Source: Chloroflexota bacterium (GTDB lineage Bacteria; Chloroflexota; Anaerolineae; Promineifilales; Promineifilaceae). From it: a stretch of 41,681 nucleotides of DNA. The stretch spans positions 1 through 41,681 of the forward strand of contig JAJRVV010000032.1 of the NCBI GenBank assembly GCA_024277135.1, in the 5' to 3' direction. The translations under genes and the position numbers were made by a program. The notes below the pieces were generated by a model. That model saw only the letters and a list, made by a program, of their open reading frames with translations, did not search any database and was not told the origin of the DNA. Of the stretch, positions 1 through 41,681 are shown piece after piece. The stretch's first letter is position 1. The number at the start of each line of letters is the position of its first letter.

Positions 1-273
1 CATTGTTCATTGTTCATTGTTCATTGTTCATTGTTCATTGTTCATTGTTCATTGTTCATTGTTCATTGTTCATTGTTCATTGTTCATTGTTCATTGTTCA
101 TTGTTCATTGTTCATTGTTCATTGTTAATTGTTCATTGTTAATTGTTCATTGTTAATTGTTCATTGTTAATTGTTCATTGTTCATTGTTCATTGTTCATT
201 GTTCATTGTTAATTGTTCATTGTTAATTGTTCATTGTTAATTGTTCATTGTTCATTGTTCATTGTTAATTGTT
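1..273. repeat. Heptamer tandem array, 39 units of CATTGTT/AATTGTT
   Basis: The first 273 bases are exactly 39 head-to-tail 7-bp units with no insertion or deletion. Thirty-one units are CATTGTT and eight are AATTGTT (units 19, 21, 23, 25, 31, 33, 35, 39), so the variant alternates with the main unit in two blocks. The array is cut by the window edge and may be longer. Its last two units overlap the final codons (Asn-Asn) and the TAA stop of the minus-strand gene ending at 265. It resembles the short tandemly repeated heptamers known from cyanobacteria. Confidence 0.97.
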
Positions 274-912
274 AGGAATCGTGCCAATCACCGGCACATC
301 CAGGTATCGCTCCACATCTTCAACCCGGTGAACGATCCCCGATTCCACCCATTCCCACACAAAAATGATGATGACGCCCAACAGCGCGCCAAACACCATC
401 CCGGCGGCCGTGTTGATATTGGTCTTTGGGCTTTCCAAGCCGGGGATCGGATCATCCAGCAGTTCCGCTTCAATCCGATCTTCCTTGCGCAGCCCCGCGT
501 TTTGCTCATTGCGCCAAACGATCAACTGATTGGCCCACACCCGGGCTACATCATTCGCCAGATTGGGGTCTGTGTTCTCCACTTCAATCTTGATAGTAGA
601 TTCAGAAGTGGCGGCAGCGATACGCACATCGCCCATCAACTGCTGCGGCGTCATATCCAATTGCAGTTCCTCCACCACTTTACCCGCCCGATAACTGGAT
701 TGCAGCCACACCGCATAATCTCGCACCAGCGCTTTGGCCGCCTGCGTCTGTCCAAAATCGGGCCGGGAGGTGACCAAAAGCTGTACCGTTGATTTGTAAA
801 CGGGCGTCTGCATTTTGCTGAAGCCGAACGCCGCCCCGGCCGTCAATCCGGCCAATAAGATGATCAACCATCCCCGTTGGCGCAAAATACGCATGTAATC
901 ATTGAGTGTCAC
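265..912 (-). CDS. Wzz/YveK-type chain-length or kinase-adaptor membrane protein
   Basis: A protein of 215 residues with the classic Wzz layout: a short cytoplasmic N-terminus, TM1 (LIILLAGLTAGAAFGF), a periplasmic domain and TM2 (AGMVFGALLGVIIIFVW). Such proteins control polysaccharide chain length or act as membrane adaptors of BY-type tyrosine kinases; no kinase domain is attached here. I chose the GTG at 912 because GGAGAAC lies 4 nt upstream (917-923) and the upstream gene stops at 923; a longer in-frame ATG at 1011 would lie far inside the neighbour. It is the last gene of the glycosyltransferase cluster. The C-terminal Asn-Asn-stop is encoded by the heptamer array, so the original C-terminus may have been replaced. 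Confidence 0.85.
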   Translation of the reverse strand: MTLNDYMRILRQRGWLIILLAGLTAGAAFGFSKMQTPVYKSTVQLLVTSRPDFGQTQAAKALVRDYAVWLQSSYRAGKVVEELQLDMTPQQLMGDVRIAAATSESTIKIEVENTDPNLANDVARVWANQLIVWRNEQNAGLRKEDRIEAELLDDPIPGLESPKTNINTAAGMVFGALLGVIIIFVWEWVESGIVHRVEDVERYLDVPVIGTIPNN

Positions 913-922
913 AAAAGTTCTC

Positions 923-1612
923 CTATCTTTCTGCCTTGTTTTTTGGAATTTCGCCCAAAATTTCCAAACCGAGGCTTTGCGCTTCTTCCCTGTCGCGCAG
1001 AGTCGGATCAAGATATTCGACCAATAAGGCCAGTCCCAAACCGGCCGCTAACGCCAGCGCCACTCGGAAGGGCAAATCAAGCTGGCTGCGGATTCCGGCC
1101 GAGATGGGGTTGACCACCGGCTCATCTAGCTGTACCAGCACGGCCGTCTCCCCCCCCAACTGCGGCAGCGCATCGGCATTTTGCGCCACCAACACCGCCG
1201 CCGCCGCATCCATCATCGCCGCCAACGTCTCCGCATCGCCAAAGGTGAGCGAAACCGTCAGCATACTGCGGGCGTTACCCGCCGCCAGACTGCCCATGAT
1301 GGCCCCGGCAGGCACATCCAACCCTTGCGCCGCCAACTCCTGGCTCACCAACGCCGCAAACCGGTTGCCGCTCACCCAATCGTTAAGGCCGTTGACGATG
1401 TACTCTGAAGCCGTCCAGTTGTAATACCGCTCCTGATCAGACTGGCGCGCCTCCGCCCCCGGCGGCTGCGCCACGATGAAGCGGACGCCGACGTTGTACA
1501 CCGGCGGCGGCCGTTGGTAAGTGACCAATCCCACGCCCAGCACGATAACGGCGGGGATGATCATCAACAGCCAGCGGCGGCGCAAAACGCGCCAGTATTG
1601 TCTCAATTCCAT
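923..1612 (-). CDS. Wzz/YveK-type polysaccharide chain-length protein (second copy)
   Basis: About 229 residues with the same two-TM topology as its downstream neighbour: TM1 near residues 15-33 (LLMIIPAVIVLGVGLVTY), an alanine-rich periplasmic helical region, and TM2 near 180-200 (VALALAAGLGLALLVEYL). The cytoplasmic tail ends EILGEIPKNKAER, similar in place to the PVIGTIP tail of the other copy. The ATG at 1612 overlaps the TGA of the upstream glycosyltransferase (TGATG), implying translational coupling; a GTG at 1615 is also possible. Two adjacent divergent Wzz proteins may form a mixed complex that sets polymer length or gates export. No BY-kinase or Wzx/Wzy gene is visible inside the window. 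Confidence 0.83.
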   Translation of the reverse strand: MELRQYWRVLRRRWLLMIIPAVIVLGVGLVTYQRPPPVYNVGVRFIVAQPPGAEARQSDQERYYNWTASEYIVNGLNDWVSGNRFAALVSQELAAQGLDVPAGAIMGSLAAGNARSMLTVSLTFGDAETLAAMMDAAAAVLVAQNADALPQLGGETAVLVQLDEPVVNPISAGIRSQLDLPFRVALALAAGLGLALLVEYLDPTLRDREEAQSLGLEILGEIPKNKAER

Positions 1613-2712
1613 CACGTTACCCGGTTAAATTCGTCCAGTTTTTGCTCGATAAAGGCGGTCAGTTTTTGTTGGAACACGGCCGTATCAAACTGCTCTGCAT
1701 GTTCCCGAATCCGCGACACGTCTACCCTGTCCGGATCAAATGATTCTACCGCCTCGATAATCGCCGCCGCCGACTGCTCGCCAAAAAACGCGCCCGTCTG
1801 GCCCGAAACCACGATGTCCAGCGCGCCGCCGGCGGCGTAGGCGATCACCGGCCGTCCCGCCGCCATCGCCTGAATCGGGGCGATGCCGAAATCTTCCTCG
1901 CCGGGCCATGCGAACGCCCGGCAGCGAGCCATCAAATCCGGCAATTCCGCATCTGGCACATAGCCCAGAAACTGCACCGTTGGCCCGGCCAGCGATTCCA
2001 GCCGCTCTTTGTCCCGACCAGCGCCGGCGATGAGCAACGGCCGTGCCATCCGGTTAAACGCCTCAATCAACACATCCAGCCGCCGGTACGGAACCAACCG
2101 CCCCACAAACAAATAATAATCATCCACCCGGTTCGATGGTTCAAAACGGCTGGTATCCACCGGCGGATAGATGATAACCGAATCCCGGCGGTAAACCTTT
2201 GCGATTCGCCTACGCACCTCTTTCGAGATAGCGATGAAGAAATCCACCCGATCCGCCGCCAGCCGGTCCCACTGCCGCAGCCGCAGCAAAAAGGGAGCCA
2301 ACGCCTTCCGCACCGCCCAACTCAGATTTTCCTGCTGCGCATATTGGTGGTATCGCCACACATACCGGGTGGGCGTCAGGCAGTAGCAAATGTGCAGCGT
2401 TTCCGGCCCGGTGATGACCCCATGACAAAATCCGCTTTTATTGCTGATCAACAAATCATACGCCCGAAAATCAAACTGCTCAAAAGCAAACGGGTAAAGC
2501 GGGAAATACAACTGCTGTTTCCGATGCGCCAGCGGCAGCCGGTCTATAAACGAGGCGCGGATATCCCAATCGCGCCAATGTTCCGGCATCCCCTCCCGCC
2601 AATAAAGCGAGGTGTACAGCGGCGCATCCGGGTAAAGCAGCGCCAGATTCTCCAGCACATCTTCCGCCCCGCCAATCTGGTTCAGCCAATCATGCACCAG
2701 CGCAACTTTCAT
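1612..2712 (-). CDS. Family 4 glycosyltransferase (GT-B fold)
   Basis: A 366-residue cytosolic or membrane-associated glycosyltransferase. The N-terminal half starts MKVALVHDWLNQIGGAE, the usual GT4 acceptor-side Rossmann domain with a GGAE loop. The C-terminal half has the donor-binding signature: YLFVGRLVPYRRLDVLIEAF, then GEEDFGIAPIQAMAAGRPVI, the E-x7-E type motif, with the second acidic position replaced by Gln (EDFGIAPIQ). It most likely adds a hexose to a lipid-linked exopolysaccharide or O-antigen intermediate. It is first in a tight three-gene cluster with two Wzz-like proteins. No strong ribosome site is evident; the ATG at 2712 gives the expected family N-terminus. Confidence 0.88.
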   Translation of the reverse strand: MKVALVHDWLNQIGGAEDVLENLALLYPDAPLYTSLYWREGMPEHWRDWDIRASFIDRLPLAHRKQQLYFPLYPFAFEQFDFRAYDLLISNKSGFCHGVITGPETLHICYCLTPTRYVWRYHQYAQQENLSWAVRKALAPFLLRLRQWDRLAADRVDFFIAISKEVRRRIAKVYRRDSVIIYPPVDTSRFEPSNRVDDYYLFVGRLVPYRRLDVLIEAFNRMARPLLIAGAGRDKERLESLAGPTVQFLGYVPDAELPDLMARCRAFAWPGEEDFGIAPIQAMAAGRPVIAYAAGGALDIVVSGQTGAFFGEQSAAAIIEAVESFDPDRVDVSRIREHAEQFDTAVFQQKLTAFIEQKLDEFNRVT

Positions 2713-2765
2713 AGTTTACAAGCGACAAACAGTAAGTTCACCTTGTCACCTTGCCACCCTATCGC

Positions 2766-3440
2766 CTAAATTCCCAACCGTTCCATCCGCGCCGCCAACT
2801 CCGCTTCCACTTCCATCGTTTCCATGGCGTCGGTGAGCTGGTTGTCCAGACGGCTGGTTTCAATCTCCCAGGCGGCGTCGGCGTGATCCAGGCGGCTGCG
2901 GATGTTTTCAGCGGCTCGCGCCACCTCAGTATCCGCCTGCCCCATCAGCGAGTCCAACGAACGCATCGCCTTTGCAGAAAGCTCTTTCGATTTAGTCAGG
3001 TTGAGCAAAAAGCCCAACTCCTCCCGCTCCTGTTTGGCGATAGCCAGCCGCCCTTCCAGCTTGATGCGGATATCGTCCAATTTTTCGGCGGCGGACACCT
3101 GCCGCTCCAACGACGCATCATACGTCTCGATCATCTTCATGGTGGAGCTAAACTGCTTTTGCGTCACCATGGCTTCGGTGCGCTTGTCTTGCTGCAAAAA
3201 CTTGTCCACCATGATGTCCAGCCGGGCGGCTTTGTCGGCCAGGGCTTCCCGCCGCCTTTTGGTGGTTTTCACCTGGGCGAACATGGGCCGGATGGATTTG
3301 GTGAATTCGGCGACTTCTTTTTCGGCTTCGCGGATATATTGGTCGTAAACGGCCAGATCGCTTTTCTGCAATGCTTTGTCGGCCGCTTCGTGCAGGGAAG
3401 CGCGGAACAGGGTTCTGAGTTTTTTGAATAAGGATGCCAT
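2766..3440 (-). CDS. pspA: PspA/IM30 family membrane-stress protein
   Basis: A 224-residue, charged, almost wholly alpha-helical protein without membrane segments, starting MASLFKKLRTLFRASLHEAA, like the amphipathic N-terminal helix of PspA/Vipp1 (ESCRT-III relatives). These proteins bind stressed inner membranes and preserve the proton gradient. An upstream in-frame extension to 3641 exists but would be translated from a repeat and a terminator hairpin, so the ATG at 3440 is preferred. It follows a PspC-domain gene and a LiaF-like membrane gene on the same strand, which supports the assignment. The 215-bp gap to pspC carries a palindromic repeat and an octamer hairpin that could lower or stabilise expression of this last gene. 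Confidence 0.82.
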   Translation of the reverse strand: MASLFKKLRTLFRASLHEAADKALQKSDLAVYDQYIREAEKEVAEFTKSIRPMFAQVKTTKRRREALADKAARLDIMVDKFLQQDKRTEAMVTQKQFSSTMKMIETYDASLERQVSAAEKLDDIRIKLEGRLAIAKQEREELGFLLNLTKSKELSAKAMRSLDSLMGQADTEVARAAENIRSRLDHADAAWEIETSRLDNQLTDAMETMEVEAELAARMERLGI

Positions 3441-3474
3441 GGCGAAATTATACTTGAGTTGGCGTAACTGTACA

Positions 3475-3534
3475 GACATCCGATTTCTCGTTGTCGAGTA
3501 GGCTGACATCATGAGTGATAAGAAATCGGATGTC
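3475..3534. repeat. Hairpin repeat, copy 1 (GACATCCGATTTCT arms)
   Basis: Perfect 14-bp inverted arms at 3475-3488 and 3521-3534 enclose a 32-nt loop. The same arms, with the shared loop start CGTTGT, occur again at 3922-3968, so this is a dispersed element. It lies between the start of pspA and the octamer hairpin downstream of the PspC gene. Confidence 0.85.
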
Positions 3535-3546
3535 TTGTCAGCAAAC

Positions 3547-3582
3547 AAAAAAGACGGCCGTTCCTTTGGATACGGCCGTCTT
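3547..3582 (-). terminator. Octamer-pair hairpin with T-run, downstream of the PspC gene
   Basis: An 11-bp perfect stem (3551-3561 with 3572-3582) built from two ACGGCCGT octamers encloses a 10-nt loop. On the minus strand it is followed by a run of T (3547-3552 read in reverse), the form of an intrinsic terminator for the PspC transcript. It may only partly uncouple pspA. Confidence 0.6.
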
Positions 3583-3654
3583 CTGCAACTCCGGGTGTCA
3601 GGAGATTGGCAACGCCAATCGGAGCCAGAGTTAACCAGCAAAATCAGGTGCGCA

Positions 3655-3903
3655 TTACGCCGCGTCTTTAATCACAATTTCATCTTCGTCAAAACCATTG
3701 GCCTTGGCCGAAACTGAACCTGATTCCGGCATAATGATCGCCAGAACAATGTAAATCAGGATGCCATGGCCGCCGGTCAGCGCCATCAAGACAAAGAGCA
3801 AACGCACCAAAACCGGGTCAATACCCACATAGTCTGCCAAACCGCTGGCCACGCCGAAAAACATCTGATCATTCTCATTCCGTACCAATCGTTTATCGTT
3901 CAT
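3655..3903 (-). CDS. PspC-domain membrane protein
   Basis: An 82-residue PspC-domain protein: MNDKRLVRNENDQMFFGVASGLADYVGIDPVLVRLLF is the standard PspC start, with the conserved GV.xGLAxY.xIDP.xVR pattern, then one or two hydrophobic helices (VLMALTGGHGILIYIVLAIIMP) and a short acidic tail. PspC proteins sense envelope stress and partner PspA. The ATG at 3903 follows TGGAGG (3911-3916) at proper spacing; the longer reading frame to 3996 would start inside a repeat. It sits between the LiaF-like gene and pspA, forming a Lia/Psp-type module. Two palindromic repeats flank it on both sides. Confidence 0.9.
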   Translation of the reverse strand: MNDKRLVRNENDQMFFGVASGLADYVGIDPVLVRLLFVLMALTGGHGILIYIVLAIIMPESGSVSAKANGFDEDEIVIKDAA

Positions 3904-3921
3904 CACAAAACCTCCAACTGA

Positions 3922-3968
3922 GACATCCGATTTCTCGTTGTTGCGTAACTGGCAAGAAATCGGATGTC
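3922..3968. repeat. Hairpin repeat, copy 2 (GACATCCGATTTCT arms)
   Basis: Perfect 14-bp arms at 3922-3935 and 3955-3968 with a 19-nt loop that begins CGTTGT, as in copy 1. It lies just upstream of the PspC ribosome site, so it would be in the leader of that gene. Confidence 0.85.
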
Positions 3969-3979
3969 TTGATTTTCTT

Positions 3980-4080
3980 GTAACTGCTAACCACAAAGGC
4001 GCAAAGACGCAAAGTTTCTCTGGTTTTTCTTTGCGCCTTCGTGTCTTCGTGGTGAAATTCCAGAGGGGCTTAGTAGTTAC
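3980..4080. mobile_element. 101-bp MITE-like element, copy 1, with 8-bp target duplication
   Basis: The element begins GTAACTGCTAA and ends TTAGTAGTTAC, an 11-bp terminal inverted repeat with one mismatch. The interior is a long imperfect hairpin (4000-region CCACAAAGGCGCAAAG against CTTTGCGCCTTCGTG). It is flanked by ATTTTCTT at 3972-3979 and again at 4081-4088, an 8-bp target-site duplication. A 101-bp relative with five substitutions and its own duplication lies at 5805-5905. It has no coding capacity and would need a transposase in trans. Confidence 0.9.
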
Positions 4081-4137
4081 ATTTTCTTGACAATTAACCC
4101 ACTGTACGCCTCGCCAAAAGAAAGGTTGCAGGCGAAT

Positions 4138-4641
4138 TTAGCGGCGGGACAAACTGTTTTTCAGCAGCATCCAGCCGCCCGCCAAAATGAGAAACAACGG
4201 CCATAACCGCCCCAAGCTGCCCAACCCGGTGAAAAATCCGCCAAAGATGACGAACATGACCAAGCCGATCACGACCAACCGGCCGCCTTCGCGCCGGGCG
4301 TGTTTGCCTCCATCCCCTAATATGCTCATACAAAACATACCAATGCCCACAAACGCCGGAATCAAAGTCCACACATACGCCCAACTGGCCCAATTACCGG
4401 TCAGGTTTTGATAATATAGAATGCTGCCAATGCCGCCGATGATCGTACCGGGAATAGTTAACGGCGGCGTCCCCAAAATGGCCGCCAACCAAAAAACACC
4501 TCCTATCCCTATAATAATCAACGGCCACTGCCGTTCCATATTTATCACACCGGCCAGACCAGGAAAAAATTGCATCAGCAAAAAGAAAACACCGACGCCA
4601 ATTAAAACCAGACCGCCTATGATTGATCCACGCTTTTCCAT
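4138..4641 (-). CDS. LiaF/LiaI-like polytopic membrane protein
   Basis: A 167-residue protein with about five hydrophobic segments and very short loops (SIIGGLVLIGVGVFFLLM, WPLIIIGIGGVFWLAAI, IIGGIGSILYY, YVWTLIPAFVGIGMFCMS, LVVIGLVMFVIFGGFF), ending LWPLFLILAGGWMLL, a phrase typical of the LiaI/LiaF-like transmembrane region (DUF5668 type). The ATG at 4641 has GGAGG 7 nt upstream. As the first gene before PspC and PspA it likely belongs to the same envelope-stress module. Exact function is unknown. No LiaF cytosolic C-terminal domain is present, so it is only the membrane part of that family. Confidence 0.75.
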   Translation of the reverse strand: MEKRGSIIGGLVLIGVGVFFLLMQFFPGLAGVINMERQWPLIIIGIGGVFWLAAILGTPPLTIPGTIIGGIGSILYYQNLTGNWASWAYVWTLIPAFVGIGMFCMSILGDGGKHARREGGRLVVIGLVMFVIFGGFFTGLGSLGRLWPLFLILAGGWMLLKNSLSRR

Positions 4642-4688
4642 AATTGAACCTCCGACAAACTGCCTGCCGCAGTTTGATGATTTGCCGA

Positions 4689-4717
4689 ACTATACGTCCT
4701 GTTCCAGTTATTGTCGC
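4689..4717 (-). promoter_or_regulatory. Possible sigma-70 promoter of the LiaF/PspC/PspA module
   Basis: On the minus strand GCGACA (4717-4712) and TATAGT (4694-4689) are separated by 17 nt, about 48 bp upstream of the ATG at 4641. A 7-bp stem, AAACTGC/GCAGTTT (4657-4675), lies in the presumed leader. Confidence 0.35.
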
Positions 4718-4732
4718 AGAGCGATAGACAAT

Positions 4733-4761
4733 CTGCCAACGGCCGTACTTTGTGCTAAACT
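4733..4761 (+). promoter_or_regulatory. Possible extended -10 promoter of the hydroxyacid dehydrogenase gene
   Basis: CTGCCA (4733-4738) and TAAACT (4756-4761) lie 17 nt apart, with TGC just before the -10 (TGTGCTAAACT), 32 nt before the ATG at 4794. The spacer contains an ACGGCCGT octamer. Confidence 0.4.
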
Positions 4762-4793
4762 CCGGCGAAAATCAAACACGAGGGAACCGCCCC

Positions 4794-5798
4794 ATGAAAC
4801 ACGTTTTGGTCACCGCCCCCTTTCCTGCGCCGCTCATGGACAAAATTCGTTCCGTTTCCACCCAAATCGAAGTGGAGCAGATGACATTGGTTGACGGCCG
4901 TTGGCCCGAAGACAAAACCACCTCCGCCGAAATCTACTACGCCATCAACGGCGTCCCCCGCCCCGAACAAGCCCCCAACCTGTACTGGGTGCAAACCCAT
5001 TGGGCCGGCATAGACAGCCTTATCAACACCCCGATTTGGGACACCGACATCGCCATCACCAGCGCCAGCGGCATCCACGCCCCCAACATGGCCCAGTACG
5101 CCATCACCCAAATGTTGGCCTGGGCGCACCGCGTCCCCCGCTGGTTCAAAACCCAACGAAAAGGGTCATGGCCTACCAAACGGTGGAAAAAATTTCTACC
5201 AGAAGAGCTGCGTGGCAAAACCCTGGGCATCGTCGGCTACGGCTCTATTGGCCGCGAAATCGCCCGCCTGGCCAAAGCGTTTGGCATGACCATCCTGGTC
5301 AGCAAACGAGACGCCCGCCACGTCAAAGACAAAGGGTTCAGCTTGCCTGGAACCGGCGATCCGGAAGGCGCCTTACCGGACCGAATTTACCCTGGCGAAG
5401 CCCTCCGCTCCATGCTGGCCGATTGTGATTACGTGGTGTTGACTTTGCCGCTAACCCGCCAAACCCGCCATTTATTCGATGAAACCGTTTTCAAAGAAAT
5501 GAAGCCGACCGCTTTCCTCATCAACGTGGGTCGGGGCAGTTTGATCAACGAAAAGGATTTGATCAAAGCCCTCAAGAAAGGATGGATCGCCGGCGCCGGG
5601 CTGGACGTTTTTGAAACCGAGCCGCTGCCGGAGAGCAGCCCGCTGTGGTCGATGGACAACGTCATTCTCACGCCGCACATCAGCGGCTTCACCCCATTTT
5701 ACGATGAGCGGGCGACTGATTTATTTGCCGCCAACTTGCGCCGTTACCTGGCCGGAGAGCCGCTCCTAAATTTGGTGAACCGGGAGAGAGGGTATTGA
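4794..5798 (+). CDS. D-isomer-specific 2-hydroxyacid dehydrogenase
   Basis: A 334-residue cytosolic NAD(P)-dependent dehydrogenase interconverting a 2-oxoacid and a D-2-hydroxyacid. The N-terminal catalytic lobe is followed by the nucleotide-binding fold with GYGSIG (148-153). The catalytic triad is complete: Arg247 (NVGRGSLI), Glu274 (DVFETEPLPE) and His295 (TPHISG). The basic SKRDAR after the second strand of the fold hints at NADP use, but this is weak evidence. The ATG at 4794 follows GAGGG at a usable distance; an upstream ATG at 4752 overlaps the promoter. Its stop codon is touched by the target duplication of the MITE at 5805. The physiological substrate cannot be told; the family includes glyoxylate/hydroxypyruvate reductases and phosphoglycerate dehydrogenase relatives. 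Confidence 0.9.
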   Translation: MKHVLVTAPFPAPLMDKIRSVSTQIEVEQMTLVDGRWPEDKTTSAEIYYAINGVPRPEQAPNLYWVQTHWAGIDSLINTPIWDTDIAITSASGIHAPNMAQYAITQMLAWAHRVPRWFKTQRKGSWPTKRWKKFLPEELRGKTLGIVGYGSIGREIARLAKAFGMTILVSKRDARHVKDKGFSLPGTGDPEGALPDRIYPGEALRSMLADCDYVVLTLPLTRQTRHLFDETVFKEMKPTAFLINVGRGSLINEKDLIKALKKGWIAGAGLDVFETEPLPESSPLWSMDNVILTPHISGFTPFYDERATDLFAANLRRYLAGEPLLNLVNRERGY

Positions 5799-5804
5799 TG
5801 TGTG

Positions 5805-5905
5805 GTAACTGCTAACCACAAAGGCACAAAAACACAAAGTTTCTCTGGTTTTTCTTTGTGCCTTCGTGTCTTTGTGGTGAAATTCCAGAGGGGCTTAGTA
5901 GTTAC
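5805..5905. mobile_element. 101-bp MITE-like element, copy 2, with 8-bp target duplication
   Basis: Same length and ends as the copy at 3980-4080 (GTAACTGCTAA ... TTAGTAGTTAC). Flanked by GATGTGTG at 5797-5804 and 5906-5913, an exact 8-bp direct repeat. The five differences from copy 1 are all G/C to A/T; two form a compensatory pair in the hairpin, two restore a base pair and one breaks one. It separates the dehydrogenase from the MNT gene, and its right duplication supplies the TGTG in front of the -10-like TAAAAT. Confidence 0.92.
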
Positions 5906-5911
5906 GATGTG

Positions 5912-5920
5912 TGCTAAAAT
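5912..5920 (+). promoter_or_regulatory. Extended -10 box next to the MITE, before the MNT gene
   Basis: TGCTAAAAT at 5912-5920 has the extended -10 form and ends 8 nt before the ATG at 5929, implying a nearly leaderless transcript. No good -35 hexamer is visible; the region 17 nt upstream is inside the MITE end. Confidence 0.35.
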
Positions 5921-5928
5921 AGAGCCAG

Positions 5929-6321
5929 ATGAAAACGAATGAGTTATCGTCCCGCGAATACCACGCGCGGCGGCAGGCAGAGAAACGACGGCAGCGCGAA
6001 CATCTGCGCCGGAAATGGCTGGCGCGGGTGCGCGCCGCCATCCGCCAATTAGCCCCCCGTCACCCGGAAATCGAGGCGGTTTACCTGTTTGGCTCCATCA
6101 CCCAGCCGGGCCGGTTTACGCTCCGCTCCGACATTGATGTAGCGGTAGCCACAGCTTCCGTCGCCGCCGAGAGCGCGTTTTGGCGGGCGTTGGAGGAGGA
6201 ACTGGAACGGGATGTGGATGTACGGCCGTACCAGCCCCCCATCACCTTTGCCGTCGCCAATTATGGAGAATGTGTCTATGCGCGAGAAAGCGATCATCCT
6301 GGAACAAAACATTCGCAGTGA
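5929..6321 (+). CDS. MNT-type minimal nucleotidyltransferase (antitoxin-like)
   Basis: A 130-residue protein with a very basic N-terminus and the minimal nucleotidyltransferase signature: Gly55-Ser56, eleven residues, then Asp68-Ile-Asp70 (FGSITQPG to SDIDVAV), plus a later acidic DVDVRPY. In MntA/HepT systems this protein neutralises the HEPN RNase by adding AMP to it. Its end overlaps the next gene, a HEPN-type protein, by 44 nt, the usual arrangement of such pairs. No clear ribosome site precedes the ATG at 5929; the -10-like box ends 8 nt upstream, so translation may be leaderless. A later start is possible, but the frame from here is continuous and basic. Confidence 0.8.
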   Translation: MKTNELSSREYHARRQAEKRRQREHLRRKWLARVRAAIRQLAPRHPEIEAVYLFGSITQPGRFTLRSDIDVAVATASVAAESAFWRALEEELERDVDVRPYQPPITFAVANYGECVYARESDHPGTKHSQ

Positions 6322-6745
6322 CCTGAAAACCATCGCCCAGATTTACGCCCAAATCGGCGCGCCCGCTATCAGCCAGGACGCCGGCGAAGACGCGCTCATC
6401 GTGCTCGCCTATCGTCTGCACAGCCTCTACAGCGCATTTGAAAACATCTTCCGCGAAATTGCCAAAACCTTTGAAAGCCACCTGGACGACCAGGCCGGCT
6501 GGCACATTCAACTTTTACAGCGCATGAAACTCGACCTGATGCCGATTCGACCGGCCGTGATTAACGACGCCGCTTACGACAAACTGGATGAACTGCGCCG
6601 CTTTCGCCACCTGTTCCGTTCCGCCTACAGCATCCGGCTGGACGCCCGCCGCTTGCAACTGGCTCTGGACAAAGCGATTGAGTTGCGCGACCTTTATCCT
6701 CAACAAACGGTTTATTTCCTCCAATTTTTGCAAACATTACAATAA
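6278..6745 (+). CDS. HEPN/HepT-like protein with altered RX4HXY motif
   Basis: A 155-residue helical protein of the HEPN type, partner of the overlapping MNT gene. The segment LDELRRFRHLFRSAY (residues 103-117) corresponds to the HepT active site, normally R-x4-H-x-Y; here it reads Arg110-x4-Ser115-x-Tyr117, so the catalytic histidine is replaced by serine. Known HepT proteins are RNA-cutting toxins silenced by MntA. This one may be inactive, use another residue such as His111, or have become a binding partner. The ATG at 6278 has GGAG 9 nt upstream (6265-6268); an ATG at 6263 lacks such a site. Confidence 0.75.
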   Translation: MREKAIILEQNIRSDLKTIAQIYAQIGAPAISQDAGEDALIVLAYRLHSLYSAFENIFREIAKTFESHLDDQAGWHIQLLQRMKLDLMPIRPAVINDAAYDKLDELRRFRHLFRSAYSIRLDARRLQLALDKAIELRDLYPQQTVYFLQFLQTLQ

Positions 6746-6772
6746 ATCCCTCTCACCAAACATGGAGAACAG

Positions 6773-7264
6773 ATGAACAAACCTGTGATCAAACTTCTCG
6801 GTATCCTCTACCTGCTTCTGGGCGTTACGGCCGTCTCCGCCAGCGCCGCCCCATTCCCCCAATCCGATGACCCGGTCAGCATCCCCCCACCCGATTCCGT
6901 CACCATCGCCAGCACGTTGCAGCCCCAACTCGGCTGCTCCGGCGAATGGAACACCACCTGCGAAGAGTCCCAACTCAGCTACAACCCGGAGTGGGACTTG
7001 TGGGTTGCCACCTTTAACCTGACCGCCGGCGATTACGAATACAAAGCCGCCCTCAACGGAACCTGGGCCGACAACTATGGCCTCAACGCCGAATATTACG
7101 GCCCCAACATCCCCCTTTCCGTCCCCGAAGACGGCCCCGTCATGTTCTGGTACGACCACAAAACCCGCTGGGTCAGCGACAGCGTCAACAGCCTCGTCGC
7201 CAACGTCTCCGGCGACTTCCAGGATGAAGTCGGCTGCTCCGGCGACTGGCAGCCGGACTGTTGA
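6773..7264 (+). CDS. Pullulanase N-terminal part, ends at an in-frame TGA
   Basis: This reading frame starts at the ATG at 6773 and stops at a TGA at 7262-7264, yet the same frame continues open to 11047. It encodes a signal peptide (IKLLGILYLLLGVTAVSASAAP), the first X25-type starch-binding module and the start of the second (VGCSGDWQPDC). The TGA replaces the position where the matching later module has Leu (SDCLRTWLQ against PDC-stop-RTLLQ), so it is a nonsense change within a repeated domain rather than a natural end. Without readthrough only a truncated 163-residue secreted peptide is made. Upstream gene spacing is 27 nt and no separate promoter is evident; GGAG lies just before the start. 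Confidence 0.75.
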   Translation: MNKPVIKLLGILYLLLGVTAVSASAAPFPQSDDPVSIPPPDSVTIASTLQPQLGCSGEWNTTCEESQLSYNPEWDLWVATFNLTAGDYEYKAALNGTWADNYGLNAEYYGPNIPLSVPEDGPVMFWYDHKTRWVSDSVNSLVANVSGDFQDEVGCSGDWQPDC

Positions 7265-10200
7265 CGCACCCTCTTGCAAGACCCGGACGGAGACGGCCGT
7301 TACCAATTCGTCACCGCCGCCATCCCCCCCGGCGACTACGAGGCCAAAATCGCCATCAACCAAAGCTGGGATGAAAATTATGGCGCGGATGGCGTGGCCG
7401 ACGGCGGCAACATCCCCTTCACCGTGACGGAGGGCGCGGAAGGCGCTTCCGTCGCCGTCATCTTCACCTACAGCCCCGGCAGCCACCTGTTGGAAATCAG
7501 CCTGGGCGACGCCGCCATCACCGAAGGCATGGTCAGCGGCGGCCCCAGCGGACTGCCCGCCCCCGCCATCGCCAAACCCGACCTCGTCGTCATCCCCGGA
7601 ACCATCCAGAGCGTCCTCGGCTGCCCCGGCGATTGGCAGCCCGATTGTGAAATCACCGCCCTCCAATTCGACGAAGCCAACCAGGTGTGGGCCAACAGCT
7701 TCACCCTGCCTGCTGGCGAATACGAGTACAAAGCGGCGATTGGCGGTAATTGGGACATCAACTTTGGCCTGGACGCCCAACCCGGCGGCCCCAACATCTC
7801 CTTGAGTTTGAGCGAAGAAACGGCCGTCACCTTCCTCTTCGACCACAACACCGGCTGGGTCATGGACGACGTTAACACCCTCATCGCCAACGTCCCCGGC
7901 GACTTCCAGGAGGAAATCGGCTGCGCCAACGATTGGGCGTCCGACTGCCTGCGCACCTGGCTGCAAGACCCGGACGGCGACGGCATCTACACCTTCCGCA
8001 CCCTCTCCATCCCCGCCGGCGATTACGAGGCCAAAGTCGCCGTCGGCCAAAGCTGGAGCGAAAATTACGGCGACGGCGGCGCGGCCGACGGCCCAAACAT
8101 CCCCTTCACCGTCCCTGCCGATGGCGAACTCGTCTCCTTCGCCTGGGACAGCGCCAGCAAGGTTTTGAGCATCGGCGTGGGCGAGACGGCCGGGCCGCGG
8201 GGCAGCATCAAACAAGCCAAAGCGCATTGGGTGACGGCCGACACCATCGCCTGGGACGTGGACACAGAAACAGCCGACAGCTTCGCCCTGCACTACTCCC
8301 CCACCGGCGCCGCCCTCAGCCTCAGCGAATCCGGCGTCAAAGGGGGCCAGGCCATCCCCCTCACCCTGGACGCCAACGGCCTCAGCGACGACATCCTGGC
8401 AAAATTCCCCCACCTGGCCGGATTCGCCGCCCTCAAAATCAGCCCGGATGACCTGGGCAAAGTACGCATCGCCCTGAAAGGGCAGACGGCCGTCTCCGCC
8501 GCCAACAGCGACGGCCCGGTAGACGCCGCCGGTCTGCAAATCCCCGGCGTACTGGACGATTTGTACGCTTACGACGGCCCGCTCGGCGTCACCTTTGCCG
8601 ATGGCGCGCCCACGCTCCGGGTCTGGGCGCCCACCGCCCGGCTGGTCAAGCTGCGCCTGTTCGCCGACCTCAACAGCAGTCAAGCGGAGAGTTTGCCTAT
8701 GCGAATTGATCCGAAAACGGGAGTGTGGTCCATTACGGGAGATGCGTCGTGGAACGGCCGCCCCTACCTCTACGAAGTGCAGGTATACGTCCCCGGCGAA
8801 GGAGCGCTAAACAACCTCGTCACCGACCCCTACAGCCTCAGCCTGACGATGAACAGCCAGCGCAGCCAGATCGTTGACCTGGACGACCCCGCCCTTCTCC
8901 CCAACGGCTGGGAGACGTTGACCAAACCGCCCCTGGCCGCGCCGGAAGAGATCGTCCTCTACGAATTGCAAGTACGCGACTTCAGCATGAACGACGCCAG
9001 CGTGCCCGAAGAACTGCGCGGCAAATACCTCGCCTTCAGCCAAAGCGACAGCAACGGGATGCAGCACTTGGCGCGGCTGGCGCAGGCGGGCGTCACCCAC
9101 ATCCACCTGCTGCCCACCTTCGACATCGCCACCATCGAGGAAAACCCGGCCAACCGCGCCGAGCCGGACATGGCCGAACTGGCCGCCTTCCCGCCCGATT
9201 CCGAGGAGCAGCAAGCCATCATCAGCGCATTGGCGGACAAAGATGGCTTCAACTGGGGGTACGACCCGTACCATTACCTGGTTCCCGAAGGCAGCTACGC
9301 CACCGACGCCGACGGCCCGGCGCGGATTTTAGAGTACCGGCAAATGGTGCAAGCCCTCAACCAGACCAACCTGCGCGTCGTCGCCGACGTGGTGTTCAAT
9401 CACACCAACGCCAGCGGGCAGCGGGATCGCTCCGTGCTGGATCGGATTGTGCCCGGCTACTACCACCGGCTCAACGCCGGCGGCAAGGTGGAGAACTCCA
9501 CCTGCTGCGCCAACACCGCCACCGAACATACCATGATGCGCAAGCTGATGGTGGACACCGTCGTCCTCTGGGCCAAAGCGTACAAAATTGACGGCTTCCG
9601 CTTTGATCTGATGGGGCATCACATGAAAGAGGATATGCTGGCGGTGCGGGCGGCGCTGGATGCGCTGACGCTGGAAAATGACGGCGTAGATGGCCGCAGC
9701 ATCTTCATCTACGGCGAAGGGTGGGACTTTGGCGAAGTGGCGAACAACAATCGCGGCGTCAACGCCACCCAACTCAACATGCCCGGAACCGGCATCGGCA
9801 CGTTCAACGACCGGGTGCGCGACTCGCTGCGCGGCGGCAGTCCGTTTGGCGGCCGTCAGGAACAAGGGTTCATCAACGGCCTCTACACCAACCCCAACGA
9901 AACCGATCAAGGGCCGGCGGGAGCGCAGCTCGGCCGTCTGCTGCTGTTTGCCGACCGCATCCGCGTCAGCCTGGCCGGCAATTTGGCCGATTACGAGTTT
10001 GTCGGATTCGCCGGGGATGTGGTGACGGGGGCGGAGGTGGATTACAACGGCTCTCCTACTGGCTACGCGCAAGACCCGCAAGAGAACATCGTCTACGCCT
10101 CGGCGCACGATAACGAGACGCTGTTTGACGCCATCCAATACAAAGCGCCGCTGGCGACGAGCACGGCCGTCCGCGCCCGGATGCAGGCCATGGGGTTCAG

Positions 10201-11047
10201 CGTGGTCGGCTTGAGCCAGGGCGTCCCCTTCTTCCACGCCGGGACGGAGCTGCTGCGCTCCAAATCATTTGACCGGGACAGCTTCAATTCCGGCGATTGG
10301 TTCAACCGGCTGGACTTCACCTACCAGGAGAATAACTTTGGCGCGGGGCTGCCGCCAAAAGGGAAAAACCAGGAGATGTGGCCGGTGATGGCTCCCTTGC
10401 TGGGCAATCCGGCCATTAAACCGACGCCGGAGGATATCGCCTTCACCCTGGCCCGGTTCGAGGAGATTTTGCAAATCCGGCGCAGTTCGCCGCTGTTCCG
10501 GCTGCGAACGGCCGTCCAAATCCAGGAGCGGGTCGCCTTCCACAACACCGGCCCGGAGCAGATTCCGGGGCTGATCGTGATGAGTATTTCCGACACGGTG
10601 GGCGAGGATTTAGACCCGGCGCGGGATGGGATAGTGGCGTTGTTTAACGCCTCGGCGGAGCCGGTGTCGTTCACGCTGGCGGATGCGGTAGGCACATCTT
10701 ACACACCGCATCGGGTGCAATTGGCCTCGGCCGATCCGGTGGTGCGTCAGGCAATGTTTAACATAGCAACGGGGATGTTTACGGTTCCGGCGCTGACGAC
10801 GGCCGTGTTTGAGTCGTCGCAGACGGAGCAAGTGGAAGTAACGGTTGTGCCTCAAGCCGCTTCTACCGCAGAGACGGTAACGGCCGTGTCCACCCCAACA
10901 GAACCGGCCGTAACGGCCGAACCGGCGGCAACGGACAACGACGCGCCCTGGAGCGTCATCGGCGGCGGGCTGGCGGCGTTGGCAGCCGCTGGCGCGGCGG
11001 CGTGGGTTTACCGGAGGCGGAAGCAAGTGCAGGAGGAAAGAAAATGA
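7265..11047 (+). CDS. Type I (amylo)pullulanase body, GH13 with X25 modules, C-terminally anchored
   Basis: In frame with the segment before the TGA (full length would be 1424 codons; numbering here is from 6773). It completes X25 module 2 and adds modules 3 and 4, a pullulanase accessory region, a CBM48-like domain (GVTFADGAPTLRVWAPTA) and a GH13 pullulanase-type barrel. Catalytic regions are intact: DVVFNH (872-877), GFRFDLMGHH with nucleophile Asp945, YGEGWDFG with acid/base Glu982, and AHDNET with His1112-Asp1113. It hydrolyses alpha-1,6 bonds of pullulan, starch or glycogen outside the cell. The tail has a hydrophobic helix (VIGGGLAALAAAGAAAWVY) and RRRK, a membrane anchor. Modules 1-2 and 3-4 look like a duplicated pair. 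It overlaps the next gene by ATGA. If made independently of readthrough, it would lack the signal peptide. Confidence 0.85.
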   Translation, partial: RTLLQDPDGDGRYQFVTAAIPPGDYEAKIAINQSWDENYGADGVADGGNIPFTVTEGAEGASVAVIFTYSPGSHLLEISLGDAAITEGMVSGGPSGLPAPAIAKPDLVVIPGTIQSVLGCPGDWQPDCEITALQFDEANQVWANSFTLPAGEYEYKAAIGGNWDINFGLDAQPGGPNISLSLSEETAVTFLFDHNTGWVMDDVNTLIANVPGDFQEEIGCANDWASDCLRTWLQDPDGDGIYTFRTLSIPAGDYEAKVAVGQSWSENYGDGGAADGPNIPFTVPADGELVSFAWDSASKVLSIGVGETAGPRGSIKQAKAHWVTADTIAWDVDTETADSFALHYSPTGAALSLSESGVKGGQAIPLTLDANGLSDDILAKFPHLAGFAALKISPDDLGKVRIALKGQTAVSAANSDGPVDAAGLQIPGVLDDLYAYDGPLGVTFADGAPTLRVWAPTARLVKLRLFADLNSSQAESLPMRIDPKTGVWSITGDASWNGRPYLYEVQVYVPGEGALNNLVTDPYSLSLTMNSQRSQIVDLDDPALLPNGWETLTKPPLAAPEEIVLYELQVRDFSMNDASVPEELRGKYLAFSQSDSNGMQHLARLAQAGVTHIHLLPTFDIATIEENPANRAEPDMAELAAFPPDSEEQQAIISALADKDGFNWGYDPYHYLVPEGSYATDADGPARILEYRQMVQALNQTNLRVVADVVFNHTNASGQRDRSVLDRIVPGYYHRLNAGGKVENSTCCANTATEHTMMRKLMVDTVVLWAKAYKIDGFRFDLMGHHMKEDMLAVRAALDALTLENDGVDGRSIFIYGEGWDFGEVANNNRGVNATQLNMPGTGIGTFNDRVRDSLRGGSPFGGRQEQGFINGLYTNPNETDQGPAGAQLGRLLLFADRIRVSLAGNLADYEFVGFAGDVVTGAEVDYNGSPTGYAQDPQENIVYASAHDNETLFDAIQYKAPLATSTAVRARMQAMGFSVVGLSQGVPFFHAGTELLRSKSFDRDSFNSGDWFNRLDFTYQENNFGAGLPPKGKNQEMWPVMAPLLGNPAIKPTPEDIAFTLARFEEILQIRRSSPLFRLRTAVQIQERVAFHNTGPEQIPGLIVMSISDTVGEDLDPARDGIVALFNASAEPVSFTLADAVGTSYTPHRVQLASADPVVRQAMFNIATGMFTVPALTTAVFESSQTEQVEVTVVPQAASTAETVTAVSTPTEPAVTAEPAATDNDAPWSVIGGGLAALAAAGAAAWVYRRRKQVQEERK

Positions 11048-11349
11048 TTGTACGCATGTGGCACGGCCGTGTGCCTAGGGACAAGGCACAGGCATATCGG
11101 GCATTTTTGAAAGAACGGGCGATTCCTGATTACCGATCAGTTCCAGGCAACATCCATGTTTACATCCTGGAACGGGCAGTAGGTGAAGTCACTCACTTTA
11201 TCACGATGACATATTGGGAAAGTCTGGAGGCGATCAGGAGCTTCGCCGGAGATGACGTAGAGTCGGCGAAGTATTACCCTGAAGACAAGGAGTTTTTACT
11301 AGAATTTGAGCCTCGTGTGGTGCATTATGAAGTCGTAGGACAAGCCTGA
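11044..11349 (+). CDS. ABM-like small alpha/beta-barrel protein
   Basis: A 101-residue protein starting MIVRMWHGRVPRDKAQAY and containing HFITMTYWESLEAIRSFAG, the pattern of the antibiotic-biosynthesis-monooxygenase/dimeric ferredoxin-like fold (short heme- or quinone-handling enzymes and many of unknown role). The ATG at 11044 overlaps the pullulanase TGA by 4 nt (ATGA) and AGGAGG lies 7-8 nt upstream inside the pullulanase end, so translation is coupled. The link to starch use is not obvious. A palindromic octamer hairpin follows 27 nt after the stop. Confidence 0.7.
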   Translation: MIVRMWHGRVPRDKAQAYRAFLKERAIPDYRSVPGNIHVYILERAVGEVTHFITMTYWESLEAIRSFAGDDVESAKYYPEDKEFLLEFEPRVVHYEVVGQA

Positions 11350-11376
11350 TCGGGGTTTCCGGAGAACTACTGTGGA

Positions 11377-11405
11377 AACGGCCGTACCCGATGGGTACGG
11401 CCGTT
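11377..11405. terminator. Octamer-pair hairpin after the pullulanase/ABM genes
   Basis: A perfect 13-bp stem (11377-11389 with 11393-11405) around a GAT loop, each arm carrying ACGGCCGT followed by ACCC or preceded by GGGT. No T-run follows on the plus strand, so it could be a weak terminator or an mRNA 3'-end stabiliser. Confidence 0.5.
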
Positions 11406-11418
11406 CTCTCAAGTTTCC

Positions 11419-11427
11419 TGGTATAAT
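11419..11427 (+). promoter_or_regulatory. Extended -10 promoter (TGGTATAAT) of the antitoxin-like gene
   Basis: TGGTATAAT at 11419-11427 is a consensus extended -10 element, 29 nt before the ATG at 11457. No -35 consensus is seen at the right distance, as is common for extended -10 promoters. Confidence 0.55.
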
Positions 11428-11456
11428 AAAACTCAACTCAAATGGCGAGGCGATCT

Positions 11457-11663
11457 ATGAGCATTTCCGACCTGATAACCAAAACACAATATGTCATTGA
11501 CAGCCAGGGTGAAAAGCAAGCCGTTCTCATTGATCTATCGGTGTGGGCAGAAATTGTCGCGTTGCTGGAAGACCTGGAAGACGCCGCTGAAATGGAACAA
11601 TTACGACTAGAAGACGATGAAGCTGTCCCTTGGGAACAAGCCAAAGAAGTTCTATCGCGTTAA
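11457..11663 (+). CDS. Small Phd/RelB-like antitoxin, apparently orphan
   Basis: A 68-residue protein, MSISDLITKTQYVIDSQGEKQAVLIDLSVWAEIVALLEDLEDA, with the beta-strand/helix pattern of Phd/YefM- or RelB-type antitoxins and an acidic C-terminal tail that would wrap a toxin. The ATG at 11457 has GAGG 6 nt upstream; an ATG at 11442 lacks a site. Antitoxins of this type usually have a toxin gene directly downstream, but here a bidirectional terminator and a convergent gene follow at once, so no partner is present. It may neutralise a toxin elsewhere or be a relic. Confidence 0.6.
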   Translation: MSISDLITKTQYVIDSQGEKQAVLIDLSVWAEIVALLEDLEDAAEMEQLRLEDDEAVPWEQAKEVLSR

Positions 11664-11686
11664 ACACCGGCGAGAAGCATACCGAT

Positions 11687-11720
11687 AAAAAAACGGCCGT
11701 ACCCAACCAGGTACGGCCGT
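11687..11720 (-). terminator. Octamer-pair terminator between convergent genes
   Basis: An 11-bp perfect stem (11693-11703 with 11710-11720), each arm with ACGGCCGT, around a 6-nt loop. On the minus strand it is followed by seven T (11687-11693), an intrinsic terminator for the long surface-protein gene; it may also stop plus-strand reading. Confidence 0.75.
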
Positions 11721-11741
11721 CCTCATTTCAACAACCAACCA

Positions 11742-14700
11742 CTACCGAACCACCATCGGCAAGAACACCTCAAAAAACGAGCCATTCAGCAGACTAAAGT
11801 CGGTGAAGTGGTCAATCTGCATCGTCACCAGATTCTCATCCGCATCCACCACATAACTTTCGGGAATCGTCCAGCTTTGCGTCGTGGTGCTGTAATAGGC
11901 CGGTTTGAGATACTTCTCCCGCAACCCCAACCTGAATAGCTCATCCTCATCATAGCTGAAGCGAATGAACACATTCTGGTTAAAGTTGCTGGTAATGGGC
12001 GCGCCCGTCTCATCGGTGGCGATGAAGGCGTAGCCATACTTGTACAACCGGGCATGGTGCTGGTTGGGGAAAGTAGCAATGGGCGTGATGTACAGCGTCA
12101 CCGTGCCGCTGACCGGCATGGCCCCGGCCGGGATGTAGATTTGCGTGCCGTCCGCCAGCGCCAGTTCCACCGGCTCGGAGGCGTCAAAAGCGATCACCGC
12201 CGGCCCCGGCTTGGCGTATGGCCCAGTGAGCGCCAAGTCGAGCGTTTCGTTGCTATTGCCCATCACCACCGTCTGGCGGGTGACGTAGAAGTTGTTGCCT
12301 ACTTCCACCACCGCGCCAATGTACCAGGTAGCGTTGCTGTGCAGATTCAGCGTATAGGTATCGCCTAACGCCGCCTCAGTTTTGGTGGCCGCGCCCCGGC
12401 TGCTGTAAGCCCATATGTGGACACGGCCGTCCGCCAGCCGCGCAGTGGTAGAAATGCTGGTCGTCCCCGACAAGGTTACATCCGATTCGCGGAACTGCAA
12501 GTCTGTATTCCCGGCCGCGCCGCCGCGTGGCGCTTCCACGGTCAAGATCACCGGGTTCAGCCAATTCTGGTCAGAATCATAGGCCGCCCGCACCAGGTAC
12601 GTGCCATACGGAACCGGCAGGCGGTAGTCGCCATTCTCATCCGTTTCCGCCCGCAGCGTCACCTGGCCGATGACATCTCCCTGGCCGTCAGCGGCCACGA
12701 CCGCGCCGGCCAACGGCGAGCCATCCGGGGCGGTCACGGTTCCGGTGATCCAACTGTTGCGGCGCACCACCGGCAATTTTGTGCCCAGCGTTTGTCCGCT
12801 TTGTAAGGGCGCTACTTTTTGGTGATCGATGGGCACATAACCAGACGCCGGTTCGACGCCATATCCCAACGCCCACAGCCCGGCCGACAGGTTGAGTTCG
12901 GCCACGCCGTTTAACGGGTTGATGTCGTCGCTGACGCTGGCGAACGGGTTATAGGCAAAGGCACGGCCGTTGACACCGGTCACGGCTTCATCCGCTCTGG
13001 GGTCATACAACGCGCCAAACAACGTGGCATCTTGGGGCAAGAGTGAGAAGCTCATACTCACCGTCTCGCCGCCGGACACCGAGACCGGCTGCGGGTTGCC
13101 CGCCAGCCAATCCGCATCCGGGGAAAGGTTGACGCCCACATTGAAACTGCCGTCTGGCAAATACAGCATGAAGCTGCCGCCGACGATGGGGGCGCCCTTC
13201 ACCGGGCCATCGGCGCTGTTTGCCGACGCCCAGCCGCGCGCGTTCACCGGACGGCCGTCGCTATCCACCAATTGGCCGATGAGCGTGTTGTCCGCCGCCG
13301 TCAGGGTGAAGTCGGCGCCGGTGATGGTTTGGCCGCTGGCAATGGTGACGGATACGGCCGTGCCCGTGTACACATACGGCAATTCCGGCGGCACATGCGG
13401 CTTCACCAGCCAATCACCGGCCGTCACGGCCAACGCATAACTGCCATCCGGGTTCGTCCGCGTTTGCGCTCCCTGATACACCCGCGTCCAACCAACCATG
13501 CGCGCGCCTTCCACGCCATCGCCATTTTCATCCAACACCGCGCCGCTGATGGTAGCGTCTCGTGGAACCAGGTCAATCAGGCCCAAATCCAGCGTACTGC
13601 TTACCGGCGCCTGGATCGTCTGCGGCGGCGGCCCGGCATAATTGGGGTCAAATGGGTTGATGATGAGCTTGTACGGCCCATTGGGAACCGTCAGCGTGAA
13701 CACGCCGGTATTGACATCGGCCAAGGTAGAGCGGCCTACGCCCTCACTGGAACGCAGACTGACGGTCGCCGTCATCGGCGTGGCAGGCAGGTTGATCTGG
13801 CCCGTCACCGTCGAATCAGCGGTGAGTACGGTGAAATCGAGCGTCTTCGCTTCCGGCATCAGGTTCTTATCAAACTGGATCAGCTGGGGCGGCAGGTTGA
13901 ACAACCAATCGGCCGGGTTTGATGAATCGGTGGGGCGCACCGTCACCGCCCAGACGCCGCCGCTGAGCCGCAGCAGGTAGGAACCGTCAGCCTGAGTCAA
14001 TGTGGTGCGGCGGCCCGGCTCGTCCAACCGGTTAGCCACGATCAAGGCGTTTTCCACCGGCGTCCCCGTGTTCGTCTCTACTTGACCGGACAACGTTTTG
14101 GGCGCGCTGCGCAGTTTCACCGTGCCTACATCGTTAAAACTGGGGGGCACGGTAAAGGTGACGATTTGGGAAGCGATGAGGCCGGCTGCATTCCAGGGTG
14201 GTTCGGCGACCAACAGGTAGGTGTCATCCGGCAGATCGCCAACGGCAAAGTAACCGGCGGCGTTGGTTTTGTCCCGGCGATAGGTGAGGGTGGTGAGGCC
14301 AAAGACGCGCGCCGCAGCCCCAGGAACGGGGATGTTGCTGGGATCGGCGACGACGCCGGCAACCTGAACGTCACGCAAGGTCAGATCAATGCTCTGGCTG
14401 ACGCCGCCGGTGATGGTGATGTCCTGCCGGGGAGACTTCCAGTAGGGATCGTTGGCCAGGGGGAAGGCTTGAATGCCGTAGGTTCCGGTGAGCAGGCCGC
14501 CCAGTTCGATACTGCCGCTAACGGCCGTACTCGACTGAATCGGATAACCATCCTTAAACAGCGCCACCTGCGCCGTCGTTGGCGTAGCGCCATCCGGGGC
14601 AAAAACCGCGCCGGTGAGAGAGGGGTTGATTAAGGCCAACACGCCCACATTTTGCGGGACGCCGGTCATCAGCAGGGAATAGGGCAAAGAGGGGGTGAAG

Positions 14701-15014
14701 CCGCTGTCCGGCGCCTGTGCTTGCAAAATGTAATTGCCATTGGGCACAGGGCCGAGATTGAAGTTGCCAGACCCATCCACCTGAGCCGCGCCAAATGTTT
14801 TGTTGGGCGGTGAAATCAGGTAAACGCGGGTGTTGGCGGGGGGCAGCCCTCCGCCGGGGTTGGTGACAGTTCCAGTGATGAGATTGGCGTTAGGGCCGCT
14901 GGGGCTGGCCTGGGTCACGGCCGTAAAGGCCATCACTCCAACTAATAAAGCGATTAACACAACCAACGCCAGCCAGGGCCAGCGCCGCTTCCGATAAAGG
15001 GGTTCTTGATACAT
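11742..15014 (-). CDS. Large surface protein of repeated carboxypeptidase-regulatory/SdrD-B-like domains
   Basis: A 1090-residue protein: a basic N-terminus and signal-anchor (RKRRWPWLALVVLIALLVGVMAF), then about ten Ig-like modules of the carboxypeptidase-regulatory/Cna-B/SdrD type, recognisable by recurring G.V....G.P..GA.V and DG.Y.L.V..G.Y.V phrases, for example ITGTVTAPDGSPLAGAVV followed by DENGDYRLPVPYGTYLV. A C-terminal all-beta region precedes a tail, FFEVFLPMVVR. No enzymatic domain is evident; it is likely a rigid stalk or adhesive cell-surface protein. The ATG at 15014 has GGAGG 7 nt upstream. It is single-gene: its terminator is at 11687-11720. The C-terminal FLPMVVR resembles tails I associate with Chloroflexota surface proteins, a recollection rather than a search result. 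Confidence 0.75.
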   Translation of the reverse strand: MYQEPLYRKRRWPWLALVVLIALLVGVMAFTAVTQASPSGPNANLITGTVTNPGGGLPPANTRVYLISPPNKTFGAAQVDGSGNFNLGPVPNGNYILQAQAPDSGFTPSLPYSLLMTGVPQNVGVLALINPSLTGAVFAPDGATPTTAQVALFKDGYPIQSSTAVSGSIELGGLLTGTYGIQAFPLANDPYWKSPRQDITITGGVSQSIDLTLRDVQVAGVVADPSNIPVPGAAARVFGLTTLTYRRDKTNAAGYFAVGDLPDDTYLLVAEPPWNAAGLIASQIVTFTVPPSFNDVGTVKLRSAPKTLSGQVETNTGTPVENALIVANRLDEPGRRTTLTQADGSYLLRLSGGVWAVTVRPTDSSNPADWLFNLPPQLIQFDKNLMPEAKTLDFTVLTADSTVTGQINLPATPMTATVSLRSSEGVGRSTLADVNTGVFTLTVPNGPYKLIINPFDPNYAGPPPQTIQAPVSSTLDLGLIDLVPRDATISGAVLDENGDGVEGARMVGWTRVYQGAQTRTNPDGSYALAVTAGDWLVKPHVPPELPYVYTGTAVSVTIASGQTITGADFTLTAADNTLIGQLVDSDGRPVNARGWASANSADGPVKGAPIVGGSFMLYLPDGSFNVGVNLSPDADWLAGNPQPVSVSGGETVSMSFSLLPQDATLFGALYDPRADEAVTGVNGRAFAYNPFASVSDDINPLNGVAELNLSAGLWALGYGVEPASGYVPIDHQKVAPLQSGQTLGTKLPVVRRNSWITGTVTAPDGSPLAGAVVAADGQGDVIGQVTLRAETDENGDYRLPVPYGTYLVRAAYDSDQNWLNPVILTVEAPRGGAAGNTDLQFRESDVTLSGTTSISTTARLADGRVHIWAYSSRGAATKTEAALGDTYTLNLHSNATWYIGAVVEVGNNFYVTRQTVVMGNSNETLDLALTGPYAKPGPAVIAFDASEPVELALADGTQIYIPAGAMPVSGTVTLYITPIATFPNQHHARLYKYGYAFIATDETGAPITSNFNQNVFIRFSYDEDELFRLGLREKYLKPAYYSTTTQSWTIPESYVVDADENLVTMQIDHFTDFSLLNGSFFEVFLPMVVR

Positions 15015-15159
15015 ACAGTATCCTCCTATCAGATACTATTCAGATCGGTTTACTCTTGGTGATTGAACCAATCTTCATAAAGTTTACCACGCGTAGTATG
15101 GGCACTTTAGCCGTTTGCTGTTAGGGGAATACTGTCAATTTGTAAAGGGTTTGTAAATT

Positions 15160-15206
15160 GGAGACTGGGGACTGGGGACTGGAAACTGAACTAATCCCCA
15201 GTCTCC
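15160..15206. repeat. GGGGACT heptamer repeat forming a hairpin
   Basis: Four heptamers (GGAGACT, GGGGACT, GGGGACT, GGAAACT) at 15160-15187 are followed by the inverted form CCCCAGTCTCC at 15196-15206, which pairs perfectly over 11 bp with 15160-15170. It lies right after the stop of the membrane protein ending at 15211 and could act at the 3' end of its mRNA. The unit is close to heptamers described in cyanobacteria. Confidence 0.85.
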
Positions 15207-15210
15207 GATT

Positions 15211-16212
15211 TCAACTCTCAGAGGGGGGTATGGCGGCAAACTCTCGGTAGGCCAATGTCCAGACGACGGCCGTGTACGCATGAACCAGAGCGAGAACGGC
15301 CGTCGTTCCCAATGAGAGCGCACTGCTGACCAGCAGCATCAGCCAAGGAGTGCTGACGCCGGGGAAAATGCCGCCATCAATCATCGGCAGCACCGCCAGG
15401 AAATACATGGGCAAGGCGGCCATGCTGGCCACCATACGCAGCACGTAGGTCAACGCCCATAACAAAATGGCGACCAGGAAAACGGAACTCCAACGGCGGC
15501 GAACGACCTGCCAAGTCTGGCGCAAAATGGCGCGGACGCTGTTCTGGTACATGGCCGTATCCGCAGTTGGCGACATAGAGACGGCCGTCTGTCGAAACGC
15601 CAATGTGCGAAATATTGAGGTCAAAATGCCCGCCGGCACGGTCAGGCAAAGCAGCGGCACCAGAATAATGCCGGCAATTGCCAGCACATTGAGAGCCGCG
15701 TCGGGGGAAGTGGATTGCACGGCCGTAAACGCACTCCCCACCACCGCTCCTCCCGCCACCAACATAATCAGCAAAACAATCACAAACAGCGGCAAAAACA
15801 CCACGGCGTCAATGACGATGAACCGCCCCAAATAGCGGCGGCCCAACCGGGCTGACTCCAAAAAAGTGATGGGGTGATCATCGGCCCGGCTCAGAGTGGC
15901 GCCGATAATAGCGCCATCGGCCCAGGCGACCAACAGCCAGTAGACCAGCAGCAAAAAGAACAGGGCCAATGTGCCGCCAATCAGCCAACCCCACACCTGC
16001 CCCGGCCGCCAGTTGGCCGGGTTAAACCACTGTTCCAGCCGGGCATCCAGATCACGGCCGTTTTCCGGGATGGCGAAGATGAGATTGTTTGACCAGATGC
16101 CCAGGGCGCTGCCGAGCCCCTGTCCCAGGCTGGCTAAAAAGCCCAACAGCCACAGGTATTTGGTGCGCCAGGTAATTTTCCAGGCATCGGTGAGGAGACG
16201 GCCGTAATCCAT
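15211..16212 (-). CDS. Polytopic membrane protein, paralogue of its neighbour
   Basis: A 333-residue protein of unknown function with about six to seven hydrophobic segments (LALFFLLLVYWLLVAWADGAIIG, FIVIDAVVFLPLFVIVLLIML, LAIAGIILVPLLCLTV, VFLVAILLWALTYVL and others). It starts MDYGRLLTDAWKITWRTKYLWLLGF, and the next gene upstream starts MDFGDLFSRAWRIVWHNKFMFVLGF, so the two are paralogues; both also end with a similar LAYREF/LAYEQF segment. The family resembles large uncharacterised membrane proteins of the glycerophosphodiesterase-membrane-domain type. The gap to the upstream gene is 3 nt, so the two are co-translated and may form a heteromer. Confidence 0.75.
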   Translation of the reverse strand: MDYGRLLTDAWKITWRTKYLWLLGFLASLGQGLGSALGIWSNNLIFAIPENGRDLDARLEQWFNPANWRPGQVWGWLIGGTLALFFLLLVYWLLVAWADGAIIGATLSRADDHPITFLESARLGRRYLGRFIVIDAVVFLPLFVIVLLIMLVAGGAVVGSAFTAVQSTSPDAALNVLAIAGIILVPLLCLTVPAGILTSIFRTLAFRQTAVSMSPTADTAMYQNSVRAILRQTWQVVRRRWSSVFLVAILLWALTYVLRMVASMAALPMYFLAVLPMIDGGIFPGVSTPWLMLLVSSALSLGTTAVLALVHAYTAVVWTLAYREFAAIPPSES

Positions 16213-16215
16213 GCG

Positions 16216-17154
16216 CTACACCTGTCCCAATTTGCCCACAAACTGCTCATACGCCAGCGTCATCGTAGCCGAACGGAAGGAGATCAACACGGAATTGATC
16301 GCCGCGCCCACAAATCCTAAACAAACCACGCCGACAACGCCCCAAATCATGAAGCCAACGCTAATTGTGCCGGCGCTAACAGCCGAAAACACCAATGGCA
16401 CAAAAATCAGGGCGGCTACCGGTAAAATCGCCACCAATCCCACCATGCCAAAAACAACACCAAGCACCAGAAAAAACAACGCCAACAGCAGCACATCCGC
16501 CACATTGGCCCGCAGGATGCGCCAACCGTGCCGAATGCTGGCAAATACGCCCCGTCCCTGCAAAACGATGCTCCGTTGGGCAAAGGGATAGATGAGCGTA
16601 ATGAGAAAATAAAGCGGCGCCAGCAAGCAAATCAGGCAGACAATGACGAACATGATGACGCCAAAGAAATCAATCATGCCGTCTAATGATTGTCCGCCGT
16701 TGGCAGTGGCAGTGGAAACGGCCGTCACCACCCCAAATCCTCCCCCAACCACACCCAGCAAAGTCAGCGGCCCAAACATCACCGCGCTCAAGCCCATCAC
16801 CGGTGCCAATTTGGCTGTGCCCGCGCCCAAAGCGTCGCTAAACGTCAACTTTTCTCCGGCTTCAATACGGGATGCGGCGCTGATCATCCCCGCCTGTCCC
16901 GCCAACCGGATCAACCAAAACACAACAGCCAAAATGAACAGGAAACAGCCCATGCCGATGATGATGGCGCTGTACTGCGTCCAAATTCGGCTGAGTTCCT
17001 GCCCGAAACCAGGGCCGCCACCGCTTGAGCGGAAACTGGAGCTGCCGCCGCTGCCGCCTGCGCTGCCCAAAGCTGCCATAAATCCCAGTACAAACATAAA
17101 TTTGTTGTGCCAAACAATCCGCCATGCCCGTGAAAACAAGTCGCCAAAGTCCAT
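16216..17154 (-). CDS. Polytopic membrane protein, first of a paralogous pair
   Basis: A 312-residue protein with six or more membrane segments, a Gly/Ser-rich loop near residues 30-50 (GSAGGSGGSSSFRSSGGG) and long hydrophobic stretches (VVFWLIRLAGQAGMISAASR, MFVIVCLICLLAPLYFLITLIYPF, DVLLLALFFLVLGVVFGMVGLVAILPVAALIF). The ATG at 17154 has GGGAGG 6 nt upstream; the adjacent ATG at 17157 is too close to that site. Function unknown. It shares start and end patterns with the following gene, suggesting an old tandem duplication. No enzyme motif is visible. Confidence 0.75.
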   Translation of the reverse strand: MDFGDLFSRAWRIVWHNKFMFVLGFMAALGSAGGSGGSSSFRSSGGGPGFGQELSRIWTQYSAIIIGMGCFLFILAVVFWLIRLAGQAGMISAASRIEAGEKLTFSDALGAGTAKLAPVMGLSAVMFGPLTLLGVVGGGFGVVTAVSTATANGGQSLDGMIDFFGVIMFVIVCLICLLAPLYFLITLIYPFAQRSIVLQGRGVFASIRHGWRILRANVADVLLLALFFLVLGVVFGMVGLVAILPVAALIFVPLVFSAVSAGTISVGFMIWGVVGVVCLGFVGAAINSVLISFRSATMTLAYEQFVGKLGQV

Positions 17155-17167
17155 CATTTACCTCCCT

Positions 17168-17203
17168 AAAAACATAAAACGAAAAACGTAAAGCATAAAA
17201 CGT
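17168..17203. repeat. AT-rich AAAACGT-type repeat
   Basis: Reiterated AAAAC(A/G)TAAA units in the 84-bp space between guaA and the membrane-protein pair. It has the look of a short degenerate tandem repeat; no stable hairpin is visible. Confidence 0.5.
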
Positions 17204-17238
17204 GATGCGATTCTGCCTTCATCCTTCACCCTTCCACC

Positions 17239-18789
17239 TCACTCCCACTCTATCGTGCCCGGCGGCTTGGAGGTGATGTCATACACCACCCGGTTTACGC
17301 CATCTACCTGGTTGACGATGCGGCGGCTGATCTGGGCCAGCAAGTCGGGCGGCAATCTGGCCCAATCGGCCGTCATAAAATCCTCGGTGGTGACGGCGCG
17401 GAGGGCGATCGCTTCCTGGTAGGTACGGCCGTCGCCCATCACGCCTACACTCTTCACCGGCAGCAGCACCGCAAACGCCTGCTGCGTGCCCTGCACCAGC
17501 AAATCCGATTGGCGCAGTTCTTCCACGAAAATCGCGTCCGCCTGCCGCAAGCGCTGCAACCGCTCCCAGGTCACTTCACCCAGGCAGCGAATTGCCAGCC
17601 CCGGCCCCGGAAACGGCTGCCGCCACACGATCTCATCCGGCAAACCCAGCGCCGTGCCCAATCGCCGCACCTCATCCTTAAACAACGGCCGTAAAGGTTC
17701 CACCAACTCAAACGTCATATCATCCGGCAATCCGCCCACGTTGTGATGGGTTTTAATCACGCGGGCGTCCTTTTTGCCTTTGCCCGCGCTTTCAATCACA
17801 TCCGGGTAAATCGTCCCCTGCGCCAAAAAATCAATGCGGCCCAGTTTGTTCGCTTCCCGCTCAAAAATGCGCACAAACTTTTCGCCGATGATGCGCCGCT
17901 TCTGTTCCGGGTCAGTCGCGCCCGCCAGCGCTTCCATGACCTCCTCTACGGCATTGACGGCCACCAGTTTCATCCCTTGCTCGCTTTGGAAGGTTTTGAT
18001 CACTTGCAGCGCTTCCCCCTGGCGCAGCAAGCCGTGATCCACGAAGATACAAATCAATTGGTCGCCGATGGCTTGATGGATCAGCGCCGCCGCCACCGCC
18101 GAATCCACGCCGCCGCTTAGCCCCAGCAGCACACGGCCGTGCCCCACCTGCTGTTGGATGACGGCCGTCTGCTCCTCAATAAAATTTACCGGCGTCCAAT
18201 CAGGCTGACAACGGCAAACGTTCACTACGAAATTGCGTAAGAGGATGTGACCGTGGGGGGTATGCACTACCTCTGGATGAAATTGCACCGCGAAATATCC
18301 CTTTTCCCGATTCGCCGCCGCCGCCAATGGGGAGTTGGATGTGTGGGCGACGGCCGTCCACCCCGCCGCCAACCGCTCCACCTTATCCCCATGACTCATC
18401 CACACCGACAATTCTCTATCTGGCAAATTGGCAAACAGCGGATTCTCCCCATCAGCCAACGTCAGCGTGGCCGGGCCATATTCCCGGCGCTGGCTGGCTG
18501 CCACCGCGCCTCCCAACCAATGCGTCAACAACTGCATCCCATAACAAATGCCCAACAGTGGCAAACCGCTGGCTAAGACATACTCAGGCAGCGTTGGCGC
18601 TTGATCGTCATACACACTGTTGGGGCCGCCGCTCAAAATGAACCCTTTCGGATTTAACGCCAAAACCGTAGATTCATCCGCATCCCAGGGCAGCAGTTGA
18701 CAATACACATTTGCCTCTCGCACCCGGCGGGCAATCAACTGCGCGTATTGGGAGCCATAATCAAGAACAACAATCGTATCGTGTTTCAT
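17239..18789 (-). CDS. guaA: GMP synthase (glutamine-hydrolysing)
   Basis: A 516-residue cytosolic enzyme that converts XMP, ATP and glutamine to GMP. The N-terminal class I amidotransferase domain has the nucleophile Cys82 (GICYGMQ) and His171/Glu173 (FHPEV). The ATP pyrophosphatase domain has the P-loop SGGVDS (225-230). The dimerisation domain ends [17 protein letters not shown], the normal GuaA terminus. All key residues are present and the length is standard. Its start follows the xpt stop by 6 nt with GAGG overlapping that stop, so the two genes form an operon in which Xpt makes the XMP used here. Confidence 0.97.
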
Positions 18790-18795
18790 ATTTCC

Positions 18796-19365
18796 TCACG
18801 CCAATTCAATTTTGCCATCGCTCATGTCGGTGATGATAGCCATAGACTCAATCGGCACGCCCCAATGCGCCAACGTCTCCCGGCCCATTTCAAACGATTT
18901 TTCCACAACGGCCGCAATCCCCACCAACTCGGCTCCGGCATTTTGCACGATCCGCGCCAACCCGTCAATCGTCTTGCCTGACGCCAAGAAATCATCCACG
19001 ATCAACACTCGATCTCCCTTATGCAAAAATTCCGGCGATACCATGAGCAGCACTTCGCCGCCCTTGGTATGGCTGGGCGCCGAATCCACAAACACCGGCT
19101 CCATCATGGTGATGGGCTTGTGCTTGCGAGCATACACCACCGGCAGCCCCAACACCTTGCCAGTCATCACCGCCGGAATGATGCCGCTAACCTCGGCGGT
19201 GAGGATGCGGGTGGACCGGGCTGCGGTAAAGCGGGCGGCAATCTCCTCGCCTACCTGCGCCAGCAACGCCGCATCAATCTGATGATTGAGGAAGCTGTCT
19301 ATCTTGAGAATGCCCCGCCCCAAATTTTGCCCCTCTTGCCTGATGCGCTCTTTTAATGCCTCCAT
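18796..19365 (-). CDS. xpt: Xanthine phosphoribosyltransferase
   Basis: A 189-residue type I phosphoribosyltransferase that converts xanthine and PRPP to XMP. MEALKERIRQEG, KIDSFLNHQIDAALL and VVYARKHKPIT match Bacillus-type Xpt closely, and the PRPP-binding loop is VLIVDDFLASGKT (120-132). The ATG at 19365 gives the exact family N-terminus and has AAGGAGAG just upstream; the longer frame to 19458 would add an unmatched 31 residues. It leads the xpt-guaA operon for purine salvage. In Bacilli xpt is under a guanine riboswitch; I looked for the purine aptamer in 19366-19500 and did not recognise one. Confidence 0.93.
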   Translation of the reverse strand: MEALKERIRQEGQNLGRGILKIDSFLNHQIDAALLAQVGEEIAARFTAARSTRILTAEVSGIIPAVMTGKVLGLPVVYARKHKPITMMEPVFVDSAPSHTKGGEVLLMVSPEFLHKGDRVLIVDDFLASGKTIDGLARIVQNAGAELVGIAAVVEKSFEMGRETLAHWGVPIESMAIITDMSDGKIELA

Positions 19366-19571
19366 ATCTCTCCTTGCCCTGGTTAAAGTTATATCTGAAT
19401 GGAAATCCGTGCCATTTGTCTCGATTCTGGGTGACACCGCCATTCTAATTGATGACAACTGGCACTATTCGGCCTGCTTGCTATCCGGTATAATTATGCG
19501 CCACTGTCAACCAGATGGGCAAATTGATCCAATGACAAATATGAGAGTTTGCGATTTCTTTCACAAAAAGG

Positions 19572-19600
19572 TTGACGAGTTTTGGTGACAATTTTATAAT
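19572..19600 (+). promoter_or_regulatory. Sigma-70 promoter of the polyprenyl synthase gene
   Basis: TTGACG (19572-19577), 17-nt spacer, TATAAT (19595-19600), the closest match to the housekeeping consensus in the window; the ATG is at 19649. The 283-bp divergent space 19366-19648 also holds a second TATAAT (19489-19494) without a clear -35 partner. Confidence 0.65.
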
Positions 19601-19648
19601 AATCAAAGCATTCAAAAAAAATTGAAAGTTGTGAACAAGGCGATTTTT

Positions 19649-20611
19649 ATGACAACCCTTTCAATCACAGACGGCATAACGGCAGTTGAACAAATCTTGC
19701 AGGATGTGGTAGACAGCGATGTGGAAGTCCTGCGGCAGGCCAGCCAACACATCATTAGCTCAGGCGGCAAACGAATCCGTCCCCGATTGGCGCTGTTGGC
19801 CTATCTGGCAGCGGGCGGCGCTGATCCGCTGGAAGCTGTGCCCATGGCCGCAGCCATCGAGATGGTACACACAGCCACTCTCGTCCACGATGACATCAAC
19901 GACCACAGCTTAACCCGACGGGGCAAAATCACCGTCCATGCCCGGTGGGGGCGCACGTTTGCCCTGCTCACCGGCGATTATCTCTTCACCAAAGTGTATG
20001 AACTGATGGCGCCGTATGGTGGTGATTTCAATGTCACCATGGCGGACGCCTGTATCAAATTGGTGGAAGGGGAAACGCTGCAAGCAACGGCAGCCAAGTC
20101 GGGCATGATGGATCGAGAGACGTACAAATCCATCATTGCCCGAAAAACGGCCAGTTTGTTTGAGGCCGGGGCCAGGATGGGCGGACAATTGGCCGGCGCT
20201 TCTGAAGCAATCGTCGAAGCCTTGTCAGTATACGCCTATAATCTGGGCCTCACGTTTCAAATTGTGGATGACATTTTGGACATCATCGGCGATCCGGAGA
20301 AGTTGGGTAAGCCGGTTGGGGCTGATCTGGCGCAAAATCGCGGGGTGATGGCGGTGCAAAATGGGGACAGGGTGGCGGGCGCCAAGGTGACGGTTGCCAA
20401 TGGAGGCGAAATGGTGACGGCCGTGGCCGACGCCAACCCCTTCCAACAGATGATGGCCCGGCTGCGTGATTCCGGCGCTGTGGATGTGGCCCGGTTGCAA
20501 GCTCAGGAAACGGCCGTTCGCGCCCGCAATGCGTTGCAGCAAATCCCCCCCTCCCCTGTCCGGGACGAACTTGAAAATTTAATTGATATGGTACTTGATC
20601 GAGACAAATAA
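19649..20611 (+). CDS. Polyprenyl (all-trans) diphosphate synthase
   Basis: A 320-residue prenyltransferase that extends allylic diphosphates with isopentenyl diphosphate to make a long chain for quinones or, less likely, carotenoids. GGKRIRP (39-45), the first aspartate-rich motif DDIND (81-85) and the second DDILD (207-211) are present; the C-terminal third is somewhat divergent, with an alanine-rich stretch. The first motif is the DDxxD type of medium/long-chain enzymes. The ATG at 19649 has AAGG 8 nt upstream; a TTG at 19622 is in frame but lacks support. It has its own promoter and a terminator, so it is monocistronic. Confidence 0.9.
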   Translation: MTTLSITDGITAVEQILQDVVDSDVEVLRQASQHIISSGGKRIRPRLALLAYLAAGGADPLEAVPMAAAIEMVHTATLVHDDINDHSLTRRGKITVHARWGRTFALLTGDYLFTKVYELMAPYGGDFNVTMADACIKLVEGETLQATAAKSGMMDRETYKSIIARKTASLFEAGARMGGQLAGASEAIVEALSVYAYNLGLTFQIVDDILDIIGDPEKLGKPVGADLAQNRGVMAVQNGDRVAGAKVTVANGGEMVTAVADANPFQQMMARLRDSGAVDVARLQAQETAVRARNALQQIPPSPVRDELENLIDMVLDRDK

Positions 20612-20640
20612 TCGGTCATTTCATGCCAAAAAACGAAAAT

Positions 20641-20668
20641 GGACAAGTGCATTGTTGTCCGTTTTTTT
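20641..20668 (+). terminator. Intrinsic terminator of the polyprenyl synthase gene
   Basis: GGACAA (20641-20646), an 8-nt loop, TTGTCC (20655-20660), then G and seven T (20662-20668). It lies between convergent genes; a run of A on the left (20628-20633) may allow some function on the minus strand. Confidence 0.8.
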
Positions 20669-20694
20669 ATTGCCAGATTGTGTTTCCGGGGGAA

Positions 20695-23064
20695 TTACTC
20701 TTCTTCTTCTGGTTGTAATGGCAGCCGAACAAAAAAGGTGCTGCCTTCACCGGGAACACCGGCGCTTTCCGCCCAAATCTGACCCCCATGCGCTTCGGCG
20801 ACCAATTTACAGAAAGGCAATCCCAATCCGGTGCCCCGCCGCCGCCCTTTACCGGCGAAATCATGGCAGAACATTTTGAACAGCTTATCGAACCCGTCAG
20901 CCGGAATACCCTGTCCAGTATCGCTCACGCCGATCAGAACATTGGGTTTGTCACCATCCGGTTCGTTTTTGGCCCAGAGATGGATACGGCCGTCATCCGG
21001 GGTAAATTTGATGGCGTTATCCACCAGATTGCACAACAAACGGCTTAGCTTGTCCCAATCAGCTGGAATTGGCGGCAAATCTGATGCCACGTCCACAACC
21101 ATCATGATACCCGCTTTCTCTAAAAGCGGCCCAAACCGCTCTTTGGCATCTGACAACACCGATTTCAAAGGCACAGCCTCAATCTGCAATGGCATCTCCC
21201 CACGTTCCAATTTATAAATATCCAACAAATCGTTGATCAGATTGAGCATATGGGCGCCGCTGTTTTGGGCAATTTCCAACATGGGAACGACGCCCTCCAC
21301 TTGCCCTGTTTCCAACCAACCTCGGCTGGTATCTAAACCGCCCATAATGACTGACAGGGGAGAGCGTAAATCATGTACCAGCATGTGGGCCATTTCGGTG
21401 CGGGTTCGCGCCAATTCCAGCTCTTCGGTCACATCCCGGAAAACCAGGAGCCAGCCGCTGATTTCGTTGTCTCGCCCAAATACGGGGACCAGGGTGCGCT
21501 CCACATCTCTTTCGGGGGGGCCACTCATGGTGATTTGCTTTTGATGCCACCGCTCGGTTCCTAACGCCAAGCTGTCGCATGCCGCTTGCATCGTTTCAGG
21601 CGTAAACCCGATCTGAGATAAGATGGTTTCTTCATCTTGAGAGGAGGCCGGCGTCAGCAAGGTTTCACCGCGCAGATCGGCTTGGTCAATTTCCAAACCA
21701 CTGAACTCCAAAAAGGCGCGATTGATCATCAGCGCCTGACAATCGGGGTTGAGGAGCATGATGCCGTCGTTGGTAGTCTGCAAAATCGAATCTAATTCTT
21801 GCACGCGCTGGGCCAATGCCATGTCAGTTTGGTCATAAAGTCGGGCGTTTTGAATGGCAAGGGCCGCCTGGGAAGCGATGGTCATCAATACCCGCTTGTG
21901 GGTTTCGTCATAAATGCCGGGTTCGGTATAGGATTGCACGGCGATGACGCCCAGGGCTTGTTCGCCAGCTAACATGGGCGCACCCAACCAACAGGCCGCT
22001 TGACGGCCGTGTTGTTTGATCCCCAGTTCTTGGCGCAGTGCGTTGAGATCATCTTGTCCCGCCAGCAACGGCCGTCGTGAATGCAACACATATTCGGTGA
22101 ACCCGCTGCCAAATCGGCGCGCGGCCCAATTGGCGCGATGTCCGTCTTCAATGACAAAGGGAAAAGAAACCTCATCCGCGTCAGCGTCATACAACGCCAC
22201 ATAAAACGCCTCAACCGGCATCAACTTCACCACCTGGTCGTGGATCGCCGGAATCAGCTCCGGCAAGCGCAGGCTGGCATTCAGCGCCTGGCCCACTGCC
22301 TGCAGGCTGTTTAGCTCTTGCACGCGCTGTTCCAACCCTTGACGCATAATTTCCAGGCTGTGGGTGATCAAAGAAATGATAACTAACGCCAAACCGAATC
22401 CGCTGAAATAAATCGGCCCTAATTCGATGAAGATGACGGCCGCTAAGACAGCAAAAATAACGGGCGGCAGTTCATACAAGGTAATGAACGGCAATTTTCG
22501 CAGGTATACCAGCAAAATCTCTTTCCCTTCAATCACATAATACCCGGCGGCAAAAATGTAATTATAGAGAAAATAAATCAGTGAAAACAAGGCGAGGGAC
22601 GGCAAGTAAGCAAAGTTGACAGTAGAAAAAAACAATTCCCGACCTAACACACGCATTAAATGCCAGGCAGCAATCAATGAAACGGTGTGCATGACGCTGT
22701 TAACGGCCGTCACCCGAATCAATCCGAATAATGTTTTAGGAGAAGGAATTCTGAGCGGTTCTGACCACCAGCGCCGGATAAATCCATGAATCCAGGCCCC
22801 CACTAAAAGCATCCAACTTGTGGGAACAAGTCCCATCACCAAAACGGCCGCAATGACCACCATTGGGTGCAATGACATGTTGATGCTTCCTAACGAGATG
22901 CCAAAGGTCAAGGTAAAGACGCTGAGGGTTAAGAAGAAGGGGAATGCGGGCAGCCAATCGGCGCGGGTCAAGGGCGTGGTACGGGTGATGAAGATGAGAC
23001 CAGCCAACATAACGGTGTTGGCCGTGATGATGAAGACATCTCGATACCTGTGCCTGTATATCAT
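20695..23064 (-). CDS. Membrane sensor histidine kinase with GAF and PAS domains
   Basis: About 789 residues: an N-terminal block of about seven membrane helices (residues 10-240), a GAF domain (about 265-410; GAPMLAGEQALGVIAVQS), a PAS domain (about 425-540; DGIMLLNPDCQALMINRAFL), a HisKA domain with the phospho-accepting His in MLVHDLRSPLSVI, and an ATPase domain with LVDNAIKFTP, SDTGQGIP and GTGLGLPFCK. It autophosphorylates in response to a membrane or cytosolic cue. No response regulator adjoins it, so its partner is elsewhere. The start is uncertain: an ATG at 23064 or a TTG at 23103, neither with a good ribosome site. The C-terminus is PEEEE. Confidence 0.88.
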   Translation of the reverse strand: MIYRHRYRDVFIITANTVMLAGLIFITRTTPLTRADWLPAFPFFLTLSVFTLTFGISLGSINMSLHPMVVIAAVLVMGLVPTSWMLLVGAWIHGFIRRWWSEPLRIPSPKTLFGLIRVTAVNSVMHTVSLIAAWHLMRVLGRELFFSTVNFAYLPSLALFSLIYFLYNYIFAAGYYVIEGKEILLVYLRKLPFITLYELPPVIFAVLAAVIFIELGPIYFSGFGLALVIISLITHSLEIMRQGLEQRVQELNSLQAVGQALNASLRLPELIPAIHDQVVKLMPVEAFYVALYDADADEVSFPFVIEDGHRANWAARRFGSGFTEYVLHSRRPLLAGQDDLNALRQELGIKQHGRQAACWLGAPMLAGEQALGVIAVQSYTEPGIYDETHKRVLMTIASQAALAIQNARLYDQTDMALAQRVQELDSILQTTNDGIMLLNPDCQALMINRAFLEFSGLEIDQADLRGETLLTPASSQDEETILSQIGFTPETMQAACDSLALGTERWHQKQITMSGPPERDVERTLVPVFGRDNEISGWLLVFRDVTEELELARTRTEMAHMLVHDLRSPLSVIMGGLDTSRGWLETGQVEGVVPMLEIAQNSGAHMLNLINDLLDIYKLERGEMPLQIEAVPLKSVLSDAKERFGPLLEKAGIMMVVDVASDLPPIPADWDKLSRLLCNLVDNAIKFTPDDGRIHLWAKNEPDGDKPNVLIGVSDTGQGIPADGFDKLFKMFCHDFAGKGRRRGTGLGLPFCKLVAEAHGGQIWAESAGVPGEGSTFFVRLPLQPEEEE

Positions 23065-23182
23065 TTCACAATCAATGATACCGTTCGCCGCCAGCGGCTT
23101 CAATAAACCGCTTGTCCTACTGAAAGTGATTATTTTTAAGGAGACACCACGCGCCGCGGCGCACCACGAATGAATGAAAACA

Positions 23183-23245
23183 GCTAGAGGGGAGAGCCAG
23201 AGCTAGAGGAAGATCGATCCCTCTAGCTCTACACTCTAGCTCTAG
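23183..23245. repeat. AGAGCTAG-type inverted repeat
   Basis: AGAGCTAGAGG at 23199-23209 pairs perfectly with CCTCTAGCTCT at 23220-23230 around a 10-nt loop, with further CTAGAG/CTCTAG units on each side. Same style as the other heptamer-like hairpins in the window. Confidence 0.8.
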
Positions 23246-23390
23246 CTATTGACAAGGAAGATAACGGATTGACGGCCGCACCCACCCGATAACATTGAAT
23301 TGAGAAAAACCCCATAATTCAAAAAGGCAACACCACCTCAATGACGAAACATTCAACTTATTAATTTGAGGCAAAGCTTCATTCTGACAA

Positions 23391-23426
23391 ACAAAAGGAT
23401 GCCAGCTATTGATAGTGAGCATCCTT
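23391..23426 (-). terminator. Likely terminator of the ABC transporter operon
   Basis: An 8-bp outer stem (23395-23402 with 23419-23426) and an inner CTAT/ATAG stem, followed on the minus strand by TTTTGTTTG. It lies 150 bp beyond the last gene of the operon. Confidence 0.55.
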
Positions 23427-23520
23427 CTCAAATTCAAGCCAGAGTCAATCAGAAACGGCGCCTATAGAATTCCTCTGCAACAATTGTATCAACCGCGCAA
23501 ATAATGACAGGCGGTTATTT

Positions 23521-23560
23521 TCACTTTAGTCACTTTAGCCACTTTTCACTTGAGTCACTT
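23521..23560. repeat. TCACTTTAG tandem repeat
   Basis: TCACTTTAG twice in a row, then degenerate CCACTT, TCACTTG and GTCACTT units, close downstream of the ABC operon. The same word family makes the large hairpin at 38067-38150. Confidence 0.7.
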
Positions 23561-23576
23561 CTTGCAGTTTACCGCG

Positions 23577-23789
23577 CTATGGATTATGCCATTTATCCTG
23601 ATGCCGCCGATGACGGACATAAGTTGCAGTACCCAGAACGCCTAGAAAAACACCAATAGTGGAAGTGGCAAAAGCGATAAAATTAAGGAAAAATGTTGAC
23701 TCAACAATCCCAATCACAATTAAGAAAGGCAGCACAGCGCCAGTAAGCACAAAAAGAAAGCCAATTACAATTAATCGGTTAACAGGCAT
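23577..23789 (-). CDS. Small two-helix membrane protein at the end of the ABC operon
   Basis: A 70-residue protein, MPVNRLIVIGFLFVLTGAVLPFLIVIGIVESTFFLNFIAFATSTIGVFLGVLGTATYVRHR in outline, with two predicted helices (residues 5-27 and 32-55) and a basic His/Arg-rich tail. The ATG at 23789 is 1 nt after the TAG of the ATPase gene, and GGAG 6 nt upstream overlaps its last codons, so it is translationally coupled. I do not recognise the family. Its place suggests an accessory subunit of the transporter, but there is no other evidence. Confidence 0.65.
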   Translation of the reverse strand: MPVNRLIVIGFLFVLTGAVLPFLIVIGIVESTFFLNFIAFATSTIGVFLGVLGTATYVRHRRHQDKWHNP

Positions 23790-23790
23790 C

Positions 23791-24816
23791 CTACTCTCCT
23801 TTATCATATAGCCAGCAAGCGACACGGTGATCTGGAATTATTTCAATATTAGGTGGTTTCTTAACATCACAAAGCCCTTCAATCATCTCAGGACAACGAG
23901 GATTAAAACGACAACCTAGGGGCGGATTCACCAAGCTCGGTGGTTCTCCATGAGGTATCTCGCGCATCACCAGGGCATTATCAGCATCCGGGTCAGAAGA
24001 TGCTTCCAACAAAGCCAACGTATAAGGATGCTTCGGTTCGTTAAGCAAATCTTTCATCTTAGCGATCTCAATAACTTCGCCAGCATACATCACAAAAACA
24101 TATTCAGAAAAATAACGCACTGTCGACAAATCATGCGTAATATAGATAACCGCTAAATTATGGCTCTCTTGCAAACTACGCAATAAGCGCAAGATTTCGA
24201 CACGCACCGATGCATCCAACATAGATACCGGCTCATCAGCCACCAGAAGCTTTGGCTCCATCACCATAGCCCTGGCAATTACAACACGCTGCTGTTGACC
24301 CCCGCTTAACATATGAGGAAACTTATGCAACACTTCCTCAACCGGCGTCAACTTCACCTCTTTCAAAGTCTTGTGAATGCGCCTCAATCGTTCCCCTTGT
24401 TCCTTGATTCCATTAATGATCAAAGGTTCTTCCAGAATGCGCTGAACCGTCATAAACGGCGGTAAAGCCCCATATGGATCTTGCTGTATATATCCAATTT
24501 TTGCCCGATATAATCGCAGGTCTTCCCCTTTCGTTTCAGTAAGATGCGCATTATCAAAGACAACATCACCTTTAGTAGGCGTGTTTAATCCCATAATCGC
24601 CTTCATAAGACTCGACTTGCCGCAGCCGCTCTCGCCAACACAAGCCATCGCCCCACCCTGCTCCAAATCAAATGTCACACCATCAACAGCACGTACATAC
24701 CCCGCATGACCGAAACCAAAACGCTTCAATTCATACCAAACGTGCAGGTCTTGAATTTGTAAAAGCGGTTGTTCACTCGAGTTACTTCCCTTCAAATCAC
24801 CATTTATGTCACTCAT
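23791..24816 (-). CDS. Oligopeptide-type ABC transporter ATPase (OppF-like)
   Basis: About 341 residues with all ABC motifs: Walker A GESGCGKSS, signature LSGGQQQR, Walker B LLVADEPVSMLD, and the switch His in THD. The C-terminal oligo_HPY segment has the typical Cys pattern (GCRFNPRCPEMIEGLC). It energises import through the two permeases upstream in the operon as partner of the OppD-like ATPase. I prefer the ATG at 24816; the frame extends back to 24873 inside the preceding gene. DNA here is richer in A+T than the flanking regions and lacks the ACGGCCGT octamer. Confidence 0.92.
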   Translation of the reverse strand: MSDINGDLKGSNSSEQPLLQIQDLHVWYELKRFGFGHAGYVRAVDGVTFDLEQGGAMACVGESGCGKSSLMKAIMGLNTPTKGDVVFDNAHLTETKGEDLRLYRAKIGYIQQDPYGALPPFMTVQRILEEPLIINGIKEQGERLRRIHKTLKEVKLTPVEEVLHKFPHMLSGGQQQRVVIARAMVMEPKLLVADEPVSMLDASVRVEILRLLRSLQESHNLAVIYITHDLSTVRYFSEYVFVMYAGEVIEIAKMKDLLNEPKHPYTLALLEASSDPDADNALVMREIPHGEPPSLVNPPLGCRFNPRCPEMIEGLCDVKKPPNIEIIPDHRVACWLYDKGE

Positions 24817-24854
24817 CGTCTTCGTCTCTTCCCTTCGTTTGGTTTTTTGATTTC

Positions 24855-25823
24855 TTAAGCGTACAGCCAACACTTAACCTTACGATCACCATCATAAATA
24901 ATGGTGGGAGGTTCCTCATCACACTTTTCAAAACGTTTCGTACATCGATCTGCAAATCGGCATCCTATCGGCGGATTTAGCAAACTTGGCGGTTGCCCGG
25001 TAATAAATTCCGGCTCCACTGTCTCGCGCAGTCGCGGGACACTCGCCATCAGTTTTTGCGAATATGGGTGTAGCGGATTATTAAAAAACCGGCGCGCATC
25101 ACTGACTTCAACTATTTGACCAGCATACATCACCGCAACATTATCGGCTAGTTCGCTTGACGTTGCAATATCATGCGTGATGAGGATGAAACTGGTTTCT
25201 AAATCCCTCTTCACCTGCTTCATTAAATTCATTATATTCGCCTGAGTTAAAACATCCAGAGCAGATGTTGGTTCATCCAGAATCACCAAATCAGGCAAAG
25301 TAATAAGCGACATTGCCAATGCGGCGCGCTGGCGCATACCCCCACTCAGTTCAAACGCATAACGATGAAGAAAATCAGATGGTATGCCTACATGCTCAAA
25401 CATGCGTAATGCGCTCTTCAACGCTTCTCCCCTACTCAAACCCATATGAACCATAGCCGGTTCCGCCACCTGATCGCCGATACGCATGACCGGATTGAGC
25501 GCGTTCATAGACGCCTGGGGTACCATTGAAATTCTTTTCCAACGTATTTCCTTACGGAAATCCTCGCTGTTATAAGTCATTATATCCTGGCCGTTTAACC
25601 ACACCTCACCATCATATTCCTGGACATTGCGAGGCAAAAGGCGAAGAATTGCTTTGGCTAATGAGCTTTTGCCACAACCCGACTCACCAATAATAACAGT
25701 CGCCTGGTTGCGTGGGAGGTCAAAATCAACACCATCTACGGCCTGAACAGCGCCATTTCGCGTCTTGAAATGCAGTCGTAATCCTTTTACCCTCAAAAGA
25801 TCGTTTTTTGTCGTATCCATCAT
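24855..25823 (-). CDS. Oligopeptide-type ABC transporter ATPase (OppD-like)
   Basis: About 322 residues: Walker A GESGCGKSS, Q-loop MVPQASMNALNPV typical of DppD/OppD, signature LSGGMRQR, Walker B LVILDEPTSALD, and THD. The C-terminal segment GCRFADRCTKRFEKC is the oligo_HPY extension. It pairs with the OppF-like ATPase downstream to form the asymmetric motor. The ATG at 25823 starts 1 nt after the permease stop with GGGAG 7 nt upstream. An upstream frame to 25898 would read from within the permease gene. Confidence 0.93.
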   Translation of the reverse strand: MMDTTKNDLLRVKGLRLHFKTRNGAVQAVDGVDFDLPRNQATVIIGESGCGKSSLAKAILRLLPRNVQEYDGEVWLNGQDIMTYNSEDFRKEIRWKRISMVPQASMNALNPVMRIGDQVAEPAMVHMGLSRGEALKSALRMFEHVGIPSDFLHRYAFELSGGMRQRAALAMSLITLPDLVILDEPTSALDVLTQANIMNLMKQVKRDLETSFILITHDIATSSELADNVAVMYAGQIVEVSDARRFFNNPLHPYSQKLMASVPRLRETVEPEFITGQPPSLLNPPIGCRFADRCTKRFEKCDEEPPTIIYDGDRKVKCWLYA

Positions 25824-25824
25824 C

Positions 25825-27195
25825 TTAAAGCTCCCGTAGTTTAGGGTTAAAAATCCGGTCAAGCGCAAAGCCAACCATGGCAAAACCAAGTCCAGCAATC
25901 ATCAGCAATGCGGCTGGCTCCAATATCCAGTAATAAAAGCCATTGAATAAGGCTCCCTGAGAGCTTGCGTCCTGAATGATTTTACCCCAAGTTGGTAGAA
26001 CTGGATCGCCTAAGCCGAGTACCGCCAATGATGCCTCCAGAAAAACAAACCCGGGTACAAGGGTCACAATTGAGGGGATGAGCAAAGGCAAAATACGCGG
26101 GATCAAATAGCGGAATATGATACGCATATCGCTAGCGCCATACGCTTTAGCCGCATCAATGTAAGGCAGTTCACGCACTTGCAAAAATATCGCCCGATAA
26201 TTTTTAATCCCTAAGCCAAAAATGCTGAATAATACAACAAGCCCCAGCATGAGCCAGATACTACGCGAGTAAAAAGTACCTACCATAATAAGAATAGGTA
26301 AAAGGGGTAGAATGCTGTTAACCTCGGTCAACCTTTGAATGATCGAGTCGAGCCAGCCGCCGTACCAAACGCCAACGGCCGCAATACTCATCGTTGTAAT
26401 GGTCGTACCCAGCGCAGCCAATAAGCCAAAAGCCATCGCTATCGGCGTGCCCCAAAGCAAAGCGACTGACAAATCCCGCCGTTTGTGATCAGTGCCTGCT
26501 ATGCCATGCACCAAACCATAGCTTACAAACGTTGTGTCAACAGTTGCTTCAGGCTCAAACAGCAATGCCGTGATTTCCAATCGATATGTCCCCTTGAGTA
26601 CCTGAACCCCTTCTTGTTCTGGATCATCAAACAACCCCTTTTCAGCCGGAATATCTTCGATCCCAGTCGAACGTTCAAGGCGACGCTGAAGACGGCTGTC
26701 CTGGGAAAACCTAAAGGAGGAAGTGGCTGAAGGAGAAGATGGGGAAAAATCGCCAGCCCGAATCTCACGTCCATCAGGCGTAATCCAAGTCATCTCGATG
26801 AACGGCTGTTTCTCCACATATTGTGATTTAGCAAAAAGGATCAATTCAGGCGGAAATTCATCATAAAGATATTCAAATTCGTAGACAAATTGCACCTCGC
26901 GCGTATCGGCCGATAAGCTCTCATCACTTCTTTCCCCGTCTCCTTCAGCGCTGTCAAAAACAATGGTGGCGGGCAGTTTGGAACTACGAAACCAATTCAG
27001 CCAGACAGGAGCTGCGTTTCTGGGATTTTCAGCCCAGATATCGTCGCCGCCTCGCCAAAGGCGGATAGCTTCGCTGTAAGGAATAGCAATCGGCGTCACC
27101 ACAGATACAATTAACAACAAAGAAATAACCGCTATGCCAATCACGGCCGAAGGGTAGCGGCGTATTTTTTGCAAAGTTTCGGCATATCTATTCAT
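25825..27195 (-). CDS. OppC/DppC-like permease with a large extracytoplasmic insert
   Basis: A 456-residue permease, about 150 residues longer than normal OppC/DppC. TM1 (SAVIGIAVISLLLIVSVVTPI) is followed by about 190 mostly hydrophilic residues (about 45-235) before GTDHKRRDLSVALLWG, which corresponds to the usual GTDxxGRD start of the core. Five more helices follow, with the ATPase-contacting EAA loop IDAAKAYGASDMRIIFRYLIP. The insert is on the outer side and could dock the oversized binding protein. Its ATG shares a base with the stop of the upstream permease (TAATG). Confidence 0.9.
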   Translation of the reverse strand: MNRYAETLQKIRRYPSAVIGIAVISLLLIVSVVTPIAIPYSEAIRLWRGGDDIWAENPRNAAPVWLNWFRSSKLPATIVFDSAEGDGERSDESLSADTREVQFVYEFEYLYDEFPPELILFAKSQYVEKQPFIEMTWITPDGREIRAGDFSPSSPSATSSFRFSQDSRLQRRLERSTGIEDIPAEKGLFDDPEQEGVQVLKGTYRLEITALLFEPEATVDTTFVSYGLVHGIAGTDHKRRDLSVALLWGTPIAMAFGLLAALGTTITTMSIAAVGVWYGGWLDSIIQRLTEVNSILPLLPILIMVGTFYSRSIWLMLGLVVLFSIFGLGIKNYRAIFLQVRELPYIDAAKAYGASDMRIIFRYLIPRILPLLIPSIVTLVPGFVFLEASLAVLGLGDPVLPTWGKIIQDASSQGALFNGFYYWILEPAALLMIAGLGFAMVGFALDRIFNPKLREL

Positions 27196-28343
27196 TACGC
27201 TTTACTCCCTTCACCAACGCGAACGCGCGGGTCAACCAATGCGTAAATAAAGTCTAATAAAAAGACAGTGAACGCCAGCATGTAAGCGTATACAACCGTA
27301 TTGGCCAAAATAACAGGTGTGTCATAAACGCCAATGGCTCGAAAATAAAGTTGGCCAATGCCGGGCCAATTAAACACTGTTTCCAAAATAATAGCGCCCA
27401 GCCACAACGTAATGAGCAAGAGCGCAAAACTGGTGATGATATTAGGCAATGTGGGACGCAGCACATAACGACGCTCAATCATACCGTCAGGCAGCCCTTT
27501 GGCTTTAGCCATCTCCACATAATCTTCGCTGGAATAAATGAGGAAAAAAGTACGCCAATTGTAAGTTGTGATAAAAACTGCGCTGATCAATGTGGCGGTA
27601 ACGGGCAGAATCATATGCTTTAAGAGACTGAGGGCATATCCGAACGGGCTTTCTGGCGGGGGCGCGCTCACCATGCCGCCAAAAGGGAGTATTTGCAGAA
27701 GCCCAGAAAAGATAAGAATGAGAAACAAACCATAGAACCAACCAGGGGCCGCTGAAGTGGGCGCCATGGCCAAAATAAATTTATCGAAGAAACTGCCATA
27801 ACGACGAGACAAATTTAATCCTGAAAAGAGGCTGATAAAAAACAGCAGCAGATTAGCTGTGCCAAACAACACCAATGTAGAGGGCAGCCGCTCCAAAATA
27901 ATGTTGCTTACGCGACGAGAACCGCTATCACTGGTTAAGCCCTCAGAGAAGCCAAGATTTAATGTAAGCGCATTGCTTAAATACCTGAAGCTGCGAAAGA
28001 TAAAAGGTTGGTCGAGTCCATAACGCCGCTCTTCAATGGCTATTCGTTTCTCAATAATAGCATTGCGCTCATCAGGCGAAATTCTTCTTAACTGATCATC
28101 CAGGCTGACTTCTAACGAAACTGCTTCTCGAATCTGACCACGACGTATGTCATCAACATAGCCGCCCATATTGGCAACCAATACGGTGATGTAAACGCCG
28201 GCAACAACGGTCAGAAATAAGGCAAGAATCCGCACCAATGTATAACGGAGCAGTCGGGTCATGGCTTCTGATCTGGCCTTGCGAGATGACGCTTCAATAG
28301 ATTCATCATCAATGTCAATTGTGGACAAGATTTCTTGGCTCAC
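27195..28343 (-). CDS. OppB/DppB-like permease
   Basis: A 382-residue permease of the OppB type with six helices. TM1 (LVRILALFLTVVAGVYITVLVANMGGYV) is followed by an about 60-residue hydrophilic segment (IRRGQIREAVSLEV to DERNAIIEKRIAIEERRYGLD) that precedes the usual RYGLDQP phrase, longer than in standard OppB. The EAA region YVEMAKAKGLPDGMIERRYVLRP is intact. It forms the channel with the downstream OppC-like protein. The GTG at 28343 follows AGAGG by 7 nt. A strong hairpin lies between it and the binding-protein gene. Confidence 0.9.
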   Translation of the reverse strand: MSQEILSTIDIDDESIEASSRKARSEAMTRLLRYTLVRILALFLTVVAGVYITVLVANMGGYVDDIRRGQIREAVSLEVSLDDQLRRISPDERNAIIEKRIAIEERRYGLDQPFIFRSFRYLSNALTLNLGFSEGLTSDSGSRRVSNIILERLPSTLVLFGTANLLLFFISLFSGLNLSRRYGSFFDKFILAMAPTSAAPGWFYGLFLILIFSGLLQILPFGGMVSAPPPESPFGYALSLLKHMILPVTATLISAVFITTYNWRTFFLIYSSEDYVEMAKAKGLPDGMIERRYVLRPTLPNIITSFALLLITLWLGAIILETVFNWPGIGQLYFRAIGVYDTPVILANTVVYAYMLAFTVFLLDFIYALVDPRVRVGEGSKA

Positions 28344-28422
28344 ATTAGCACCTCTTCCTTAATTGATCTGAATTCGGGGTCAACCGTTTTTTGCCGCGAC
28401 TTACGCGGATTAACACCAATTA

Positions 28423-28480
28423 TGTACAACAAATTGGAGGTGGCTGATCGCCACCTCCAACCTGCTGCAGTTTTTGTACA
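28423..28480 (-). promoter_or_regulatory. Two-part stem-loop between binding-protein and permease genes
   Basis: An 11-bp perfect stem (28434-28444 with 28450-28460, 5-nt loop) sits inside outer arms TGTACAA/TTGTACA (28423-28429, 28474-28480). On the minus strand the stem is followed by TTTGTTG. It is placed to stop most transcription after the binding-protein gene or to protect its mRNA 3' end, giving excess binding protein over permease. Confidence 0.6.
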
Positions 28481-28502
28481 GTTACGAATGTAATTGCATA
28501 AA

Positions 28503-28548
28503 CATTCCGGCAGGACGGACGGATATTTGCACCGAACCCGCCGGAATG
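28503..28548 (-). promoter_or_regulatory. Second hairpin right after the binding-protein stop
   Basis: CATTCCGGC (28503-28511) and GCCGGAATG (28540-28548) make a 9-bp stem with a 28-nt loop, starting 18 nt after the binding-protein stop. It probably works with the stem at 28423-28480. Confidence 0.45.
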
Positions 28549-28565
28549 CAGATAGGAGAGAGGAA

Positions 28566-31175
28566 CTATGGCGCCGTTACAAATTGGTATTCGGCCAGAG
28601 TTGGCAGGGCTACCAAATTGGAGACGACAACCACATCAAGGCGATTGGAGCCTTCTGCCAGAGCGGCCGTTGTATCAGCGCTTAAAGTAATTGTCCATAG
28701 GCCATCTTCAACGACTTCAGCTTCACCAGTACCAACTTGCGTGCCGGTCGCATCGAAGAGCAGATAAGTGACGCCAGCAATATCGTCTGCCGGGTAAGGG
28801 CCGCCGAAGACATCGACAAAGACATCAAAGGTTGCTTCATTACCAATGGTCACGCGACTGTCGCCATCAACCTCGACTTCTGCGAGGGCGGGGGCGGCAA
28901 AACTAGACCAACGGTCGGCCGCATCGGGATAAGGTGTGTAGCGCGTCAAAATTGCCTGGCCTTCAACAGGGAAGACGCCGGACAAGAAGTAGGGGCCTAC
29001 ACCAAGATAGTAATGACCATAGCGACGGGCAAACTCAGCCAGATTAGCGTACCGAGCCGCAGCTTCTTCGGCCGTAATGTATTGACCCAAGGTTGGTTCG
29101 TAGGGGATAAAGCCTTCTTCGGCGGCAGCAGCCAGTTCTGCAGCCATTACTTCGAGAGAAGGACCAGCGAGCATATTGATGCGCTCGAGTTCATTTGCTT
29201 CAGCTTTGTCGGTTGTGAATGCAAATCCACCGTTAGCGTCACCACGCAGCATAACGGCGTAGTTGTGCCACGCCGCATCACTGGTGTTGAAGTTAGGCCA
29301 CCATGATGAAACGGAGTTCTCGGCGTCCAAAGATGGGCTATCGCTGTAGGTTTCGATTACGAGCGGGTCGGTGGAAATAATGCGCACCCCTTTGAACCCA
29401 GATTGGAACTGATCCAGGGTGGATTCCATAGCTTCATTATAGTAGGGGCTTGCCGGATCGGCGATGTCGAACAGCCAGATCATGCTCATGACGAAGTCAG
29501 CTGTGCTGATGGGGCTGCCATCTTGCCAGGTGATGGTGTCGTACATGTCGGCAGGATAGTAAACGGTGCTCTTCATGACGGCCGTTTGTGTTTCAGTATA
29601 CACTTCGGCAGCGGTGAGGAACACTTGATTCTCAGCATCCCAATCCACCCAGGCGTCGTCGGGCACAACAATTTCAGCCGCGGTCGAAAGGTCAATCCAA
29701 TCGAGCGTCTTATTCATGGGGAAGCCTTCTTCAACCACAATTTCAGCGCGCTCGGCGCGATTTGGAATGCCAAGGCCGGTGTTGGGATCAGAATAGAAAG
29801 CAGGGTCGCCGATACCGCGTTGCACCATCATATCGAACACCCAGTTTGAACCATCAACCGGATTCCAGGGTTCAGTGAAAACACTCGGCAAACCGATGGT
29901 CATAGAACCGCCTACCTGATCAGTAAAGCGAGCCGTCTTGGCCCAGATAGCAGCGCCACTAATACCAGCAGCCAGATCTGTTGTCACAGAAACCTCGTCG
30001 CTAAATGGAACGAGCGTGGTGCGGCTTGTGACCCAAACGCGAGTGGATAGTTCGCCAGCCATTGGCAAAATCTGGCGGATCAAGTCAGCGCGTTCAGCAT
30101 AGTCAGCGAAATCATTATTGAGCAGACGACGGGACAACGCCGTAAACTCTTCGCTTGGCTCAAACACTTGCCAGGACAACCAGGGAACGCTGGGTGTATA
30201 GAAGAAGTCAAAGTTGCCGCCAACATCGCGGGAAATCCCCGTTTGGCTCCAGGCGCCTGTGTACAGGTTCCATTGACATTCGGATGGTTCGGAACCAAAC
30301 CAGATGGGGCTGAGTTCGCTAGAGGTACGTTCGACGCGCTCAATGGTGAATCCCATTTCTTCAAGCTGGTTGGCAACGTAATTGCCAATTTCCAGGCGAG
30401 TGTCTTCGATACGGATAAGGAAAATGAGGGTGACGGGTTCGCCGGCAAACATCCATTTGCCATCTTCCATTGTCGCGCCCAATCCTTCCATTTCAGCGGC
30501 AATTATCTCGTTCGCTTTATCAAAATCGTAAGCATAATAAGCTTCGATCGCGCGAATCTCAGGAGCAAATGCGCCACGATCTGAACCAGCTTCAGCGATG
30601 GTTGTGTATTTGGGCACAGCCAAACCGCCATATAGTTCATCCGCTACAAAGTCACGATCAACGGCCCAGTTCATCGCTTCACGAATTTTCTGGTTGTTGA
30701 ACGGGTTGAGAACGTTCTCGTCGGCACATGCGCCGTTGATGAAGAAAATCTCATCGTAGAGGCCATACTGAGTCCGAGTTTGAATGTTGCCAGAATCAGC
30801 AATGGTCTGCACGGCCGCTTGTCCGCCAATGTCATCAGCATAAATATCAAGGTCGCCAGCAGCCAAACGGGCAATGGCGGCATCCTGGTTCGGCTCTTCA
30901 AGGAAAATGATGGTATCGAGCCAACCACCGGTGCGATCTTCCATTTCCGGTTGAACCTCAACGATTTCAGTGACGACTTCCGTTACCACTTCAGTCACCA
31001 CCTCGGTCACAACCCGTGTCACCTCGACCTCTTCCCCGCCTACTTCCACAATCTCGGTCACAGTTTCAGTTACCACGCGGGTAACTTCAACCGGTTCCGA
31101 CGTGGTCTGGCAAGCCACTAAGACCACCCCGACCATCATCAAGACCACAAACAAGCTAATCCATTTCTTTTTCAT
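28566..31175 (-). CDS. Lipoprotein solute-binding protein (SBP_bac_5) with swapped halves
   Basis: An 869-residue lipoprotein: lipobox VLVAC with Cys22, a Val-Thr-Glu rich linker (about 28-76), then two SBP_bac_5 halves in reversed order. Residues 84-415 match the usual C-terminal half (DAAIARLAAGDLDIYA, then NQKIREAMNWAVDRDFVADELYGG). Residues 422-757 match the usual N-terminal half (GGSMTIGL, ITWQDGSPISTADFVMS, GVGPYFLSG). A last Ig-like domain (763-869) follows. Normal binding proteins are about 500-550 residues with the opposite order. It delivers peptides or similar solutes to the permeases encoded next. The ATG at 31175 has GGAGG upstream; the frame back to 31205 is ignored. It carries the only ACGGCCGT of the operon. 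Confidence 0.88.
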   Translation of the reverse strand: MKKKWISLFVVLMMVGVVLVACQTTSEPVEVTRVVTETVTEIVEVGGEEVEVTRVVTEVVTEVVTEVVTEIVEVQPEMEDRTGGWLDTIIFLEEPNQDAAIARLAAGDLDIYADDIGGQAAVQTIADSGNIQTRTQYGLYDEIFFINGACADENVLNPFNNQKIREAMNWAVDRDFVADELYGGLAVPKYTTIAEAGSDRGAFAPEIRAIEAYYAYDFDKANEIIAAEMEGLGATMEDGKWMFAGEPVTLIFLIRIEDTRLEIGNYVANQLEEMGFTIERVERTSSELSPIWFGSEPSECQWNLYTGAWSQTGISRDVGGNFDFFYTPSVPWLSWQVFEPSEEFTALSRRLLNNDFADYAERADLIRQILPMAGELSTRVWVTSRTTLVPFSDEVSVTTDLAAGISGAAIWAKTARFTDQVGGSMTIGLPSVFTEPWNPVDGSNWVFDMMVQRGIGDPAFYSDPNTGLGIPNRAERAEIVVEEGFPMNKTLDWIDLSTAAEIVVPDDAWVDWDAENQVFLTAAEVYTETQTAVMKSTVYYPADMYDTITWQDGSPISTADFVMSMIWLFDIADPASPYYNEAMESTLDQFQSGFKGVRIISTDPLVIETYSDSPSLDAENSVSSWWPNFNTSDAAWHNYAVMLRGDANGGFAFTTDKAEANELERINMLAGPSLEVMAAELAAAAEEGFIPYEPTLGQYITAEEAAARYANLAEFARRYGHYYLGVGPYFLSGVFPVEGQAILTRYTPYPDAADRWSSFAAPALAEVEVDGDSRVTIGNEATFDVFVDVFGGPYPADDIAGVTYLLFDATGTQVGTGEAEVVEDGLWTITLSADTTAALAEGSNRLDVVVVSNLVALPTLAEYQFVTAP

Positions 31176-31214
31176 AGTTTCTCCTCCAAATATTATTGGA
31201 TTCACAAAATCAAA

Positions 31215-31259
31215 TTACCAAACTTGACATTTTTCAGATTTATTTCTTCTTGAAGACAT
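31215..31259 (-). other. Possible 14-codon leader peptide before the binding-protein gene
   Basis: ATG at 31259 is preceded by AGAGGAGGTG and opens a frame MSSRRNKSEKCQVW followed by TAA (31215-31217), 40 nt before the binding-protein start. It may be a regulatory leader peptide or a chance match to a purine-rich stretch. Confidence 0.3.
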
Positions 31260-31875
31260 CACCTCCTCTAATTTTTGCGTGGATTTAGCGCGGCCATAAG
31301 TTGCGCAAACTCAAAAAATATCCTTTACTAAACGGGGTAAGCTGCTGATCATTTTCAGTTGAACGAAATTTTTCAGATTTAGACGATGAATGAGGGCTTG
31401 TTTAGGGGAATACAAAAAAGGAACACGGCCGTTTACGCACACACTCAATCGGCCGCCATGCGCTTCAGCCTGCAATCGGGGGGCAACAAAAAACGCCAGG
31501 ATACGAAAACGAACCAGAAAACCAGTCTGGTCACTCGTCATCGTTTTAGAATCGTTTGTTAGCGCCTGAATGAAAAAACGGCCGTCTCTTCCCATCTTCT
31601 CGAATTTTCAATAACGGTCATTTATTGGAACTTTACAGCAAAATGATCCACTTCTGTCACACATATTACACTTAAATTAGGATTTAGCAAATTCCCACGC
31701 TCAAATTTGCAACAATTTGGAGCATATCACGTACAGGCAGCCTCGTTTCGATTGTGACATAGTAAAACGAAACGGGAGACGAACGGCCGTTTTTTGGCAA
31801 ATCAACCAGGGACGATGTACCATAACAGAGATAGGAAACATCCACCACCAGCCACCATGCAAAAATTTAGAGTAA
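31260..31875. other. 0.6-kb divergent space between the ABC operon and the Clp gene
   Basis: No intact gene is seen. It contains a near-palindrome around TTGCGCAA (31301-31308), which could be an operator, three ACGGCCGT octamers (near 31425, 31585, 31782), and a minus-strand frame that looks like a kinase remnant (31311-31595). Promoters for both flanking genes should lie here, but I cannot name a good -35/-10 pair. Confidence 0.5.
31311..31595 (-). pseudogene. Possible remnant of a histidine-kinase ATPase domain
   Basis: A 94-residue frame contains LQAEAHGGRLSVCVNGRVPF, which resembles the last part of a histidine-kinase ATPase domain (compare LVAEAHGGQIWAESAGVPG in the kinase at 20695-23064). 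The rest does not match anything I know, and there is no good ribosome site. It could be a decayed gene piece or chance. Confidence 0.25.
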
Positions 31876-34086
31876 ATGATGAGTAACCTGAACCCCAACA
31901 TCCCCAACGCCGAACTTTCCCGCCTGCTCACCCAAAGCGGCGAATCCATGCGCCAATACGCCTTAAAATGGCTGACGCCCCAACTTTTGTTGCGCGCCAT
32001 CCTGGACGACAAAGAGGCCGTCGCCCACAAAATTTTGCGCCGCCTCCAGGAGCAGCGCGGTTTTGATTGGAAAAACCTGGCAGGACGGGTGAAGATGATG
32101 GCCAAACACAGCCGGGGACGCAACGCCAACTTTTATTTCACCGATGATTTTGGCCAAGACATCCCGCTAGATGAAGAGATGCTGGTCATCGTGGATGAAG
32201 GGTTGAGCATCGCCCAGGCGCGCGACGAGCTAAAAGTACACAGCGGTCATGTTTTAGCGGCAATGGCGCAGCAAAATGTGACCACGTATGCCGTTTTGCA
32301 ACGAATCGGCGTCACCACAGCGGCCGTCGCCACTCTGTTGGACGAAATGGCGCCTGATGGCACGCCGATGCTGCACGACTTTGTGGCCGACGCCCAAAAA
32401 GGGGAAGCGCAGGCCGTCTACCAGCGGGAAGCGCTGTTGGGCGAATTGATGAGCCTGCTCTCGCTTTCGCAAAAGCGGCACATCATCCTGGCGGGGCCGG
32501 AGGGCGCGGGCAAACGAACCCTGGCTTACAGTCTGGCGCTGCTCCTGGCGGAAGGGAAGGGGCCGGGAAATTTTCGGTCATTGGTGCAAATCAATGAAAC
32601 GGCGCTGCTGGAAAAGCCGTTTGACGCTATGCGCGCCGGATTGCGCCGCGCCAGCGGCGGCATTTTACTGGTTCCCGGCATCGAGCGATTTTTCGCCGAC
32701 CGGCTGCGCGCTCAATTCCCAGAAAAGGTGAGCCGGGAGCTGCACAAGGCGTTTTTGAACAACGACCAGACCATCATCGGCGCCACGACGCCGGGCAATT
32801 TCAACCAGCTCAACCAAAACCCCATCATCCGCCAAAACAGCCACCGGCTGGATGTGCCGGCCGCCTCGGCCAAAGAGTCGCTGGCGATGCTAAGTTTTCA
32901 CAAGCAGCGGTTGGAGCAGGAGTATGAGATTGAAGTGCTGCGGGAGGGGTTGGACACGGCCGTCACCCTGGCCAATCAATACATCAAAACCATCGCCATG
33001 CCGGCGGCGGCAGTGCAGTTAGCCAACCGCGCCTGCGCCCTGGTGCGCATGGTGACGCAGGAGCAGCAGGCCAACTTGCCCCAGATCAAGCCAGACGGCC
33101 GTCTTCATCCCGAAGATGTCATGGTCGCCGCCAGCTTGATGAGTAAAATCCCCGTCGCCAAACTCACCGAAGATGAGCAATCCCGATACGCCAACATGGT
33201 GGAACATTTGCACCAGCGCATCATCGGCCAGGAAGAAGCGGTGCTGGCCGTCAGCCGCGCCGTCAAAACCGCCCGCGTCGGCTTGCGCAACCCCAAACGA
33301 CCCATCGGCTCCTTCCTTTTCCTCGGCCCCAGCGGCGTGGGCAAAAGCGAGCTGGCCAAAGCGTTGGCCGAATTCATGTTCGGCGCGGAACAGGCGATGC
33401 TGGCGCTGGACATGAGCGAATACCAGGAAGAAGCCAGCGTCAACCGGCTCATCGGCGCGCCGCCGGGTTACGTGGGGTATGCCGAAGGCGGGCAGTTGAC
33501 CAATTTTGTGCGGGAACGGCCGTACACCGTCATCCTGTTCGACGAAATCGAGAAGGCGCATCAAAAAGTATTTGACGTGTTGCTGCAAGTGATGGAAGAG
33601 GGTCGGCTCACCGACAACCAGGGGCGGGTAGCCACGTTCAGCGAAACGGTCGTCATCATGACTAGTAATTTAGGCGCCAAACAAATGCTGGTTCCGGTCA
33701 TCGGCGAGCGGGAACGCACCCTGGTGCTGGATGAAGTGCATCGTTTTCTGCGCCCGGAGTTCATCAACCGGCTGGATGACATCATCTTGTTCCATCAGCT
33801 CACCGGGCCGCAATTAGCCCAAATCCTGGAGTTGACGCTCAAGAAAGAGTTCAAATTGGCGGCGGCGCAAGGCATCACCCTGGAATTGACCGCCACCGCC
33901 AAGGAGTGGCTCCTGGCCCAAAACGACCAGCCAGAATTTGGCGCCCGGCCGTTGCGGCGCATCATCGCCCGTCACCTGCGCCAACCCCTGGCCGATTTTC
34001 TGCTCGCCAGGAAACAACCGGGGGAAAGTCGGGTCGTGGTAGACCGGGATGACGAGCAAAACAAGCTGCGATTTGAATATCATTAG
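31876..34086 (+). CDS. Clp-type AAA+ ATPase with an inactive first ring
   Basis: A 736-residue Hsp100/Clp protein. The N-domain (about 1-160) contains Clp_N-like helices. In D1 the Walker A is GPEGAGKR (207-214) with Arg in place of Ser/Thr, Walker B is LLVPGIE where LFIDEIH is expected, and the arginine finger region is lost (IIRQNSHR). D2 is complete: GPSGVGKS (484-491), VILFDE (552-557), TSN sensor 1, RPEFINRLD and GARPLRR. There is no coiled-coil M domain and no obvious ClpP-binding IGF loop. It probably remodels proteins without ClpP, driven by D2 alone. The ATG at 31876 or 31879 has only a weak AGAG upstream. Confidence 0.9.
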   Translation: MMSNLNPNIPNAELSRLLTQSGESMRQYALKWLTPQLLLRAILDDKEAVAHKILRRLQEQRGFDWKNLAGRVKMMAKHSRGRNANFYFTDDFGQDIPLDEEMLVIVDEGLSIAQARDELKVHSGHVLAAMAQQNVTTYAVLQRIGVTTAAVATLLDEMAPDGTPMLHDFVADAQKGEAQAVYQREALLGELMSLLSLSQKRHIILAGPEGAGKRTLAYSLALLLAEGKGPGNFRSLVQINETALLEKPFDAMRAGLRRASGGILLVPGIERFFADRLRAQFPEKVSRELHKAFLNNDQTIIGATTPGNFNQLNQNPIIRQNSHRLDVPAASAKESLAMLSFHKQRLEQEYEIEVLREGLDTAVTLANQYIKTIAMPAAAVQLANRACALVRMVTQEQQANLPQIKPDGRLHPEDVMVAASLMSKIPVAKLTEDEQSRYANMVEHLHQRIIGQEEAVLAVSRAVKTARVGLRNPKRPIGSFLFLGPSGVGKSELAKALAEFMFGAEQAMLALDMSEYQEEASVNRLIGAPPGYVGYAEGGQLTNFVRERPYTVILFDEIEKAHQKVFDVLLQVMEEGRLTDNQGRVATFSETVVIMTSNLGAKQMLVPVIGERERTLVLDEVHRFLRPEFINRLDDIILFHQLTGPQLAQILELTLKKEFKLAAAQGITLELTATAKEWLLAQNDQPEFGARPLRRIIARHLRQPLADFLLARKQPGESRVVVDRDDEQNKLRFEYH

Positions 34087-34088
34087 AA

Positions 34089-34192
34089 GACAAAGCAGTT
34101 GAAACTGCGGCAACATTTGCCAAGTCGGCCTTCGCCGACCGAGACCTAACCGGCGAAGGCCGGTTTCGCAACTGTTGCCGCGAATTCATTCG
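34089..34192. mobile_element. 104-bp palindromic element with 8-bp direct repeats
   Basis: Bounded by CATTAGAA at 34081-34088 and 34193-34200, an exact 8-bp duplication. Inside are nested stems: GCGGCAACA/TGTTGCCGC (34107-34115 with 34173-34181) and a perfect 12-bp stem (34126-34137 with 34151-34162). The left duplication includes the TAG stop of the Clp gene. Sequence is unlike the 101-bp MITE, so it is a second family. Confidence 0.75.
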
Positions 34193-34214
34193 CATTAGAA
34201 TTGGAGATAAGGAA

Positions 34215-34691
34215 ATGAGCGATAGAAAAGCAACAATTAACGAAAAATTGGCCGGAACGCGGGCGGCGTTATTATCTCTGGCGCAGGGGTTTGATGAGCA
34301 GATGTGGGGGACGGCCGTCTACGCCGATGACGCCTCCTGGAGCATTGCCGATCTGCTGCGCCACCTCACCAACGCCGAGCGGGGCATGACCCAGCTCATG
34401 GAGCTAATCCGCGCTGGCGGCGAAGGCGTGCCCGCCGATTTTGACCTCGCCCGCTGGAATCAGCGCGGCATCAAAAAATTGGCCGTCCAAACGCCTGCCG
34501 ACCTGCTGCGCGCCATGCGCGGAAATCGGGAGAAGTTGAATCAGTTTATTCAATCAATTGAAGCGCAGGATTGGGAAAAAAAGGGGAGACATGCGAACGG
34601 CCGTATCCTCACTATCGAACAAATCTGCCACCTCATCGCCGATCACGAAGCGGCCCACCTGGAAGACATCCGCGCCGCCGCTGGGCAGTAG
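34215..34691 (+). CDS. DinB/YfiT-like metal-binding four-helix protein
   Basis: A 158-residue protein of the DinB/DUF664-type superfamily: a four-helix bundle with three metal-binding His, here His50 (DLLRHLTNAERG), His144 and His148 (IADHEAAHLEDI). Family members are thiol-dependent transferases (bacillithiol or mycothiol S-transferases) or of unknown role. The ATG at 34215 follows GGAGATAAGG. It lies after the Clp gene, separated by the 104-bp element, and may be co-transcribed with it. No functional link to the Clp protein is evident. Confidence 0.82.
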   Translation: MSDRKATINEKLAGTRAALLSLAQGFDEQMWGTAVYADDASWSIADLLRHLTNAERGMTQLMELIRAGGEGVPADFDLARWNQRGIKKLAVQTPADLLRAMRGNREKLNQFIQSIEAQDWEKKGRHANGRILTIEQICHLIADHEAAHLEDIRAAAGQ

Positions 34692-34692
34692 G

Positions 34693-34739
34693 CAAAAAAA
34701 ATGAGATGTCCCATAAGCGGGCGCTTATGGGAACATCTC
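34693..34739 (-). terminator. Long hairpin with T-run, between convergent genes
   Basis: Arms 34703-34719 and 34722-34739 pair over 17 bp with one bulged A around a 2-nt loop. On the minus strand it is followed by eight T (34694-34701), a strong intrinsic terminator for the gene ending at 34877. It also sits 11 nt after the DinB-like stop. Confidence 0.75.
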
Positions 34740-34876
34740 TCGGGGGGGAGCCGGTCAGCAGTATAGCAGGAAAAATGTATTTTGCAAAATTTTTCTCTAA
34801 AATTTAACGAAAAATGAGAAGGGCTGTTGACCACTCCTTCAAATCATAAAAAAACGGCCGGGTTTCCACACCTTTT

Positions 34877-35803
34877 TCATTTGAACGACACCGATGGCTC
34901 GATATGGCAGGCGCTTTCCCACCACTGCCGGATACGGCCGCCAGTACGATGTCCCACCATCCCTTCCAGATCAAACACAATCTGCCACAACGCATCAAAA
35001 TCCACGCCCGTGCCCAATCCCATTTTGTACGCCATGAACACCAAGTCTTCCGTCGCCAGATTGCCGGCCGCGCCCGGCGCGAAGGGACATCCCCCCAACC
35101 CGCCCACGCTGCTATCAAAAATGCGCACGCCCGCTTGAATGGCGGTGGTGGCGTTCGCCAATCCCAAAGCCTGAGTATCATGCAAGTGAACTGCCAGCCG
35201 GTTCATGTCAAGCCGCCGCCCTAAATCTTCCATCAACCGGCCCACTTCTAACGGATTGGCGTGGCCGATGGTGTCGGCAATTGCCAGCTCATCCACGCCC
35301 AATTCCCACAACTTTTCGGCCACAGCGATGGTTTTGAACGGATTGGTCGGCCCCTCAAACGGGCACACCCAGGCCGTCATCACGTAAACCCGCGTCCAGA
35401 CGCCATCACGTTTGGCCTGGGCCGCCAGATCGCGGGTGATTTCGTAAGCGCGTTCCGACGTCATGCGGGTATTGCGTTCGCTGAAGGTGTTGCTGACGGA
35501 AACGCCAAAGGCCATCGCCCGACAGCCGGTAGCCATGGCCCGGTCGTAGCCCCGCTGGTTAAACACCAAGCCGATGAAATTGACGCGCGGGTATTTGGCG
35601 ATAGCTTCAACCATCATATCATCGGCGTCGGCCATTTGCGGCACTGCTTTGGGATGAACGAAGCTGGTTAATTCGATATTTTGCAAACCGGCAGCAATCA
35701 GTCCAGCTACGATTTGCTTTTTTTGAGCGGTGTTGACCGGCTTGCCCTCATTTTGCAAACCGTCTCGCGGCCCGACTTCATAAATCTTGAGGTATTCACT
35801 CAT
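34877..35803 (-). CDS. Hydroxymethylglutaryl-CoA lyase family enzyme
   Basis: A 308-residue TIM-barrel of the HMGL-like family, cleaving HMG-CoA to acetoacetate and acetyl-CoA or a close analogue. The N-terminal GPRDGLQNE, the metal-binding HLHDTQALGLAN and the glycine-rich loop GLGGCPFAPGAAGNLATED with the catalytic Cys are all typical of HMG-CoA lyase (MvaB). It fits leucine breakdown, but no other leucine-pathway gene is near. No ribosome site is visible before the ATG at 35803; translation may be leaderless or weak. A GAGACT-type repeat lies just upstream. Confidence 0.9.
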   Translation of the reverse strand: MSEYLKIYEVGPRDGLQNEGKPVNTAQKKQIVAGLIAAGLQNIELTSFVHPKAVPQMADADDMMVEAIAKYPRVNFIGLVFNQRGYDRAMATGCRAMAFGVSVSNTFSERNTRMTSERAYEITRDLAAQAKRDGVWTRVYVMTAWVCPFEGPTNPFKTIAVAEKLWELGVDELAIADTIGHANPLEVGRLMEDLGRRLDMNRLAVHLHDTQALGLANATTAIQAGVRIFDSSVGGLGGCPFAPGAAGNLATEDLVFMAYKMGLGTGVDFDALWQIVFDLEGMVGHRTGGRIRQWWESACHIEPSVSFK

Positions 35804-35830
35804 GTTGAAAATAGTGGTTTATTCGCCGTT

Positions 35831-35891
35831 TGGAGACTGGAGACTGGCTAACTAGAGACTGGCAGTCTCTAATCTCCAATCTCTAGTCTCA
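35831..35891. repeat. GGAGACT/AGAGACT repeat with inverted copies
   Basis: Tandem GGAGACT units are followed by AGAGACT (35854-35860), AGTCTCT (35864-35870) and further CTAGTCTC. They fold into a hairpin with a 3-nt loop. It lies between the rhodanese and the HMGL-like gene and matches the unit at 15160-15206. Confidence 0.8.
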
Positions 35892-35914
35892 GGAAGTAAA
35901 TTTTAGACGATTGC

Positions 35915-36271
35915 TTAATACCGGCCAATGGTAGGATCAACGGCCGCATACGCATCAACTCCCCCGGTCATGTTCCATACGTTTGTCCAGCCTTGCTGCC
36001 GCAGCCACGCCGTCACCTGGGCGCTGCGGTTGCCATGATGGCATATGACCACAATTTCGGCGTCCTTGTTTTGGCGAACGGCCGTGGGCAAAGCGCCAAC
36101 TCCCTCAGCCGCCAACCGGCTCAACGGCGCCAGTTCCACCCCTTCTCCCAAATTCACCCGCAACAGTTCCAGCGGTTCGCGCACATCCAGCAACACAAAA
36201 TCGTGGCCCTGTCCTCGTTTTTCGGCCACCTCTGACGCGGAAACGGCGGGTAAACTTTGTCGAGCAAACAT
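35915..36271 (-). CDS. Single-domain rhodanese-like sulfurtransferase
   Basis: A 118-residue rhodanese: VSASEVAEKRGQGHDFVLLDVREPLEL at the start, and the active-site loop CHHGNRS with Cys about residue 84, followed by GGVDAYAAVDP. It transfers sulfur from a donor to a thiophilic acceptor through a Cys persulfide. The ATG at 36271 overlaps the TGA of the upstream DUF423 gene (TGATG); the frame extends further upstream but would duplicate that gene in another frame. No signal peptide is present, so it is cytosolic. Confidence 0.88.
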   Translation of the reverse strand: MFARQSLPAVSASEVAEKRGQGHDFVLLDVREPLELLRVNLGEGVELAPLSRLAAEGVGALPTAVRQNKDAEIVVICHHGNRSAQVTAWLRQQGWTNVWNMTGGVDAYAAVDPTIGRY

Positions 36272-36648
36272 CAGCCGCTGCGCCAGGCCGCCAGAAACAT
36301 CGCCGCCCAGCCAGCCAAAAAGGCGACGCCGCCCAACGGCGTAATCGCCCCCAGCCAACGGATGCGGGTGAAAACCAGCAGATAGAGGCTCCCGGAAAAA
36401 ATTAAAATCCCGGCCAGGAAGAGGAAACCGGTCCAGGTCGTCAGCGTCCCCGGCCATTTTTCCGCCGCCCACGCCGCCGCCAGCAGCGCCAGGGCGTGGA
36501 TCATGTGGTAGCGCGCGGCCGTATCAAACGTGCCTTCCAAATCAGGGTATTGAGTGAAATAACTGCTCAACCCATGCGCGCCAAATGCGCCGGCCCCCAC
36601 CCCCAGAAACATCATTGCCGAACCCAATAAAACAAATATCCGTATCAT
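36271..36648 (-). CDS. DUF423 (YwdK/YgdD-like) membrane protein
   Basis: A 125-residue protein with four membrane helices: MIRIFVLLGSAMMFLGVGAGAFGAHGL at the start, with the family-typical GAFGAHGL, then YHMIHALALLAAAW, FLFLAGILIFSGSLYLLVF and ITPLGGVAFLAGWAAMFLAA. The family is widespread and of unknown function. It is translationally coupled to the rhodanese, a pairing that might point to a role in sulfur or thiol export, which is only an inference. A weak GAG precedes the ATG. Confidence 0.88.
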   Translation of the reverse strand: MIRIFVLLGSAMMFLGVGAGAFGAHGLSSYFTQYPDLEGTFDTAARYHMIHALALLAAAWAAEKWPGTLTTWTGFLFLAGILIFSGSLYLLVFTRIRWLGAITPLGGVAFLAGWAAMFLAAWRSG

Positions 36649-36680
36649 AAGCTCATTGTATCGTAGCCATTTGGTTCAGG

Positions 36681-38033
36681 CTAATGAGTCACGCTGCCCG
36701 ACAGCGCGCTGCCGCCGCCGATAAACTCGCGCAACACCGAATCTCCCGGAACCGGCGAATCATCCGCCACCGGAATCACTTCCTGCAACATGCGGTAAGT
36801 CCGGGCGGCGCGGGTATACGCATCCTCTCGCAACGGATCGCCCCGGTATTTCTCATCCCACTCGGCGAACTGGTCGAACAGCCTGGCCCGGTACAAAGGC
36901 AGTTCGTAAGGCATGGCGCTGTTGATGATGAAATCGGCCGCGCTTTGATACGGGATGATGTGGCGCATCTCGCTGGTGCGGACATAATGCCAATGGGCCA
37001 GCGTTTGTTCGGGTTTGTAGGCGCGATGGGTCTCATCCCGCAGCATCCGCCGAATGAGCCGGATGTCGGTCCAGCGGACATACTCATCCGCCCCTTTCAT
37101 TTGCATCAACGGCTCCAGATACAGCTTGAACTTTTGCTCAGCGTCAATCCCCTCCGTCATCGGCGGATAAAGGCCATGCAAACTGTCAATCAGCAGAATT
37201 TCGTCTTCGGCCAGGCGCAAAGGCGTCGCCTCAAGCTGGCGTGTGCCCGTTTTGAAATCGTAAAATGGAACCATCGCCTTTTCGCCCGCCACCAGTTGGC
37301 GCAGATGGGTGTTGATCAATTCCAAATCCAGCGCTTGCGGCGTCTCAAAATCATAATCGCCAAATTCATCTTTGGGGTGCATCTCCAGGTCAAAAAAGTA
37401 ATTATCCATGATGAGCGGCACAAATTTCAAACCGCGCTGCTTGAGCCGCTGCTCCAGCTTGAAGGTAGTGGTCGTTTTACCGGACGAAGAGGGGCCGCTG
37501 ACCAGAACGATTTTCAAGGCGTGGCCCCGCTCGGCCAACATTTCGGCGGCGGTGTCTACGTCCTGCTCGTAGGCGGTTTCCGATTCATGCACAATTTGGG
37601 GAAATTCGCCGCGGCGGATGCGTTCGTTCAGCCCGGTAATGGTGTGTAAATTGTGGCTGATGGCCCAATCCAAAACACGCCACATTTTGGCCCAGGGGAT
37701 GTTGTCGGACGGCCGTGCCGCCAATCTGGCATCCTGGCTGCGGCGGCGGTTCCGTTCGTCCCGGTACAGGATGTACTCCTTGGCGACCGTGGCGTGTCCA
37801 TTTTCGATGAGCGCCTTTTCCACCACATCCTGAATTTCCTCGATGTGCGGCGTATATCCTTGAGGATGCGCTTCTTCCAGCAAACGAACCACTTCTACTG
37901 CCAGCCAGTTGGCCCGGCCCCGATCCCGCCCGCCCACGGCCACCGCCGCCCGGTAAATGGCGTTGGCGATCCGCTCCTGATTGAAGGGGACGACAGCTCC
38001 GCTGCGCTTCACAACATGGGTGAAATGAGACAT
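36681..38033 (-). CDS. ATP-cone fused to a uridine-kinase-like P-loop kinase
   Basis: A 450-residue protein. Residues 5-95 are an ATP-cone (VVKRSGAVVPFNQERIANAI to ATVAKEYILYRDERNR), the nucleotide-sensing domain of ribonucleotide reductases and NrdR. A linker (100-170) leads to a kinase with Walker A GPSSSGKT (180-187) and MDNYFFDLEMHPKDEFGDYDFETP, the pattern of uridine kinase/phosphoribulokinase. It probably phosphorylates uridine or a related substrate under control of ATP/dATP bound to the cone. The ATG at 38033 has AGGAG 7 nt upstream. Such fusions occur in several bacterial phyla, but their regulation is little known. Confidence 0.87.
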   Translation of the reverse strand: MSHFTHVVKRSGAVVPFNQERIANAIYRAAVAVGGRDRGRANWLAVEVVRLLEEAHPQGYTPHIEEIQDVVEKALIENGHATVAKEYILYRDERNRRRSQDARLAARPSDNIPWAKMWRVLDWAISHNLHTITGLNERIRRGEFPQIVHESETAYEQDVDTAAEMLAERGHALKIVLVSGPSSSGKTTTTFKLEQRLKQRGLKFVPLIMDNYFFDLEMHPKDEFGDYDFETPQALDLELINTHLRQLVAGEKAMVPFYDFKTGTRQLEATPLRLAEDEILLIDSLHGLYPPMTEGIDAEQKFKLYLEPLMQMKGADEYVRWTDIRLIRRMLRDETHRAYKPEQTLAHWHYVRTSEMRHIIPYQSAADFIINSAMPYELPLYRARLFDQFAEWDEKYRGDPLREDAYTRAARTYRMLQEVIPVADDSPVPGDSVLREFIGGGSALSGSVTH

Positions 38034-38066
38034 GGTCAGACTCCTGTGGAAGTGACTAGAGCGACA

Positions 38067-38150
38067 AGTGACTAAAGTTAAAAGTGCCTAAAGTGACTAA
38101 AATTCAGAATCACTTCCAATTTTAGTCACTTTAGGCACTTTAGTCACTTC
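38067..38150. repeat. Large AGTGACTAA-type hairpin
   Basis: Arms 38082-38104 and 38118-38140 pair perfectly over 23 bp around a 13-nt loop. A further 12 bp (38067-38078 with 38139-38150, slightly offset) extend it. Units AAGTGACTAA and TTTAGTCACTT recur out to the stop codon of the response regulator at 38158, which is itself part of the unit. It lies between the response regulator and the ATP-cone kinase gene. Confidence 0.92.
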
Positions 38151-38157
38151 AGGCATT

Positions 38158-38817
38158 TTAGTCACTTCCCAACTCAATCTCATCCAGCGAAATCAACCCC
38201 TTCTTCAACGCCACAATCACCGCCTGGGTACGCTGGGCAATATGTAATTTGGAGAGGATATTGCCCACGTGGGTTTTGATCGTTTCTTCGCTCACCACCA
38301 ATTCAGCAGCGATTTCCCGATTGGTACGGCCGTGTGCCAGCAAACGCAGCACCCCCATCTCCCGTTCCGTCAAATCTGGTTTACCCACACCACCCAGTAA
38401 ATCCTGCAAAACCGTGCCCGCAATCGCCGGATCGAGCATGGATTGGCCTCTGGCGGCGGCGCGCACGGCCGTCAGCAGCAGTTCCGGGGCCGCATCCTTA
38501 CGCACATAACCAATCGCGCCCGCTCGCAGCGCCGCCATCACCCGCGCCTCGTCCACGTTCGCCGTCAACACCACCACCCGAGACCGGGGCGACAGACGGC
38601 GAATTTGCCGGGTGGTCTCAATGCCATCCATCCCGCCCGGCATCAGCAAATCCACCACTACCACATCTGGCAGCCAATCTTCCAGGCCGGCGACGGCCGT
38701 TTCCCCGCTGGCCGCCTCCCCCACCACCTGCAAATCGGCAAAGGACTCCAAATAGCTGCGGAGTCCTTGCCGTACCACCCGATGATCATCAACTAACAGC
38801 AAACGAATTTCATTCAT
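38158..38817 (-). CDS. NarL/LuxR-type response regulator
   Basis: A 219-residue response regulator: receiver domain with phospho-acceptor Asp56 (VVVVDLLMPGG) and acidic pocket VDDH, then a LuxR/NarL HTH domain (LTEREMGVLRLLAHGRTNREIAAEL, VSEETIKTHVGNILSKL). It would be phosphorylated by the histidine kinase two genes upstream and bind promoters. The ATG at 38817 overlaps the stop of the membrane-protein gene (ATGA). Its last codons GSD-stop come from the AGTGACTAA repeat. Confidence 0.93.
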   Translation of the reverse strand: MNEIRLLLVDDHRVVRQGLRSYLESFADLQVVGEAASGETAVAGLEDWLPDVVVVDLLMPGGMDGIETTRQIRRLSPRSRVVVLTANVDEARVMAALRAGAIGYVRKDAAPELLLTAVRAAARGQSMLDPAIAGTVLQDLLGGVGKPDLTEREMGVLRLLAHGRTNREIAAELVVSEETIKTHVGNILSKLHIAQRTQAVIVALKKGLISLDEIELGSD

Positions 38818-40274
38818 GTCGTTTTCCAGGCAGCCCGGCCCAACGTCAACCGCAACACGCCCACCATAATCCCTAACAATAGTCCACCTAACAACAAAGA
38901 GATCAAGAACATGCTGTGATGAGCGATAAACAACTGGTTTATTTGTCGGACCCAAAACCAGGAGGGCGTTGGTTCGCCGCCAGGCATGGTATGGGGGATG
39001 GTTGACACCACCAGGAAGAGTACCCCCAGCGCCGGCGAACTCAACACCATGGTGGGCAGAACCAACGCCAATGCTCCCGGCAAAAACACCTCGAACGATT
39101 GGGCCAGAAGCTGCGCCGGTTGAGGTCTGGGCATGGGTTGCCGGTCACGAGTGGCGGCTAAAAAGATGACGGCCGCAACCAACAAAATGACGCCAATCCA
39201 AGTTAATCCAAACCAGGCCAGCAGCACGGCCGTACCTGATGCGCCAAACAACCCCCATTCCGCCCACTGCCGCTGACGGCCGTCGCTCTCATCTTCGCGG
39301 GCAGCGGCGTTCAACGTCATGCGTAGCAGCGCCCAGCCCAACCCCAGAGTGACCAACACGCCAAGCAAAGTCACTACCCGAAAAGCGATCGTGCCGCGCT
39401 GCACCAGAGGCAGGACGATCAAAGGCAGGATGATGGCGACGCCGCCATTCAGATAACCCGACAGCTGGCTGTTCCAGCGAAAATGGGCGTCTTGGCCCCG
39501 GTGAGAACGGCGCAAAATCAGGAACACGGCCGTCAGCCCGGCCAAATACACCACAAACGCCGCCAGCAAAGGGCCGATATCCGCCCATGCGGCGGAATGG
39601 GTGATTTCAAATCCGGCGGCCGTTGCATCAGCAGCGTCCCCGTCCAGTTCAACGCCCAACGGCGCATAGACAACGGCCGTCACCACCAACGTCAGCAAAC
39701 TGCTCAGGGTAAAGGCCACGCTGATCCCGCCCAGGTTGTCCCACTGCCTCGACCAATTGCGCTCCGAGTTCTCCATGCCAACGGGAGCCAGCCAGCCGCC
39801 CAGCCAGCCCAATGCTAAACCCGCCAGCGTCACAGCCGTCATCCCGCCATACGACCAATTCATCACCCCCATCACCGCCTGGGCAAACAGCCAGACAAGC
39901 GCCTCATCGCTGGCGGCGGCGGTCGTGCCCTGGGCGAACAAATCGGCATTGCCTAACACGGCCGCCCCCGCCCCCATCAAGCTGAAGTAACCAATCCAGG
40001 CCGCTAATCCGCCGGCAAACATCCCGGCCAGCCCATTGCCCCGGCGCGTCCTCAATTGGGCGCGCCGCGCCGCCCAATATCCGGTAAACGAAAGCAAAGC
40101 TAACCCAAGAAAAACCAAAAATGCCGACAACAGAGTCGAGCCGTTACGCCAGTCGGACACGACCCGTCCGGGCAGTCCTACGTAAACGGGATAATACAAA
40201 ACAACAAATAAAAGCAGGCCGCCCGCTACCCCGGCCAAACTGACCCGGTTCAACAAATGATCTGGTTTATCCAT
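38814..40274 (-). CDS. Polytopic membrane protein inside a two-component operon
   Basis: A 486-residue protein with about eleven predicted helices (for example VSLAGVAGGLLLFVVLYYP, LSAFLVFLGLALLSFTGYWAA, IGPLLAAFVVYLAGLTAVFLIL, LFLISLLLGGLLLGIMVGVL) and no known catalytic motif. It is translated between the histidine kinase and its regulator, overlapping both, so the three form one unit; it may sense or be an accessory of the kinase, which has only two helices and no extracellular domain. ATG at 40274 overlaps the kinase stop; an ATG at 40289 is possible. Family not recognised. Confidence 0.78.
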   Translation of the reverse strand: MDKPDHLLNRVSLAGVAGGLLLFVVLYYPVYVGLPGRVVSDWRNGSTLLSAFLVFLGLALLSFTGYWAARRAQLRTRRGNGLAGMFAGGLAAWIGYFSLMGAGAAVLGNADLFAQGTTAAASDEALVWLFAQAVMGVMNWSYGGMTAVTLAGLALGWLGGWLAPVGMENSERNWSRQWDNLGGISVAFTLSSLLTLVVTAVVYAPLGVELDGDAADATAAGFEITHSAAWADIGPLLAAFVVYLAGLTAVFLILRRSHRGQDAHFRWNSQLSGYLNGGVAIILPLIVLPLVQRGTIAFRVVTLLGVLVTLGLGWALLRMTLNAAAREDESDGRQRQWAEWGLFGASGTAVLLAWFGLTWIGVILLVAAVIFLAATRDRQPMPRPQPAQLLAQSFEVFLPGALALVLPTMVLSSPALGVLFLVVSTIPHTMPGGEPTPSWFWVRQINQLFIAHHSMFLISLLLGGLLLGIMVGVLRLTLGRAAWKTT

Positions 40275-41300
40275 GCGCAATTCTTTCATCGCATCGCTGC
40301 AAAGGTATAGTGACCCGAACGGCCGTACCCGTTCCGGCCTGACTCTCAATCGTGACCGCGCCCCCCAATTCCGCCGCCCGCTGGCGCATGTTGGACAGCC
40401 CCATTCCCTCATCCGCCGCCGATGGGTCGAACCCCTGTCCGTCATCTTCAATTCGCAGGTGGACGGCCGTTTCCGTGGCCGTCAGGCTCAAGGCTATCTG
40501 GTTGGCGCGGGCGTGGCGGGCGGCATTGCTCAACGCCTCTTGAGCGATGCGAAAATGGCCGTTTGCGCCCCGGCCGGGAACTGTTCGTCGACTGGCAGCG
40601 GGCCAAAATCGGCCGTCACCTCAACGCCGGTGCGGTAGGCCAACGCCTGGCGCTGTTCGCGCAGCGCCTCCACCAATCCGATCTTCTCCAGGGGGATGGG
40701 GGTCAATTGGCGCAGCATGGCGTTCATTTCCACCATCGCCGCCTGGGCGCTGGCGCGGACATCGGCCAGGGCCGCCTGCGCCCCGGCGGCGTCACGCTGC
40801 CAACGCGCCTGCGCCGTGGCCGCGCCCACCTGGATAGCGAACAACTGCTGTTTGATGGAATCGTGCAAATCGCGGGCCAGCCGGTTGCGTTCCGCCTGCG
40901 CCGCCGCCTCGCCGGTTTGTTTGAGCCGCATTTCCCGTAGTTCGGTAAACGGTCGTTCCCGCTCCGCTAACACCCGCAATTTCGCCATCAATCCCGCCAA
41001 CGGCCCGAACCTTCGCTGCGGCATTTCGGCAATGGGCAGCAGCTCCGTCAGCCGCCACAGCGACCAATCCAACAGCCGCACCCCGCGCTGGATGTTGGCG
41101 GTCAGCAGCAGACCGGTCACGCCACCCACTGCCATCGCCAATGGCAGCCAATCCGTCGGCGACAACGGCCGTAATCCCTCCGCCGCCAGCCAGGCCGCGC
41201 CGGCTGCAAAAAAGTGGGATAAAAACAACTGCCCGGCCAGCGTCACCGATGTGAGATTAGGGTGTAAATCACCGTTTGGGGTTGGGGAATTGGGGGTCAT
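40267..41300 (-). pseudogene. NarX/LiaS-type histidine kinase split by a one-base deletion
   Basis: The first part (41300 to about 40530) has two membrane helices without an outer loop, then HisKA_3 with His146 (RNRLARDLHDSIKQQLFAIQ). The second part (to 40267) is the ATPase domain (ALSNAARHARANQIALSL, DDGQGFD, GMGLSNMRQRAAELGG). They join perfectly if one C is added near 40550/40551: the sequence reads ATTTTCGCATCGCTCAAGAG where ATTTTCCGCATC would give IFRIAQEALSNAARH. Otherwise the domains are intact, so a sequencing error or a recent mutation is likely. The ATG at 41300 has GGAG 7 nt upstream. It starts the kinase/membrane protein/regulator operon. Confidence 0.85.
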
Positions 41301-41465
41301 CGCCGTTCTCCGTTCATAAAATGATCATACAATAGAATCATACACCCCGTCATCACATATTCCAGGGATTGCCGCCTCCCCCAAATGGGGGATTTTCAGA
41401 TTCAGTAGCATGTCTTACGGCAGCGACAAGTGGGTTTCTGACTACACCTGGAGCGGTTTGCCGTC
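41301..41465. other. Upstream region of the kinase operon
   Basis: Holds two GTATGAT words (41318-41345 read in reverse), which may be promoter -10 elements, and a CCCCCAAATGGGGG hairpin near 41374-41387. A 32-codon plus-strand frame (41411-41509) is not believed. Confidence 0.4.
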
Positions 41466-41560
41466 TCAGTTAGTCGCAGTTTCGCCGTTTTCACGACGGA
41501 TAAATTGATATTTTTGCCGGTCATACTCAACCCCTAGCAGCTTGTCGGAAGAGTCGAAAT
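41466..41560 (-). pseudogene. C-terminal end of a gene, apparently cut by the terminal element
   Basis: A minus-strand frame running out of the element at 41534 reads YFDSSDKLLGVEYDRQKYQF then IRRENGETATN and stops (41466-41468). It reads like a real protein end, but upstream of it lies only the palindromic element, so the gene is truncated or its start lies beyond the window in a shifted frame. Confidence 0.3.
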
Positions 41561-41681
41561 AGCAACACGGATAGAACGGATTGGACGGATTTTCACGGAT
41601 AAAATAAGGGAAAATCCGTGTAAATCCGTTAGATCCGTATCATCCGTGTATCCATTAAATCATTCTCCGACAGCCTGCTAG
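41534..41681. mobile_element. MITE-like element with CTAGCAG terminal repeats
   Basis: Left end CTAGCAGCTTGTCGGA (41534-41549) and right end TCCGACAGCCTGCTAG (41666-41681) are inverted repeats with two mismatches. The interior holds repeated ATCCGT units in both orientations (ACGGATTT, AAATCCGT), giving a long hairpin. The window ends exactly at the right end, so a target duplication cannot be tested. Confidence 0.7.

Follow-up and report, generated by a model that had tools for sequence, protein, structure and literature searches.

Probable recurrent circular permutation of cluster C substrate-binding lipoproteins in Chloroflexota

Results

The window, a stretch of 41,681 nucleotides from contig JAJRVV010000032.1 of a Chloroflexota bacterium, carries on its reverse strand a gene for an 869-residue substrate-binding protein (SBP), with its ATG at position 31175, its stop codon at 28566-28568 and a GGAGGAG ribosome-binding site directly upstream of the ATG. 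The lipobox of the product reads LMMVGVVLVAC (Cys22), and the 60-residue linker behind it is a module common to many other lipoproteins of the family. Two large segments follow (Table 1). Segment A contains the motifs GGWLDTI at residue 83 and NQKIREAM at residue 161, and segment B contains GGSMTIGL at residue 422, TWQDGSPI at residue 549 and VGPYFLSG at residue 726. The Ig-like tail gives a weak Ca_tandemer match, with a FlgD_ig match in homologue L029, and is missing in some homologues (L113, L117 and L158). The open reading frame, strand, lipobox, low-complexity linker and quoted motifs all lie where the original prediction had placed them, and the Ig-like part that it described after both SBP halves begins at residue 757 and is all-beta in the predicted structure.

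Beside this gene lie genes for two permeases and two oligo_HPY ATPases, the gene set of an Opp/Dpp importer. The OppC-type permease has an insert of ~190 residues between OppC_N with the first transmembrane segment and the core. Just downstream of the importer operon, and likewise on the reverse strand, lies a gene for a GAF/PAS sensor histidine kinase (20695-23103).

Table 1. Features of the window and of the further permutant classes.
Feature	Position	Strand	Evidence
Type 1 permutant gene, circularly permuted SBP_bac_5 lipoprotein (predicted), 869 aa	28569..31175	-	ORF, Pfam, inverted 7fi3 matches, 22 homologues
Lipoprotein signal peptide and lipobox, residues 1-22 (Cys22)	31110..31175	-	sequence MKKKWISLFVVLMMVGVVLVAC
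Low-complexity linker (VTRVVTEVV...), residues 23-82	30930..31109	-	matches confined to query residues ~2-85
Segment A, residues 83-421, canonical C-terminal half of the SBP fold	29913..30929	-	Pfam 147-349; 7fi3 chain 320-586
Segment B, residues 422-756, canonical N-terminal half	28908..29912	-	7fi3 chain 65-310; one Pfam stretch with segment A after swap
C-terminal Ig-like domain, residues 757-869	28569..28907	-	all-beta in AlphaFold model
OppB-type permease	27195..28343	-	Pfam BPD_transp_1; conserved neighbour
OppC-type permease	25825..27195	-	Pfam OppC_N 6-42, BPD_transp_1 271-454
OppD-type ATPase	24855..25898	-	Pfam ABC_tran and oligo_HPY
OppF-type ATPase	23791..24873	-	Pfam ABC_tran and oligo_HPY
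Type 2 permutant, 599 residues	G000:C107:42654-44450 (-); L071:904-2700		profile 62-365 before 2-60
Type 3 permutants, G082 and G198	L155:5893-7887; L154:2-1819; L159-L178		profile 205-358 before 16-183
Type 4 permutants, G134, G349 and G335	L156:5989-7719; L181; L182		G134 profile 291-366 before 11-284

The window SBP passes the curated SBP_bac_5 (PF00496) cut-off of 32.4 bits with a score of 82.7 bits, and Pfam positions 147-349 match its residues 84-311 (3.5e-23). The halves of the family occur here as inverted blocks and not in the canonical N-to-C order, so we file the protein as a permuted variant rather than as a standard SBP_bac_5 member. A phmmer search of the PDB matched the Thermococcus kodakarensis oligopeptide-binding protein TkOppA (7fi3_A; E 7e-22) in two inverted blocks, query residues 149-329 on chain residues 396-592 and query residues 541-736 on chain residues 99-294. 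The same inversion was obtained with a 23-sequence profile (125 and 68 bits, E 2.8e-54), in which profile positions 75-320 and 490-745 fall on adjoining, complementary parts of the 7fi3 chain, 320-586 and 65-310, respectively. The claim that the usual C-terminal half precedes the usual N-terminal half is thus upheld by Pfam, by the two TkOppA blocks and by 22 aligned homologues, all of which keep the segment order over their whole length.

When the halves were swapped back in silico, the protein matched Pfam in one stretch (27-349, 95.0 bits) and 7fi3 in one stretch (chain 101-591, E 1.6e-22), so that with both references the rotated protein aligns to the canonical family in one piece. Segment A alone scores 75 bits, while segment B alone has no Pfam match. 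Against an HMM of canonical Chloroflexota proteins the N-terminal half reaches only ~6.5 bits and rotation adds little there, since this half is remote; that HMM is too distant for it, which makes TkOppA the better reference, and the proposed permutation of this protein leans mainly on TkOppA.

AlphaFold2, run with 26 sequences, gave a model of the window SBP with a mean pLDDT of 90.7 and a pTM of 0.86 over 794 residues. The protein is confidently predicted as one compact chain; two half-domains with no connection would hardly be expected to reach such values, which point to one fold. Structure prediction, proposed earlier as a check on the permutation, returns a single confident unit and not two binding domains. 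Foldseek, which aligns sequentially only, ranked TkOppA first for this model, followed by many cluster C proteins, with alignments of 310-400 columns and target TM-scores of 0.35-0.51; partial coverage is expected where only one part of a permuted chain aligns in order.

Proteins with this arrangement, here called type 1, were detected in 38 of 400 sampled Chloroflexota genomes (profile search, E<=1e-30), nearly all of the matches spanning the profile end to end, and the search for the same order elsewhere in the phylum, which the original prediction had suggested, was thus successful. Canonical TkOppA-like proteins were not found in these 400 genomes by profile search at the same threshold. 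The relatives that carry names come from metagenome-assembled genomes of Anaerolineae and Promineifilum, and one genome-contig scan returned three Anaerolineae records only. Two members, L033 and L066, are archaeal-looking in style, as we take it. Searches of plasmids gave only weak partial matches, mostly to proteobacterial plasmids and one to a Thermomicrobium plasmid, and searches of viral contigs gave no matches.

The gene order SBP-OppB-OppC-OppD-OppF was seen in all 11 type 1 operons for which enough flanking sequence was fetched, two of them with a second SBP copy before OppB, and the OppC insert is kept in most type 1 operons. At L114 other sequence lies between the SBP gene and the opp genes, and no opp genes were seen in the 15 kb L117 region. 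Duplicate permuted SBP genes stand ahead of one permease set at L113 (76-2466 and 3466-5697), L112 and L122. A lone SBP N-terminal half of 280 residues, with no C-terminal half alongside, is located at L157 (5033-5872) and ends near the type 1 cut.

Further classes of permutant were also recovered. In the genome from which the window comes (G000), a Pfam scan detected canonical SBP_bac_5 proteins and, besides the window SBP, one further permuted protein, type 2 (Table 1), whose gene adjoins its own OppB/OppC genes; type 2 occurs in 56 of the 400 genomes. Scanning ten further genomes with Pfam detected type 3 (42 of 400 genomes), which is cut before the 'DVRVRQAM' helix, and type 4 (four genomes), which carries Tat-like (RRDF) lipoprotein signals. 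Types 3 and 4 are encoded by intact reading frames, with OppB genes behind them. A second scan covered twelve genomes and gave type 2 again, with no new cut point among the matches listed. Counted from match lists, 103 of the 400 genomes have at least one of the four classes, and three (G082, G198 and G423) have types 1, 2 and 3 together. In the type 4 protein of G275 (L180:1306-2943), the signal region is apparently frame-changed, through sequencing error or decay.

The Pfam cut position is 147 for type 1 and about 61, 203 and 288 for types 2, 3 and 4. By our mapping, the cut points appear to lie in loops that separate secondary-structure elements in the AlphaFold models. From what is known of OppA and DppA, we take the type 1 cut to be in a surface loop and not in the hinge strands; the loop would belong to lobe I, where the usual termini are also found, whereas the original prediction put the lipid anchor on the hinge side. 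The type 2 protein was modelled with a pLDDT of 85.3 and a pTM of 0.81, and its Foldseek alignments to DppA-type proteins (386-397 columns, target TM-score up to 0.69) agree with the size of the in-order part.

All four types were subjected to a rotation test with an HMM built from canonical proteins only. Unrotated, types 2-4 each matched as two out-of-order domains; after rotation each matched as one, with scores rising from 221.4+52.9 to 280.5 bits (type 2), from 110.5+58.1 to 177.6 bits (type 3) and from 158.6+421.5 to 593.6 bits (type 4). In a tree of rotated and canonical proteins each type forms a single, fully supported clade; those of types 2, 3 and 4 nest among canonical sequences on long branches, their exact sister groups being unsure. 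The different cut points indicate separate permutation events.

Judged from sequence comparison, the type 4 permutation is recent. For the type 4 proteins of G134, G335 and G349, canonical relatives occur in further genomes that belong to the same family and, with G184, even to the same genus. Once rotated, the G134 protein and its canonical counterpart in G103 share 60.4% identity in an almost gapless alignment of 507 positions; three residues are lacking where the chain was cut, and the former termini are joined directly. The operons correspond, OppB identity ranging from 73% (G103) to 80% (G349) with OppC, OppD and OppF following, and both canonical and permuted proteins carry lipobox signals. 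Since orthologous operons contain either form, permutation seems to have affected the receptor and left the permease unchanged.

Discussion

The sequence profiles, the complementary TkOppA matches, the AlphaFold model and the conserved segment order all bear out the original proposal of a natural circular permutation. We put at roughly 95% the probability that the window SBP is a circularly permuted substrate receptor of an Opp/Dpp-type importer with a complete cluster C fold and a presumed role in transport. The canonical C-terminus and the mature canonical N-terminus would have become linked, and the new ends would have opened behind the 'NPxYW' strand, in a surface loop. Like TkOppA and DppA, the permuted chain would adopt the usual two-lobed cluster C shape, and the lipid-tethered receptor would close on a small-oligomer ligand and deliver it to the OppBCDF proteins encoded next door. 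Ligand binding and transport are expected by analogy, probably of oligopeptides; we think of peptides first, since the solved TkOppA structure contains a pentapeptide.

The permutation probably arose by duplication, in-frame fusion and truncation. A tandem duplication would have been followed by an in-frame fusion with loss of the inner signal peptide, and then by truncation of both ends. Permuted SBP genes have neighbouring copies in G342, G378 and G437, which is the arrangement that permutation by duplication needs. The tandem duplication and loss suggested in the original prediction is therefore plausible, but a tandem-duplicated intermediate was not found among the permuted SBPs. Fission and fusion offer a possible alternative origin, with which a lone SBP N-terminal half gene in G082 is consistent; both models of permutation have been described (PMC3320104).

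Whether the new topology was itself favoured is a separate matter. An adaptive permutation, in which the relocated lipid anchor alters how receptor and permease meet, perhaps together with the OppC insert, seems to us rather unlikely. The ~190-residue insert goes with type 1, whereas the OppC proteins of type 2 operons have no insert and align to the core part only, and an advantage in tethering has been published as an idea for the permuted Treponema pallidum protein Tp0684 (PMC4990184). However, permuted and canonical type 4 proteins appear to serve orthologous permeases and both are anchored through a lipobox, so that a permuted chain is not required for tethering as such, and four different cut points argue against one favoured geometry. 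The earlier suggestion that permutation may change docking on the permeases likewise finds no support, given that both type 4 forms adjoin orthologous permeases.

It is highly improbable that the window SBP is instead a chimera, fused from two incomplete SBP pieces of different ancestry. Its halves do match canonical models unequally, only one of them being found by Pfam on its own, but they match adjoining, complementary parts of a single 7fi3 chain, the model is one confident unit, and the protein recurs in permuted order across 38 genomes. The chance that misassembly or gene calling created the order is negligible: the genome behind the window is fragmented (251 contigs), but independent genomes, among them the single-contig G082, refute the artefact, as their 22 aligned homologues show the same order and the permuted genes are intact reading frames within a conserved operon.

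Among known proteins, TkOppA (PDB 7FI3) is the best match of the window SBP in both sequence and structure, and the alignment covers nearly all of both halves; the TkOppA order is canonical, with the N-terminal half first, and that of the window SBP is reversed. Canonical OppA, DppA, AppA and NikA share with it the Pfam family and the OppBCDF-type operon but differ in the order of the halves and in being without its extra Ig-like domain and long anchor linker. Types 2, 3 and 4 are likewise permuted SBP_bac_5 lipoproteins beside Opp-type permeases, with other cut points and in independent clades. A natural circularly permuted SBP has been described in Tp0684 (MglB-2), for which a crystal structure and ligand binding were reported, and for which Brautigam et al. 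proposed a 'Cluster Bc' and a permuted topology that could aid tethering (PMC4990184). Tp0684 is a cluster B glucose-binding protein and represents one permuted class, whereas the Chloroflexota SBPs belong to cluster C and form four. We considered Cluster Bc membership for the window SBP and rejected it, as its Pfam and PDB matches all belong to cluster C/SBP_bac_5. Our searches of the open-access literature turned up no account of a permuted SBP_bac_5 or cluster C protein, and ABC transporters go unmentioned in CIRPIN. Permutation of SBPs was thus known for cluster B, and its recurrence in cluster C is apparently new.

Cluster C SBPs have very probably been permuted at least four independent times in Chloroflexota, in four loops, and at least once in place beside an orthologous permease; canonical and permuted forms are apparently interchangeable, and the fold would be unusually tolerant of, or selected for, moved termini. 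SBP_bac_5 is among the largest families of nutrient receptors and is usually assumed to be fixed in topology, and Pfam/NCBIfam annotation masks permuted members as partial or ordinary matches. That a single phylum holds four independent permutations, spread over roughly a quarter of the sampled genomes, suggests that topology in these receptors is evolutionarily fluid. The matched type 4 pair (60% identical, with orthologous permeases) amounts to a natural experiment on the order of protein parts, and makes it testable how chain order and anchor place affect folding, ligand capture and permease docking. The natural cut sites could also guide the engineering of permuted binding proteins as biosensors.

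Permutants are also found joined to other domains. A type 1 permutant of L117 (4980-8225, reverse strand) lies behind a matrixin-like (Peptidase_M10) domain in one fusion of 1082 residues. Type 2 permutants lie behind a complete SBP_bac_3 domain at L079 (1501-3954, reverse strand) and behind a Peripla_BP_6 domain at L081 (1489-3822, reverse strand), each in one open frame, so that these two fusions place two different binding proteins in a single chain.
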